Shown here: piece by piece, positions 1-44,967 of the stretch | How positions within the stretch are numbered: the stretch's first letter is position 1 | Layout: every line of letters begins with the position of its first letter | Assembly (NCBI GenBank): GCA_017540825.1 | Contig: JAFYAH010000008.1 | Location: forward strand, 1-44,967 | Length of the DNA stretch: 44,967 nt | Source: Candidatus Methanomethylophilaceae archaeon | Lineage (GTDB): Archaea; Thermoplasmatota; Thermoplasmata; Methanomassiliicoccales; Methanomethylophilaceae | Direction of reading: 5' to 3' | Notes under the pieces: model-generated | Seen by the model: only the letters and a program-made list of their open reading frames with translations | Database searches by the model: none | Told to the model about the DNA's origin: nothing | Position numbers and translations under genes: made by a program

Positions 1-20
1 CTGCAGATGGATCACCTCCT
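1..20 (+). rRNA. rrs: 16S ribosomal RNA, 3' end (partial)
   Basis: The first 20 bases end in GGATCACCTCCT, the near-universal 3' terminus of 16S rRNA including the anti-Shine-Dalgarno CCTCC. The preceding bases CTGCAGAT differ slightly from the usual archaeal CTGCGGCT. The gene continues to the left outside the window. No tRNA-Ala or 23S rRNA follows; protein genes start about 220 bases later. Unlinked 16S and 23S genes are known in Thermoplasmata and Methanomassiliicoccales, so this fits the taxonomic reading. The GGAGG sites seen before several genes here match this tail. Confidence 0.85.
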
Positions 21-24
21 ATGC

Positions 25-107
25 CGGGCGGGCCTCCGGGCCCGCCCGCGAACACGCACAGCGAAGCAAGGGAGCCCGAAAGGCTTCCCGCGGTTCCTTG
101 GCCGCTT
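25..107 (+). terminator. 16S rRNA trailer: structured 3' processing and termination region
   Basis: Directly after the 16S end lies a perfect 10-base-pair hairpin (25-34 with 39-48, loop TCCG), GC-only in the stem. A second helix follows: 70-76 pairs with 82-88 around a CGAAA loop, and AAGC at 64-67 can pair with GCTT at 104-107 to close it. A T-rich stretch begins at about 139. Together these probably serve 3' processing and termination of a free-standing 16S transcript. The exact cleavage sites cannot be read from sequence alone. Confidence 0.55.
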
Positions 108-238
108 GCCATGCGCCAAACGTAGCATCGAACGCCATTTCTTTTTATTTTAATTGTGTTATATTTCAAACGAGAGCTATTGTTTGTTTTCGATTTTCAC
201 GTTAATATAATAAATAATCCCAGTTATATGATTCTTTG

Positions 239-697
239 ATGTTCACTACTGTTATCAACTGCAGCAATCGAAAGGATGGATTTTCCACTCTGATGTCTTC
301 AGCTGTTGTCGAGCACCTTCAATCCGACTATAGGTCTTTCTTCCTTCGGGATTCCGACATACAGCAAATCCTGGAATCCGTGGTCATTTCAGATCTTGTT
401 GTTATAGCAAGTCCTGTTTTCTCTTCCAATCTCTGTCCTCCTTTTTGGAATTTTATCGACGATCTGAGCATTTCTAATAGCTTGCCATGCTTATTGATAG
501 TTTCTTGCGGTCATAGCGCATTATTCTGTCGCATTAACGTCTCCCACGCTTCTAAAAAGCTAAAAGATCTTGGCTTCTCGAATGTCGAGGTCGTCATGGT
601 AGATGGTACCTACAGCCTGCCTAAAGGTGAGCTCCGCCCTAGGCATCGTTCCAGGATGATTTCTTCTTGCAGACGCATATCGTCCTACATCCGTTGA
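239..697 (+). CDS. Small flavodoxin-fold (NADPH-dependent FMN reductase-like) protein
   Basis: This 152-residue protein has the layout of the flavodoxin-like NADPH-dependent FMN reductase / iron-sulfur flavoprotein group: a first strand TTVINCSNRKDGFST where the phosphate loop should be (compare the usual N-G-S-x-R pattern), then SDLVVIASPVFSSN, which resembles the conserved 'D-x-I-x-x-S-P-V-Y' strand-loop that contacts the isoalloxazine ring, followed by FWNFIDDL. The third strand is LPCLLIVSCGH. It lacks an obvious cysteine cluster for an Fe-S centre and is shorter than typical family members (about 180-200), so it may be a divergent or single-domain version. A TTG sits one codon before the chosen ATG. 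A TATA-like TTAATATAATAA lies about 30 bases upstream. The codons are more AT-rich than in the neighbours, as in the next gene. Cofactor binding is inferred, not shown. Confidence 0.5.
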   Translation: MFTTVINCSNRKDGFSTLMSSAVVEHLQSDYRSFFLRDSDIQQILESVVISDLVVIASPVFSSNLCPPFWNFIDDLSISNSLPCLLIVSCGHSALFCRINVSHASKKLKDLGFSNVEVVMVDGTYSLPKGELRPRHRSRMISSCRRISSYIR

Positions 698-756
698 TCC
701 GTATAGTTTCTAACTTTCTTCAATAGGTTTTAAGACTGTAATCGTCATGTATCGCC

Positions 757-1803
757 ATGAACAGGCCTCTCATATTCAGGAAAGCTATGGACGTCCTTGA
801 CTTATCAAGCCCTGTTTCGAATTTCCCTGAATTCGTTCTTTATTCTGAATATGCAGGCCTCCCCTCTTCCGATGCTGCTTTGCTTCGTTGCATCCATGAT
901 TGTTCCGGAAGCTTGCTTTCTCATGCTATCCTTACAAGCGATGATTCCGATTTCGATTCTTCTTGCGCTTCGATCTCTTCTTCTATAGGAGGCGATCTCG
1001 ATAAGATTCATGAGATCATCGATGACATCCGTTATTCGCTCACCTTAGCACCTGGTTCATCTGACGAGATTTCCTTGGCTTTCTCTTCTTCGGGGCTGAT
1101 CTTCTCCACTTCTGGTTGCATCAAAGGCGAGATCTCTGTCTCTGGCTGCGAACTCTTCGACACTTGTGTCGTCGTCCCCGAGCATGTCATGAACGGGATT
1201 GCCAGGTTCCATGTCACTTCCATAGCCCCCATGGCCTTCTCAGGGAAGACCCACATACGGTCGATCATTCTTCCAGCCTCTATTCGCGAGATCGGATACA
1301 GGGCGTTCTTCGGCTGTTCCGGCATGGACGACTTCATCCTTCCTTCCAGCGTAAGAAAGATAGGTTTCAGAGCCTTCGAAGGCTGCTCCTCCCTATCTTC
1401 CATAGCCGTAAGCCCCAAGAATCCTTTCTTCAGGACCTTCCCCAACGGGATCCTCTGCTCGATTCGTCCCTTCGAGGTCATCCGTGCTCCTTACTGCCTT
1501 TCTGGAACTGTTACGATTCCCGAAGGCGTAACCTGCATCGGAAGCGAGTCTTTCGAAGGATGCTCCAGAATGACTGAGGTTCTTCTACCAGACGGTGTCG
1601 GTTCGGTGATGTATCGTGCTTTTCTCGGATGTTCTTCGCTTTCTCTCGCTAGCATTCCGGATTCCGCACGCATTGGTTTCCATGCCTTTCCCGATTCCGT
1701 CGAGCGGGAGATGAGGCATGTCGAGCCTGCTTCGGCTGATGTCTCCGAGGAACGATCTCAGCTTGTCGCGATCCAGCATGGTTTTTGCCGACACTTCGTC
1801 TGA
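757..1803 (+). CDS. Cytoplasmic BspA-type leucine-rich repeat protein
   Basis: The first 120 residues are acidic and show no recognised domain. From about residue 145 onward there are LRR_5 (BspA-like) units of the pattern 'A-F-x-G-C-S-S-L-x-x-I-x-L-P-x-S-V-x-x-I-G', for example RAFFGCSGMDDFILPSSV, RAFEGCSSL, ESFEGCSRM and RAFLGCSSL. There is no signal peptide or membrane segment, so it is expected inside the cell, unlike the secreted LRR proteins at 17.6, 29 and 37.2 kb. Such repeats usually make protein contacts; the partner is unknown. The last LRR-like text ends near FPDSVE (about 1705), and the remaining roughly 30 residues look like read-through into the convergent gene at 1585-2007, with which it overlaps by 219 bases. 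Codon usage is richer in A/T at third positions than most of the window. Confidence 0.75.
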   Translation: MNRPLIFRKAMDVLDLSSPVSNFPEFVLYSEYAGLPSSDAALLRCIHDCSGSLLSHAILTSDDSDFDSSCASISSSIGGDLDKIHEIIDDIRYSLTLAPGSSDEISLAFSSSGLIFSTSGCIKGEISVSGCELFDTCVVVPEHVMNGIARFHVTSIAPMAFSGKTHIRSIILPASIREIGYRAFFGCSGMDDFILPSSVRKIGFRAFEGCSSLSSIAVSPKNPFFRTFPNGILCSIRPFEVIRAPYCLSGTVTIPEGVTCIGSESFEGCSRMTEVLLPDGVGSVMYRAFLGCSSLSLASIPDSARIGFHAFPDSVEREMRHVEPASADVSEERSQLVAIQHGFCRHFV

Positions 1804-2007
1804 CGTGCGGTCCAGGTCTTCGATCGTTCTCGCAATCGCGTCCGACAAGGTCCGAGGCGACGTCTTGCCGAGGTACCATGCCATGTTTACGTCCCTTTCG
1901 TCGAAGCCCATGTCCATCATGGCGCTGCAAAACTTGGGGATGTCGTCCTTCAGGTCGTCTCTGTCCAGCGTTCCGAAGAGACTATCGAACCTCTCCTTCC
2001 TGTTCAT
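1585..2007 (-). CDS. Unknown protein, second gene of transglutaminase operon
   Basis: This gene starts at the ATG of an ATGA overlap with the stop of the transglutaminase-like gene upstream, so the two are probably translationally coupled. The first 95 or so residues look like ordinary protein (MNRKERFDSLFGTLDRDD, MGFDERDVNMAWYLGKTS, then a helical SDAIARTIEDLDR segment). I do not recognise the family. The C-terminal 45 residues lie antisense to the LRR gene and are basic and of low quality, and the frame ends on TAG, a rare terminator among the well-supported genes of this window. The natural end is therefore probably near 1720, and the rest is read-through. It could be a partner or inhibitor of the transglutaminase-like protein, but nothing in the sequence shows that. 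Confidence 0.5.
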   Translation of the reverse strand: MNRKERFDSLFGTLDRDDLKDDIPKFCSAMMDMGFDERDVNMAWYLGKTSPRTLSDAIARTIEDLDRTSDEVSAKTMLDRDKLRSFLGDISRSRLDMPHLPLDGIGKGMETNACGIRNASERKRRTSEKSTIHHRTDTVW

Positions 2008-3029
2008 GGGCCCCTCATAACTGTTATGCGGTGCCTTCCGCTTTTTCCCTGCCAGCTGACCTTCAGCTTGGTTGTGGCGAACCTCTTGCATACCGCATCC
2101 ATGATAATTTTTTCCGCCCCGTCCTCCTCCACGTAGATGTTGTAGGTTAACTGCCTGGTGCTGCTGTCGACTCCCTGCCTCTGAATGTATCTGACTGCCT
2201 CGTCGGCTTTCTTGTAGTACGTTCCTTCCTTGACATACGGATTCTGATTCAAAGACGTGCATCTTCCTTTCGATTCTTGCTCATGGGTCCGCGACGTCAT
2301 GGCGTCGTTCATGTTGAGGTATGACCTCAGCGGTCCGCCCATGTAGTTTCCGAGATCGAACGTCACGTCTGTGTTGTACCATTGTCTGCCTAGGAGCACG
2401 ACGTTCCATGCGTGCGCCTCGCCGTCCTCTTTTATCTTTCCGGTCACGACGGCCGCCTCCACCCCGTACGAATTCAACAGGAACGCAGCGGCTTTGGATA
2501 TGCCTTCGCACACCCCTTTCTTGCTTAGCAACGGTCCGACAAGGCTGTGCGACGAATCCTTGTCGGTTCCGTCGTAGACCACTTTGGCGACCAGCACGTC
2601 GTGCACCGCCGTCTCTATGTCGCAGGCGTCATGCAGTCCTTTTACATGCTTCTCATAGATCTCCTCTGCGTTGTTCGTCAGGGCTTGCTTGATCTTCTCT
2701 TTGTCCTTGTAGAACCTGTTCTTCCTGAATCCTATCTTCATTTCTTTCCTGTAGCTAGTCATAGTGAACTGGTTCCCTATCCAGAATATCTGGGGATTGT
2801 CGCAGAGCACTTTCTGCACGAGGCTCATGCAGCCTTCGATGCCCATCACTACGTTCACGTTTACCGAGTCTTCGCCTACGATCATCGCTTTCCTTATCTT
2901 GACATAATCCTTCTGAAGATGGCTCGGGAGCGCGCTGTAGTGGAAGGTGGATGAAGCACCTGGTGCGAACTCGCCCAGATTCCCTTTCAATTCTCGCTCC
3001 TCCGGCAGCCTGTCATGCTGTTGCCCCAT
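2004..3029 (-). CDS. Transglutaminase-like (papain-fold) protein
   Basis: The 341-residue protein carries a transglutaminase-like core with the three expected catalytic positions: Cys in KKGVCEGISKAAAFLL (about residue 174), His in GEAHAWNVV (about 208) and Asp in WYNTDVTFD (about 221). This Cys-His-Asp set is typical of microbial transglutaminase-like cysteine proteases or amidases. There is no signal peptide, so it is probably cytoplasmic. The N-terminal 150 residues and the C-terminal 90 residues (ending in an alternating basic, beta-rich segment) are not recognised. The start has GGAGC just upstream, and an AT-rich box at 3046-3062 is shared with the divergent kinase operon. It overlaps the next gene by ATGA. 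The target bond (protein crosslink, deamidation or peptide cleavage) cannot be told. Confidence 0.8.
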   Translation of the reverse strand: MGQQHDRLPEERELKGNLGEFAPGASSTFHYSALPSHLQKDYVKIRKAMIVGEDSVNVNVVMGIEGCMSLVQKVLCDNPQIFWIGNQFTMTSYRKEMKIGFRKNRFYKDKEKIKQALTNNAEEIYEKHVKGLHDACDIETAVHDVLVAKVVYDGTDKDSSHSLVGPLLSKKGVCEGISKAAAFLLNSYGVEAAVVTGKIKEDGEAHAWNVVLLGRQWYNTDVTFDLGNYMGGPLRSYLNMNDAMTSRTHEQESKGRCTSLNQNPYVKEGTYYKKADEAVRYIQRQGVDSSTRQLTYNIYVEEDGAEKIIMDAVCKRFATTKLKVSWQGKSGRHRITVMRGP

Positions 3030-3043
3030 GTGCTCCTCGATAC

Positions 3044-3062
3044 TTGTTAATATTTATTTTCA
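3044..3062. promoter_or_regulatory. Shared bidirectional TATA region
   Basis: Only 44 bases separate the divergent transglutaminase-like gene (ATG at 3029, minus) and the kinase gene (ATG at 3074, plus). The segment TTGTTAATATTTATTTT reads as a TATA element in both directions. It sits about 15-27 bases before the kinase ATG, suggesting a leaderless or nearly leaderless kinase transcript, and about 20-30 bases before the other start, which has its own GGAGC site. The two operons may be co-regulated. Confidence 0.55.
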
Positions 3063-3073
3063 GATTTCCCAAC

Positions 3074-4414
3074 ATGTCTTCTTTCAGCAGCGGGGACCGC
3101 ATTCCATTGATGACTGGCGGCTATGCCAAGGTCGTCCGTGACGCTCCTCTGGGAAGCGGCGGACAGGGAGAGGTCTATCTCGTCGAGTACAAGGGCACCC
3201 AGCACGCTCTAAAGTGGTACACCTCGCTGAAGATGAGGACCAGCGTCGAGTTCAAGGAGAACATCAGGAAGAACGTCTATGACGGCGCTCCCAGCGAGAG
3301 GTTCGCATGGCCATTGGACGTCACCGAAGACGTAAACGGGAGCTTCGGTTACGTGATGCGCCTGCTTCCCAAGGACAACGAGGAGTTCAGCGACTTCCTC
3401 AGGACCTACAGGATCACCAAGACCGAGCCTCCGAGGAGAGTCCCTGTGAAGTTTGCCAGCTTCCCTTGTCTCATCAGGGCCGCCATCCAGGTGGTCGACT
3501 CGTTCGCAGCCCTCCACAGGGTCGGTAAGTCGTACCAGGACCTGAACGACGGCGGAATATCAATGGACATGTCCACCGGGGACATAATAATCTGCGACTG
3601 CGACAACATCGCCCCGGACAGGACCAATTTCGGCATCGCCGGGAAACAAGGCTACATGGCGCCGGAGATAGTCCTCGGTACCAAGACTCCCGACGTCTAC
3701 TCCGACAGGTTCTCGCTGGCGGTCATCCTTTTCAAGCTGTTCTTCCGCGACGACCCGTTCTGGGGCGCCAAGGTCTGCAAATGCTGCAACCTCACTGACT
3801 ACAACTACAGGAAGTACTACGGGGAGGAGCCCGTGTTCATCTATCATCCCACCGACAGCTCCAACCGCCCGGTGGAAGGCATCCATGACAACGTGATCAG
3901 GATGTGGGGCCGGTATCCCCAGTACCTCAAGGACCTCTTCACCAGGGCATTCGTGGACGGGCTCAAAGAGACCTCCAAGAGGCCTATAGAGATAGAATGG
4001 ATGTCGGCCCTCATCAGGCTCCGCTCTGAGTCGTTCATGTGCTCCTGCGGAGGGTTCTCCTTCGTTTCCGACGATGCGGAGAAGAGCGGCGAATGTACAT
4101 GCCCCAAATGCGGGAGGAGCTATCCGGTGCTGATGCTCGGCAAGACCCGCCTGCCTCTGGCCAAGGACGCGGTCGCGTACAGCTGCCAGACCCGCTTCGG
4201 ATCAGACGATTTCGAAAAGATCACGCTCAAGGTGGTTGAGAACCGCCTGAAACAGGGCCTTATGGGGCTCAAGAACCTGGACGACTGCGACTGGGAGGTG
4301 TTCCTCGACGGAACAAGGAAGTCCGTCCAGCCGGACAAGGGGACCGAGATCGTGCCCGGGATGAGAATAGAGTTCGACAGGAAGACATCTGGAACTGTGT
4401 TGAGGAGGAATTGA
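3074..4414 (+). CDS. Protein kinase with C-terminal zinc ribbon (TerY-P triad kinase)
   Basis: A 446-residue eukaryotic-type Ser/Thr kinase. Visible motifs: glycine loop LGSGGQGEV at residues 26-34, ATP-anchoring lysine in ALKWY (Lys47), catalytic loop YQDLNDGG with Asp156, metal-binding acidic strand ICDCDN (Asp175/Asp177) in place of DFG, and GYMAPEIV as the APE segment. The divergent DLNDGG/CDCDN loops are, as I recall, the form seen in kinases encoded next to TerY-type vWA proteins. After the kinase domain comes a four-cysteine zinc ribbon (CSCGG...CTCPKCG, about residues 355-385) and a beta-rich tail. The start is the ATG after the TATA box rather than the upstream frame extension, which is proline-rich and overlaps the divergent gene. 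It ends one base before the vWA ATG, with a GAGGAGG site inside its last codons, so translation is coupled. Confidence 0.88.
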   Translation: MSSFSSGDRIPLMTGGYAKVVRDAPLGSGGQGEVYLVEYKGTQHALKWYTSLKMRTSVEFKENIRKNVYDGAPSERFAWPLDVTEDVNGSFGYVMRLLPKDNEEFSDFLRTYRITKTEPPRRVPVKFASFPCLIRAAIQVVDSFAALHRVGKSYQDLNDGGISMDMSTGDIIICDCDNIAPDRTNFGIAGKQGYMAPEIVLGTKTPDVYSDRFSLAVILFKLFFRDDPFWGAKVCKCCNLTDYNYRKYYGEEPVFIYHPTDSSNRPVEGIHDNVIRMWGRYPQYLKDLFTRAFVDGLKETSKRPIEIEWMSALIRLRSESFMCSCGGFSFVSDDAEKSGECTCPKCGRSYPVLMLGKTRLPLAKDAVAYSCQTRFGSDDFEKITLKVVENRLKQGLMGLKNLDDCDWEVFLDGTRKSVQPDKGTEIVPGMRIEFDRKTSGTVLRRN

Positions 4415-4415
4415 T

Positions 4416-5174
4416 ATGACGGGAGAAGCGTTCGATCCGCTTGAAGCGGAACCTATTGCAAGGAAGAGGCTTGTGCTGTTCTACCTGATAGACGTGTCAG
4501 GGTCGATGGACGGACAGAAGATCGGGGTGGTCAACCAGGTCATGGAGGAGGTCATCCCGGAGATAAGGAACGTCGGCGGGGCCGATTCGGACATACAGCT
4601 TGCAGTGCTCACGTTCAGCAGCGGAACCTCATGGATGTATCCTCAGCCCTCCTCCATAGAGACGTTCCAGTGGTCCAGGCTCTCCGCGGACGGCATGACC
4701 TCCATGGGAGGGGCCTTCCTGGAGCTGGACAACAAGATGTCCAGGTCGGCCTTCCTGAGCGCCCCCCACCTCTCGTTCGCGCCTGTGGTGTTCCTGCTCA
4801 CCGACGGATATCCCACCGACGACGCGCTGGGCGCCCTCGAGAAGCTGAAGCTGAACAGGTGGTTCAAGAGCAGCCTGAAGGTCGCCTTGGGGATCGGGGA
4901 CTTCGACAGGGACATCCTGGAGGCGTTCACAGGGAACCCGGAGCTGGTGCTCAGCACGGCTACAGGGAAGAACCTGGCCCAGCTCATAAGGTTCGCGACC
5001 ATATCCAGCTCGACCATCGGCAGCAGGAGCATGGGGTACGGAAGCGGCGGAGCGGACTCGGAGGACTCCAGCGCTCTGAAAGAGAAGGCGTTCATAGACA
5101 TGAAGAAGGACGCCTTCGGCGACGAGCAGAACCCGACCGTGGACGACATCGACATGGACGACTCGGGCTGGTGA
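4416..5174 (+). CDS. TerY-like von Willebrand factor A domain protein
   Basis: The 252-residue protein is essentially one vWA domain. The metal-ion-dependent adhesion site (MIDAS) is complete: DVSGSM at residues 26-31, a threonine in DGMTSMGGAF, and the aspartate of LLTDGYPTDD. This is the TerY layout ('Y-L-I-D-V-S-G-S-M', ending with ALGIGDFDRDIL and a predicted nucleotide- or partner-binding FTGNPELVL). In TerY-P triads the vWA protein is encoded with a kinase and a PP2C phosphatase and is thought to be a phospho-regulated scaffold. The acidic C-terminus contains a serine-rich linker (SSSTIGSRSMGYGSGG) that could be phosphorylated; that is inference. It lies between the kinase (1 base upstream) and the phosphatase (ATG 3 bases downstream), clearly one operon. 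Confidence 0.88.
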   Translation: MTGEAFDPLEAEPIARKRLVLFYLIDVSGSMDGQKIGVVNQVMEEVIPEIRNVGGADSDIQLAVLTFSSGTSWMYPQPSSIETFQWSRLSADGMTSMGGAFLELDNKMSRSAFLSAPHLSFAPVVFLLTDGYPTDDALGALEKLKLNRWFKSSLKVALGIGDFDRDILEAFTGNPELVLSTATGKNLAQLIRFATISSSTIGSRSMGYGSGGADSEDSSALKEKAFIDMKKDAFGDEQNPTVDDIDMDDSGW

Positions 5175-5176
5175 CG

Positions 5177-6625
5177 ATGGGGGCATTCCACGGGATTTCC
5201 GAGTCCCGGAGGGGCAGATCCCATGTCGACAGCGGGACCGTGTGCCAGGATTCGACGCTCTGCCTGGTTTCGGAGAGGTACGCCATAGCGGCGGTGTCCG
5301 ACGGCCACGGCGGGGCCAAGCACTTCCGCAGCGACGTGGGATCCAAGGCCGCGACAGAGTGCGCCGTCAGGGTCATCAAGGAGTTCGTGGAGTCCGAGGG
5401 GTTCGAGGCCTCGTTCAGGAGCAACCAGGACGTCCTGCTCGACACCGTGTGCCGCACCGTGCTCGCATCGTGGTACTCCGCCATAGACGACTACGACGGG
5501 GGGCATCCCCTGACCGACGCCGAGATCCGGCACATCAGCGAGAGGAACGTGTCCGAGAGGTGCGCCGACAAGCGCCATAGGGACAGGTACGGCGCCACCC
5601 TCATGGCCGCCGTCGTCTCGGACTGGTTCTCGTTCTGCATCCAGATCGGGGACGGGGCCATCGCCTGCATCGGGGAGGACGGGAACGACCGCGCCCCCAT
5701 GCCGGAGGATCCCGACTGCGCCCTCAACGTGACCACCTCGCTGTGCCAGCTGGACCCTCTGAGGAGCTTCAGGCATTGGCATTCCATCGGGTGGTCGCCG
5801 ATGGCCATAGTCATGTCCACGGACGGCATCACCAACACGTTCGAGAGCACGGACAGCTACGTCAGGTACTGCAGGAAGGCCTCCTGCTTCGCCCTGGACG
5901 GCGGCGACCAGTGGCGCAGGCTGATGGACCGGAACAAGGCCAGGTCCAACGCCAACGGCATGGACGACGTCTCCATGGCCGTCGTGTGCCGCGAATGCCC
6001 TGCGCTGCGCAAGATGAAGGACGGCATCGACGAGGCCTATCGCGAGCTGGATCTGAAGAGCACCGTTCCCGTGGCCAGGAAAGGGCTCTTTTTCGTCCAT
6101 GGCGCCATGCGCTTCCATGTCGCGGAAGGTCTAGCCACGCTTGCAGTCTACGACGGGTCAGACTCGGACTTCGCGGTGCCAGAGCGCCTTGCGGCGGACG
6201 GCAGGACGTACGTGGTAGCGAGGATCGGGCCCAGATGCTTCGACAAGGCCCGCATCCGTTCCGTATCCATACCGCGCACCGTCCAGCGCATCGCGCCGAA
6301 GGCGTTCTTCAAGTGCCCGCAGCTCAGGGCGGTCACTTTCGAGGGGGAGCCCGAGATGGACTCCAGCGCATTCTTCAACTGCCCCCGCCTTTCGGAAGCG
6401 CGCTATGCCGGGGACGAGCCGCCTCCGATGGGGGCGAACGTGAAGAAGATTAGGATCCGAGCTCCCTTATCAGCTCGAACAGGTACTCCCTCATCCTGCT
6501 CAGGGTCGACAGGTCCATGCGCTCCTCGGGAGTATGGGCGCCAAGGACCGTCGGCCCTATCGATATCGCCCGCATCCCCGGGTGCTTGTCTATTATCGTG
6601 CTGGACTCCAGGCCTCCGTGGGTAG
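5177..6625 (+). CDS. PP2C-family phosphatase with C-terminal LRR_5 repeats
   Basis: PP2C/PPM motifs appear in order: VCQDSTLC near the start, AAVSDGHGG (DGHGG metal site, about residue 40), DRYGATLMAAV, FCIQIGDGAI (GDG), VMSTDGITN (SDG-type) and NGMDDVSMAVV (final metal-binding DD). So the enzyme should be a metal-dependent Ser/Thr phosphatase, presumably reversing the kinase two genes upstream. From about residue 345 it continues with BspA-type LRR units (CFDKARIRSVSIP, AFFKCPQLRAVTF, AFFNCPRLSEARY), which is unusual for a triad phosphatase. After GANVKK (about 6448) the frame passes into the antisense of the dipeptidase gene for another 58 residues and ends on TAG. A TAG in another frame at 6451-6453 suggests that a one- or two-base change removed the natural stop. 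The start follows the vWA stop by two bases. Confidence 0.85.
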   Translation: MGAFHGISESRRGRSHVDSGTVCQDSTLCLVSERYAIAAVSDGHGGAKHFRSDVGSKAATECAVRVIKEFVESEGFEASFRSNQDVLLDTVCRTVLASWYSAIDDYDGGHPLTDAEIRHISERNVSERCADKRHRDRYGATLMAAVVSDWFSFCIQIGDGAIACIGEDGNDRAPMPEDPDCALNVTTSLCQLDPLRSFRHWHSIGWSPMAIVMSTDGITNTFESTDSYVRYCRKASCFALDGGDQWRRLMDRNKARSNANGMDDVSMAVVCRECPALRKMKDGIDEAYRELDLKSTVPVARKGLFFVHGAMRFHVAEGLATLAVYDGSDSDFAVPERLAADGRTYVVARIGPRCFDKARIRSVSIPRTVQRIAPKAFFKCPQLRAVTFEGEPEMDSSAFFNCPRLSEARYAGDEPPPMGANVKKIRIRAPLSARTGTPSSCSGSTGPCAPREYGRQGPSALSISPASPGACLLSCWTPGLRG

Positions 6626-7835
6626 AGACGACTCTGGGATTCTTTCCGAATACGCGCCTGTATACCTCTACGGCGGTCTTGAGCATCTCGGAGTCCTCAG
6701 GCTCCTTCCATGGCGGGAACTTCTCCGAGCGGGACACCTCGGCTCCGGCATCAGCGAAGCGGGAGGCTATGTCGGATATCAGACTGTCGAGGGCGTCTCT
6801 GTCGGAGCTCCTGGGCTTTATCACTATAGTTATTCCATTCACGTCTCCATCGACGATCCCTATGTTCGACGAGGTCCTCACCCCATACGGGTCCAGCTCC
6901 AGCGGGCCATTGGGGCAGGAGAGGATCGAATCCAGCACTTTCCTGGTGGATCCTTCCATCAGTGCTGTTCCACTATAGTCTTCTTCCTCCAGATCGAACG
7001 CTATTCCCGGGTCTGCGCCGGCGAATGTCGATCTGGCTTTCTGCCGGAACTCATCTATATACGGTTCCGGGTCGCAGCCGCAGAAGAACTCGGCTACGCA
7101 TGCGGAAGGGATGACGTTGGAGGCGGTGCCTCCTCTGATGGAGGTCATTCTGACGTCCGGCATGCCGAGGAGGCATTCGGCCATGAGGGCTATCGCGTTG
7201 GCCCTTCCGGAGTCGATCATGGCGGCGGAATGGCCTCCCAGGAGGCCGGATATGCGGAGCCTGTGCATCCTCCCCGCAGCAGCGGTCCTTTCCAATGCGA
7301 AACGAGCGGTGATGTCGGTGGATCCTGCGCTGCCTATCGTTATCTCGTCCGCGTCCTCGCTGTCCAGGTTTATCATGGTCCTTCCCCTCAGCCATCCCGG
7401 AGCCAGATTGGACGCTCCTATCAGCCCAATCTCCTCGTCCGTGGTGAACAGGCACTCCAGCGAGGCTCCTTCCAGCTCTGGAGAAACGAGCGCGCACAGC
7501 ATGAGGGCGAGGCCTCCTCCGTCGTCTGCTCCGAGGGTAGTCCCGTCCGCGCGGATCCATCCGTCCTGTATCGTCGTGGAGATGGGGGAGGAGACGAAAT
7601 CGAACTCGCGGACGGAGTTCGGAACCATGTCCTGATGTCCTTGTAGAACTATAGTCTTTCCAATGCCGCTGCGGCGTATCAATATGTTCCCGGAGAGGTC
7701 GGTCTCGTGCTCGAGGCCGTTGTCCTCCGCGAATCTCTCCAGATATCCGTTGATCTTCTCCATGTGCCCGGAAGGGCGAGGGATCCTGGTCAGCTCCAGG
7801 AAAATCTTGGCTTCCATGGTCTCGGAGGGGTCCAT
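6450..7835 (-). CDS. pepD: Aminoacyl-histidine dipeptidase (PepD-type, M20C)
   Basis: A 461-residue zinc peptidase of the PepD branch of family M20. Metal and catalytic motifs are all visible: GHQDMV (His-x-Asp of the first zinc), TTLGADDGGG (bridging Asp), TDEEIG (catalytic Glu and ligand), INLDSED, and the late THGGLE and AHTPEER segments with the last zinc histidine. The lid/dimerisation domain sits between about residues 190 and 370. Length is close to the usual 480-490. It should cleave Xaa-His and other dipeptides in the cytoplasm. It is monocistronic, convergent with the TerY-P operon whose last frame overlaps its 3' end by 176 bases, and divergent from the universal stress protein gene. 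Its own stop (TAA) is intact. Confidence 0.9.
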   Translation of the reverse strand: MDPSETMEAKIFLELTRIPRPSGHMEKINGYLERFAEDNGLEHETDLSGNILIRRSGIGKTIVLQGHQDMVPNSVREFDFVSSPISTTIQDGWIRADGTTLGADDGGGLALMLCALVSPELEGASLECLFTTDEEIGLIGASNLAPGWLRGRTMINLDSEDADEITIGSAGSTDITARFALERTAAAGRMHRLRISGLLGGHSAAMIDSGRANAIALMAECLLGMPDVRMTSIRGGTASNVIPSACVAEFFCGCDPEPYIDEFRQKARSTFAGADPGIAFDLEEEDYSGTALMEGSTRKVLDSILSCPNGPLELDPYGVRTSSNIGIVDGDVNGITIVIKPRSSDRDALDSLISDIASRFADAGAEVSRSEKFPPWKEPEDSEMLKTAVEVYRRVFGKNPRVVSTHGGLESSTIIDKHPGMRAISIGPTVLGAHTPEERMDLSTLSRMREYLFELIRELGS

Positions 7836-7898
7836 GCAGGGCTAACCGACTGCCATGATTTACCGTTTGTCCAGGATGGTTTAGCGCAACAAGGGCTC

Positions 7899-7910
7899 TT
7901 TTAAATAATG
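7899..7910 (+). promoter_or_regulatory. TATA element of universal stress protein gene
   Basis: TTTTAAATAATG lies about 30-40 bases before the ATG at 7940. A GGAGG ribosome-binding site at 7930-7934 decides the start and excludes the upstream TTG in the same frame. This is one of the few first genes here with both a TATA box and a Shine-Dalgarno site. Confidence 0.6.
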
Positions 7911-7939
7911 AGTACAGCGATTCAGTATTGGAGGATAAA

Positions 7940-8356
7940 ATGTACAAGAACATCCTTGTAGCGGTTGACGGCAGCGATAACAACAGGTGCGCGGTCAGGA
8001 CGGCGGTAGACCTGGCCAAGAACTTCGACGCCAAGCTTACTGCCGTCTACGTGGAGAATGTCGGGTACAGGCTCCGCGCAGACGTCGCGATCCAGGACGA
8101 CCCCATGAAGAACGCCGACGTGGCGTTCCAGTTCATCAAGGAGGTGTCGGCGGAGAAGGGGGTCGAAGTCCAATACCTCGTCTCCATAGGACATCCCGGA
8201 GAGGCGATCACGGACATGAGCGCCGACTACGATCTGGTCGTCTGCGGAACCTTGGGACGTTCCGGCTTGAAGAAGGCGGTCCTGGGCAGCGTATCCGAGA
8301 TGATCACGAGGTTCTCCGCCTGCCCAGTGCTGCTGGTACGTTCGAAGAAGGCTTGA
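7940..8356 (+). CDS. Universal stress protein (UspA family, ATP-binding type)
   Basis: 138 residues, a single Usp domain. It begins MYKNILVAVDGSDNN (the D-G-S nucleotide loop) and carries the ATP-binding signature G-x-x-G-x9-G-S in GTLGRSGLKKAVLGSVSE near the C-terminus, followed by the family ending PVLLVRSKKA. It is therefore expected to bind ATP and work as a cytoplasmic dimer in stress adaptation. It stands alone: dipeptidase on the opposite strand to the left, zinc-ribbon membrane protein 100 bases to the right with its own TATA element. Confidence 0.92.
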   Translation: MYKNILVAVDGSDNNRCAVRTAVDLAKNFDAKLTAVYVENVGYRLRADVAIQDDPMKNADVAFQFIKEVSAEKGVEVQYLVSIGHPGEAITDMSADYDLVVCGTLGRSGLKKAVLGSVSEMITRFSACPVLLVRSKKA

Positions 8357-8457
8357 AGCCAACGGCGCGGGCCTCGAGTCCGTGCCCCAACCTCTTCATC
8401 CGCTTCTGTCTAGGCGGAGGGCATCATAGTTTTATTCTTCGAAACCTGTATCGGTTC

Positions 8458-8991
8458 ATGGCCGAAGCCAAGTTCTGTACGGCGTGCGGATGCGACCTCC
8501 AGGCTGGGATGAGGTTCTGCCCCCAGTGCGGCCAGGTCGTGGCCGGCAGCGACGCCGACGAGGAAATGAAGCAGCGGATGGCGGAGATCGACGACGTCCT
8601 GCGGGAAGGCAGGATGAACTGGATATTCTTCGCCATAGCCCTGTATGCGATACCGGCGACCATTGCCGGGCTCTTCGCGCTGGTAGATTCCGGCGCCACT
8701 GCGAGCACGCTGTGGTCTAACGCGGACTTCCAGAACTGGATATCCACCCACGGATACGACATCACACTGAAGGACGTCGAGACATATGTGGCGGTAGCCG
8801 CGGGGCTGGCGCTCGCGAGCGGGGCCTGCGCGATGGTGTCCATGTTCCTCGTGTTCAAGCGCAAGATGTGGAGCATCGCCGTGATCGCCTGCCTTCTCGC
8901 CTCCGCACTCTGCTTCTGGTCTGTGTTCGGGCTGTTCATCGGGCTGCTGATGACCTGGATGCTCTACGCCTCCAAGGAGTCTTTCGACTGA
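8458..8991 (+). CDS. Zinc-ribbon membrane protein, unknown role
   Basis: 177 residues. The N-terminus is a short zinc ribbon with two CxxC pairs (CTACGCDL and CPQCGQ, residues about 7-25), as in many archaeal membrane proteins of unknown function. An acidic linker is followed by three or four hydrophobic segments: WIFFAIALYAIPATIAGLFA, the AVAAGLALASGACAMVSMFL stretch, and a final pair around IAVIACLLASALCFW and LFIGLLMTWML. A roughly 40-residue polar loop lies between the first two. The start is the ATG preceded by a TTTTATTC TATA-like box 25 bases upstream (8430-8437), so it is probably leaderless. I do not recognise a specific family. Confidence 0.75.
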   Translation: MAEAKFCTACGCDLQAGMRFCPQCGQVVAGSDADEEMKQRMAEIDDVLREGRMNWIFFAIALYAIPATIAGLFALVDSGATASTLWSNADFQNWISTHGYDITLKDVETYVAVAAGLALASGACAMVSMFLVFKRKMWSIAVIACLLASALCFWSVFGLFIGLLMTWMLYASKESFD

Positions 8992-9102
8992 CGGGGCATA
9001 CCCAGAACTCAAAACGCGGCGGGCCTCTGGCCTTCCGCTTCCTCATACTCAGGAACGACAACCGTCGGAATCTTATTTGTAACTGTAAGACGTTTTTCCA
9101 AT

Positions 9103-10674
9103 ATGAAGAGGACGTCAGTCTGTGTCAACAGGATGGTGGAGAGAAGGTGCAGGCCGGTGGTCCTTTGGGACTGCGTGGACGGCAGCCTTGTGGAGCCCGA
9201 GGGGAAGACGGACATCCCCCATTACGACTTCAGGGAGTCCGTGGTCCCCGGAGAGCTGAGGATACTGGACTGGGAGTACGGCGTCGGCGATGCCGGATGG
9301 GCGAAGGACACCGAGTCCGGCCTGAGGCTGCTCCCCATGGTCTATTCCAAGGATTTCGTTCCTTTCTGGAAGACTGCCGACAACTACTCCCTGCTTTCAT
9401 CTATACTCAAAAGCGGGTTCAGGCCCTCTATGACGCCGGACCCGGAGAAGCCGTTCGCAGCGGTGATCAATCCGAAGACGAACCGCGCCATGATCCTGGA
9501 GCCGGGATCGTTCGTGGTCAAGAACGACGTCGTGAAGTGCACGGCGGAGAGCTACCCGATGGCCCACGTCCGCTCCGACGACATGATTCTCACGGACGAG
9601 ACCCCCGAGATGAAGGTCTTCTGCGTGGACAGCTGCCTCGACAAGGAGTCAGACTTCGTCATGGAAGAGGGGAAGACTCGCATCTCGATCACCTCCGATG
9701 GGGAGAAGGTCGACGTGGAGGGCATGGAGGCCGAGATCAGGAACCTCAGATTGCAGCTTCTGGAGTCGTCTGAGAAGTACGAGAAGGAGGTCTCCGAGAG
9801 GATGCGGCTGGAGGCCGTGCTCAAGGCCTCTTCCGAGGACAACATCAGGCATGCGCAGGAGAACGACAGGCTCAGGAACGCCGTCACGGAGCTCCAGAAG
9901 AAGTCGGAGGAGGACCTAGCCGCATCCGCCAGCAGCGCCGAGGACCTGAGGAGGAGGTGCGAGGAGGCCGAGTCGGACCTGCAGAGGCTGAGGACGGAGT
10001 GCTCGGATCTCAGGGAGTCCCTGGACAAGGCCCTCGCGTCCTACAGGAACGGGCCCCCTACGGGGATAAGCATCCGGAGGGTGTCGGAGAACGAGCTCGA
10101 GTCCAGGTTCTTCCGCCCGGGGGCCTACTCCGTGCGCATCGCCGTGGACGGGAACTTCCTGATAGTCCGGCCCGACGCGGAAGGGATACCCTGCGAGGGA
10201 GGGGTGCTGAGGATGAAGAGCCTCAACGAGAAGGTGCCGTACTCCGGGACGAAGGTGTACAGCACGTACAGCGTGCCCAACGGCGGCCTGAAGATGCTCC
10301 TGAGGCGATCGCTCCAGAGGCTCGGTGAGACCGCCGTACATCAGGTAGTCCAGGATCTTCATGAACCCCGCCTTCGTCCTGTCGGTGATGAAGCGGGAGT
10401 TCTGCCTGATGTACTGCTTGAAGAGGGAGGACGAATGCCATTCCTTGGCGTCTATCTCGAAGTCCCTCCTGTCAGAAGACGTGAACACGCTCTCGATGTC
10501 GTAGAACTTGCGGTCTATGTCGGACAGCCTTATGACCTGGACGTCGCTGTCCTCGGCGTACTTGTAAAGGGCGTTGCCGGCGGAGTCGCTGTCCACGAGG
10601 ATCACCGGGTTCTTGGATATTCTCCTGATCCTCTCTATTATGGCCTCCTTGTCCTTCACGCCGTTGAACGGTAG
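9103..10674 (+). CDS. Coiled-coil protein A with shared C-terminal domain (3' end reads through)
   Basis: The N-terminal 200 residues form an unrecognised globular part. Residues about 205-320 are a long coiled coil (EAEIRNLRLQLLESSEKYEK and similar heptads rich in Leu, Glu, Arg). A compact beta-rich domain follows (about 335-405): GAYSVRIAVDGNFLIVRPD, then EGIPCEGGVLRMKSL, then NGGLKMLLRRSL. The same domain ends coiled-coil protein B (12169-13095) and, more diverged, protein C (13707-14597). In B the protein ends about 11 residues after LRRSL; here the frame instead continues 115 residues antisense to the OLD nuclease and stops at a TAG, so the natural end is probably near 10,330. TATA at 9072-9079 lies 25 bases before the ATG (leaderless). 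Function unknown; its neighbours suggest an accessory nuclease-linked module. Confidence 0.7.
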   Translation: MKRTSVCVNRMVERRCRPVVLWDCVDGSLVEPEGKTDIPHYDFRESVVPGELRILDWEYGVGDAGWAKDTESGLRLLPMVYSKDFVPFWKTADNYSLLSSILKSGFRPSMTPDPEKPFAAVINPKTNRAMILEPGSFVVKNDVVKCTAESYPMAHVRSDDMILTDETPEMKVFCVDSCLDKESDFVMEEGKTRISITSDGEKVDVEGMEAEIRNLRLQLLESSEKYEKEVSERMRLEAVLKASSEDNIRHAQENDRLRNAVTELQKKSEEDLAASASSAEDLRRRCEEAESDLQRLRTECSDLRESLDKALASYRNGPPTGISIRRVSENELESRFFRPGAYSVRIAVDGNFLIVRPDAEGIPCEGGVLRMKSLNEKVPYSGTKVYSTYSVPNGGLKMLLRRSLQRLGETAVHQVVQDLHEPRLRPVGDEAGVLPDVLLEEGGRMPFLGVYLEVPPVRRREHALDVVELAVYVGQPYDLDVAVLGVLVKGVAGGVAVHEDHRVLGYSPDPLYYGLLVLHAVER

Positions 10675-12090
10675 GAAGGTTATCCCCTTGATCCCGAACA
10701 GGATCTTGAACGCGGTCAGGTAGTTGTAGTCGGTTATGCCCTCCACGAACACAGTCTTCTCGTTGGGGTCGAACATCACATGGCGCCCTATGGTGAGCCT
10801 CTCCAGGATGGAGTCCAGCTGGTCGGGGTTCTGGGTGTCCATTACCGTGAACTTGTCGTGGATGTGCGCGTGGTTGGTCTCGTCCAGGGTGAGGATGCGG
10901 AGCTCGTCGAGGCTGTCGCAGCTTATCAGGAACGGGGAGTGTGTGCTGATCACGAAGGTTATCCCCTTGTCGACGGCGAACTCCCTTATCATGTTGGCGA
11001 GCTCGGTCTGGCCCTTGGCGTGGAGGTTGGTCGCAGGCTCGTCCATGACCAATATGTCGCCGGGATACAGCCTCCTGACGCAGAGGACGTCGAAGAAGAA
11101 GTCGAAGAACCATCTGAACCCCGAGGACTGCCTGTCCAGGTCCAGGGGCACCCCGGACTGGTGTATCTCGAGGGCGACGATGTCCTCCATCAGGCGGAAC
11201 CTGAAGGAGTAGGAGCTGCTCTTGTAGAGGCCGTTGAAGAGGTCCGCCAGCGGCTCCAGCCTCTCGTTTATGTAGTCCTCGGCGGCCGTCAACGAGCCGG
11301 TGTTGCCCTTGCGCACGAACTCCTCGTGGGCCCTGTCCACTATTGAGGGGCCGTCCTCGATGTACAGCAGCACCTTGGCGATGACGTCGCTGTAGTCGCC
11401 GTAAGGGCGCTTGAGGTCGGCCTGCTTCCTCTGGGCCTGCTGGTACCTCAGGACCGTGGGCGCGAGGGGGAAGCCGTACCTGTTCATGAACCACGAGTCG
11501 CCGTCGCCGCCTTCCGGGAGCAGCTCGGACATTATGCTGTCGAACGCCTCCAGGGCGTCCGGGTCCGACTCGGCCGCTGCCGACCTGTATCTCGGGACTT
11601 TCAAGAGCTTGTCCATGACGTACACCATGCGCTCGTTGGGAGCCGACTCCACGACGATCGATGCGGCCTTTACGCTCGTGTCTGCCGTCTCCTCCTCGAT
11701 CAAGCGCTTGAGGATGTTGGAGGAGGCTTTCCTGAGGGAATGCACCCTCTCGCGGCTCCAGTTCTGACTGGCCACCTGGACGGCCTCCCAGTCGGCGTCT
11801 ACTTCCCCGTTGTCGTACACGACGAGGGAGATCTCGGGGTCTTTGCTCCCGTCCTCGAGCGGGAACATGGGGCGATCGCTCTCTTTGAACACGGGATCCC
11901 CGATGTGGCAGATGGCGTCGAGGATGTTGCTCTTCCCGCAGTTGTTGGGGCCGACCACGAAGACGACCCCGCCGAGGCGGTCCTTGTCGATGCTGAGGTT
12001 TATGGTCATCTCCGAGTCGGTCGTCCCGAAATTGCGGAAGTTCCTGATGCGGACCTTACGGCAGTGGCTGTTCTTCTCGTCGACATCCAT
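9916..12090 (-). CDS. OLD-family ATPase-TOPRIM nuclease (3' end reads through)
   Basis: An overcoming-lysogenization-defect (OLD) type protein. The N-terminal ABC-type ATPase begins RKVRIRNFRNFG and carries Walker A GPNNCGKSN (Lys53), a signature-like SSGFRWFF, Walker B DILVMDEPATNLHAKGQ and the switch STHSPF. A TOPRIM domain follows with its glutamate in VFVEGITDYNYL and the DxD in ILVDSDSAGN, the metal sites for DNA cleavage. OLD proteins act in phage defence either alone (class 1) or with a UvrD-like GajB (class 2); no helicase is visible next door. The ATG at 12090 is chosen over 12153 because GGAGG lies just before it. Well-formed protein ends around MYGGLTEPLE (about 10,330); the last 135 residues to the TAG at 9916 are antisense read-through into coiled-coil protein A. 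An AAATTTTATTACC box lies upstream. Confidence 0.82.
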   Translation of the reverse strand: MDVDEKNSHCRKVRIRNFRNFGTTDSEMTINLSIDKDRLGGVVFVVGPNNCGKSNILDAICHIGDPVFKESDRPMFPLEDGSKDPEISLVVYDNGEVDADWEAVQVASQNWSRERVHSLRKASSNILKRLIEEETADTSVKAASIVVESAPNERMVYVMDKLLKVPRYRSAAAESDPDALEAFDSIMSELLPEGGDGDSWFMNRYGFPLAPTVLRYQQAQRKQADLKRPYGDYSDVIAKVLLYIEDGPSIVDRAHEEFVRKGNTGSLTAAEDYINERLEPLADLFNGLYKSSSYSFRFRLMEDIVALEIHQSGVPLDLDRQSSGFRWFFDFFFDVLCVRRLYPGDILVMDEPATNLHAKGQTELANMIREFAVDKGITFVISTHSPFLISCDSLDELRILTLDETNHAHIHDKFTVMDTQNPDQLDSILERLTIGRHVMFDPNEKTVFVEGITDYNYLTAFKILFGIKGITFLPFNGVKDKEAIIERIRRISKNPVILVDSDSAGNALYKYAEDSDVQVIRLSDIDRKFYDIESVFTSSDRRDFEIDAKEWHSSSLFKQYIRQNSRFITDRTKAGFMKILDYLMYGGLTEPLERSPQEHLQAAVGHAVRAVHLRPGVRHLLVEALHPQHPSLAGYPFRVGPDYQEVPVHGDAHGVGPRAEEPGLELVLRHPPDAYPRRGPVPVGREGLVQGLPEIRALRPQPLQVRLGLLAPPPQVLGAAGGCG

Positions 12091-12168
12091 CTTCTCGCCT
12101 CCGCGTCTTACATCAGTTTTTGGTAATAAAATTTTTTTAGGTGAATCTAACAATGCAAGAATACGACG

Positions 12169-13095
12169 TTAGACGGCAGGAGCGTCGTGCGAAAGTCGTT
12201 CGGACAGGGATCGGCGGAGGACCACCTTGAGCCCGCCGTTGAAGTGGTACGCGTCGTACCTCCTGGGCCCGTCGAAGGCTACCATGCCCTCCAGAGCGGG
12301 GATCGACAGCTCTCCGCCGGAACAGGGGACCTTGCCCTCCACGTCCGGCCTGAACGTCATGTACGAGCCGTTCCTGGCTATCCTGACTTCGTACCTGCCG
12401 CAGTCGAAGAGGGGGGATGAGAGCTGGGATGCGGACGTCCTCTCCACCGTCCCGGCCTTCTCGGACAGCGGGATGCCCGACTTAAGCTTCCTGACGACGT
12501 CCTCGAGCTCGGATATCCTGGCCTGGGAGGCCGACCCCTGTGCCTCGGCTTCCCTTCTGGAGGATTCGAGCTCAGCCTCGAGCGAAGAGTAGTCGGCGCG
12601 CAGCTTCTCCAGCACCGACCTCAGATTGGCGTTCTCCATCTCCAGCAGAGCGCACTTCTCCTTGGCCTCCTCGGCCGCCTTCGGCTTGTCCAGAAGCTCC
12701 TTGCTCCTCTTCTTGAGGGACTCGTTCTCCTTCGAGAGGGACTCCACCTGCCCCGCCAGGCTCTCTATCCTGGACCTGGCCTTCGAAAGGTCGTTCCCGA
12801 GCTCGCCGTTCTTCTTGCGGAGCTTCTCGTTCTTCGCCTCGGACTCCATGAGCCTCTCCTTGAGCTCTGCGGCCTTGGAGCCGTCGTCCGCCGCAGGCTT
12901 CTCCTCCTTGCGGAGGGTGCGCTTCTCCCTGAAGGAGCCCCTGGGCCTCGCAGAGGGGGACTGGGACGCCGCCTTGGCGCAGAACTCGTCCACGCTCTTC
13001 CTGACGTCCGCTATGGCCTTCCTTGCGGCCTCCGCGTCCTCGTCCGGGGTTTCTGTCGGCGCTTCTTCCAGAGGATCCTCGCTCGTCCCTGCCAT
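12169..13095 (-). CDS. Coiled-coil protein B with shared C-terminal domain
   Basis: 308 residues. An acidic start (MAGTSEDPLEEAPTETPDED), a basic linker, then a coiled coil of about 130 residues (KSKAAELKERLMESEAKN-type heptads up to about 205), and the C-terminal beta-rich domain: FDCGRYEVRIARNGSYMTF, RPDVEGKVPCSGGELSIPAL, FNGGLKVVLRRSL. This is the intact copy of the domain: it stops on TAA 11 residues after LRRSL. It lies directly upstream of the OLD nuclease on the same strand (79 bases between stop and OLD ATG), so co-transcription is likely. A GGTTAAAAAC box at 13119-13128, about 30 bases from both starts, is shared with the divergent NYN gene. The role is unknown; it may be an adaptor that positions the nuclease or recognises a target, which is inference. 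Confidence 0.75.
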   Translation of the reverse strand: MAGTSEDPLEEAPTETPDEDAEAARKAIADVRKSVDEFCAKAASQSPSARPRGSFREKRTLRKEEKPAADDGSKAAELKERLMESEAKNEKLRKKNGELGNDLSKARSRIESLAGQVESLSKENESLKKRSKELLDKPKAAEEAKEKCALLEMENANLRSVLEKLRADYSSLEAELESSRREAEAQGSASQARISELEDVVRKLKSGIPLSEKAGTVERTSASQLSSPLFDCGRYEVRIARNGSYMTFRPDVEGKVPCSGGELSIPALEGMVAFDGPRRYDAYHFNGGLKVVLRRSLSERLSHDAPAV

Positions 13096-13118
13096 CGGAG
13101 CACCGTATCCGAACCGTA

Positions 13119-13128
13119 GGTTAAAAAC
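13119..13128. promoter_or_regulatory. Bidirectional TATA between coiled-coil B and NYN genes
   Basis: GGTTAAAAAC is placed about 25-33 bases from the ATG on each side (13095 minus, 13154 plus) in a 58-base divergent gap. Neither gene has a clear ribosome-binding site, which fits leaderless transcripts from a shared promoter. Confidence 0.5.
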
Positions 13129-13153
13129 ATGGCATCCCCATACTGGTCTCGCT

Positions 13154-13706
13154 ATGACCCTATTCGCTGAGCACAGCTACAGCCGGGTGATGGTGTTCGT
13201 CGACTACATGAACATCAGAGAGTGCATCCCACACACCGGAAAGGAGCCAGCGCTGGACCTCCTGAGGCTCACCAGGATACTGGTAGGGGGGAGGGACCTG
13301 ATAGGGGCCTACGTCTTCGACGCCTCCAAGAAGTACTCCACCGAGAACGACATCATGATCAGGGAGCACGACAAGCTCCGCATGGACGGCTTCAGGGTGA
13401 TATCCCGCGAGTCTATGGAGAAGACCGCCGACGGCCGCGTGGTCCAGAAGGAGGTGGATGTTTCTCTGGCCTGCGAGATGCTGGAGCACGCTCTGCTGAA
13501 CCATTTCGACGTGGCGATAGTCGTCTCCGGGGACCGGGACTTCGTGCCTGCGATGCAGAAGGTCCAGGCGGCCGGGAAGAGGGTGGAGGTGGCCTCGTTC
13601 AAGGGGTCCGTGAACAAGGAGTGCATCAAGACCGCCGACGTCTACAAGCAGCTGGACGACATTCCGTTCCTCATGATGCGCCCGGCCTTCGACGAGGGGG
13701 GAGACT
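13154..13706 (+). CDS. NYN-domain (LabA/DUF88-like) nuclease, no in-frame stop at expected end
   Basis: About 184 residues of a PIN-like NYN ribonuclease domain. It shows the family's acidic active-site positions: MVFVDYMNIRE (first Asp and Asn), the KEVDVSLACEML segment (second Asp) and VVSGDRDFVPAM (S-G-D-x-D-F), plus the following GKRVEVASF strand. NYN proteins cleave or process RNA. The domain ends near LMMRPAFDEGG at a run of six G (13696-13701). No stop follows: the frame stays open as antisense-like text until 15529. Removing one G would join it in frame to coiled-coil protein C (ATG 13707), giving a NYN-coiled-coil fusion of about 480 residues. So either a +1 shift, a homopolymer error, or a lost stop is involved. 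A TATA box lies 26-35 bases upstream. The end coordinate given is the start of the next gene, not a stop codon. Confidence 0.75.
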
Positions 13707-14597
13707 ATGTCGGACGAGGAGGGATCCTACGACCAGAAGTTCGGCGGACTGGTCAAGGACATGGACAGGTACATGGTCCTGGAGTTCGAGGTCAACCGCA
13801 AGTTCAAGGGGATAAGCGGGCTGGTGGCGTTCACCGACGACAACAGCATGGTGTTCCTGAGGTCTGGGTACGAGGATGTCGTCCGCCCGGGGGAGATCTG
13901 GCTGTGCTCGGTGAGCAAGAACGAGAACGGCATAAGGTACGCCAGGCCGATGGACCAGGTGACGCTCTCGATGCTGATGCAGATGAACGAGAACCTCCGC
14001 AGGGCGATAGAGGAGTCCCTGTGGGAGCGGAACCGGCCGGTCTACGAGGACGCCTTCCGCCAGCGCTTCATGGTCGAGGAGTACGCCAGGGTGAAGGCGG
14101 AGATAGACGAGGAGAACAGGAAGGCCGTGGGCGACCTGGAGTCCAGGATACACGAGCTGGAGACCCAGCTGGAGCAGAAGCAGTACGCGCTGGAGTCGAT
14201 GCTCGTGGGCAACGACGACGAGGAGATAACGCTGACGTCCGAGCCAGTGCTGCCTGTTTCCCAGACTCCACCGTCCCGCGGATACCGCGACGTGGAGCCG
14301 ATGCGCCTGGACGAGGACTCGAAGCCATACCTGCCGAGGGCCTTCAAGGTCCGCAGGTTCGGGCCGAGGTCGTTCCAGAGCGAGCACTTCACAGGCAGGC
14401 GCTGCTACGTCCATATCAGCCCCAGCAGGAAGTACGTGCTGGTGCGCTTCCACGAGGACGGCAACGTCTACTGCTTCAACCACACGATATCGATCGGAGG
14501 CCTGGAGCGGATAAGCGAGTACGTGGAGGGTGCCGAGTACAACGCGGAGTACAGCAAGCGGTACGAAGGCATACTGATAAACCTGCAGTCCAGCTGA
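13707..14597 (+). CDS. Coiled-coil protein C with divergent shared C-terminal domain
   Basis: 296 residues, from ATG at 13707. Residues about 10-85 look like a small beta-barrel (YMVLEFEVNRKFKGISGLVA, MVFLRSGYEDVVRPGEIWLC), possibly OB-like. A coiled coil follows (about 95-170, with VKAEIDEENRKAVGDLESRI and LETQLEQKQYALE). The C-terminal domain FTGRRCYVHISPSRKYVLVR, then FHEDGNVYCFNHTISIGGLE aligns with the end domains of coiled-coil proteins A and B at the 'G-x-Y-x-V-x-I' strand, the 'R-x-x-x-x-G-x-x-x-C' turn and the following 'L/I-x-I-x-x-L' strand. It overlaps the open NYN frame and may be its fused second half (see the six-G run). Ends with a TGA. Function unknown; the beta-barrel and NYN linkage hint at RNA. 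Confidence 0.72.
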   Translation: MSDEEGSYDQKFGGLVKDMDRYMVLEFEVNRKFKGISGLVAFTDDNSMVFLRSGYEDVVRPGEIWLCSVSKNENGIRYARPMDQVTLSMLMQMNENLRRAIEESLWERNRPVYEDAFRQRFMVEEYARVKAEIDEENRKAVGDLESRIHELETQLEQKQYALESMLVGNDDEEITLTSEPVLPVSQTPPSRGYRDVEPMRLDEDSKPYLPRAFKVRRFGPRSFQSEHFTGRRCYVHISPSRKYVLVRFHEDGNVYCFNHTISIGGLERISEYVEGAEYNAEYSKRYEGILINLQSS

Positions 14598-14732
14598 GCC
14601 AGCGGCAGGATCCTATAGGGCAGACTATAGTGACAATCTGTCGCAATGACCACGCGGGCTGCTGTCGCCCCGAATCCGTCTTTGTCGAGATCTGGAGCAC
14701 GATCCGAGCCTGCTTACGATATTTCTGCGGCT

Positions 14733-14789
14733 CTTATTTAAAAGTGGCCTGCGATCGTTGGAACCTACGAAGACAAAGGTGTTTATCTT
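14733..14789 (+). promoter_or_regulatory. Two TATA candidates before ferredoxin-nitroreductase gene
   Basis: TCTTATTTAAAAG (14732-14744) is the better TATA match and would give a 40-base leader to the ATG at 14810. GTGTTTATCTT (14780-14790) sits about 25 bases before the ATG and would give a leaderless transcript. The 212 bases from 14598 hold nothing else that I can identify. Confidence 0.4.
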
Positions 14790-14809
14790 CCGCAGCGGAT
14801 TCCCTTCTC

Positions 14810-15529
14810 ATGGGAACCCTCAACATAGACGTCGGGAAATGCATCGGGTGCGGGAAGTGCGTCCGCATGTGCCTGGCCAACAACCTCGAGGTCGTGGACA
14901 AGAAGGTCAGGGAGACCGGAAAGGGGTGCATCAGATGCGGCCACTGCGTGTCGTCCTGCCCCAGGGGAGCGCTGGAGCTGGCTGGCGGGGCGGAGGAGTC
15001 CCCGAAGAGCAAGGGATGGCTGGACGGCAGGCTGGTCTCCGATTCCGACCTGGAGTCCCTTTACTCGGCCATGAAGGGAGGGCGTCTGGAAGGCAGGTGC
15101 TGGACCAGGACCCTCCAGGGCGAGGAGCTCGACAGGTACGTCGAGGATTCCATGGACATCCTGAAGAAGGGAGCGTCGGACCTTCCGATCGTAGGGGAAT
15201 GGGAGAGATGGAGGGAGAGGCACGACGTCCTGGAGCCCAACCCGGTCATCTGGGAGGGGAAGCAGGTGCTGTTCATATTCTCCGAGACTCCCGACCAGGC
15301 CCTCGAGGCTTCCAACAGGATGATGATGAGGGGGTTCGGCATGGGGATCCGCGGGTTCCATTCCAACGCCCTGATGATGGCCCACAAGCTGGACCCGGAG
15401 AGGCTGGACGCGTACTTCCCCGGGATCGGGGCTCCCATGCGCATGGCATTCGTCATCGGGCACGGGAGGCGCCTCATAGAGCCGGTGTTCAAGCCCCTGG
15501 AGAGCGTCAGGAAGCTGTTCGGGCGATGA
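14810..15529 (+). CDS. Ferredoxin-nitroreductase fusion protein
   Basis: 239 residues. The N-terminus is a two-cluster ferredoxin: CIGCGKCVRMC (residues about 10-20) followed by GKGCIRCGHCVSSCPRGAL (about 39-57), each with the CxxCxxC...CP spacing for [4Fe-4S]. The rest resembles a nitroreductase-fold flavoprotein (SDSDLESLYSAMKGGR, then QVLFIFSETPDQALEASNRM, GMGIRGFHSNALMM, IGAPMRMAFVIGH). Such Fd-nitroreductases are common in strict anaerobes and reduce unknown substrates with electrons from the clusters and FMN. The ATG lies just after a TATA-like box. The same frame is open far upstream, but only because the NYN frame lacks a stop. Its TGA overlaps the ATG of the next gene (ATGA), so the two are coupled. 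Confidence 0.85.
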   Translation: MGTLNIDVGKCIGCGKCVRMCLANNLEVVDKKVRETGKGCIRCGHCVSSCPRGALELAGGAEESPKSKGWLDGRLVSDSDLESLYSAMKGGRLEGRCWTRTLQGEELDRYVEDSMDILKKGASDLPIVGEWERWRERHDVLEPNPVIWEGKQVLFIFSETPDQALEASNRMMMRGFGMGIRGFHSNALMMAHKLDPERLDAYFPGIGAPMRMAFVIGHGRRLIEPVFKPLESVRKLFGR

Positions 15530-16101
15530 GGACGTTGAGCCGCATAGAGGCGGTGCCTGTCAGCGAGTCTATGGCCGTCGCCGAGACGGCAGCCGCCTTC
15601 TACGCGGACGATCCCGCGATAGCATTCATGCTAGGGAGGAAGAACGGGCTTCCGCACAGGCGCCTGGCCATGAGGAACTGCGTCGTCACCTCGGACATGT
15701 TCCAGACCATCTACTCCTATCCGTCCCGTAAGGCGTTCGTCCACGTGGCGGAGGCCGGGACGTGGGGCGAGAGCCTGCACCAGTTCGTCCTCCGGGGCAC
15801 CATGAAGATACCTTTCGTCATAGACTCCGGGACCATAGAGAGGCTCCACAGATACCGCGAGGCGTGCCAAGCCGCTGTCCCAGAAGGGATTTCATGCTAC
15901 ATCCTTGCCGCTTACTCCTCGGAGGGATCCGAGGGCGAGGCGTCGGAGCTTCTGGCAGAGGTATGCGGAAGGGTCGGAAGCTGCTGCTCGGTGGTCCATA
16001 CAGACCGCGAGGAGAGGATTTTCGAGGACGCTGGCTTCGTCCGCGACAGGGATTTCGAGTTCGAAGGGGTCCCCTGCCGCCTGATGCTCAGAGCAGGTTA
16101 A
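15526..16101 (+). CDS. GNAT-like acetyltransferase, divergent
   Basis: 191 residues, starting at the ATGA overlap with the ferredoxin-nitroreductase gene. The layout suggests a GNAT fold: VAETAAAFYADDPAIAFML at the start is like the 'A-x-x-F-x-x-D-P-x-x-x-x-L-P' opening of one GNAT group. Strands in the middle lead to ISCYILAAYSSEGSEGEASE (core beta-4 and a loop where the acetyl-CoA pyrophosphate loop is expected, though the R/Q-x-x-G-x-G/A motif is degenerate), then CSVVHTDREERIFEDAGFVR, matching the usual 'N-x-x-A-x-x-x-Y-x-x-x-G-F' end. Catalysis is uncertain because of the weak CoA loop. Substrate unknown; pairing with a nitroreductase gives no clear pathway. Confidence 0.5.
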   Translation: MRTLSRIEAVPVSESMAVAETAAAFYADDPAIAFMLGRKNGLPHRRLAMRNCVVTSDMFQTIYSYPSRKAFVHVAEAGTWGESLHQFVLRGTMKIPFVIDSGTIERLHRYREACQAAVPEGISCYILAAYSSEGSEGEASELLAEVCGRVGSCCSVVHTDREERIFEDAGFVRDRDFEFEGVPCRLMLRAG

Positions 16102-16126
16102 ATCCGACCAAGGCGATGCCGAACGC

Positions 16127-17044
16127 ATGTGGGGCCAAGAGGTCGCTATCCGGGTCAGGGACCGCAAGATCAGGGAGATGGCCAAGGTCATCGGATACAC
16201 GAACGCGGAGAGACGGTACAAGCTCCTGGGAGAGCTGGGGCGCGACCTGGAGATATGCAACTGCGCCGTATCCGGCACCAGCGTCTGCTCGATATATTCC
16301 GCGCCCGTGTCCGATCCCGGATACAGGTCGTCCCTGACGGAGGAGGAGCTCTGCGACGAGATGGACCTGGACTCGGCCAGGATGTCCGCCCCGCAGATGA
16401 GGGAGCTGGCCAGGAGCCTCTTCCAGGAAGCCGCAAGGCAGGCCTCCGAGGACAGGTCCGCGCCATACAGAGAGGCGGTGGAGTCGCTGAAGGAGGAGGT
16501 CTGTGAGTGCAGGGAGAGGATAGAGAGGCTCTCCCTGGAGGCCGACTACAGGAGGTCGGAGCTGGAGGCCACCGAGGAGGAGAGGAGGTCCTTGGCCGAG
16601 ACCGTGGAGAGGCAGGCGGCGGAGATTTCATCGCTGAGGTCCAGGATCTCCGTGATGACCGACGAGGCCGGCATCAGCCGCGTGAGGATGGAGGAGCTCT
16701 CGGCCCAGATCGACGAGCTCAAGTCCGGCGCGGCGGAGGCTATGGAGGAGGAAAAGGGGATTCTGGACAGGATCCGGGAGATGAAGTCCTCCAAGATCGA
16801 CTACTTCATGGACAGGATGCTGTCGGGCGAGATGGACATGGACGTCTGCGACGACCTGATAAGCGTGCTGAAGGTGGACCTGGTCATCCTGGACAGGCTG
16901 GCGGCCTCCCAGGGCCTAGAGGACGTCCCTTTCGCGGCGCAGCTGTCCCCGGCGGAGGCGGAGGCCTACGAGCGGTCTTTGACCGAGGACGAGGAGGAAT
17001 TGGAAGAGGAGTTCAAGGGGCTTGTCGAGAAGGCTCTGGAATGA
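16127..17044 (+). CDS. Coiled-coil protein D, unknown function
   Basis: 305 residues. The first 120 residues are a mixed helical region (MAKVIGYTNAERRYKLLGEL, then a cysteine pair CNCAVSGTSVCS). Residues about 120-235 form a coiled coil (KEEVCECRERIERLSLEADY, SLAETVERQAAEISSLRSRI). The acidic end (SKIDYFMDRMLSGEMDMDVC... EELEEEFKGLVEKALE) is helical. It does not carry the beta-rich C-terminal domain of proteins A-C. GGTTAAATCC at 16096-16105, overlapping the stop of the preceding gene, lies about 25 bases before the ATG and suggests its own leaderless transcript. A 7-base-pair hairpin at 17144-17170 is a possible terminator. Confidence 0.65.
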   Translation: MWGQEVAIRVRDRKIREMAKVIGYTNAERRYKLLGELGRDLEICNCAVSGTSVCSIYSAPVSDPGYRSSLTEEELCDEMDLDSARMSAPQMRELARSLFQEAARQASEDRSAPYREAVESLKEEVCECRERIERLSLEADYRRSELEATEEERRSLAETVERQAAEISSLRSRISVMTDEAGISRVRMEELSAQIDELKSGAAEAMEEEKGILDRIREMKSSKIDYFMDRMLSGEMDMDVCDDLISVLKVDLVILDRLAASQGLEDVPFAAQLSPAEAEAYERSLTEDEEELEEEFKGLVEKALE

Positions 17045-17143
17045 TCATAGGTTCATTTCATGGGCGACTGAGGTCTTCTACGTCCCCGTTCTTTCTGCCT
17101 ATTCGAGACAGATGCAGAAGACGCCCAGTGGAATTCAGGCTTC

Positions 17144-17170
17144 ATGATGGATGACACAGATGCCCATCAT
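17144..17170 (+). terminator. Hairpin after coiled-coil D
   Basis: ATGATGG (17144-17150) pairs perfectly with CCATCAT (17164-17170) and is followed by a T-rich stretch. It lies 100 bases after the stop at 17044 and before the TATA box of the next gene. The rest of the 195-base gap holds nothing I recognise. Confidence 0.35.
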
Positions 17171-17239
17171 CAAGCCTATTCTTACATTTTATATCCAATT
17201 CTCATCATTCTTAAATATCTGCTCACAGGATTCTGCATC

Positions 17240-17524
17240 ATGACCGAGACATGCTACAACGGGCCGCTGACGATCTGCTCCGGAAGCCAGTACAGGATAA
17301 GGCTGGAGGGAAAGCTCAAGAAGCTTCTCGGAGAGAAGAGAATCATCGGCCCGCTGGAGATCCCTATCAGGAAGTGCATCGAGAGCGGCGCCATCGACGT
17401 GCGCAAAGGAGAAGTGCTTATCGAGATTTCTAGGTTCTGCGATGCCGCCTACACCCTGCCGGAGAGCGCGTCTCCGTCCGAGGAGACTATAAAGTCGTGG
17501 TCCGAAGTCATCGAAGCGCTCTGA
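17240..17524 (+). CDS. Small conserved-looking protein, unknown function
   Basis: 94 residues from the ATG at 17240, chosen because CTTAAATATC (17210-17219) is a good TATA box 20-30 bases before it; the longer reading of this frame adds a hydrophobic, codon-poor extension that covers the promoter. The protein is rich in charged residues (IRLEGKLKKLLGEKRIIGPL, RKCIESGAIDVRKGEVLIEI) and looks like a compact alpha/beta unit. No family recognised. It converges on the large LRR gene, separated by a shared hairpin. Confidence 0.5.
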   Translation: MTETCYNGPLTICSGSQYRIRLEGKLKKLLGEKRIIGPLEIPIRKCIESGAIDVRKGEVLIEISRFCDAAYTLPESASPSEETIKSWSEVIEAL

Positions 17525-17540
17525 TTGCTGAAAGACGATT

Positions 17541-17565
17541 GCCGGGAGGGCAGCGTTCTCCCGGC
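17541..17565. terminator. Bidirectional terminator hairpin
   Basis: GCCGGGAG (17541-17548) and CTCCCGGC (17558-17565) form a perfect 8-base-pair stem with a 9-base loop, followed on the plus strand by a T-rich run (CAGTTTTGTTCCC). It sits in the 64-base gap between the convergent genes ending at 17524 and 17589. Confidence 0.6.
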
Positions 17566-17588
17566 TGAAGCAGTTTTGTTCCCTTATT

Positions 17589-20500
17589 TCAGGACACCAG
17601 ATGCATCGATCCTCTGTATCCCAGGAAATAGCATCCTGCAAGGTTCGAGGCATCCGCCCAGATGGTTTTGCCGTTGTCATAGAATTGGATGCCTTGGAAC
17701 GCGTTGTAGCCGACAGTTGATAGGTTTTTGGAGAACACTATGGAGGTTATGGCTGTGCAGTAGGAGAACGCGTACTGACCTATGCTGGTCACTCCGGAAA
17801 GGTCCAGCACTTTCAGCGATCCGCATCCGCTGAACGCATACCTGACTACCGACTTGACTTTCCATTCCTTTCCCATGAAGTCCACAGTGCTTGACAGCTT
17901 CACGGGGCATGAGCCGTGCACGAACCCTATGGCCGAGACAGTGCCCTTGGTCACCGACACGTACTTGTATGCAATGCCGTCCGCGACGAAGTACTCTCCG
18001 TCCGCCATTTTACCCAGCCTGAACAGCATTCCGTCCGTTCCATAGAACTCATACCCCGACATGTTATGTGCGGTGGAGCTGATAGCAGAGCCTTTCTGGC
18101 TGTAAATCTTGATGCCGTGGAATGCGTTCTGCCCTATGGACGTCACTGACGCGGGGATCGAGACATCTTCAATCGACCTGCACTCGCTGAACGCGCTTCT
18201 CCCTATCCATTTCACTCCATTCTCTATCATGAGGGCCTGGAGTCCGGAGCAGCCGTAGAACGCATAGTCCCCTACGGTTCCGATGCCGCCGGCCACCGTC
18301 AGTGAGGACAGCCCCCTGCAATATGAGAAGGCCTTGGCGCCTATTGCGGAGGCCCCTGAAAGGTCTAAATCGGCTAGTACCTGGCATCTGTAGAACGCAT
18401 TGGACCCTATCCGGCAGCCGTGTCCTGTGAACGATACGGATTCGAGTCCGGAGCATTCGCTGAATGCGCTTTTGCCTATGACAACATCGTCTCCGGGTAT
18501 CGACAGCTCCGTCATCCCGGTGCACCCGTAGAACGCGTATTCGCCTAGCGAGACCGACTCTGGCATCTCCAGTATCTTCAAGGAAGAGCATCTGGCGAAA
18601 GCCTTGCTCCCAACGCTTGTTGCTTGCCCAAAGTCGACCGAGACCAGCGTGGTGCATCCGTAGAACGCCTTCTCCCCCACAGAAGTGACGTCGTAAGTGC
18701 GGTCGCCGATCTTGACCGGGGATATCGACAGGCTTGCGAGAGCGGATTCGTATCCTATCAACGATGCTTCGCATGGACTGTTCGAAGTAATCCTGTAGAC
18801 GAGCCCGTCTTCCGAGACAGCCTGGCCTACGGCGGGGAAATCACGGATAAGCACTTGGTTTCCGAGGCCTCTGAACGCATGTCCGGCCATCTCGTCAGTA
18901 TACGGGTCCAGGACGGTGATGCCGCCGTAGTCTAGGAACGTGAGCCCCTTGAACGCGTCCTCTCCGATGGCCTCCAAGGTCATGGGCAGAGCTATGCTCT
19001 CCAAGGAAAGGCAGCCTTCGAACGACGAGCGACCTATTTCGACAGCGTCCGGCATATCGACAGCTGAAAGGGAGGAGCATCCGCGGAAAGCGAAATCGCC
19101 GACGTTCTTCACCCCGGGCATGCTGGCCCTTTCCAAGGACGTGCAGGACTCGAACGCTCCGGACGTGCCACAGTATTCCGAGCCCTTGTCGTCAGGAACC
19201 AGGGCCTGGATGGAAGACACGCCTTCCATTTCGACGGATTCCAGCGACGAGCATCCGAAGAAAGCGCCACCATCGATGTCTGTGACCGCGAGCGGGATCG
19301 CTACGTGCGTGACGGACGAGGCTACGGCGCAGGAGACCAGCCTGGTTCCGCTTATGAGGAGGATGCCGTCTGCGATGCCTTGGAAGTCTCCTTCGAAGCA
19401 TTCAATGGATCCGCAATCGAAGAACGCGCCTGTCCCGACGTATTCGAGGCAGCCAGGTAAATAAACAGAGGATAATGAGCCGCAGCCGCAGTACGCCATA
19501 TCGCCTATGCTCACAGCCCTCGACATCTCCACGCTCGCGAGGGAGGAGCACCCAGCGAAAGCGCATTTGCCTATGGTCTTCGCTTCAGGCATATCTGCTG
19601 ACAGCAGCGAACCGCATCCGGAGAACGCATAGTCGCCTATCGAAGCCACCATGCCCATGGAAACGTCCTCCAAGGCAGAGCATCTGCTGAACGCCTCGTC
19701 GCCTACTGACGTCACGGAAGGCATCGATACGCTCGTGAGGGAGCCGCATTCGTAGAACGTCATGGTCCCAACGGAAGTCACAGATGCGGGCAATGAGATA
19801 GAACGGATGGACGAGCAGCCGTAGAACGCCTTCGAGGCTATGGATTCCACCGACGATGGCACAGTCACCGAATCGAGCCCAGACCCAGCGGCGAAAGAGA
19901 CAAGATTCGTGCCGATGACGAGGAACACGCCGTCGACTATGCCATCGAAGTCGCCTTCGAATCCCACGAGAGACGTGCACTTGGAGAAGGCGCCCGTTCC
20001 AACGGAGGCCACCGACGAGGGGATGGATATGGACGTGAGCGAGGCGCAGCCGGAGAATGCATAGGCACCGATCTTGGCGAGCGAGGCAGGAAGCTCTACG
20101 TTGTTCAGCGAGGCGCAGCCGGAGAACGCCTTGGTGCCGATGACGGCGACCGACGACGGGATGTCTGCCGACGACAAGGAGGTGCATCCGGCGAATGCTT
20201 TGTTGCCGATGGTCTTGACAGGCCCCGGGATCGTTATGGATTTCAGTGACTTGCATCCGTAGAAGGCGCTGTCGCCGATGGAGGCCACGGATCCGGATAT
20301 CTCGATGGTCGAAAGGGACCTGCATCCGTAGAAGGCGCCATCGCCTATGGAGGTCACCGGCCCCGACAAGGACGCGCTGGCGAGGGATGTGCAGGACCTG
20401 AACGCGTCGCTGCCGACACGCGTGACTCCGAAGCCGATAGACACCGACTTCACATTCTTCCCCCAGGGAGCCTGTGTTCCGCTGTAGCTCTTCATTACGC

Positions 20501-20723
20501 CGGTTCCGGAGATGGAGAGGCGTCCAGAGTCGTCGAGGGTCCAGTAAACTCCGTCCCCGCATGATCCGCGCGAATACGCATCCGAATCGTCCGAGAGAGC
20601 CGTCATTGCGGCCATCGAGACCAGCGCCACGAGGATAGCCGCGATAATGACGATACGCATCGCATCACGATGCCGGCAGGACAAGGCGTTGCTTGTTGTT
20701 TCGCTCATGCCACAGACATCCAA
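17589..20723 (-). CDS. Large secreted BspA-type LRR protein (about 1040 residues)
   Basis: A signal peptide or anchor is visible near the N-terminus (MRIVIIAAILVALVSMAAMT, about residues 22-41, then ALSDDSDAYS). After it comes a cap module (CGDGVYWTLDDSGRLSISGT... APWG) that also begins, twice, the LRR protein at 28977. Then come some 30 LRR_5 units of about 23 residues with the consensus 'I-G-x-x-A-F-x-G-C-x-S-L-x-S-V-x-I/L-P', interrupted by insert modules (EGDFDGIVDGVFLVIGTNLV and EMAGHAFRGLGNQVLIRDFP). There is no C-terminal membrane helix; it ends in the terminal module NLAGCYFLGYRGSMHLVS. Such proteins in gut microbes are cell-surface or secreted adhesion and interaction proteins. The true start may be Met6 or Met22 rather than the first ATG. 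Stop is TGA. It is monocistronic and divergent from rpoK. Confidence 0.85.
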   Translation of the reverse strand: MDVCGMSETTSNALSCRHRDAMRIVIIAAILVALVSMAAMTALSDDSDAYSRGSCGDGVYWTLDDSGRLSISGTGVMKSYSGTQAPWGKNVKSVSIGFGVTRVGSDAFRSCTSLASASLSGPVTSIGDGAFYGCRSLSTIEISGSVASIGDSAFYGCKSLKSITIPGPVKTIGNKAFAGCTSLSSADIPSSVAVIGTKAFSGCASLNNVELPASLAKIGAYAFSGCASLTSISIPSSVASVGTGAFSKCTSLVGFEGDFDGIVDGVFLVIGTNLVSFAAGSGLDSVTVPSSVESIASKAFYGCSSIRSISLPASVTSVGTMTFYECGSLTSVSMPSVTSVGDEAFSRCSALEDVSMGMVASIGDYAFSGCGSLLSADMPEAKTIGKCAFAGCSSLASVEMSRAVSIGDMAYCGCGSLSSVYLPGCLEYVGTGAFFDCGSIECFEGDFQGIADGILLISGTRLVSCAVASSVTHVAIPLAVTDIDGGAFFGCSSLESVEMEGVSSIQALVPDDKGSEYCGTSGAFESCTSLERASMPGVKNVGDFAFRGCSSLSAVDMPDAVEIGRSSFEGCLSLESIALPMTLEAIGEDAFKGLTFLDYGGITVLDPYTDEMAGHAFRGLGNQVLIRDFPAVGQAVSEDGLVYRITSNSPCEASLIGYESALASLSISPVKIGDRTYDVTSVGEKAFYGCTTLVSVDFGQATSVGSKAFARCSSLKILEMPESVSLGEYAFYGCTGMTELSIPGDDVVIGKSAFSECSGLESVSFTGHGCRIGSNAFYRCQVLADLDLSGASAIGAKAFSYCRGLSSLTVAGGIGTVGDYAFYGCSGLQALMIENGVKWIGRSAFSECRSIEDVSIPASVTSIGQNAFHGIKIYSQKGSAISSTAHNMSGYEFYGTDGMLFRLGKMADGEYFVADGIAYKYVSVTKGTVSAIGFVHGSCPVKLSSTVDFMGKEWKVKSVVRYAFSGCGSLKVLDLSGVTSIGQYAFSYCTAITSIVFSKNLSTVGYNAFQGIQFYDNGKTIWADASNLAGCYFLGYRGSMHLVS

Positions 20724-20802
20724 CGTATGCCGTTAAGCCTTGTGCAGACGCATCGGGCTCTCGGCCGCGGGCATTTGCGTGAAAGGCCAGATTTGTTCGA
20801 TG

Positions 20803-20813
20803 GTTATTTATAG
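20803..20813 (+). promoter_or_regulatory. TATA element of rpoK
   Basis: GTTATTTATAG lies about 35-43 bases before the rpoK ATG, and a purine-rich AGGAAGGAGAGAGG (20825-20838) just before the start serves as ribosome-binding site. The promoter sits in the 123-base gap to the divergent LRR gene. Confidence 0.55.
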
Positions 20814-20846
20814 GACACTTCAATAGGAAGGAGAGAGGCGAGCTTC

Positions 20847-21029
20847 ATGGAAAGAGAGACAACCAGGTTCGAGAAGGCCAGGATCATCGGCGCAAGGGCG
20901 CTCCAGATATCCTGCGGTGCTCCCACTTTCGCCGATCCCGAGAAGATCAAAGGAATGCTGGACCCCATCGACATCGCCGAGGCCGAGTACGACGAGGATC
21001 TCATCCCGATCAGCGTCATCAGGAACTGA
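20847..21029 (+). CDS. rpoK: DNA-directed RNA polymerase subunit K (omega homologue)
   Basis: 60 residues, the normal length of archaeal Rpo6/RpoK. The diagnostic segment [20 protein letters not shown] matches the conserved core of RpoK/Rpb6/omega, and the end [20 protein letters not shown] matches the family's C-terminus. It clamps the largest subunit during RNA polymerase assembly. Usually RpoK is encoded with ribosomal protein or enolase genes; here it stands alone between a surface LRR protein and a membrane acyltransferase. Ends 15 bases from the convergent acyltransferase stop. Confidence 0.93.
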
Positions 21030-21044
21030 GGCTCTTCAAACTCC

Positions 21045-22196
21045 TTACGAACCCCTTACTTTTCTGCTTTTCTTCCCTATAGTCGTCGATATAGCCATGG
21101 AAAGCGCCAGCGACAGTGCTATGGAGGCGGTCCCGAAGACCAGGCCCTCCGAGACGCTATCTATCGGTATGTAATTGCCTTCTATCGGGCGGAACAGCCC
21201 GGAGACCAGCTTCAGGAAGAACACGTGGAACATCATTATCGACAGGGAGAACGCCCCGAGCACCGAAAGCGCCCTTCCGGCCGAGGGCAGGGCCTTGGCG
21301 ATCCCCATGCAGAGCGCCATGAAGCAGAAAGCGCAGGCGAGGGTCCCGGGGACTATGAGGAACGACGAGAGCCCGCCGTGCCTGCCCAGGACCCCGTCCA
21401 CGAAGTTGAAGCCTATAGGGAAGACCGCGCTCCACACGATGCCGAACGCCAGGGCCAGAACGGCCATCGCCCAGAGCCTCCGCGTCCCCATCCCCTTCTC
21501 CATCCTGCCCAGGAAGTCCACTCTGGCCAGGCGGGCGCCCATGAGCATGACCGCGGCGGTGGCGAAGGCCGTCTCGCAGGCGAACGGGAGGTGCACCGGT
21601 AGCATCCCGATGAGCACGGCCGACGCGGCGCACAGCAGGGCCATGGCGACGGCGGTCTTGACGGCGCTGTCCGAGACCCTGTCCACCAGGGCGTAGAACG
21701 GGACGCACGCAGCCAGGAAGACTATGAAGAAGTAGTACGAGGTGGAGACGTTGCACGGCCCTATCACGTGGAGGTGTCCCGGTTCCTCGAGCGTCCTGTC
21801 GCCTATGAGGGAATGGAGCAGCTCGTCCAGAAACTCTTCGAAGGGGACGCTGGCGGAAGTGGCGCAGACGAACAGCCACATGGCGAACGTCAGGACGACC
21901 GTGCACACGACGAAGGCGGGGACTATCTGCACAATCCTGCGCGACACGTTCTCCCGGAAGGTGCGCCCGGGCTTGTGGAGGTACCCGGAGATCATGAAGA
22001 ACACGAAGAGCAGGGTGTACAGGAACTGGCCGAGGACGGCCACCGGGTCGGCGAGGAGCGAGCCCCCGTCAGGGACAGGCATGTCCTCGCCATGCACGAC
22101 GGCGTGCTCCATGGCATGGCAGAACACTATCGCCACGATGCAGATGCCCTTGGCTATGTCCAGGGAGCGGATCCTGCTGGTGGATGGGGCCGTCAT
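21045..22196 (-). CDS. Membrane acyltransferase (acyltransferase_3 / OafA-like)
   Basis: 383 residues with about ten hydrophobic segments. The N-terminal RIRSLDIAKGICIVAIVFCH (R-x-x-x-x-D-x-x-K-G and a histidine after the first helix) is the acyltransferase-3 signature, and LLFVFFMISGYLHKPGRTF is the second conserved loop (F-F-M-I-S-G-Y). These enzymes O-acetylate or acylate surface polysaccharides and lipids at the membrane. The ATG at 22196 is chosen because the frame upstream is arginine/glycine-rich and antisense in character, and because it lies 23 bases after the stop of the LRR gene; the two form an operon. Convergent with rpoK. The stop is TAA. Confidence 0.87.
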   Translation of the reverse strand: MTAPSTSRIRSLDIAKGICIVAIVFCHAMEHAVVHGEDMPVPDGGSLLADPVAVLGQFLYTLLFVFFMISGYLHKPGRTFRENVSRRIVQIVPAFVVCTVVLTFAMWLFVCATSASVPFEEFLDELLHSLIGDRTLEEPGHLHVIGPCNVSTSYYFFIVFLAACVPFYALVDRVSDSAVKTAVAMALLCAASAVLIGMLPVHLPFACETAFATAAVMLMGARLARVDFLGRMEKGMGTRRLWAMAVLALAFGIVWSAVFPIGFNFVDGVLGRHGGLSSFLIVPGTLACAFCFMALCMGIAKALPSAGRALSVLGAFSLSIMMFHVFFLKLVSGLFRPIEGNYIPIDSVSEGLVFGTASIALSLALSMAISTTIGKKSRKVRGS

Positions 22197-22219
22197 CCGC
22201 ACCCCATGCGCAGAGGCGT

Positions 22220-23068
22220 TTATAACAGCGACCCAGAGAAGCCCCTTCGGACCTGGCGCAGGTAGCAGTCCGACCCCTCGAACGAACGTCCGCAGAGGCT
22301 CTCGGGCAGCTGCTCCAGCGCGTCGCCGTCCCTGTCCAGGAACACGATGCCGTAGAAGGCGCCTCCGCCGAGGGACCGCAGACCGGACGGGATCGACGCC
22401 CTGGACAGCGATATGCAGTCCGAGAAGGCTCCTCCGCCAATCCGCCAGACGCTCTCCGGGAGGTCTATCGACTCGAGGGACATGCACTTGAAGAACGCCC
22501 AGTCGTCTATCTCCGCCACGCCTTCGCATATCTCCGCCTTCATCAGAGAGGCGCAGTCCGAGAAGGCCCCCTTCCCGACCGTCCCGACGCCGGAAGGGAC
22601 CCTGGCCTCCGCAAGGCTGGCGCATCCCGAGAACGCCCAGTCGCCGAGGAAGTCCAGGCTGTCCGGGATCCTGGCCGAGCCCAGGGAGAAGCAGTCCGAG
22701 AAGGCCTCCTCGCCGATGCACTCCAGCTCGCCGGGGAGGTCCAGGCGGCGCAGCGACAGGCAGCCGTAGAACGCCCTCCTGCCGACGAACCTGAGGCCGG
22801 AAGGCAGGAGCACCGACTCCAGCGCCGAGCACCCGCAGAAGGCGCCCTCGGCGATGTAGACGACGCTCTCCGGGAGCACGACGCAGGAGACGGGCATATC
22901 CTCGAAGGCGCCCCTGCCTATGCAGGACACCGGGAGCTCCTCCCCGCCTATCTCCACTCTCTCCGGTATCTCCGCCTCCCCGTCCGGGCAGCATCCCTTC
23001 ACGAGGGTCACCGCCCCGTCCTCGAGGGCGAACTCCATGCCCTCGGCCTCGGCCGTCTCCATGCCCAT
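22220..23068 (-). CDS. Cytoplasmic BspA-type LRR protein in operon with acyltransferase
   Basis: 282 residues without signal peptide. A short N-terminal strand module (MEFALEDGAVTLVKGCCPDG, EAEIPERVEIGGEELPVSCI) leads into nine or so LRR_5 units (GAFEDMPVSCVVLPESVVYI, RAFYGCLSLRRLDLPGELEC, WAFSGCASLAEARVPSGVGT and so on). It ends in the same terminal module as the other LRR proteins: AFYGIVFLDRDGDALEQL, then CGRSFEGSDCYLRQV. The start is fixed by GGAGGGGG eight bases upstream. The acyltransferase gene follows after 23 bases. The choloylglycine-hydrolase-like gene ends 17 bases upstream on the same strand, so all may share one transcript from the 24.5 kb promoter. Confidence 0.82.
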   Translation of the reverse strand: MGMETAEAEGMEFALEDGAVTLVKGCCPDGEAEIPERVEIGGEELPVSCIGRGAFEDMPVSCVVLPESVVYIAEGAFCGCSALESVLLPSGLRFVGRRAFYGCLSLRRLDLPGELECIGEEAFSDCFSLGSARIPDSLDFLGDWAFSGCASLAEARVPSGVGTVGKGAFSDCASLMKAEICEGVAEIDDWAFFKCMSLESIDLPESVWRIGGGAFSDCISLSRASIPSGLRSLGGGAFYGIVFLDRDGDALEQLPESLCGRSFEGSDCYLRQVRRGFSGSLL

Positions 23069-23085
23069 GCGATGCCCCCTCCTTA

Positions 23086-24159
23086 TTAATCCGCATCGCC
23101 TCGGAGGACGAAGGAGTGCCTCCGGCCGGTCTCGTTCGCTATGAGGTCCAAGGTTCCTTCCTCGATGTCGTACACCGAGCAGTGCCCCGTGTGCCACATG
23201 TCCACCACGCCCTTCCCGGCGAACCTAGCTATAGCGCGGTCTATGCGGGCCTCCATCCAGTCCTCCGCGGGCATGTCGACGGTGTAGTCCCCTTCGCCCT
23301 TGCGGGTGTAGTCGTTGTAGAACTCGCTGTACCAGAACGGCACCGTGGAGCGGTCGTACGTCCGGGAGTACCACGCCCTCCTGAGCGCGTCGAACATGCC
23401 GTCTCTGCCCTCTATCCCCGCGTAGGCGTCGGACAGCACCCTGTACCTCTCCAGCCCGTGGGAGTGGGGCTTGAGGTCCTTCCTCCCCGCCACCCCGGTG
23501 AGGTGGAAGTTGGACAGTATCCTGACGCCGTAGGTGACGCAGGTCCTCCCGCCTATGAACTCCACCACGGCCGAGCCTATGCCGTCCATCAGCATGTAGT
23601 GCATCTCGAAGCCGTCCATATGCCCTCTGGGAAGCGAGTGGACGTCCTTCTCTGACAGCAGCTCCACCGCCTCGTGGACGGATCCGGCGCGGTCCAGGAG
23701 GTAGCGGACGACCAGGGCCATGGACATCCTCTCCTTTCCAGGGTTGGAGGACTCCGTCTTGCCCCTGTCGCTCACCGTTATCCCGTTCACGCAGCAGGCG
23801 AAGCCCGCGTCGTTAACCCCGTCCATGGTCATGAAGGGCACGTAGGCGTACAGCTCCGAAGGCTCCCCGGAGTCCACGACCGAGGACGGGACCAGGGACG
23901 AGGACACCCCCAGGGTGGCATGGAAGCCGTCCCTGGCGGGGGTGTGGACGACGAAGTCCGCCTTGTCGCCGATCGCCCAGTCGTAGTTCCTTCCCAGGAG
24001 GCTCCCCTTGGAGACGGCGGAGCAGGAGGCTCCCCGGGGCGGGTTGGACGCGAAGTACCTCTCGGCCGCCGCATAGTCGTAGTCCCGGAACTACACCTCG
24101 TACAGGAGGTCGTCGACCTTGGTCACCGGTCCCATCAGGGGCGTCCTGCATCCGGTCAT
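23086..24159 (-). CDS. Choloylglycine-hydrolase-family (linear amide C-N hydrolase) protein with in-frame amber codon
   Basis: Reading through a TAG at 24091-24093 (codon 23) gives a 357-residue Ntn-hydrolase of the choloylglycine hydrolase / penicillin V acylase family. Before the amber: VTKVDDLLYEV; after it: FRDYDYAAAERYF, then PPRGASCSAVSKGSLLGRNYDW with the catalytic cysteine (Cys46) and the paired Arg57 and Asp60 of GRNYDW. Further on, FMTMDGVNDAGFACCVNG, SALVVRYLLDRAGSVHEAVE-like helices and a C-terminal IEEGTLDLIANETGR are typical of the family. The amber falls between two halves of a conserved N-terminal motif. Starting after it would need a non-ATG codon, and the nearest usual one (GTG 23907) loses the catalytic cysteine. 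The start at 24159 is an ATGA overlap with the upstream gene. In this pyrrolysine-using lineage the amber may be read as pyrrolysine; a nonsense mutation is the alternative. Likely substrates are N-acyl amides such as conjugated bile salts. Confidence 0.72.
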
Positions 24160-24497
24160 GCCCTTCTCGCTTCTCCCAGGGGCCTGTCCCAGAATATCTT
24201 CGCGTCGTGCTCCGAAGCGATCGAGTCGGCCTTCTCGCGGAAGCTGGAGAGGAGCTCCTCCTCCCTCTTCTTCGAGCGCCTTCCCGGAGCCTCGTACAGG
24301 TTCGTCTCCCAGCAGGCGTCGTACGACACGCGGAAGTCCTCCGGGTCCTCGTGAGGGAAGAAGCTCAGGGAGACGTAGTACTTTATGCGCCTGTCCCTTG
24401 ACTCGGCCACCAGGGCCGCCTTGACCGCGCGGCGGGGGACGCCGTTCGCCTCGCATTCCGCCTCGAAGTACTGCATGTAGACGTCAATAGGATCCAT
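24156..24497 (-). CDS. Small unknown protein, first gene of the amide hydrolase operon
   Basis: 113 residues from the ATG at 24497 (MDPIDVYMQYFEAECEANGV). It is mostly helical and charged (RRAVKAALVAESRDRRIKYY, a middle YVSLSFFPHEDPEDFRVSYD strand region, then KREEELLSSFREKADSIASE). I recognise no family. Its TGA overlaps the ATG of the amber-containing hydrolase gene (ATGA), so the two are coupled. An earlier in-frame ATG (24521) is possible but lies in the likely promoter. It could be a regulatory or chaperone-like partner; nothing shows this directly. Confidence 0.5.
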   Translation of the reverse strand: MDPIDVYMQYFEAECEANGVPRRAVKAALVAESRDRRIKYYVSLSFFPHEDPEDFRVSYDACWETNLYEAPGRRSKKREEELLSSFREKADSIASEHDAKIFWDRPLGEARRA

Positions 24498-24931
24498 GCG
24501 TCTGTATAACGCATGCCAGGACATTATTGTAGCGATTGGAGCCAGCGAGCCACCCTGAAGAACCCGGTCGCGTCCTGATAGCTTGGCTGATGTCTCCATG
24601 GCTAGCTCTTTAATGGCTCTATATGCAAATATGGATCACGACAGCGGACAACGTTCTAGTTCTTTGTACAAATAATTATAATTAAGTTATTACTGCAAAT
24701 TCACTCAATTATTTGATGCATATAAGTAAATAATGTACCTTATCTATCAAAATAATACTTTATTGATAATAGACGGAACAGAGCCTCCTTTAACATCTAT
24801 AATAGCGTTATTGGGAATTATTCATTTATTTATAACACCATAATTATATATAATATAATCAATCGCAACATGCCGTTTCATGCTCTTTCGAACATGGCGG
24901 CAAGGGGCGAAAGCCCTGAAGGAGGGTTTGA
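24498..24931 (+). promoter_or_regulatory. AT-rich control region of mtbC-mtbB
   Basis: This 430-base gap between divergent genes is strongly AT-rich from 24600. For mtbC, TTATATATAATATAA (24844-24858) is an excellent TATA element, predicting a leader of about 50 bases, and GAAGGAGGG (24918-24926) is the ribosome-binding site before ATG 24932. Further upstream TATCAA (24745-24750) and TTGATA (24763-24768) form a short inverted repeat that could bind a regulator, roughly 90 bases before the TATA box. Methylamine operons are substrate-induced in methanogens; the regulator is not visible here. Confidence 0.5.
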
Positions 24932-25576
24932 ATGGCATTCGAGAACGAGACTCAGAAACTACATGATGCGCTTGTTTCATGCAAAGTACCCGAAATCTCC
25001 AAAGCAGTCGACGAGGCCCACGCCGCTGGCATGCCAGCCACCGAGATAATCAACACCCTCGGCGGAAGCATGTCCGAGGTCGGTGTCCTGTTCGAGAGGG
25101 GGAAGCTCTTCCTGCCTCACGTACTGTCGGCCGCGGCAGGAATGAAGAAAGCGATGGAAGCTCTCAACGACGAGCTCTCCGCAGGGAACTCCGGCGGCGA
25201 CGTGAAGGCGTCCGCCGTCATGGGGACCGTCGAGGGCGACGTCCACGACATCGGCAAGTCGATCTGCTCCACCATGCTGCAGTGCGCCGGGTTTGACGTC
25301 CACGACCTCGGAAGGGACGTCCCTCTCGGGAAGTTCGTCGACGAGTGCAAGGCAGGATGCACGTTCTGCGGGATGTCCGCGCTCATGACCACCACCATGG
25401 TCCAGATGAAGACCGTCATAGACAACCTCAAGGAAGAGGGTATCCGCGACAAGGTCACCGTTATGGTGGGAGGCGCGCCCATCACCCAGGGATTCTGCGA
25501 CAAGATAGGCGCGGACATCTACGGAGAGTCCGCATCCGAGACCACAAGGAAGGCCCAGGACGTCCTCGGAGCCTGA
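24932..25576 (+). CDS. mtbC: Dimethylamine corrinoid protein MtbC
   Basis: 214 residues, normal length for methylamine corrinoid proteins. An N-terminal helical cap (about residues 1-85) is followed by the B12-binding Rossmann domain with the base-off/His-on motif GDVHDIGKS (His105 as the lower cobalt ligand), the [10 protein letters not shown] segment and the [10 protein letters not shown] loop. It carries the methyl group from dimethylamine, delivered by MtbB, to the CoM methyltransferase (MtbA), which is not in this window. The assignment to dimethylamine rather than mono- or trimethylamine rests on the partner gene mtbB 26 bases downstream. Cytoplasmic. Confidence 0.9.
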
Positions 25577-25602
25577 AACCGTTTTTTCTAAGAGGGAACA
25601 AA

Positions 25603-27006
25603 ATGACTGAGTACTACACTAGGATGGGAGACGGCCGCAGGGTGACGATGACCAAAGAGCAGGTCATGACCGACATCCAGGCCGGAACCGCGGACGCCGC
25701 AGACATGGCGGGAATCCCCGCGCTCGACGCGAACGACATCGAGCACATGTGCGAGATCGTCATCGACCAGAGCAGGGTCGTCGGGGTCGAGCCCGGGCAC
25801 GAGGTCGTCATGACCTACGACATCGGGCAGCTGGACTTCACCGGCGACAACGGGAACTCCGGGAACGGGGTCGACATGGGAAGGCTCGAAGCCGCGCTCC
25901 TTCATGAGAGGGCTCTCGGAGCCGACACCTTCGAGCTCTCGCACTCCGACTACTCGATCAAGCCCGTGAAGCCCGTCATCTCCATGGAGATGCAGGCGAT
26001 GGAGGAGATCCAGTCCGAGATCATAGCCCCGTACTTCTACGGCGCGATGCCCAACATGGGTCTCTACTACGCTCCTGACGGCCCTTACGGGAACCCTGCG
26101 GACCTCATGAGGGAGTTCAAGATCGACGAGTCCATGGCCTCCTCCGAGGCCGCCGCGGACCATCTCGCGAGGGACATCGAGTTCGTCACCACCAGGCTCC
26201 AGGCGGCCGGGTCCGACGGTTTCAACTTCGACACCACCGGGTCCGCAGGTGACGCCGACTTCGTCGGTACTCTGAACGGCGTGAGGATCCTCAGGGAGCA
26301 GTGCCCCGAGGCCTACATCAACGTCGGAGCCGCCGGAGAGTCCGTCATGGGGATCCACGGCATGATGGAGTTCGACGGAGAGATCGCCGCAGGCCTCTAC
26401 CCCCATCAGCAGTGCAAGCTCATCGCCAAGGCCGGAGCCAACGTCTTCGGAGCCGTGTGCAACACCAACACCTCCAGATCCCTCGCATGGAACCTCGGAA
26501 GGGCCGTCACCTTCATCAAGAAGGCCGTAGAGGACTCCCCCATACCCGTACACGTGGACATGGGGATGGGAGTCGGAGGGATACCCATGTTCGAGACCCC
26601 TCCCCTCGACGCGGTCGCCAGGTGCAACAAGGCCATGGTCGAGATCGCCAAAGTCGACGGCGTCTAGGTCGGGGTCGGGGACCCTCTCGGGATGGACATC
26701 CCCCACCTGGTGGCGTCCGGAATGGGCGGCATCAGGACCGCCGGAGACATGGTCGCCAGGATGATGTACGCCAAGAACATGAAGCTCGACGTGGCCAAGG
26801 AGTACGTCGCCAAGAAGCTCGGCGTCACCACGATGGACCTCGGCGACGAATGCGTCATGAGGGACCTCCGCGAGGAGCTCAAGATCGGGTCCGTCACCGG
26901 AATCCCCGGAGCGCCCCGCGGTATCCTCGCCAAGATGAACATCGAGGACATCCTCGACATCAAGATCAACAGCTGCGAGAAGTTCCGCGAGAAGCTCAGA
27001 AGATAA
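25603..27006 (+). CDS. mtbB: Dimethylamine methyltransferase MtbB with pyrrolysine (amber codon 355)
   Basis: The gene is interrupted by an in-frame TAG at 26665-26667 (codon 355) and continues in the same frame to TAA at 27004-27006, giving 467 residues. That length and amber position match Methanosarcina MtbB (467 residues, pyrrolysine about 356). Typical segments: [73 protein letters not shown] before the amber and [20 protein letters not shown] after it. The enzyme has a TIM-barrel fold in which pyrrolysine activates dimethylamine and passes a methyl group to Co(I)-MtbC. It lies 26 bases after mtbC, with a leader TTTTTTCTAAGAGGG containing a weak binding site. A hairpin terminator follows. 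The pyl genes needed to decode it are elsewhere. Confidence 0.95.
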
Positions 27007-27031
27007 ACAAAACCTCTCCAAACCTCTTTGC

Positions 27032-27072
27032 GGGTGGCGATCGGCCTTCGGTCGCCATCCTTTCTCCTCTTC
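27032..27072 (+). terminator. Terminator of mtbC-mtbB
   Basis: GGGTGGCGAT (27032-27041) pairs with GTCGCCATCC (27051-27060) through two G-T wobbles, with a 9-base loop, followed by TTTCTCCTCTTC. It starts 26 bases after the mtbB stop. Confidence 0.55.
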
Positions 27073-27126
27073 GACCGCAATAGGATTCGCATGGAACGTC
27101 CTTGCTCGGTGTTATGCCATAATTTG

Positions 27127-27172
27127 TAAAAAAACAGAAGAAGTTTGAGGACGGGCCCGCAGGTCCGCCCTC
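27127..27172 (-). terminator. Terminator of the APC permease gene
   Basis: On the minus strand, shortly after the permease stop at 27186, a GC-rich imperfect hairpin (27148-27172, GGGCGGAC pairing region with GTCC) is followed by a TTTTTTT run (complement of 27127-27133). Confidence 0.45.
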
Positions 27173-27185
27173 TTGAATGCGCACT

Positions 27186-28685
27186 TCACTCGTCCGCGAA
27201 GTTGATCCCGCATGACATCTCGGGATGATGCTTGTGGTTCCACCACTGGATGGCCATCCAGCAAGGCACGTAGGCGAACGTGGCCGCTATGCCCACGAAG
27301 ACGTACATCAGGCCCATGGTGATGTACACGTAGTAGAGCAGGCCCGGAATCATGAAGAAGAACTCGAAGATGGCCATGAACCATGCTCCGGCGTACCAGA
27401 AGCCTCCGACCCTGTAGACCCTCTCCACGTCCTTGAATCTGGGGTCCCTGCGGGACTTGATGAACGCGAGGCAGCACATCCCGAGGGCGATGGCGAATCC
27501 CAGCGCGGAAACGGCCAGGATCTGCGAGGCGGTGATCCCTGCGAGGATGATGACGAACCCGACGAAGGCCTCGAAGTACATGGCGTACATGGGGACCCCG
27601 TAGCTGTTGGTCTTGGAGAAGAGCAGGGGGAAGTTCCCGTCCTTGGCCATGATCTGGATGGTCCTGGCGGTCGCGAGGAAGGCGCTCTGGATGATCATGA
27701 CCATCCCGGCTATGAGCAGGAAGACGGCGATCAGCCCGCCGATGTCCCCGAAGTCGGACTTGGCGATGGGTATGAGGGTGGATGCTCCCGCCTCCTCGAT
27801 GCCGGCCTGGCCGAGGGTCCCGTACATGCAGAACGCAATGACGAAGTACATGAACAGGCACAGGAGGCCGCAGGCGGTCAGAGCCTTGGGGACGTCCTTC
27901 TCGGGCTGCTTGTACTCCGCGCCGTATGTGGCGGCGGACTCCCATCCGACGGCGCTCCACTGCGCGACGGTGAAACATCCGAGGATCATTAGGAGGGTGT
28001 CCCCGTCCCATGCCCAGGGGACCGTCTCGGTCAGATACCACGACTTGTTCTCCGGGATGAGCTCTCCGGTTATGTAGTCGAGGTTGAAGGTGCCGTTTAT
28101 CAGGGGCACCAGGCAAATGATCAGTATGGGAATGATGGTGATGGCCGCGAGGATGAGCTGAACTTTGGCGCCTCCCTCGAGCCCTTTGCGCCCTGTGATA
28201 ATGATGAACCCGTAGATGAGCGCACCGAGGAGGAGGTAGAACCCTGTGGCGGTGATCCCCTCGATGCCGAGCTCGAAGTAGTCGTTGATGTAGACACCGG
28301 TCATTATCGTGAAGATGGGGATGACCGGAACCCAGGTGGCGAAGTAGGCCCATGCTCCCAGAGACCCGATGACTCTGCCCGTGTTGATCTTCTTGTTCTT
28401 GTATTTCTCGTCGTCTCTGTAGATGTGCTGGATTGAGCCTCCGATACCTGCTACGCCGAAGGTGGCGCACATCTCTCCTAACGGGAGGTTGAGCAAGAAA
28501 CCAGAAAGGACGGAGAACACCCAGATGAGGATGCTCATGGCCCACAGGCTCAGGGAAAGATCGCACAGGGACGGGACGATCAGGATCGGGATTCCCATAG
28601 CGATGATGAGACCCTGCTTCCAGTCTATCGTCCTGAGAAGCTCGTAGGTACCGCCTTGGGTACCGCTGCTTTCTGCGTCTGCCAT
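27186..28685 (-). CDS. APC-superfamily permease, candidate methylamine importer
   Basis: 499 residues with about 12 hydrophobic helices, typical of amino acid-polyamine-organocation permeases (start MADAESSGTQGGTYELLRTI, then GIPILIVPSLCDLSLSLWAM, the conserved helix-1 like region, and internal WSAVGWESAATYGAEYKQPE, which resembles the APC helix-6 'F-x-G-x-E' motif). Similar permeases are encoded with methylamine methyltransferases in methanogens (mtmP/mttP/mtbP type), so dimethylamine or another methylated amine is the likely substrate; the sequence alone cannot prove it. The ATG at 28685 is preferred to 28820 because GAGGT lies just before it and AAATTTATACC (28740-28750) is a suitable TATA box. 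It converges on mtbB. Confidence 0.78.
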   Translation of the reverse strand: MADAESSGTQGGTYELLRTIDWKQGLIIAMGIPILIVPSLCDLSLSLWAMSILIWVFSVLSGFLLNLPLGEMCATFGVAGIGGSIQHIYRDDEKYKNKKINTGRVIGSLGAWAYFATWVPVIPIFTIMTGVYINDYFELGIEGITATGFYLLLGALIYGFIIITGRKGLEGGAKVQLILAAITIIPILIICLVPLINGTFNLDYITGELIPENKSWYLTETVPWAWDGDTLLMILGCFTVAQWSAVGWESAATYGAEYKQPEKDVPKALTACGLLCLFMYFVIAFCMYGTLGQAGIEEAGASTLIPIAKSDFGDIGGLIAVFLLIAGMVMIIQSAFLATARTIQIMAKDGNFPLLFSKTNSYGVPMYAMYFEAFVGFVIILAGITASQILAVSALGFAIALGMCCLAFIKSRRDPRFKDVERVYRVGGFWYAGAWFMAIFEFFFMIPGLLYYVYITMGLMYVFVGIAATFAYVPCWMAIQWWNHKHHPEMSCGINFADE

Positions 28686-28976
28686 TTGGTGACCTCTTCG
28701 CAAAGTGTTTCCACTGATGCTTAAAGGGGCATTGCAACATGGTATAAATTTGTTGACGTGTAAATGAAAATATTGACCAAACATGGTTTTATCGTCTATC
28801 AAAGTGGCCCATACAGCCATGTCCTGTTCGCCGAGACCCTTGACGTCGGCCAGCGCAGGAAGGGAGGCGGCGCGGGCCCCCCGCTACCCCAATTAGTTAT
28901 AGCCAGAAGGCGATACATCGCGCAGAGGCGCCCGGCCCTCGACATGGCGCATGGGCGTCCGATGCGAGGAATTCTC
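28686..28976. promoter_or_regulatory. Divergent intergenic region, permease / LRR surface protein
   Basis: The 291 bases carry a TATA box for the permease on the minus strand (AAATTTATACC, 28740-28750) and a TTAGTTATAG element at 28893-28902 that could serve the LRR gene on the plus strand, giving a leader of about 50 bases. A short GC hairpin (GCGGG/CCCGC around 28875-28887) lies before it. The plus-strand frame is open through most of the region but has no sign of protein coding. Confidence 0.4.
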
Positions 28977-30926
28977 ATGAATCCAAGCTTTGTTAGCAAC
29001 AGAAAAACAGAGGCCGTCCTGGTCCTCCTGGTAGCCTCCGTCGCCATTCTGGCGGCCGTCTCCCTGGCTGCGGAGTCTGACGCCGCCAGCGGAAACTGTG
29101 GAGAGAAGCTGACCTGGACCCTGGAAGGCGACAAGCTCACCATATCCGGCAGCGGCAGCATGTACGACTACACCGATACGTCCGCCCCGTGGGGCCCCGC
29201 CGTCGCCGAGCTAGTGGTGGAGGGCAAGCCGTACAACATCGGGAGGTATGCGTTCTCCGGATCCACCGCCCTGACGAGCATCAGCCTCGGCAGCGTCGAG
29301 GAGATAAGCGAGGGGGCCTTCTACGGCTGCACCGCGCTGACCTCCGTCACCATACCGAACAACGTGAAGTACATAAGCAACATGGCGTTCATGGAATGCA
29401 CCGGCCTCAAGGACCTCGAGATCGGCGACAGGGTCATCTCCATAGGCGAGCAGGCGTTCTCCGGATGCACGTCGCTGGTCACGGCCTCCATCGGGAACTA
29501 CGTCGAGACAATCGACGACGAGGCCTTCAGCGGCGATCACAACCTCGTCAGCGTCACCTTCGGGGACAGGGTGAAGTACATCGAGAGCAGGGCCTTCTAC
29601 CGGTGCACGTCGCTCACCAGCCTCAGGTTCCCGGATTCGATCAGAGGCATCATGACCGAGGCCTTCAAGGACGACAGGCTCATCGAGTCCGTGTACTTCG
29701 GGACCGATCTGGTCGCGAAGAGCCCCGACTCGTTCACCGTGGAGTTCCAGGACAAGAACGGAAACGTGGTCACCAACCCGCTGCAGCTCGCAGGCCGCTT
29801 CTACAAGCAGGGCAGCATAAACAACGTCCTCGTGGAGACCGACCCCGAGCAGGACCAGAAGTGCGGGGACGACCTCACCTGGAGCATGAGCCGCGACAAG
29901 CTGACCATATCCGGGACCGGCGACATGTACGACTACGGGTCGTCCGACGCCCCCTGGGGCAGGACCGTGACGGAGATCGTGTTCGAAGGCACCCCCACCA
30001 GCATCGGGGAGAGGGCGTTCAGCAGGTGCCCCATCAGATCCCTGGCCGTCCCTGACTCGGTCACGGTCATCGGGGATGACGCGTTCAAGAACTGCGAGAG
30101 CCTCCAGTCGCTGAGCCTCGGGAGCTCGCTGAGGACGATCGGCGGCTACGCGTTCTCCGAATGCAAGTCCCTCACGTCCGTAGTGATCCCCGACTCTGTC
30201 AGGATCATAGACGACAGCGCGTTCTCGTACTGCTCCGCCCTCAGCTCACTCAAGCTGGGGAGCTCGGTGAGCACCATAGGGGACGGCGCCTTCAGCAACT
30301 GCCCCGCCTTGACCTCCGTGGACTTCCCGGACTCGGTCATCCGCATCTACGACATCGCGTTCAAGTACGACAACGCCATCAGGCACGTCTCCTTCGGCAG
30401 CGGGCTGGACCTGATCATAGACGACTCCTTCTCGGTCGAGTTCCAGGACAAGAACGGGAAGAAGGTCGTCTCTGCCAACGACCTCCGCGGACACACCTAC
30501 GAGGGCGACTCCATGGTCCTTCGCGAGATAGCGTCGGAGCCGGTCCATCCCAGCGGGGTGAGCCTCGACAAGAAGTCCGCCACCATGCAAGTCGGCAAGA
30601 GCCTGAAGCTCACAGCCACCGTGTCTCCCGCCGGAGCCGACGACAAGTCCATAACCTGGTCGTCGGACAACACGAAGGTTGCCACCGTCGACAAGGACGG
30701 GAACGTGAAGGCCGTCTCCGAGGGGAAGGCCACCATAACCGTCACCACCAACGACGGCGGCAAGACCGACTCCTGCGCCGTCACGGTGACCGCGGCTCCC
30801 GCCCCCGGCCCCAGCCCTTCCGGCTCCGGGTCCGACAACACCATGCTGTACGTAGGGATCGCAGTGGCCATAGTGGTCCTGGCGCTCCTCGCCTTCCTGT
30901 TCATGAGGTCGCGCAGCAAGGTCTGA
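28977..30926 (+). CDS. Membrane-anchored LRR-Big2 surface protein with internal duplication
   Basis: 649 residues from the ATG at 28977 (MNPSFVSNRKTEAVLVLLVA, a signal peptide or signal anchor ending near AAESDAASG). Two tandem copies of one unit follow: each starts with a cap CGEKLTWTLEGDKLTISGSG / CGDDLTWSMSRDKLTISGTG and an APWG motif, continues with five or six LRR_5 repeats, and ends with VEFQDKNGNVVTN / VEFQDKNGKKVVSA plus a G-R-F-Y / G-H-T-Y closing strand. Then a Big_2 Ig-like domain (VSLDKKSATMQVGKSLKLTA, ITWSSDNTKVATVDKDGNVK), a Pro-Ser-Gly linker and a C-terminal membrane helix (MLYVGIAVAIVVLALLAFLF) with RSRSK at the inside. It is thus a type I surface protein displaying LRR units away from the cell, probably for attachment. 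A Met five codons earlier is also possible. Confidence 0.88.
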   Translation: MNPSFVSNRKTEAVLVLLVASVAILAAVSLAAESDAASGNCGEKLTWTLEGDKLTISGSGSMYDYTDTSAPWGPAVAELVVEGKPYNIGRYAFSGSTALTSISLGSVEEISEGAFYGCTALTSVTIPNNVKYISNMAFMECTGLKDLEIGDRVISIGEQAFSGCTSLVTASIGNYVETIDDEAFSGDHNLVSVTFGDRVKYIESRAFYRCTSLTSLRFPDSIRGIMTEAFKDDRLIESVYFGTDLVAKSPDSFTVEFQDKNGNVVTNPLQLAGRFYKQGSINNVLVETDPEQDQKCGDDLTWSMSRDKLTISGTGDMYDYGSSDAPWGRTVTEIVFEGTPTSIGERAFSRCPIRSLAVPDSVTVIGDDAFKNCESLQSLSLGSSLRTIGGYAFSECKSLTSVVIPDSVRIIDDSAFSYCSALSSLKLGSSVSTIGDGAFSNCPALTSVDFPDSVIRIYDIAFKYDNAIRHVSFGSGLDLIIDDSFSVEFQDKNGKKVVSANDLRGHTYEGDSMVLREIASEPVHPSGVSLDKKSATMQVGKSLKLTATVSPAGADDKSITWSSDNTKVATVDKDGNVKAVSEGKATITVTTNDGGKTDSCAVTVTAAPAPGPSPSGSGSDNTMLYVGIAVAIVVLALLAFLFMRSRSKV

Positions 30927-30972
30927 TCCTTCCATGGGGCGGGGCCGTCCAGGCTTCGTCCCTAAACGCCTT

Positions 30973-31878
30973 TCATGCCTTATGAGGCGACGGCCCAGCC
31001 GTGCGTCCTTTTGACGATGGTGAACTTCGTCGGCTCAGGAAGGACTTGCACCTGCTGTAGAGGTCGTCGGTGGGCTGGAGGTCCGCCCATCCTTCCGGCG
31101 CGTCCTTGATGGCGAGACGGGTCCTCTCGGAGACTTTCCTGACGTCCTCGTCGAAGGTCTCCCTCTCGCCGATCCCGGTGTCGATCTTCAGTATGTGGCG
31201 GTAGTCTCCCAGGCTCAGGAGCCATCTCAGATAGCCGTCGCGGCCCGGCTCGATGCCGAGTGCCTCCCTCATCTCGTCGGTCAAGCTCTCCTCCGTGGCT
31301 GCCGTCTCAGCCTGGTCCGCGTTCATGAAGTCGTCGAAGTTGCTGGCCATCGCGGGGAACACGTAAAGGTGCCCGGTGAACTGCTTCTGCAGCTCGTTGT
31401 ACTTGGGCCCTCCTGCGATGTTGATCCCGACGCAGTCGTGGCAGAGGCACCCGTTGCTGTCGCAGAACATCGCACCGGGCTTAAGGCCCTTCTCCTCGCA
31501 CCACTTCGGGATGTTCCATTCGTAGCTGCCGCAGGTTCCGAGGTAGAAGCCTATGCCGTCGACAAAGGGCTGCATGTCCACGGCGTAATCCTCAACGGTG
31601 GACTTGAGGACGTCCGGCTTGGAGTGCAGCCCGAGGTCGACCGTCCTGACGAGGATGTTGAAGGCGCCCTCCACAGGGCTGTACCTCCAGCCTGCGACGT
31701 CGCTCCATTCCGTCGTCTCGTATGCGATGCCCGCCTTGTCCAGCTTCCTCTTCAGCGACGAGGCGCTGCCGTCCTCGACGATCGTTATATGTTTCTCCTC
31801 TGGGTCTTTGAGAAGGCTGTAGACTAGGTTGTCGTCCACCATGGGACAGAGGATGAGGCCGAGGACGCCGGATGTCAT
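30973..31878 (-). CDS. DUF1638-like protein, probable frameshift at the 3' end
   Basis: 301 residues from the ATG at 31878. The first 200 residues resemble DUF1638, a methanogen-rich family often linked to corrinoid methyltransferase genes (GLILCPMVDDNLVYSLLKDP, GIGFYLGTCGSYEWNIPKWC, FCDSNGCLCHDCVGINIAGG). Cysteines in CDSNGCLCHDC could bind metal. The last part (DGYLRWLLSLGDYRHILKID and on) is unrecognised. After CKSFL (about 31,040) the frame turns into a Ser/Pro/Arg-rich tail, while another frame reads EPTKFTIVKRTHGWAVAS and stops on TAA at 30980: a one-base shift near 31,037 is likely. It is the last gene of a three-gene operon with a zinc-ribbon protein (46 bases upstream) and a PAS protein. 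A link to methylamine metabolism, 4 kb away, is suggested by family context only. Confidence 0.65.
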   Translation of the reverse strand: MTSGVLGLILCPMVDDNLVYSLLKDPEEKHITIVEDGSASSLKRKLDKAGIAYETTEWSDVAGWRYSPVEGAFNILVRTVDLGLHSKPDVLKSTVEDYAVDMQPFVDGIGFYLGTCGSYEWNIPKWCEEKGLKPGAMFCDSNGCLCHDCVGINIAGGPKYNELQKQFTGHLYVFPAMASNFDDFMNADQAETAATEESLTDEMREALGIEPGRDGYLRWLLSLGDYRHILKIDTGIGERETFDEDVRKVSERTRLAIKDAPEGWADLQPTDDLYSRCKSFLSRRSSPSSKGRTAGPSPHKA

Positions 31879-31924
31879 GAGCCCCTGACCGCCTTCTACA
31901 GATAAGTCGGTTTCCTCAAGACTC

Positions 31925-32755
31925 TCAGGAAAGGGGCTCTCCTGTGAACTCCTCCAGGAAGTCCTCCAGCGCCTCGCGGCTGCCCCTCTTGCGCCTCTCA
32001 CCCATCACCCTCGATCTGAATGCCTTCTCGTAGGCTTCCTTCGCCTCCACGTACAGGATCTCGAGCCTGAAGGCGTCGTGCTCTCCGCAGTCGCGGACGC
32101 TGATCTTCCGGATGCGCGACGCGGCCTCGCGGCAAAAGGAGGCTCTGGCGCGGGCAGAAGCGGCGTATTCCTCCTCGCCCAGGCTAGCTAGCTCCCTCTC
32201 GAACGTATCCTCTATGCCCGCCATCCATCCGATATGCTCCTCCAGCTCTTCCAAGCCGGCGCACCTCGTGACGTAGGCGTTGGACAGGCACTCGGCCACG
32301 TCCCATGCCTTGAACAGGTGCTCCCCGACCCCTATCGGACGATTCGCCAGCCCGGAGATAAGGTCCTGGACGAGGTTCTTGTCCGGCCCCAGCCTGGCCG
32401 ACATGTCGCGGGACAGGGCCACAGGGTCCTCCGGAACCGGGAAATACTCCCATTCTAGGTTCGCCACGACATGGTCGCAGTAGGCCCTCGGTATGTCCCT
32501 GTACAGCATCCATGCGCGGTCGTAGTCGGCATCCTGGAGGCACTTCCGCCACTCCTCGAAGGCGCCGTCCACGTCCTTCCCGTCCAGAAGCTCGAACCCG
32601 CGAACGTAGTCTGGGTCGTCGCATGCCAGTCCGCGAGGGGTGGGGCCTCTGCGCTCAGAGGCATCCATGCGATGGCCGCATCTACGACATATCTGTTCAT
32701 TTTCAGACATATACTTGCCGCAGCCGGGGCAGACGATGACGTTGCGGAGGCTCAT
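31925..32755 (-). CDS. Zinc-ribbon protein of unknown function
   Basis: 276 residues. The N-terminal zinc ribbon has two CxxC pairs (VIVCPGCGKYM and ICRRCGHRMD, residues about 9-28). The remainder is helical: GFELLDGKDVDGAFEEWRKC is like a single TPR-type helix pair, then YRDIPRAYCDHVVANLEWEY and a C-terminal basic/acidic helix (RKRGSREALEDFLEEFTGEP). It starts at an ATGA overlap with the PAS gene upstream and is followed by the DUF1638-like gene. I cannot name the family; a scaffold or regulatory role in this operon is a guess. Confidence 0.65.
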   Translation of the reverse strand: MSLRNVIVCPGCGKYMSENEQICRRCGHRMDASERRGPTPRGLACDDPDYVRGFELLDGKDVDGAFEEWRKCLQDADYDRAWMLYRDIPRAYCDHVVANLEWEYFPVPEDPVALSRDMSARLGPDKNLVQDLISGLANRPIGVGEHLFKAWDVAECLSNAYVTRCAGLEELEEHIGWMAGIEDTFERELASLGEEEYAASARARASFCREAASRIRKISVRDCGEHDAFRLEILYVEAKEAYEKAFRSRVMGERRKRGSREALEDFLEEFTGEPLS

Positions 32756-33129
32756 CCTTTTATCCCCTGGTACCTATCGCCCGAATCTACGTTCCGCGAC
32801 TCATGCTTCTCGTAGTATCCGATGAGGCGGCCCTCGTCCCTTAGCGCCACCATGTAGACGTCCTTGTTCTCTTTCGGACTGTAGAAGGTATGCACGATGT
32901 TGTTGTTCTCGTCCGCCTCGAACCATTCCATGACCTTAGCTATCATCGTGCTCGAGCGAGCGGAATGGCAGTCCATGACGGATCTCCCGACCAGGAGGCT
33001 TCCGCCCCCGTCATAGTAGTGCTCTACCGCGGCCGGGTTCATGTAGACGATTTCATGGCTCGTGTCGCAGATGACGATCGGAGCCCTGTCCTGGTCTATG
33101 AGGCTCTTGAAGAACGGAAGAAGATCCAT
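32752..33129 (-). CDS. Single PAS-domain sensor protein
   Basis: 125 residues from the ATG at 33129 (MDLLPFFKSLIDQDRAPIVI). The chain is one PAS domain: ICDTSHEIVYMNPAAVEHYY (the N-terminal PAS strand pair), LVGRSVMDCHSARSSTMIAK (the G-R-S-x-x-x-C-H-x-x-x-S pattern seen in the PAS part of DUF438/hemerythrin-linked proteins), then VYMVALRDEGRLIGYYEKHE. The cysteine-histidine pair might bind heme or metal, but that is inference. No output domain is present, so it must act on partners, perhaps the zinc-ribbon and DUF1638-like proteins encoded downstream (ATGA overlap with the former). The start is chosen from a TATA-like CATATTATAATTG 20-30 bases upstream (33148-33158); an in-frame ATG at 33180 would lie upstream of that box. 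Confidence 0.75.
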   Translation of the reverse strand: MDLLPFFKSLIDQDRAPIVICDTSHEIVYMNPAAVEHYYDGGGSLLVGRSVMDCHSARSSTMIAKVMEWFEADENNNIVHTFYSPKENKDVYMVALRDEGRLIGYYEKHESRNVDSGDRYQGIKG

Positions 33130-33231
33130 GTCCAAGAATCCGCATGCAATTATAATATGCTCACCACCGATGTGATTCACATAGTTCTAAAGGTAGCATG
33201 ATTGTTTTAACCTAGTCGTTACACAAGTGTC

Positions 33232-33243
33232 TTTGTTAAATAC
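33232..33243 (+). promoter_or_regulatory. TATA element for the gene at 33266
   Basis: TTTGTTAAATACC lies about 25-33 bases before the ATG at 33266, giving a leaderless transcript. The divergent PAS gene has its own element at 33148-33158 on the other strand. Confidence 0.5.
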
Positions 33244-33265
33244 CGAACACCTATGCTATAGGTCC

Positions 33266-34122
33266 ATGGTCTCTAAGAACAGAACAGAGGACACCTACAG
33301 GATAATGGACGACGAACGCGAGTGCCCGGAGGTCGATCGCCTCGCGGTGCGCCGGATGCTTGAGGAATGCATCCCGGTGGCCAGCGAGCATTTCTCGGCC
33401 ATAGGGTTCTCCTCGGATCGCAGCCCGTCCTACCTGATGAGTCTGGGCTTTATGGACTGGCCGTCGGACGGCGACGTCATCGAATCAGACAGAGGAAAGG
33501 TGATGTGCAGGGTCAGATACATGCTCAAGATCCCGGGAGGCATCAGCCCAGAGGTCTATGCCGTCCGCGAAGGGCTCAAGCTCTTCAAAAGCCACACCAG
33601 GGAGTATTTCGACGACGGCCCGAAAGGGGTCAGTGGGTTCGCGTCCATCGTGGTCCTCGTAGACCCTCCCGACGAGAGCCGCGGGACCTGCAAGGCGTAC
33701 AGCCTGATGGCGCGCCGCGGGAACAGGAGCTACGCATGCACGTCAGGAGACTGCTTCCTGGACGTCCTCGTCGTCGCACCGGGGCCATCCAGGGACGGGA
33801 ACGGCCGGAAGCTTACTAGGATGTTCGACCTGGTGTTCGGAAAGGAAGGGACATCGGCGAGGCCATCGACGATCTGGGCGAGGAATTCGGGGTGGTCCCG
33901 AACCAGAAGACGGCGATGAAGCTGGACTCCATGCACGCATACATGAAAGGCTATCAGGACGGAAGGGGCAGGAAGGACCCGGGCTTCGACTTCGGCGGCA
34001 TCTTGGACAAGGCATGCTGGACGACAGAGCGTAACCTGCCCATCGACGGAGGGGATGGCGAGTCGAGCCGACGGCGACTCCAGAGCCTGGCTGGCGCGTT
34101 GTCGCAGGCCTATCGCCTCTGA
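33266..34122 (+). pseudogene. Unknown protein, frameshifted near 33850
   Basis: The frame starting at 33266 encodes plausible protein for about 195 residues (RMLEECIPVASEHFSAIGFS, YMLKIPGGISPEVYAVREGL, GFASIVVLVDPPDESRGTCK, CFLDVLVVAPGPSRDGNGRK, MFDLVFGKEG), then degenerates into Arg/Ser-rich text to a stop at 33919. From about 33853 a different frame continues as good protein (DIGEAIDDLGEEFGVVPNQK, MKGYQDGRGRKDPGFDFGGI) to TGA at 34122. One base missing in or next to the GGG at 33849-33851 would join them into a single 285-residue protein. Either a real frameshift or a homopolymer error. The first part has a mixed alpha/beta character, but I recognise no family. Confidence 0.6.
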
Positions 34123-34164
34123 GGGACTCATCGGTAACTGAATCATGCGACGAAGGTCGTAGAA

Positions 34165-35940
34165 TTAGCAGCCTTCCGACACCGCCAGCCGACTGGCAAG
34201 GGGATTGATGCCAATAAGTACGAACCCGTACGATCCCCACATGTGCAGACCAATGCCCTTGATAGCAGGAACGCGTATTCCCTGCTCGGCTCGACAACAG
34301 CGCCCTTCGCCTCTGGTAATCGTCCTATAGGAGACGAACACGTCGGTCTGGCGGGTGGAGACGCCGTACAGGTGGACCTCGCCCCGCAGGCCCTCGTAGT
34401 AGCGCAGCCTCTCTATCTGGCCCAGGGCGCCTTCGGCCGACGCCCTCATCCCGCCGTCGTCGGTCCCCGGGGGCTCGTCCTTCAGCTCTATGACCGCGGA
34501 CGGGCCCCTACCGTCGCGCGGAACCACGGCTATGTCGGCGTACCCCTTGCCGCCGCGGTACTCCGACCTAACGTAGTAGTCCGAGACGAGGCAGTTGAGG
34601 AGCCCCAGCATGAAGGCCTGGTAGTGCCTCTCGTCCCTTGTCACCTTGCCGTCGACGCTGGAGCCCAGCGCCCCCGAGAGCTCCTGTCCGAGATCCTCGG
34701 GCCGGCCCTCGAGTATCGCCCTCGCGACCCTGTTCATGCGGGAAGCCCTCCAGCGGCCGGACACCAGCTGCTCCAGGAGACCGCTCCTCACCTCCTTGTT
34801 GACCAGCCTGAGCGTCCACAGGCCGTTCCTGGGGCCCTCGGCCTTGAGGTATCCGGAGCCGGTGAGGAGGGAAAGCAGGCCTTCCATGCTGCCCAGGTCG
34901 GCGAATATGAGATTCATGCTCATCGGCGTCTCGACGAAGCCGTCGTTGTACAGGTCGGAGACGATCCTGAGTGCGTCCGGGCCGTTCATGCTAACGGACT
35001 CCAGTATCATGGACGGGTTCCCCTCGTTTATCCAGTACGTGTCGGCCACGAACCCCCTGCTGACGTAGTTCAGTATGCTCCAGGGGTTGTACACCTCCGC
35101 GTCCCCGAAGCGGTAGCCGTCGTACCACTCCCTGACCTCGCCCAGCCTGTCCGGGCGCCCGCAGTCCTCCAGGATCCTTGTGACTTCCGATTCGGTGAAC
35201 CCGAACGACTCGTCGAAGTCCCGGCTGAATATGTTGTTGGCGTACAGGTTGTTCAGCCCGGAGAATATGCTCTCCTTGGCCACCTGCATAACTCCGGTCA
35301 CGACGCCGAACAGCAGGTGCTCGTTGCTCTTGAGAGCGTTGGTCAGCAGCCCTCTTACGAATTGGACGATCTTCTTGTGCGAGGACTTGCCGTAGGAGCT
35401 GTTTATGGCGCTGTCGTACTCGTCTATTAAGACTATAGTCTTTCTGCCATGGTACGATTCCAGAGCCTCTGTCAGATCTTTTATGGACCTCTTCATGAGA
35501 GCCTCTGTAGAGCTTCCCGACTTGAGCTCGCTGAGCTTGCCGGCCATCTCGCTTCTGGACTCGAAGAGATATCCGAACTTTCTGCAAAGCTCGTGGGTGA
35601 TCTCTCTGAAGTCGTTTATGAAATCTTCATAAGTGTCGGTTTCGAGGCCTTTGAGAGAGACCATGACAACCGGGAATCTGTTCATCATCTCCACAGACGC
35701 CCTGTCGGACATCACTTCCAGCCCTTCGAACCATCTGCGCCCGTCGTACTGCAGGTTGAAGAATGCGTCGATCATGCTGAGGTTCAGGCTCTTTCCGAAC
35801 CTGCGGGGCCGGGTGAACAGGAACGCGCCGGTGCTCCTCCTGGACACTATCTCCGCGATGAGCGCGGTCTTGTCCACGTAGTAGCCGCCGTTATCGCGGA
35901 TGCTCTTGAAATCGTCGTTCCCGATCGGAAGGTCCCGCAT
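34165..35940 (-). CDS. AAA-ATPase-like protein with C-terminal PD-(D/E)XK nuclease domain
   Basis: 591 residues of the AAA-ATPase-like (PF09820) plus PD-(D/E)XK (PF08011/DUF1703) family, common as multi-copy genes in gut anaerobes and archaea. Start MRDLPIGNDDFKSIRDNGGY followed by YVDKT is the standard opening. Walker A is FTRPRRFGKSLNLSM, Walker B TIVLIDEYDSAI. The middle contains FSGLNNLYANNIFSRDFDES and YNPWSILNYVSRG. The nuclease core is SEYRGGKGYADIAVV with the later Glu-Leu-Lys of SAVIELKDEPP (D-x19-E-x-K). The last 30 residues after VFVSYRTITRG look less conserved and may be an extension. Its role is unknown; a mobile or defence-linked function has been suggested for the family. A start at GTG 35961 is possible. 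A perfect inverted repeat lies upstream (35973-35994). Confidence 0.85.
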   Translation of the reverse strand: MRDLPIGNDDFKSIRDNGGYYVDKTALIAEIVSRRSTGAFLFTRPRRFGKSLNLSMIDAFFNLQYDGRRWFEGLEVMSDRASVEMMNRFPVVMVSLKGLETDTYEDFINDFREITHELCRKFGYLFESRSEMAGKLSELKSGSSTEALMKRSIKDLTEALESYHGRKTIVLIDEYDSAINSSYGKSSHKKIVQFVRGLLTNALKSNEHLLFGVVTGVMQVAKESIFSGLNNLYANNIFSRDFDESFGFTESEVTRILEDCGRPDRLGEVREWYDGYRFGDAEVYNPWSILNYVSRGFVADTYWINEGNPSMILESVSMNGPDALRIVSDLYNDGFVETPMSMNLIFADLGSMEGLLSLLTGSGYLKAEGPRNGLWTLRLVNKEVRSGLLEQLVSGRWRASRMNRVARAILEGRPEDLGQELSGALGSSVDGKVTRDERHYQAFMLGLLNCLVSDYYVRSEYRGGKGYADIAVVPRDGRGPSAVIELKDEPPGTDDGGMRASAEGALGQIERLRYYEGLRGEVHLYGVSTRQTDVFVSYRTITRGEGRCCRAEQGIRVPAIKGIGLHMWGSYGFVLIGINPLASRLAVSEGC

Positions 35941-35972
35941 GGCTATGCCGACGCCTTCCACGATGATAGAAC

Positions 35973-35994
35973 TATCTGTCTGTTTCGACAGATA
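35973..35994. promoter_or_regulatory. Perfect 8-6-8 inverted repeat
   Basis: TATCTGTC (35973-35980) and its exact reverse complement GACAGATA (35987-35994) flank a 6-base spacer, between the BASS transporter stop and the AAA-ATPase start. No T-run follows on the minus strand, so it looks more like an operator or RNA hairpin than a terminator. Confidence 0.4.
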
Positions 35995-36015
35995 CGGCTT
36001 TCCAGCAATCGAATT

Positions 36016-37020
36016 CTATGGATAGAACCAGCTCAGGCTCTGGAGCGACGAGCGACGAGCGAGCCCTTCTCGTTCCGAGCTGCGGCCGAGCCCTCGTTCC
36101 TCCCCTTTCCTAGCGAAGAAACCCGCCAGAATCGCTCCAGAGATGTTGTGCCATACGCTGAATATTGCCCCAGGGACGGTGGCCATCGCGAGTGAAGGGA
36201 ACGAGGTGGCCGCCAGGGACGTCGCCAGACCGGAGTTCTGCATGCCCACCTCGATAGACAGCGTCCTCCGTCTGGCTCCTTCCATGCCGGCGAGGACGGA
36301 GATTCCGTATCCAGCGGCGTATCCTGTCAGGTTATGGAGGATGACCACTGCGAAAACCGTGGCACCGCAGCTCACTATACGGTCCACCGAGTGGGATATC
36401 ACGCACATCACGATGAGAGCGATGGCCGCCACAGAGATCAGCGGAAGCACCCCCGAAGCCCTGTCGGTGACCTCCGGGCGCAGGTATGTGATCGCGAAGC
36501 CCAGCACCAGCGGCGCCAGCACGACCTTGACCATCGACAGGAACATCCCGGCGGTGTCCACGTCTACAGACTCGTTGAGCGCCAGAAACACGAGGAAAGG
36601 AGTGACCAGAGGGGCCAGAAGGGTGTTCACTGCTGTCATCCCCACCGAAAGGGCCACGTCCCCCTTCGCGAAGTAGCTGATCACGTTGCTGGCGGTGCCG
36701 CCTGGGCAGCATCCCACCAGGATCACGCCAGCCATCAACCCTGCCTCCAGCCCAAAAGCGACCGACAGGGCGTAGGCGACGAGGGGCATGACGGTGAACT
36801 GGGCGATGCAGCCTATCAAGACGTCTCTCGGACGGGTGAAGACCACCTTGAAATCGGACAGCTTTATGGTCAGCCCCATGCCGAACATGACGATCATCAG
36901 GAGATAGTCTATCCAGCCGGTGCTTATCCATAGGCCAGTATCGGGAATCAGGAATGCCAGGAGGGCGGCTGCCAGAACGATCATCGCCATGTAGCGTCCG
37001 ACAGGCTTCGCGATATCCAT
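36016..37020 (-). CDS. BASS-family transporter (bile acid:sodium symporter type)
   Basis: 334 residues, about nine or ten membrane helices. Diagnostic segments: MIVMFGMGLTIKLSDFK (helix 2 and the family's G-M-G-L-T), VGCCPGGTASNVISYFAKGD (sodium-site crossover), GMTAVNTLLAPLVTPF, and IEVGMQNSGLATSLAA (second crossover, E-x-G-x-Q-N-x-x-L-A). Substrates of bacterial and archaeal members include organic anions such as pantoate or 2-keto acids; bile acids are not implied. The start follows a TATA element GATTAATAAAG (37041-37051) by about 25 bases. The stop is TAG, uncommon here, and read-through would stay open in the same frame into the AAA-ATPase gene. The C-terminal 30 residues are Arg/Ser-rich and cytoplasmic. 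Confidence 0.88.
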   Translation of the reverse strand: MDIAKPVGRYMAMIVLAAALLAFLIPDTGLWISTGWIDYLLMIVMFGMGLTIKLSDFKVVFTRPRDVLIGCIAQFTVMPLVAYALSVAFGLEAGLMAGVILVGCCPGGTASNVISYFAKGDVALSVGMTAVNTLLAPLVTPFLVFLALNESVDVDTAGMFLSMVKVVLAPLVLGFAITYLRPEVTDRASGVLPLISVAAIALIVMCVISHSVDRIVSCGATVFAVVILHNLTGYAAGYGISVLAGMEGARRRTLSIEVGMQNSGLATSLAATSFPSLAMATVPGAIFSVWHNISGAILAGFFARKGEERGLGRSSEREGLARRSSLQSLSWFYP

Positions 37021-37134
37021 GTGCCGTCTACTGCTGGATGCTTTATTAATCTTAGTTCTGGACCTGCTCCTGGATGTTAGGGTCCCGGCGCCGAGATAGA
37101 GGACAGAGAACTATTAGAGGGTTTTGTAAGGGGA

Positions 37135-37168
37135 TTCGGCCCGGCCCTGGATGGGACCGAGCCGGGAT
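37135..37168 (-). terminator. GC-rich hairpin after the LRR-Ltp gene
   Basis: Just beyond the LRR-Ltp stop (37173, minus strand), ATCCCGGCTCGG (complement of 37157-37168) can pair with CCGGGCCGAA (complement of 37135-37144) with a 12-base loop and one mismatch or wobble. It is probably a terminator. The rest of the 152-base gap to the BASS gene holds the BASS promoter. Confidence 0.45.
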
Positions 37169-37172
37169 TGTT

Positions 37173-39782
37173 TCAGTCGGCCTCGCTGGGAGATCCTTCT
37201 GCCTTCTTGTTCCAGTCCGCCTCGCAGTTGTCCACGGCGTATTCCGCCTCGTCCTCGGTGAACTTCAGGCACAACAGGCGTTCTCTGAGGCCTTCCCTGG
37301 AGAGATTGGAGCCGCCGAGGCACTCGTTGGCCTTGTCGAGAGCCTCCTGGTCCCAGTCCGCCTCGCAGTTGTCCACGGCGTATTCCGCCTCGGCCTCGGT
37401 GAACTTCTTGTACAGAAGCTGGTCCGCCAGGCCTTCCTTGGAGAACGACATGGCCTCCAGATAGCTGTTGGCTATCTCCAGGGCCTCTTGCATCCAGTCC
37501 CCCGCGCATCTCTGGATGGCATATGCCGCCTCCTCCTCGGTGAACTTGTCGTACAGCAGCTGGGCGATCAGCCCCTCCTTGGAGAAAGGCGAGCTGTCCA
37601 GGTATTCCCGGGCGATCTTCAGGGCCTGCTCGTTCCAGTACGACTGGTCGCAGCCGCCGCAGACGATCTCGTGGGTGCACGAAGATCTGTGCTTGAGCAT
37701 GTCCTTGATGCCCTTCTTGTAGAGGACGCTGGGGCTGACGACGGCCGCCGAATCGTCCAAAGCCTTCATCTCTGGCATGATGGTCAGCTCGGGCTTCTCG
37801 AACGCGTATATGGTCTCCCTGTAGTCGTCGAAGGCGAGCTCGGACAGGCTGTCCACGAACCGCCCCGAGCCGTCGCTCTCGGTGCTCCAGACGAATTCCG
37901 ACGGCGCCTCGAATAGAGACAGGCTATCGGATGATATGTAAGCCTCCTGGCTAACAGGGGCCTCCAGGTTCCCGTCCATGGTCAGACTGTAGACATCGAA
38001 CCCGTACGGCACGTCGCTGTTGTCGAAGAACAGCTTGTAGGATCCCTCCGAGAGAGTCCCTCCGACGACCCTTATGCGATACGATCCTTCGGAGATCGAG
38101 CAGGCGCCGCTGAGCACCACGTTCCCGTCGGAGTCGTATATGCAGTACTCGCATGACTGGCCGTCGCAGCCAGGTCCAGCGAACGCTCTGATCTCGTCGC
38201 CATCGAGACTGTTGTAATCGACCCTCACGATCCTGTTGCTGGACACGACCTGTTCCTTGAAGACGCTCAAGGCCTTATCCTCGCCATAGAAGGTCTTGCC
38301 CGAGAGGTTCTTCGCGGTAGCCTCCATGACGCTGCCGTCGGAGTGCCTGAACACCTGCTCGTCGAAAGCGCCGGCGCCGAGCTTCTTGATGACGTCGGGC
38401 ATGGCTATGTGAACGATGGACGGGCAGGAGGCGAAGGCGCTGGTGCCCAAGGAGACCTCGTTCGTGTCGAAGTCTACGGCGGTCAGCTCGGTGCAGCCCT
38501 TGAAGGCGTAGGCGCCTATCTTGGTCACCGTGGACGGTATCGCTATCTCCTTGATAGGGGTCTTCGAGAACGTGTAGGAGCATATCCTCTCCAGGGATTC
38601 CCCGAGGGTGACGTTCTCGAGGCTGTAGCATCTGAAGAAGGCGTAGGAGCCGATGAGCGAGACCGAATCGGGTATGTCCACCGACTCTATCGTCCTGCAG
38701 GAGTAGAAGGCGTAGGCGCTGATCTTCTCCAGGCTGTCGCCGAAGGACACCTCCTTCATGTTCACGCAGTTCGCGAACGCCTTGACGCCTATGCTCCTTA
38801 TGCTGTCCAGGTCTTTCGGGATGATGTACCTGCATCCGTAGAAAGCCTCCTTGCCGATCTCCTCGATGGAGGGCATGCTGATGGTGCGGATCTTCACGAA
38901 GTTCTTGAAGGCCTTGTCGCCTATGGCGGTCACCTTGAACTCGTATCCGTCGAAGACCAGGGATTCCGGAACCGTGATGTTCCTGAACTCCTTGGTCGGC
39001 CCTGCGACCTCCAGCTCTGCAGGGAGCGTCCCTATCACCCTGTAGGACATCTTGCCCTCGGAGTACTCCTTGTTCAGCACCGGGCCGGCCTGCCGCACCA
39101 GCTTCTTGTCCTTGCCCTCGTACTCGTACCCCTTCAGGGCCTTCAAGGTCGGCTTGAGCTCCTTCCCGTTCTTGTCCGCGAAGCTCACGCTGAAGGCGTT
39201 CTCGCCGAGCTTGGTCATGTAGGAGGGTATGGCGATCGAGGAAAGCCTCTCGCATCCGCTGAAGGCGTAGGATCCGATCGTCCTCATGGTCTTGGCTGAG
39301 CCCACGATGTCGACCTCGTGGAGCTTGGAGCACCCGCTGAAGGCACGGTCCCCTATGCTTTCGAGGGATGTTCCGCATTCCACAAGCACGAGCTCGGCGC
39401 ATCCGGCGAAGGACTCCCTGCCTATCTCCGCTATGTCGCCCAGATCTGCCGTGGTTATCGTGACGCACCCGAAGAACGCCCTGTCTCCGATGGAGGAGAC
39501 CCTCAGATCGATGCCATCAAGGGATACTTTGGCTGGGACCTCGAGGCTCGAGGATATCTTGTCGTATCCGACGAGCTGGGCCTCTTGTATTGACGTTACC
39601 TTGTACTTCAGCCCGTCGGCCGAGAACTCGTAGCCGACAGAAGGACCATCGGCAGCGTCTGACATTTCGGACGTCGGGAAAAGGAACGCTGCAGACATGA
39701 CGATGACCGCCAGGGCGGCGATCAGAAGCATCAGCTTATCCTGCAGGTGTCCGTTTCCTCTATGGCAGGGTTGGGAAAGCAT
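37173..39782 (-). CDS. Secreted LRR protein fused to Ltp-type helical repeats
   Basis: 869 residues. Signal peptide or anchor: MLLIAALAVIVMSAAFLFPT (about residues 18-37). Two sets of LRR_5 repeats follow (RAFFGCVTITTADL onward, then KAFKNFVKIRTISMPSIEEI and more), each preceded by a strand module (VGYEFSADGLKYKVTSIQ; MSYRVIGTLPAELEVAGPT) and containing the DKNGKELKPTLKALKGYEYE closing module. A cysteine-bearing beta region (GPGCDGQSCEYCIYDSDGN) comes next. The C-terminal 190 residues hold four related 47-residue units of the Ltp lipoprotein type (PF07553-like): 'A-x-x-Y-L-x-x-x-x-F-S-K-E-G-L-x-x-Q-L-x-x-x-K-F-T-E-x-E-A-x-Y-A-V-x-x-C-x-x-D-W'. Ltp repeats are best known from phage superinfection exclusion and actinobacterial lipoproteins. 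AGGAGG (39790-39795) marks the start. Confidence 0.85.
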   Translation of the reverse strand: MLSQPCHRGNGHLQDKLMLLIAALAVIVMSAAFLFPTSEMSDAADGPSVGYEFSADGLKYKVTSIQEAQLVGYDKISSSLEVPAKVSLDGIDLRVSSIGDRAFFGCVTITTADLGDIAEIGRESFAGCAELVLVECGTSLESIGDRAFSGCSKLHEVDIVGSAKTMRTIGSYAFSGCERLSSIAIPSYMTKLGENAFSVSFADKNGKELKPTLKALKGYEYEGKDKKLVRQAGPVLNKEYSEGKMSYRVIGTLPAELEVAGPTKEFRNITVPESLVFDGYEFKVTAIGDKAFKNFVKIRTISMPSIEEIGKEAFYGCRYIIPKDLDSIRSIGVKAFANCVNMKEVSFGDSLEKISAYAFYSCRTIESVDIPDSVSLIGSYAFFRCYSLENVTLGESLERICSYTFSKTPIKEIAIPSTVTKIGAYAFKGCTELTAVDFDTNEVSLGTSAFASCPSIVHIAMPDVIKKLGAGAFDEQVFRHSDGSVMEATAKNLSGKTFYGEDKALSVFKEQVVSSNRIVRVDYNSLDGDEIRAFAGPGCDGQSCEYCIYDSDGNVVLSGACSISEGSYRIRVVGGTLSEGSYKLFFDNSDVPYGFDVYSLTMDGNLEAPVSQEAYISSDSLSLFEAPSEFVWSTESDGSGRFVDSLSELAFDDYRETIYAFEKPELTIMPEMKALDDSAAVVSPSVLYKKGIKDMLKHRSSCTHEIVCGGCDQSYWNEQALKIAREYLDSSPFSKEGLIAQLLYDKFTEEEAAYAIQRCAGDWMQEALEIANSYLEAMSFSKEGLADQLLYKKFTEAEAEYAVDNCEADWDQEALDKANECLGGSNLSREGLRERLLCLKFTEDEAEYAVDNCEADWNKKAEGSPSEAD
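37212..37406. repeat. Direct DNA repeat encoding Ltp units (141-base period)
   Basis: A roughly 54-base stretch at 37212-37265 recurs at 37353-37406 with one mismatch, exactly 141 bases (47 codons) apart. It encodes the 'F-T-E-x-E-A-E-Y-A-V-D-N-C-E-A-D-W' part of the last two helical units. The near-identity at DNA level implies recent duplication or gene conversion within the repeat array; a third, more diverged unit lies at about 37490-37545. Confidence 0.8.
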
Positions 39783-40727
39783 AGTCGCATCCTCCTAACG
39801 GAATGGTATAGCAATGGATGTTCATAACAAGTTCCGTTCCGTACTCATAAATGTAAATATCTGCGACGTGGTTTCTGTCATGGCTTTGTCGCCGGGATCA
39901 GTGCATGAATCATATAACTATTAAAAGTAAATGTGGTTGCTTAACAAGATTGAATATTATAGATAATATTGAAGCACTTTCCGTTAGATTATGAATAACC
40001 GTATTTAATAAAGGTGATAACGTTACAATTGATATAAATTTATGATACTATGAATTACATCGTTCTTGATTACAATCGTATCGATTTTTGGAAACATGAT
40101 ACTTTTAACCAATACAATACTGAATTTGGTTTATACTAATAAAATTAAGTTAATTGCTTAACTTACTTAATTAAATGCGTATCAATAAAACTCACAGAAA
40201 AAACGACGAAAATCGAGCGCAGGAGACTGAAAAATGGGATTTTTTAGAATAATTGCATTTTTGGAGTTAACACAATTAAACAGCCTGAAAAAGTGCATGA
40301 ATAATTCAGCGACGGTCTCCCGAATGTTACCCTAACTTCTCGTGATTGAGGTTGTTTACCCACTACCTAACGATGAAAATCTATGTATTCGAGAGATACG
40401 AACGCAAAAGGCTCCGACAACGATCATTACCTCATTCTCTATGAGGAAAGGACAAAATCACAGATATGCAATAATTATTTTTAGTTACGTAAACAGCTTA
40501 ACTATTTTTACTATTGCTTTGAACCAAGGTCTTTTTCCGATCCCGGGCACCGTTTTACGACTCTAAATCATCACAACGATATTGATTTGTTCCATCAATG
40601 CTATTAATAAAATCAGTAACGTATTTACATTAATTAATTAACATAATCTATGACTGAATCGCATGGAGCCTGAAAAGGACAATCTCTGACAAGCTATGGC
40701 ATCGTATGCAGCATCCGCAAACGCAAA
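39783..40727. other. AT-rich spacer without recognisable genes
   Basis: About 945 bases, markedly AT-richer than the rest of the window (many runs such as TATTAAAAGTAAATG, AATTAAGTTAATTGC). Near the left end it contains the ribosome-binding site and promoter of the LRR-Ltp gene. I found no tRNA, no direct repeat array, no CRISPR and no convincing protein; a 74-codon open frame at 40342-40566 has no homology-like features. It could be decayed mobile DNA or a replication or nucleoid site. No origin-binding repeats or orc1/cdc6 gene are visible. Confidence 0.4.
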
Positions 40728-41012
40728 CTACCCTAGTGAAGAATAATAATGTTGACGCATCCCGAACATGCAATTCAGCCTCTCCTCCTCGGCCATCTGC
40801 GCCCTCTCCAGCTCCCTGCGGTGCTGGTCCTTGAGCGCCCTGACCTTGTTGTCGTGCTTCGCTTTGACCTCCCCGACGCGCTTGGATATGATCTCGTCGA
40901 TCATCCTCTGCTGGTCGTCGGTGAAGGCCGGCGGGGACTTCTCCTCCGCCTTGGGTGATGCCTCGCCCTGCGTCTGGGCGGGCTGTGGATTCGTATCGGA
41001 TGTCTCGGCCAC
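40728..41012 (-). CDS. Short coiled-coil protein, phage scaffold-like
   Basis: 94 residues starting with GTG at 41012, supported by GGAGGG (41020-41025) and a CTTATAAACG box (41051-41060). Low-complexity acidic N-terminus (MAETSDTNPQPAQTQGEASP), then FTDDQQRMIDEIISKRVGEV and a charged helix KDQHRRELERAQMAEEERL. The pattern 'F-T-x-x-Q-x-x-x-I-D-x-I-I-x-x-R' followed by a coiled coil resembles the start of phage head scaffolding (DUF4355-like) proteins, so this may be a truncated prophage relic. The frame ends on TAG; reading past it would add about 28 residues. Confidence in the phage link is low. Confidence 0.4.
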   Translation of the reverse strand: MAETSDTNPQPAQTQGEASPKAEEKSPPAFTDDQQRMIDEIISKRVGEVKAKHDNKVRALKDQHRRELERAQMAEEERLNCMFGMRQHYYSSLG

Positions 41013-41067
41013 GGTTTACCCTCCGTTATGGTGATTCAACCAACATTAACGGCGTTTATAAGGGTTT

Positions 41068-41719
41068 TCACAGCGTTAATGACATGTGAAGAGAACCTAT
41101 GCGTCGGATTTCGGACGCTGGTCGGAGAATCGCCCGGACGGAATGACAGAGAAGGGATGGAAGTGTCCGAGGTCGGACCGCTTCCGATCCAGAAATAACT
41201 CGATAGGAGCTGGGCATGACCCAGTCGTCGCCCTGCCACTCGAGGCCGAGCTTCTCCCAGATCTCGCGGGCCTGGGCGGGGGCGAGCTCGCCGAAGAAGT
41301 CCGAGCGCCACGGCTCGCCCTCCTCCTTGCGCAATGGGATGTAGTCCTGCGGATCGTACTGAAGCTCGCCTTTGAACGGCCTCGGTAGTCCGCGGTCGTC
41401 GAAGAACGCCATGGCCTCGTCCTCGGAGATCTCCTCAGGGCAGCCGAGATACGGGTAGCCCCAGTCTTCTTCGCGGGACTTCATAGCCTCGTCGACCTTG
41501 CCCCATCTGCCGATCTTCCAGCTTCCCCCGCTGGTGTACGGCATGCTGAACAGGGCTATCCTGTTTGCCCATTTGTATCCCTCTTCCTTCCCTTCGGGCA
41601 GGGGCGCTATCTCGAACATCGTGAACTCGCCTACGGGCATCGGGCTCCACATCCACGAACACGTGCTTAACCCCTTCGCAGTCCTTCATGCAGTCGTAGA
41701 CCCGGGCGACAACACTCAT
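41068..41719 (-). pseudogene. Unknown protein, apparently frameshifted near 41640
   Basis: One frame starts at ATG 41719 with MSVVARVYDCMKDCEGVKHV and FVDVEP, then turns Arg-rich. A second frame picks up at about 41640 with MPVGEFTMFEIAPLPEGKEE and continues as good protein: WANRIALFSMPYTSGGSWKI, GYPYLGCPEEISEDEAMAFF, PRPFKGELQYDPQDYIPLRK, WEKLGLEWQGDDWVMPSSYR, to TGA at 41068. A one-base shift would join them into about 215 residues. I do not recognise the family; the tryptophan-rich, acidic text resembles small phage or plasmid proteins. It lies in the AT-rich accessory zone between the scaffold-like gene and the broken HipA-like gene. Confidence 0.5.
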
Positions 41720-42411
41720 GCGAACACGGCGGCCCTTCCATGATTATCAACCTGATGCACAAAGACATGATCGTTGCAAAGATGGAGCTATCGCCATCGA
41801 CGTTCGAGCTGAGAAGAATATTCAACGTCAGTCAATCGCAGCATATGCCCCAAGGAACGTACAGGAAATCGTTCGTGATCAGATCGGAGTTCGAAAGATG
41901 GTGGAGGGACAGGAGGATCCCCTCCGAAGTCCAGGCTTGCCGAGCTGGTCAATCGCCTCGGGATGGATCTGGAAGAAGCGACAGCGATATCGAAATCCCT
42001 CAGACCAGTATTGAATCCGTCCTGCCGGAGATCGGGTTCTTTGGAAAGATGTGAACTTTTTTGACAGCGGGTTCTCAGAAGACGTGGGTGATGTGCTGTT
42101 CGGAAAGACTGGGGATAGATAGCGTCTTCTATGAGGTTATTTGGAGGACGGGTCGCCATACGGCATGTGCGAGGATTTCATCGGCAGGAGCACCGAGCTG
42201 GCGACCGCTAAGCGCATTATCGCTTCAGCTTCGAAGAAAGGAGACGGGTCCAGATACAGGGCTTTCGTCGATGTGTGCTCGGACCAGAGGCTCGATGCCA
42301 TGCTTTTTCGGACAGGATGATCGTCCTCGATTACATAATAAGCAACACAGACCGCCATACCGGAATTTCGGCATTGTCCGTGATGCAGGGACGCTGGAAT
42401 AGCTGTCGTAG

Positions 42412-42421
42412 GTTTATATTA
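42412..42421 (+). promoter_or_regulatory. TATA element of YafQ-like gene
   Basis: GTTTATATTA lies about 30 bases before the ATG at 42451 and immediately after the break point in the HipA-like pseudogene, so the inserted gene appears to bring its own promoter and to be leaderless. Confidence 0.5.
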
Positions 42422-42450
42422 TGGGAATAGGATAAGGTCTGAAGAGACAG

Positions 42451-42921
42451 ATGGCTTACGGTTTTTTCCGCAGAAGGAGACAGGATGGTCGCGCTCCCGT
42501 GGACATAGAGGATGGGATAGCCTACTACGGCAACGAGGAGACTGACGAGGCTTATCGCGAGGTCGAGGAGAAGATCCGTAGCGGCTACGATCCGAGAGGC
42601 GCCGCCAAAAAGCGTACAGTCTCACGCAGCACAAGAGCCGGAAAATTCGCCCTCGAAGAGACCCCTAGGTATCTCCGCGATAGGAAGGCTCTTGAGGCCG
42701 AGGGATATGACATGGACGATCTGGACTACGTCATATCAATGCTGATCAGGGGAGACAACCTCCCTAAAAGGTTCAAGAACTACAAACTCACGGGCAAGTA
42801 TTCAGGGGCCATGGAGTGCCATATCGACTTTGATTGGATACTCGTATACAGATATTACTGCTCGAAGCTCGTCCTGTATGCTATCCGCACGGGGTCACAC
42901 AAGAACGTGCTGGACATCTGA
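42451..42921 (+). CDS. YafQ/RelE-family mRNA interferase toxin with N-terminal extension
   Basis: 156 residues. The C-terminal half (about 70-156) is a YafQ-type RelE-superfamily toxin: YLRDRKALEAEGYDMDDLDY, VISMLIRGDNLPKRFKNYKL, then KYSGAMECHIDFDWILVYRY and YAIRTGSHKNV. The catalytic-type residues of YafQ are in place: His of ECHIDFDW, Asp of DFDW and the C-terminal histidine of TGSH. Such toxins cleave mRNA in the ribosome. The N-terminal 70 residues (MAYGFFRRRRQDGRAPVDIE, DEAYREVEEKIRSGYDPRGA) are unusual; they may include the remains of, or a fusion with, an antitoxin, or a basic targeting region. No separate antitoxin gene is seen on either side. It occupies an insertion within the HipA-like pseudogene and has its own TATA box. 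Confidence 0.72.
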   Translation: MAYGFFRRRRQDGRAPVDIEDGIAYYGNEETDEAYREVEEKIRSGYDPRGAAKKRTVSRSTRAGKFALEETPRYLRDRKALEAEGYDMDDLDYVISMLIRGDNLPKRFKNYKLTGKYSGAMECHIDFDWILVYRYYCSKLVLYAIRTGSHKNVLDI

Positions 42922-43225
42922 TGAACACCATTTTTTTCTTGATTTTCACCTGAAATATTAGAACAGCCATCTGTCGAAAACAACAACTGTAATAATTGGC
43001 ACCGATTAATACCCCTCAGCGTAGTATCCACAACCTCATGCTCAGCGGGAGAGGGCACAGGCATCTTCGCACTTTTTTCGGGAACGCCTGCGGTGGCCGA
43101 GGTTCCGGATCATGCTGTACCAGGAACAGCACTCCATGGGGAATGATTGCACAAAGATAGATTATTAATAGCAGGGGTAGCGATTGACCTATCACCTTGA
43201 CGAGGGCCTGTAGCTGCGGAAGTCG
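42922..43225. other. Right part of the insertion in the HipA-like pseudogene
   Basis: About 300 bases between the YafQ-like gene and the resumption of the HipA reading at 43238. It is AT-rich at first (TTTTTTTCTTGATTTTC after the stop may terminate the toxin transcript), then GC-richer at 43020-43140. No frame gives recognisable protein, and I found no terminal inverted repeat or target-site duplication. Confidence 0.35.
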
Positions 43226-43641
43226 GTGACTGGGTAGTTCGCTCCCATCTACGATTCCGGTTCCTCTCTAGCTTACGATTCTTCCACCGAGCGCATCCTT
43301 CTCAAAGATTATGCATACAAGCCTTTCAACGCATCCTTCGAAAAGCAGCTCTCTTTGGTCGAAGACCTGTCCTGGTTCGTCCGCGACAGGGTCGACGAGG
43401 GCACCGAGGAGATGCGCTATTTATTCGGCACCAGCAGAGGCTTCGTCTCCGATGAAAGAGCAGACACGATTCTGGAGCTGGTCTGAAACGCCGACAAGGT
43501 AGAGAGGCTCTCGAACAAGCTGAGCTGAGGTCGATGGCCGATCGGCCTATCCCGTCTCTGCACATGTTTCTTCTATGCATAACAGAAGCAAGCGATTCGA
43601 TGGAACTTGCGGACAGTCCTTCCCTTCGAATCCAGGCACAG

Positions 43642-43651
43642 TTTTATTATC
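43642..43651 (+). promoter_or_regulatory. TATA element of vWA gene
   Basis: TTTTATTATC lies 22-31 bases before the ATG at 43673, predicting a leaderless message and excluding the longer upstream frame as coding. Confidence 0.55.
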
Positions 43652-43672
43652 CTAGATTCAATCCGAACAACC

Positions 43673-44311
43673 ATGGATCAATCTCTTATGGAATTGGTTT
43701 TCATACTCGACAGAAGCGGAAGTATGAGCGGTAAAGAAGACGATACCATAGGCGGTTTCAATTCCCTGATCGAAAAGCAGAAAGGGGAAGAGGGCGACGC
43801 TCTGGTGTCCGTAGTGCTTTTCGACGACCAGTACGAGGTCCTCTACAACAGAGTCTCCCTTAAGGACATCCCTGTGATGACCCGCAAAGAATACTTCGTA
43901 AGGGGTAGCACCGCGCTCCTCGATGCAATAGGAAAGACCGTGAACAACATAAAAGCTGTTCAGGACGGCACCGAAGAGGAGAAGAAACCTGGAAAGACCC
44001 TCTTCGTGATCATAACCGACGGCTACGAGAACTCCAGTCGCGAATACAGACGCGATGTCATAAAGAACCTCATAGAGACCCGCAAGAAGGAGGACTGGGA
44101 GTTCCTGTTCATCGGAGCCAACATCGATTCCGTGACCGAGGCCGCATCCTTGGGCATAGACGCCAGCCGCGCAGCCAATTTCTCCTGCGACGAAGTAGGA
44201 ACGGACAGCATGTTCGCGGCCGTCGGTGCTGCAGTCAACTCGGCAAGGAGGAGCAAAGGCAAGCTGTCCGAATCCATCCCGATGGACTGGAGCAAGGACA
44301 TAAAGAACTGA
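43673..44311 (+). CDS. von Willebrand factor A domain protein
   Basis: 212 residues, a single vWA domain with a full MIDAS: FILDRSGSMSG (D-x-S-x-S, residues about 10-16), threonine in RGSTALLDAIG, and aspartate in IITDGYENSS. The fold's last strand WEFLFIGANIDSVTEAASLG and the C-terminal GKLSESIPMDWSKDI are typical of a small stand-alone vWA group seen in bacteria, phages and archaea. It is more distant from the TerY-type vWA at 4416, which has the DVSGSM version. No kinase or phosphatase gene is nearby. The MIDAS should bind Mg2+ and a protein ligand in the cytoplasm. Followed by a strong terminator. Confidence 0.87.
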   Translation: MDQSLMELVFILDRSGSMSGKEDDTIGGFNSLIEKQKGEEGDALVSVVLFDDQYEVLYNRVSLKDIPVMTRKEYFVRGSTALLDAIGKTVNNIKAVQDGTEEEKKPGKTLFVIITDGYENSSREYRRDVIKNLIETRKKEDWEFLFIGANIDSVTEAASLGIDASRAANFSCDEVGTDSMFAAVGAAVNSARRSKGKLSESIPMDWSKDIKN

Positions 44312-44318
44312 ACACCAA

Positions 44319-44354
44319 GGGCTCCGGGATCTCCGGACGCCCGCTTTTCCTTTT
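44319..44354 (+). terminator. Terminator of vWA gene
   Basis: GGGC (44319-44322) and GCCC (44339-44342) close a stem that contains CCGG/CCGG around a short loop, followed by GCTTTTCCTTTTA. It begins 8 bases after the vWA stop. Confidence 0.6.
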
Positions 44355-44565
44355 ACATTCTGTCGGTCTTTCGATAACCACAACCGGATGATTCTGAAAA
44401 AGATTACAATATTATTTTTATAAGTTTAAAATAAAACATTTAACAATAAATTGACAATAATGTTTTATCACAATCAATTACTATTTTGAAATGTTATGAA
44501 AAATGAAATCGCTCGGAATGATTTCGAGCTGTTTTACAAATAATATTTTAAAAGTCTTATTAAAA
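44355..44565. other. AT-rich spacer
   Basis: About 210 bases of very AT-rich sequence (ATATTATTTTTATAAGTTTAA and similar) with no open frame of note. It may hold the promoter of the next reading frame, for example AATATTTTAAAAG at about 44543-44555. Confidence 0.35.
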
Positions 44566-44967
44566 ACATCAATCCAGCCTCATAGGTGACGATGAAGCCA
44601 GAGATCTAGTAAGGGAGGTTTTCGAAGAATCAGGGATACGCTCCAACCCTCTGGTGGGCGACTCCATGAGCAATTACGGCCTCCAGACCAACGATTTCTT
44701 CGTCGGATCGGTGGGACACTTATTCAACACCCCTGATGAAGATGCGAACCCGCCCAGAACGCATTACGTGTCCTACTTCCTGGACAAAATGGTGGAAGTT
44801 CCCTTCAGAGACTATCGCGGCAAGATTGACGTGAAGTCCGGAAATCACAGGCAACCCTGCTCGCTCGCACCTTGCGAGGAACAGGGCCACACATGCCATA
44901 GGCAAGACCTGCGGCGTTCTGACGCCCCTCACCCGAAGTGGCCAAAGCGGCATACTGACGATTGGGC
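44566..44967 (+). pseudogene. Open frame without a good start, cut by the window edge
   Basis: From a TAA at about 44563 one frame stays open to the end of the window (over 130 codons). It reads DDEARDLVREVFEESGIRSN, LVGDSMSNYGLQTNDFFVGS and THYVSYFLDKMVEVPFRDYR, which looks like real protein, then more doubtful text with several Cys and His. The first ATG in frame is at 44666, leaving good-looking protein upstream without a start. An ATG at 44591 lies in another frame that stops five codons later at TAG. So this is either a gene with a frameshift at its start, a non-ATG start, or a remnant. Family not recognised. Confidence 0.4.

Follow-up and report, generated by a model that had tools for sequence, protein, structure and literature searches.

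An in-frame amber codon, very probably read as pyrrolysine, in an Ntn hydrolase gene of a Candidatus Methanomethylophilaceae archaeon

The analysed window, a stretch of 44,967 nucleotides from contig JAFYAH010000008.1 of a Candidatus Methanomethylophilaceae archaeon, contains a gene which very probably encodes an intact Ntn hydrolase of the AAT/C45-CBAH clan with its codon 23, a TAG, read as pyrrolysine, in a lineage where TAG seems to be broadly a sense codon. The initial annotation had proposed pyrrolysine at this position, in an enzyme that has nothing to do with methylamine transfer, and this remains the most likely reading given the pyrrolysine cassette of the genome, the lack of decay in the gene and the TAG-specific interruptions found elsewhere. 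The gene would offer a clean and testable case for TAG as an ordinary pyrrolysine sense codon in some gut methanogens.

The hydrolase reading frame and its product

The frame is located on the minus strand and starts at an ATG (24159-24157) which forms an ATGA overlap with the TGA that ends the upstream gene (24156-24599), shows 22 codons before the TAG (24091-24093) and 334 codons after it, and ends at a TAA (23088-23086). The TAG at codon 23 is the sole stop inside the 357-residue frame, and this frame alone shows a coding-like signal on either side of it. Read across the amber, the sequence KVDDLLYE...RDYDY...ERYF..NPP...SCSAVSKG.LLGRNYDW can be aligned to five orthologs of 69-87% identity with no gap, in agreement with the earlier view that its two sides belong together, and both Cys46 and the motif G56-R-N-Y-D-W61 are present. 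The coordinates, the ATGA start, the TAG, the 334-codon continuation, Cys46 and GRNYDW were all right as first given, and so was the recognition of the GTG at 23907 as the first usual start after the amber, which lies beyond Cys46, so that the nucleophile would be lost. Furthermore, no in-frame NTG (ATG, GTG, TTG or CTG) is found between the amber and Cys46 (codons 24-46). The features of the region are listed in Table 1.

Table 1. Features of the hydrolase region, in window coordinates.
Feature	Position	Strand	Remarks
Ntn hydrolase gene with one in-frame TAG	23086..24159	-	357 aa; frame, Pfam/NCBIfam, orthologs
In-frame amber codon TAG, codon 23	24091..24093	-	sequence and ortholog comparison
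Cys46 (TGC), predicted nucleophile and predicted autoproteolytic N-terminus	24022..24024	-	
First ATG/GTG/TTG after the amber (GTG)	23905..23907	-	start there would lose Cys46
Upstream gene, 147 aa	24156..24599	-	stop overlaps hydrolase start (ATGA)
Corrinoid (B12-binding) protein gene, mtbC-like	24932..25576	+	divergent from the hydrolase unit
Open frame containing mtbB (dimethylamine methyltransferase)	25345..27006	+	canonical Pyl TAG at 26665
PYLIS_2 (RF02509)	26665..26764	+	begins at mtbB amber; positive control; E=1e-12
Amino acid permease gene	27186..28820	-	directly upstream of the hydrolase in other species
Downstream gene, 683 aa, repeat region and Acyl_transf_3 domain	21045..23096	-	follows the hydrolase in relatives too

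According to Pfam, the protein matches AAT (PF03417; E 2e-7, score 31.4, over the gathering cut-off of 23.2) and CBAH (PF02275; E 2.6e-4, score 21.1, over the gathering cut-off of 20.4). The best model is C45_proenzyme of NCBIfam, with an E value of 4.5e-14 and 52.5 bits, below the 85-bit cut-off of this subfamily. Judged from its sequence, the product is an Ntn hydrolase or acyltransferase of the AAT/C45-CBAH clan. The solved structures matched by sequence, if weakly, are choloylglycine hydrolases, with E values of about 1e-5 for the single sequence and 3e-8 for the profile. The family name first given to the product, choloylglycine hydrolase, holds at the clan level and fails as a specific name, since AAT and C45_proenzyme outscore CBAH; it is used as a clan name only, because the substrate cannot be predicted from sequence.

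Gut Methanomassiliicoccales are known to have choloylglycine hydrolase genes (PMC10804542). The protein shares with choloylglycine hydrolase, penicillin V acylase and AAT (C45, C59) the Cys nucleophile, the GRNxDx motif and the positions of the active-site Asn and Arg, but differs from them in its low similarity and in a segment of 45 residues before the Cys. In bile salt hydrolases proper, the Cys is found at precursor position 2, whereas here it is residue 46. Residues C46, R57, D60, N125, N217, and R238 are identical in all six genomes with the hydrolase gene, and we take them to have the active-site roles of Ntn enzymes, from what is known of the C45 and C59 families. Related Ntn hydrolases (C45) mature by autoproteolysis before the catalytic Cys; if the same cleavage takes place before Cys46, pyrrolysine would remain with the pro-segment and be absent from the catalytic chain. 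An AlphaFold2 model of the hydrolase, built from four sequences, had a pLDDT of 33 and was discarded.

Orthologs and chromosomal neighbourhood

The hydrolase gene was found in six of the 31 genomes of the genus. One genome per species was compared, so the codon-23 TAG could be strain-specific, and three of the ortholog-bearing assemblies are MAGs, one of them from sheep omasum. Codon 23 of the five congeneric orthologs is ACC, TCC, TCA, CGC, and CGC (Thr, Ser, Ser, Arg, and Arg), which makes it a variable site, and the wider search of the 31 genomes showed no second genome with TAG there. Alignment of relatives at this codon had been suggested earlier: a conserved TAG was not seen (0 of 5, all sense), and the window copy showed no other inactivating change. 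Furthermore, the ortholog of genome G002 shows an in-frame TAG of its own at alignment column 157, the codons of the others there being CGC, CAT, AAT, AAT, and CAC (Arg, His, Asn, Asn, and His). Two of the six orthologs therefore carry TAG at different tolerant sites, in genes which are otherwise intact.

Against the ortholog of the nearest species, G018, the window copy has a dN/dS of 0.11 over the whole gene and of 0.099 for the part after the amber, similar to those of the pairs G026-G029 (0.08) and G001-G002 (0.11). Across the 195 positions which are invariant in the four intact orthologs, the window copy shows three changes, all of them conservative, and the polarised changes, amino-acid versus silent, are 7 versus 23 on the window branch and 9 versus 12 on the G018 branch. 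By these sequence comparisons an old pseudogene is excluded; with a dS of about 0.9 to the nearest species, a nonsense change of very recent date would not have left any other mark. In G001 and G002 (L005 and L006), the hydrolase frame runs stop-free from an upstream, putatively MazG-like sequence, possibly a fusion, and this continuation suggests that the segment before Cys46 is tolerant of change.

In the other species, the hydrolase gene directly follows the permease gene, and in the closest of them it is itself followed by the repeat-plus-acyltransferase gene. Only in this genome is a block of mtbC, mtbB and the 147-aa gene (approximately 24136-27197), the last one with no Pfam match, found between permease and hydrolase; in G018, mtbCB is located in the pyl cluster. 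As a consequence of this insertion the hydrolase unit is divergent from mtbCB here, which leaves room for regulation shared between both. In an Rfam search, the mtbB element was the only PYLIS match, and none was found at the hydrolase amber; likewise, no unusual or stable RNA fold was found after this amber (z=+0.89). Because it has no PYLIS match and no conserved TAG, the hydrolase amber does not appear to be a special recoding site.

Pyrrolysine machinery and TAG inside other genes

That pyrrolysine is encoded here, as previously stated, is borne out by tRNA-Pyl (L026:15328-15398), pylS (G000:C68:15595-16233, over cut-off), pylD (TIGR03911, over cut-off), two consecutive frames located between pylS and pylD and assigned by position and sequence to pylB and pylC, and the mtbB with TAG in the window. 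The tRNA-Pyl, pylS, pylB, pylC, and pylD form one cluster, adjoining an amber-containing mtmB-like gene. The pylD frame (L026:18461-19999, G000:C68) shows no usual stop and continues for about 230 codons; the stop is present in G018, and its lack here reflects either stop loss or an assembly error.

Internal stops were defined as stop codons whose two flanks were coding-like in their own frame alone and which had no new ATG up to eight codons away. This coding-frame filter replaced a first homology test for stops, as shadow frames of coding DNA also align. In a 376-kb sample of this genome, about 16% of the whole assembly and with a conjugation gene on one of its contigs, 13 of 1338 TAG, 5 of 2116 TGA, and 0 of 579 TAA were internal (TAG versus TGA and TAA, 5 of 2695, p=8e-4). 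The nearest species (591 kb) shows 12 of 1972 for TAG versus 3 of 4637 for TGA and TAA (two TGA and one TAA, p=8e-5).

A single-copy gene encoding an RPA-like ssDNA-binding protein (L031:11550-13550, G000:C1, minus strand) shows TAG as its codon 463, which falls within an OB-fold domain; this codon is AAG (Lys) in G018, G001, and G006, and the proteins align full length. An MgsA/RarA-like AAA+ gene (L033:789-2273, plus strand) also shows TAG, at codon 466, within the MgsA_C domain match. In the reverse direction, three genes of G018 carry TAG at positions that are Ser or Tyr in this genome, and one of these genes is in the window near 3800. Undamaged genes thus swap TAG and sense codons between species, which a sense role of TAG would predict. 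In the pyl cluster of G018, a nitroreductase-like gene (L084, around 18718) shows TAG, and this genome has Ser. The L040 contig (G000:C30) contains at least four in-frame TAGs, two of which are carried by a TraG/TraD-like conjugation gene.

Under the standard code, TAG is the end of 24 of the 266 called genes, approximately half of them with a coding-like extension and the others without it. TAG plausibly ends some genes, such as that of the SBF transporter (36016), and the reading of TAG may therefore be incomplete. The frame of 951 aa at 34165-37020 of the window (minus strand), with SBF/bass-family and AAA-ATPase/PD-DEXK_9 parts and the TAG at 36016, was set aside as an amber-interrupted gene, because the SBF orthologs stop some 15-20 residues short of the TAG and the ATPase belongs to a separate multicopy family. 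The SBF gene continues in frame past this TAG into the AAA-ATPase/PD-DEXK_9, and an always-read TAG would give a fusion of the whole length.

Readings of the amber codon and related systems

We infer both the decoding, in which tRNA-Pyl charged by PylS would read the hydrolase TAG as pyrrolysine, and the efficiency of this reading over termination. If TAG is broadly sense, point mutations to TAG at tolerant positions would be nearly neutral, and they would be species-specific and found in assorted genes. The simplest account is that the hydrolase amber would be a near-neutral passenger of general UAG decoding. A recent nonsense mutation, by which the hydrolase would be a young pseudogene, or the TAG would mostly terminate and only a 22-residue peptide would be made, agrees with the sense codon at position 23 in five of five orthologs and with a gene that, being present in only 6 of 31 genus genomes, is dispensable. 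However, it is unlikely in view of the lack of other damage, the low dN/dS and the intact conserved residues, the independent TAG of the G002 ortholog, the presence of tRNA-Pyl and pylS, and the recurrence of TAG, not TGA or TAA, within other genes including the single-copy RPA. We consider very unlikely a one-base sequencing or assembly error in the metagenome-assembled genome: random errors would also make TGA and TAA, whereas two independent assemblies show an excess of TAG only, and the conserved context around the hydrolase amber is clean, although the source behaves as a draft assembly of 73 contigs, the relatives are rumen MAGs and pylD seems to be without a normal stop here.

The initial annotation had also raised the idea that the amber may tie hydrolase output to the supply of pyrrolysine (methylamine). 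The divergent block of mtbC and mtbB with the ATGA-coupled gene, placed between permease and hydrolase in this species only, could aid such control, and the amber is early in the gene, ahead of the nucleophile, so that termination yields no enzyme. A specific coupling of this kind found no support and is very unlikely: the TAG is unconserved, the hydrolases of relatives have no amber at codon 23, the amber lacks both the PYLIS match seen at mtbB (E=1e-12) and an unusual fold (z=+0.89), and TAG is also found in RPA, the mgsA-like gene and other housekeeping genes, for which this kind of control is hardly plausible. A more elaborate form, in which UAG would act as a supply sensor, with transcription shared with the mtbCB region, full-length product only when Pyl-tRNA is abundant and pyrrolysine lost with the pro-segment, has very little probability too.

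Reading of the hydrolase TAG as an ordinary sense codon has precedents. In 'Ca. Methanomethylophilus alvus', of the same archaeal order and likewise with in-frame TAG in assorted genes, 16 non-methyltransferase Pyl proteins were predicted, half of them with amber-free homologs; the genes with in-frame TAG include cas1, mtxX, and that of a Sel1 protein, and TAG is a rare terminator (1.6%) (Borrel et al. 2014, PMC4153887). These authors proposed that constitutive Pyl decoding makes an in-frame TAG a stable mutation (PMC4153887). Table 7 of the same work (PMC4153887) is without an Ntn hydrolase, and the present genome belongs to another species. The hydrolase is an addition to the already predicted use of TAG in ordinary genes of relatives; what goes beyond the 'Ca. 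M. alvus' set here is the codon-by-codon comparison of orthologs, the TGA/TAA control and the amber in the single-copy RPA.

MtmB, MtbB, and MttB have an in-frame TAG read by the same Pyl machinery, and mtbB is located about 1 kb from the hydrolase; however, their TAG is a conserved, catalytic codon with PYLIS-type conserved sequence after it, whereas that of the hydrolase is unconserved, in a variable N-terminal site and without PYLIS. In the archaea with a 'Pyl code', reportedly described with proteomic support by Kivenson, Borrel, Banfield and colleagues in Science in 2025, all TAG is said to be pyrrolysine. The present genome resembles this genome-wide sense TAG in that TAG is internal in many unrelated genes, exceeding TGA and TAA, but some TAGs still resemble gene ends here, so that the reassignment may not be full. 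Genes of this kind are broken up or missed by standard gene callers, the hydrolase losing everything up to and including its nucleophile and RPA its last third, and surveys of hydrolases and core genes in these archaea consequently undercount them. If the RPA amber is read, this species would depend on pyrrolysine for replicating its DNA as well as for growth on methylamines.
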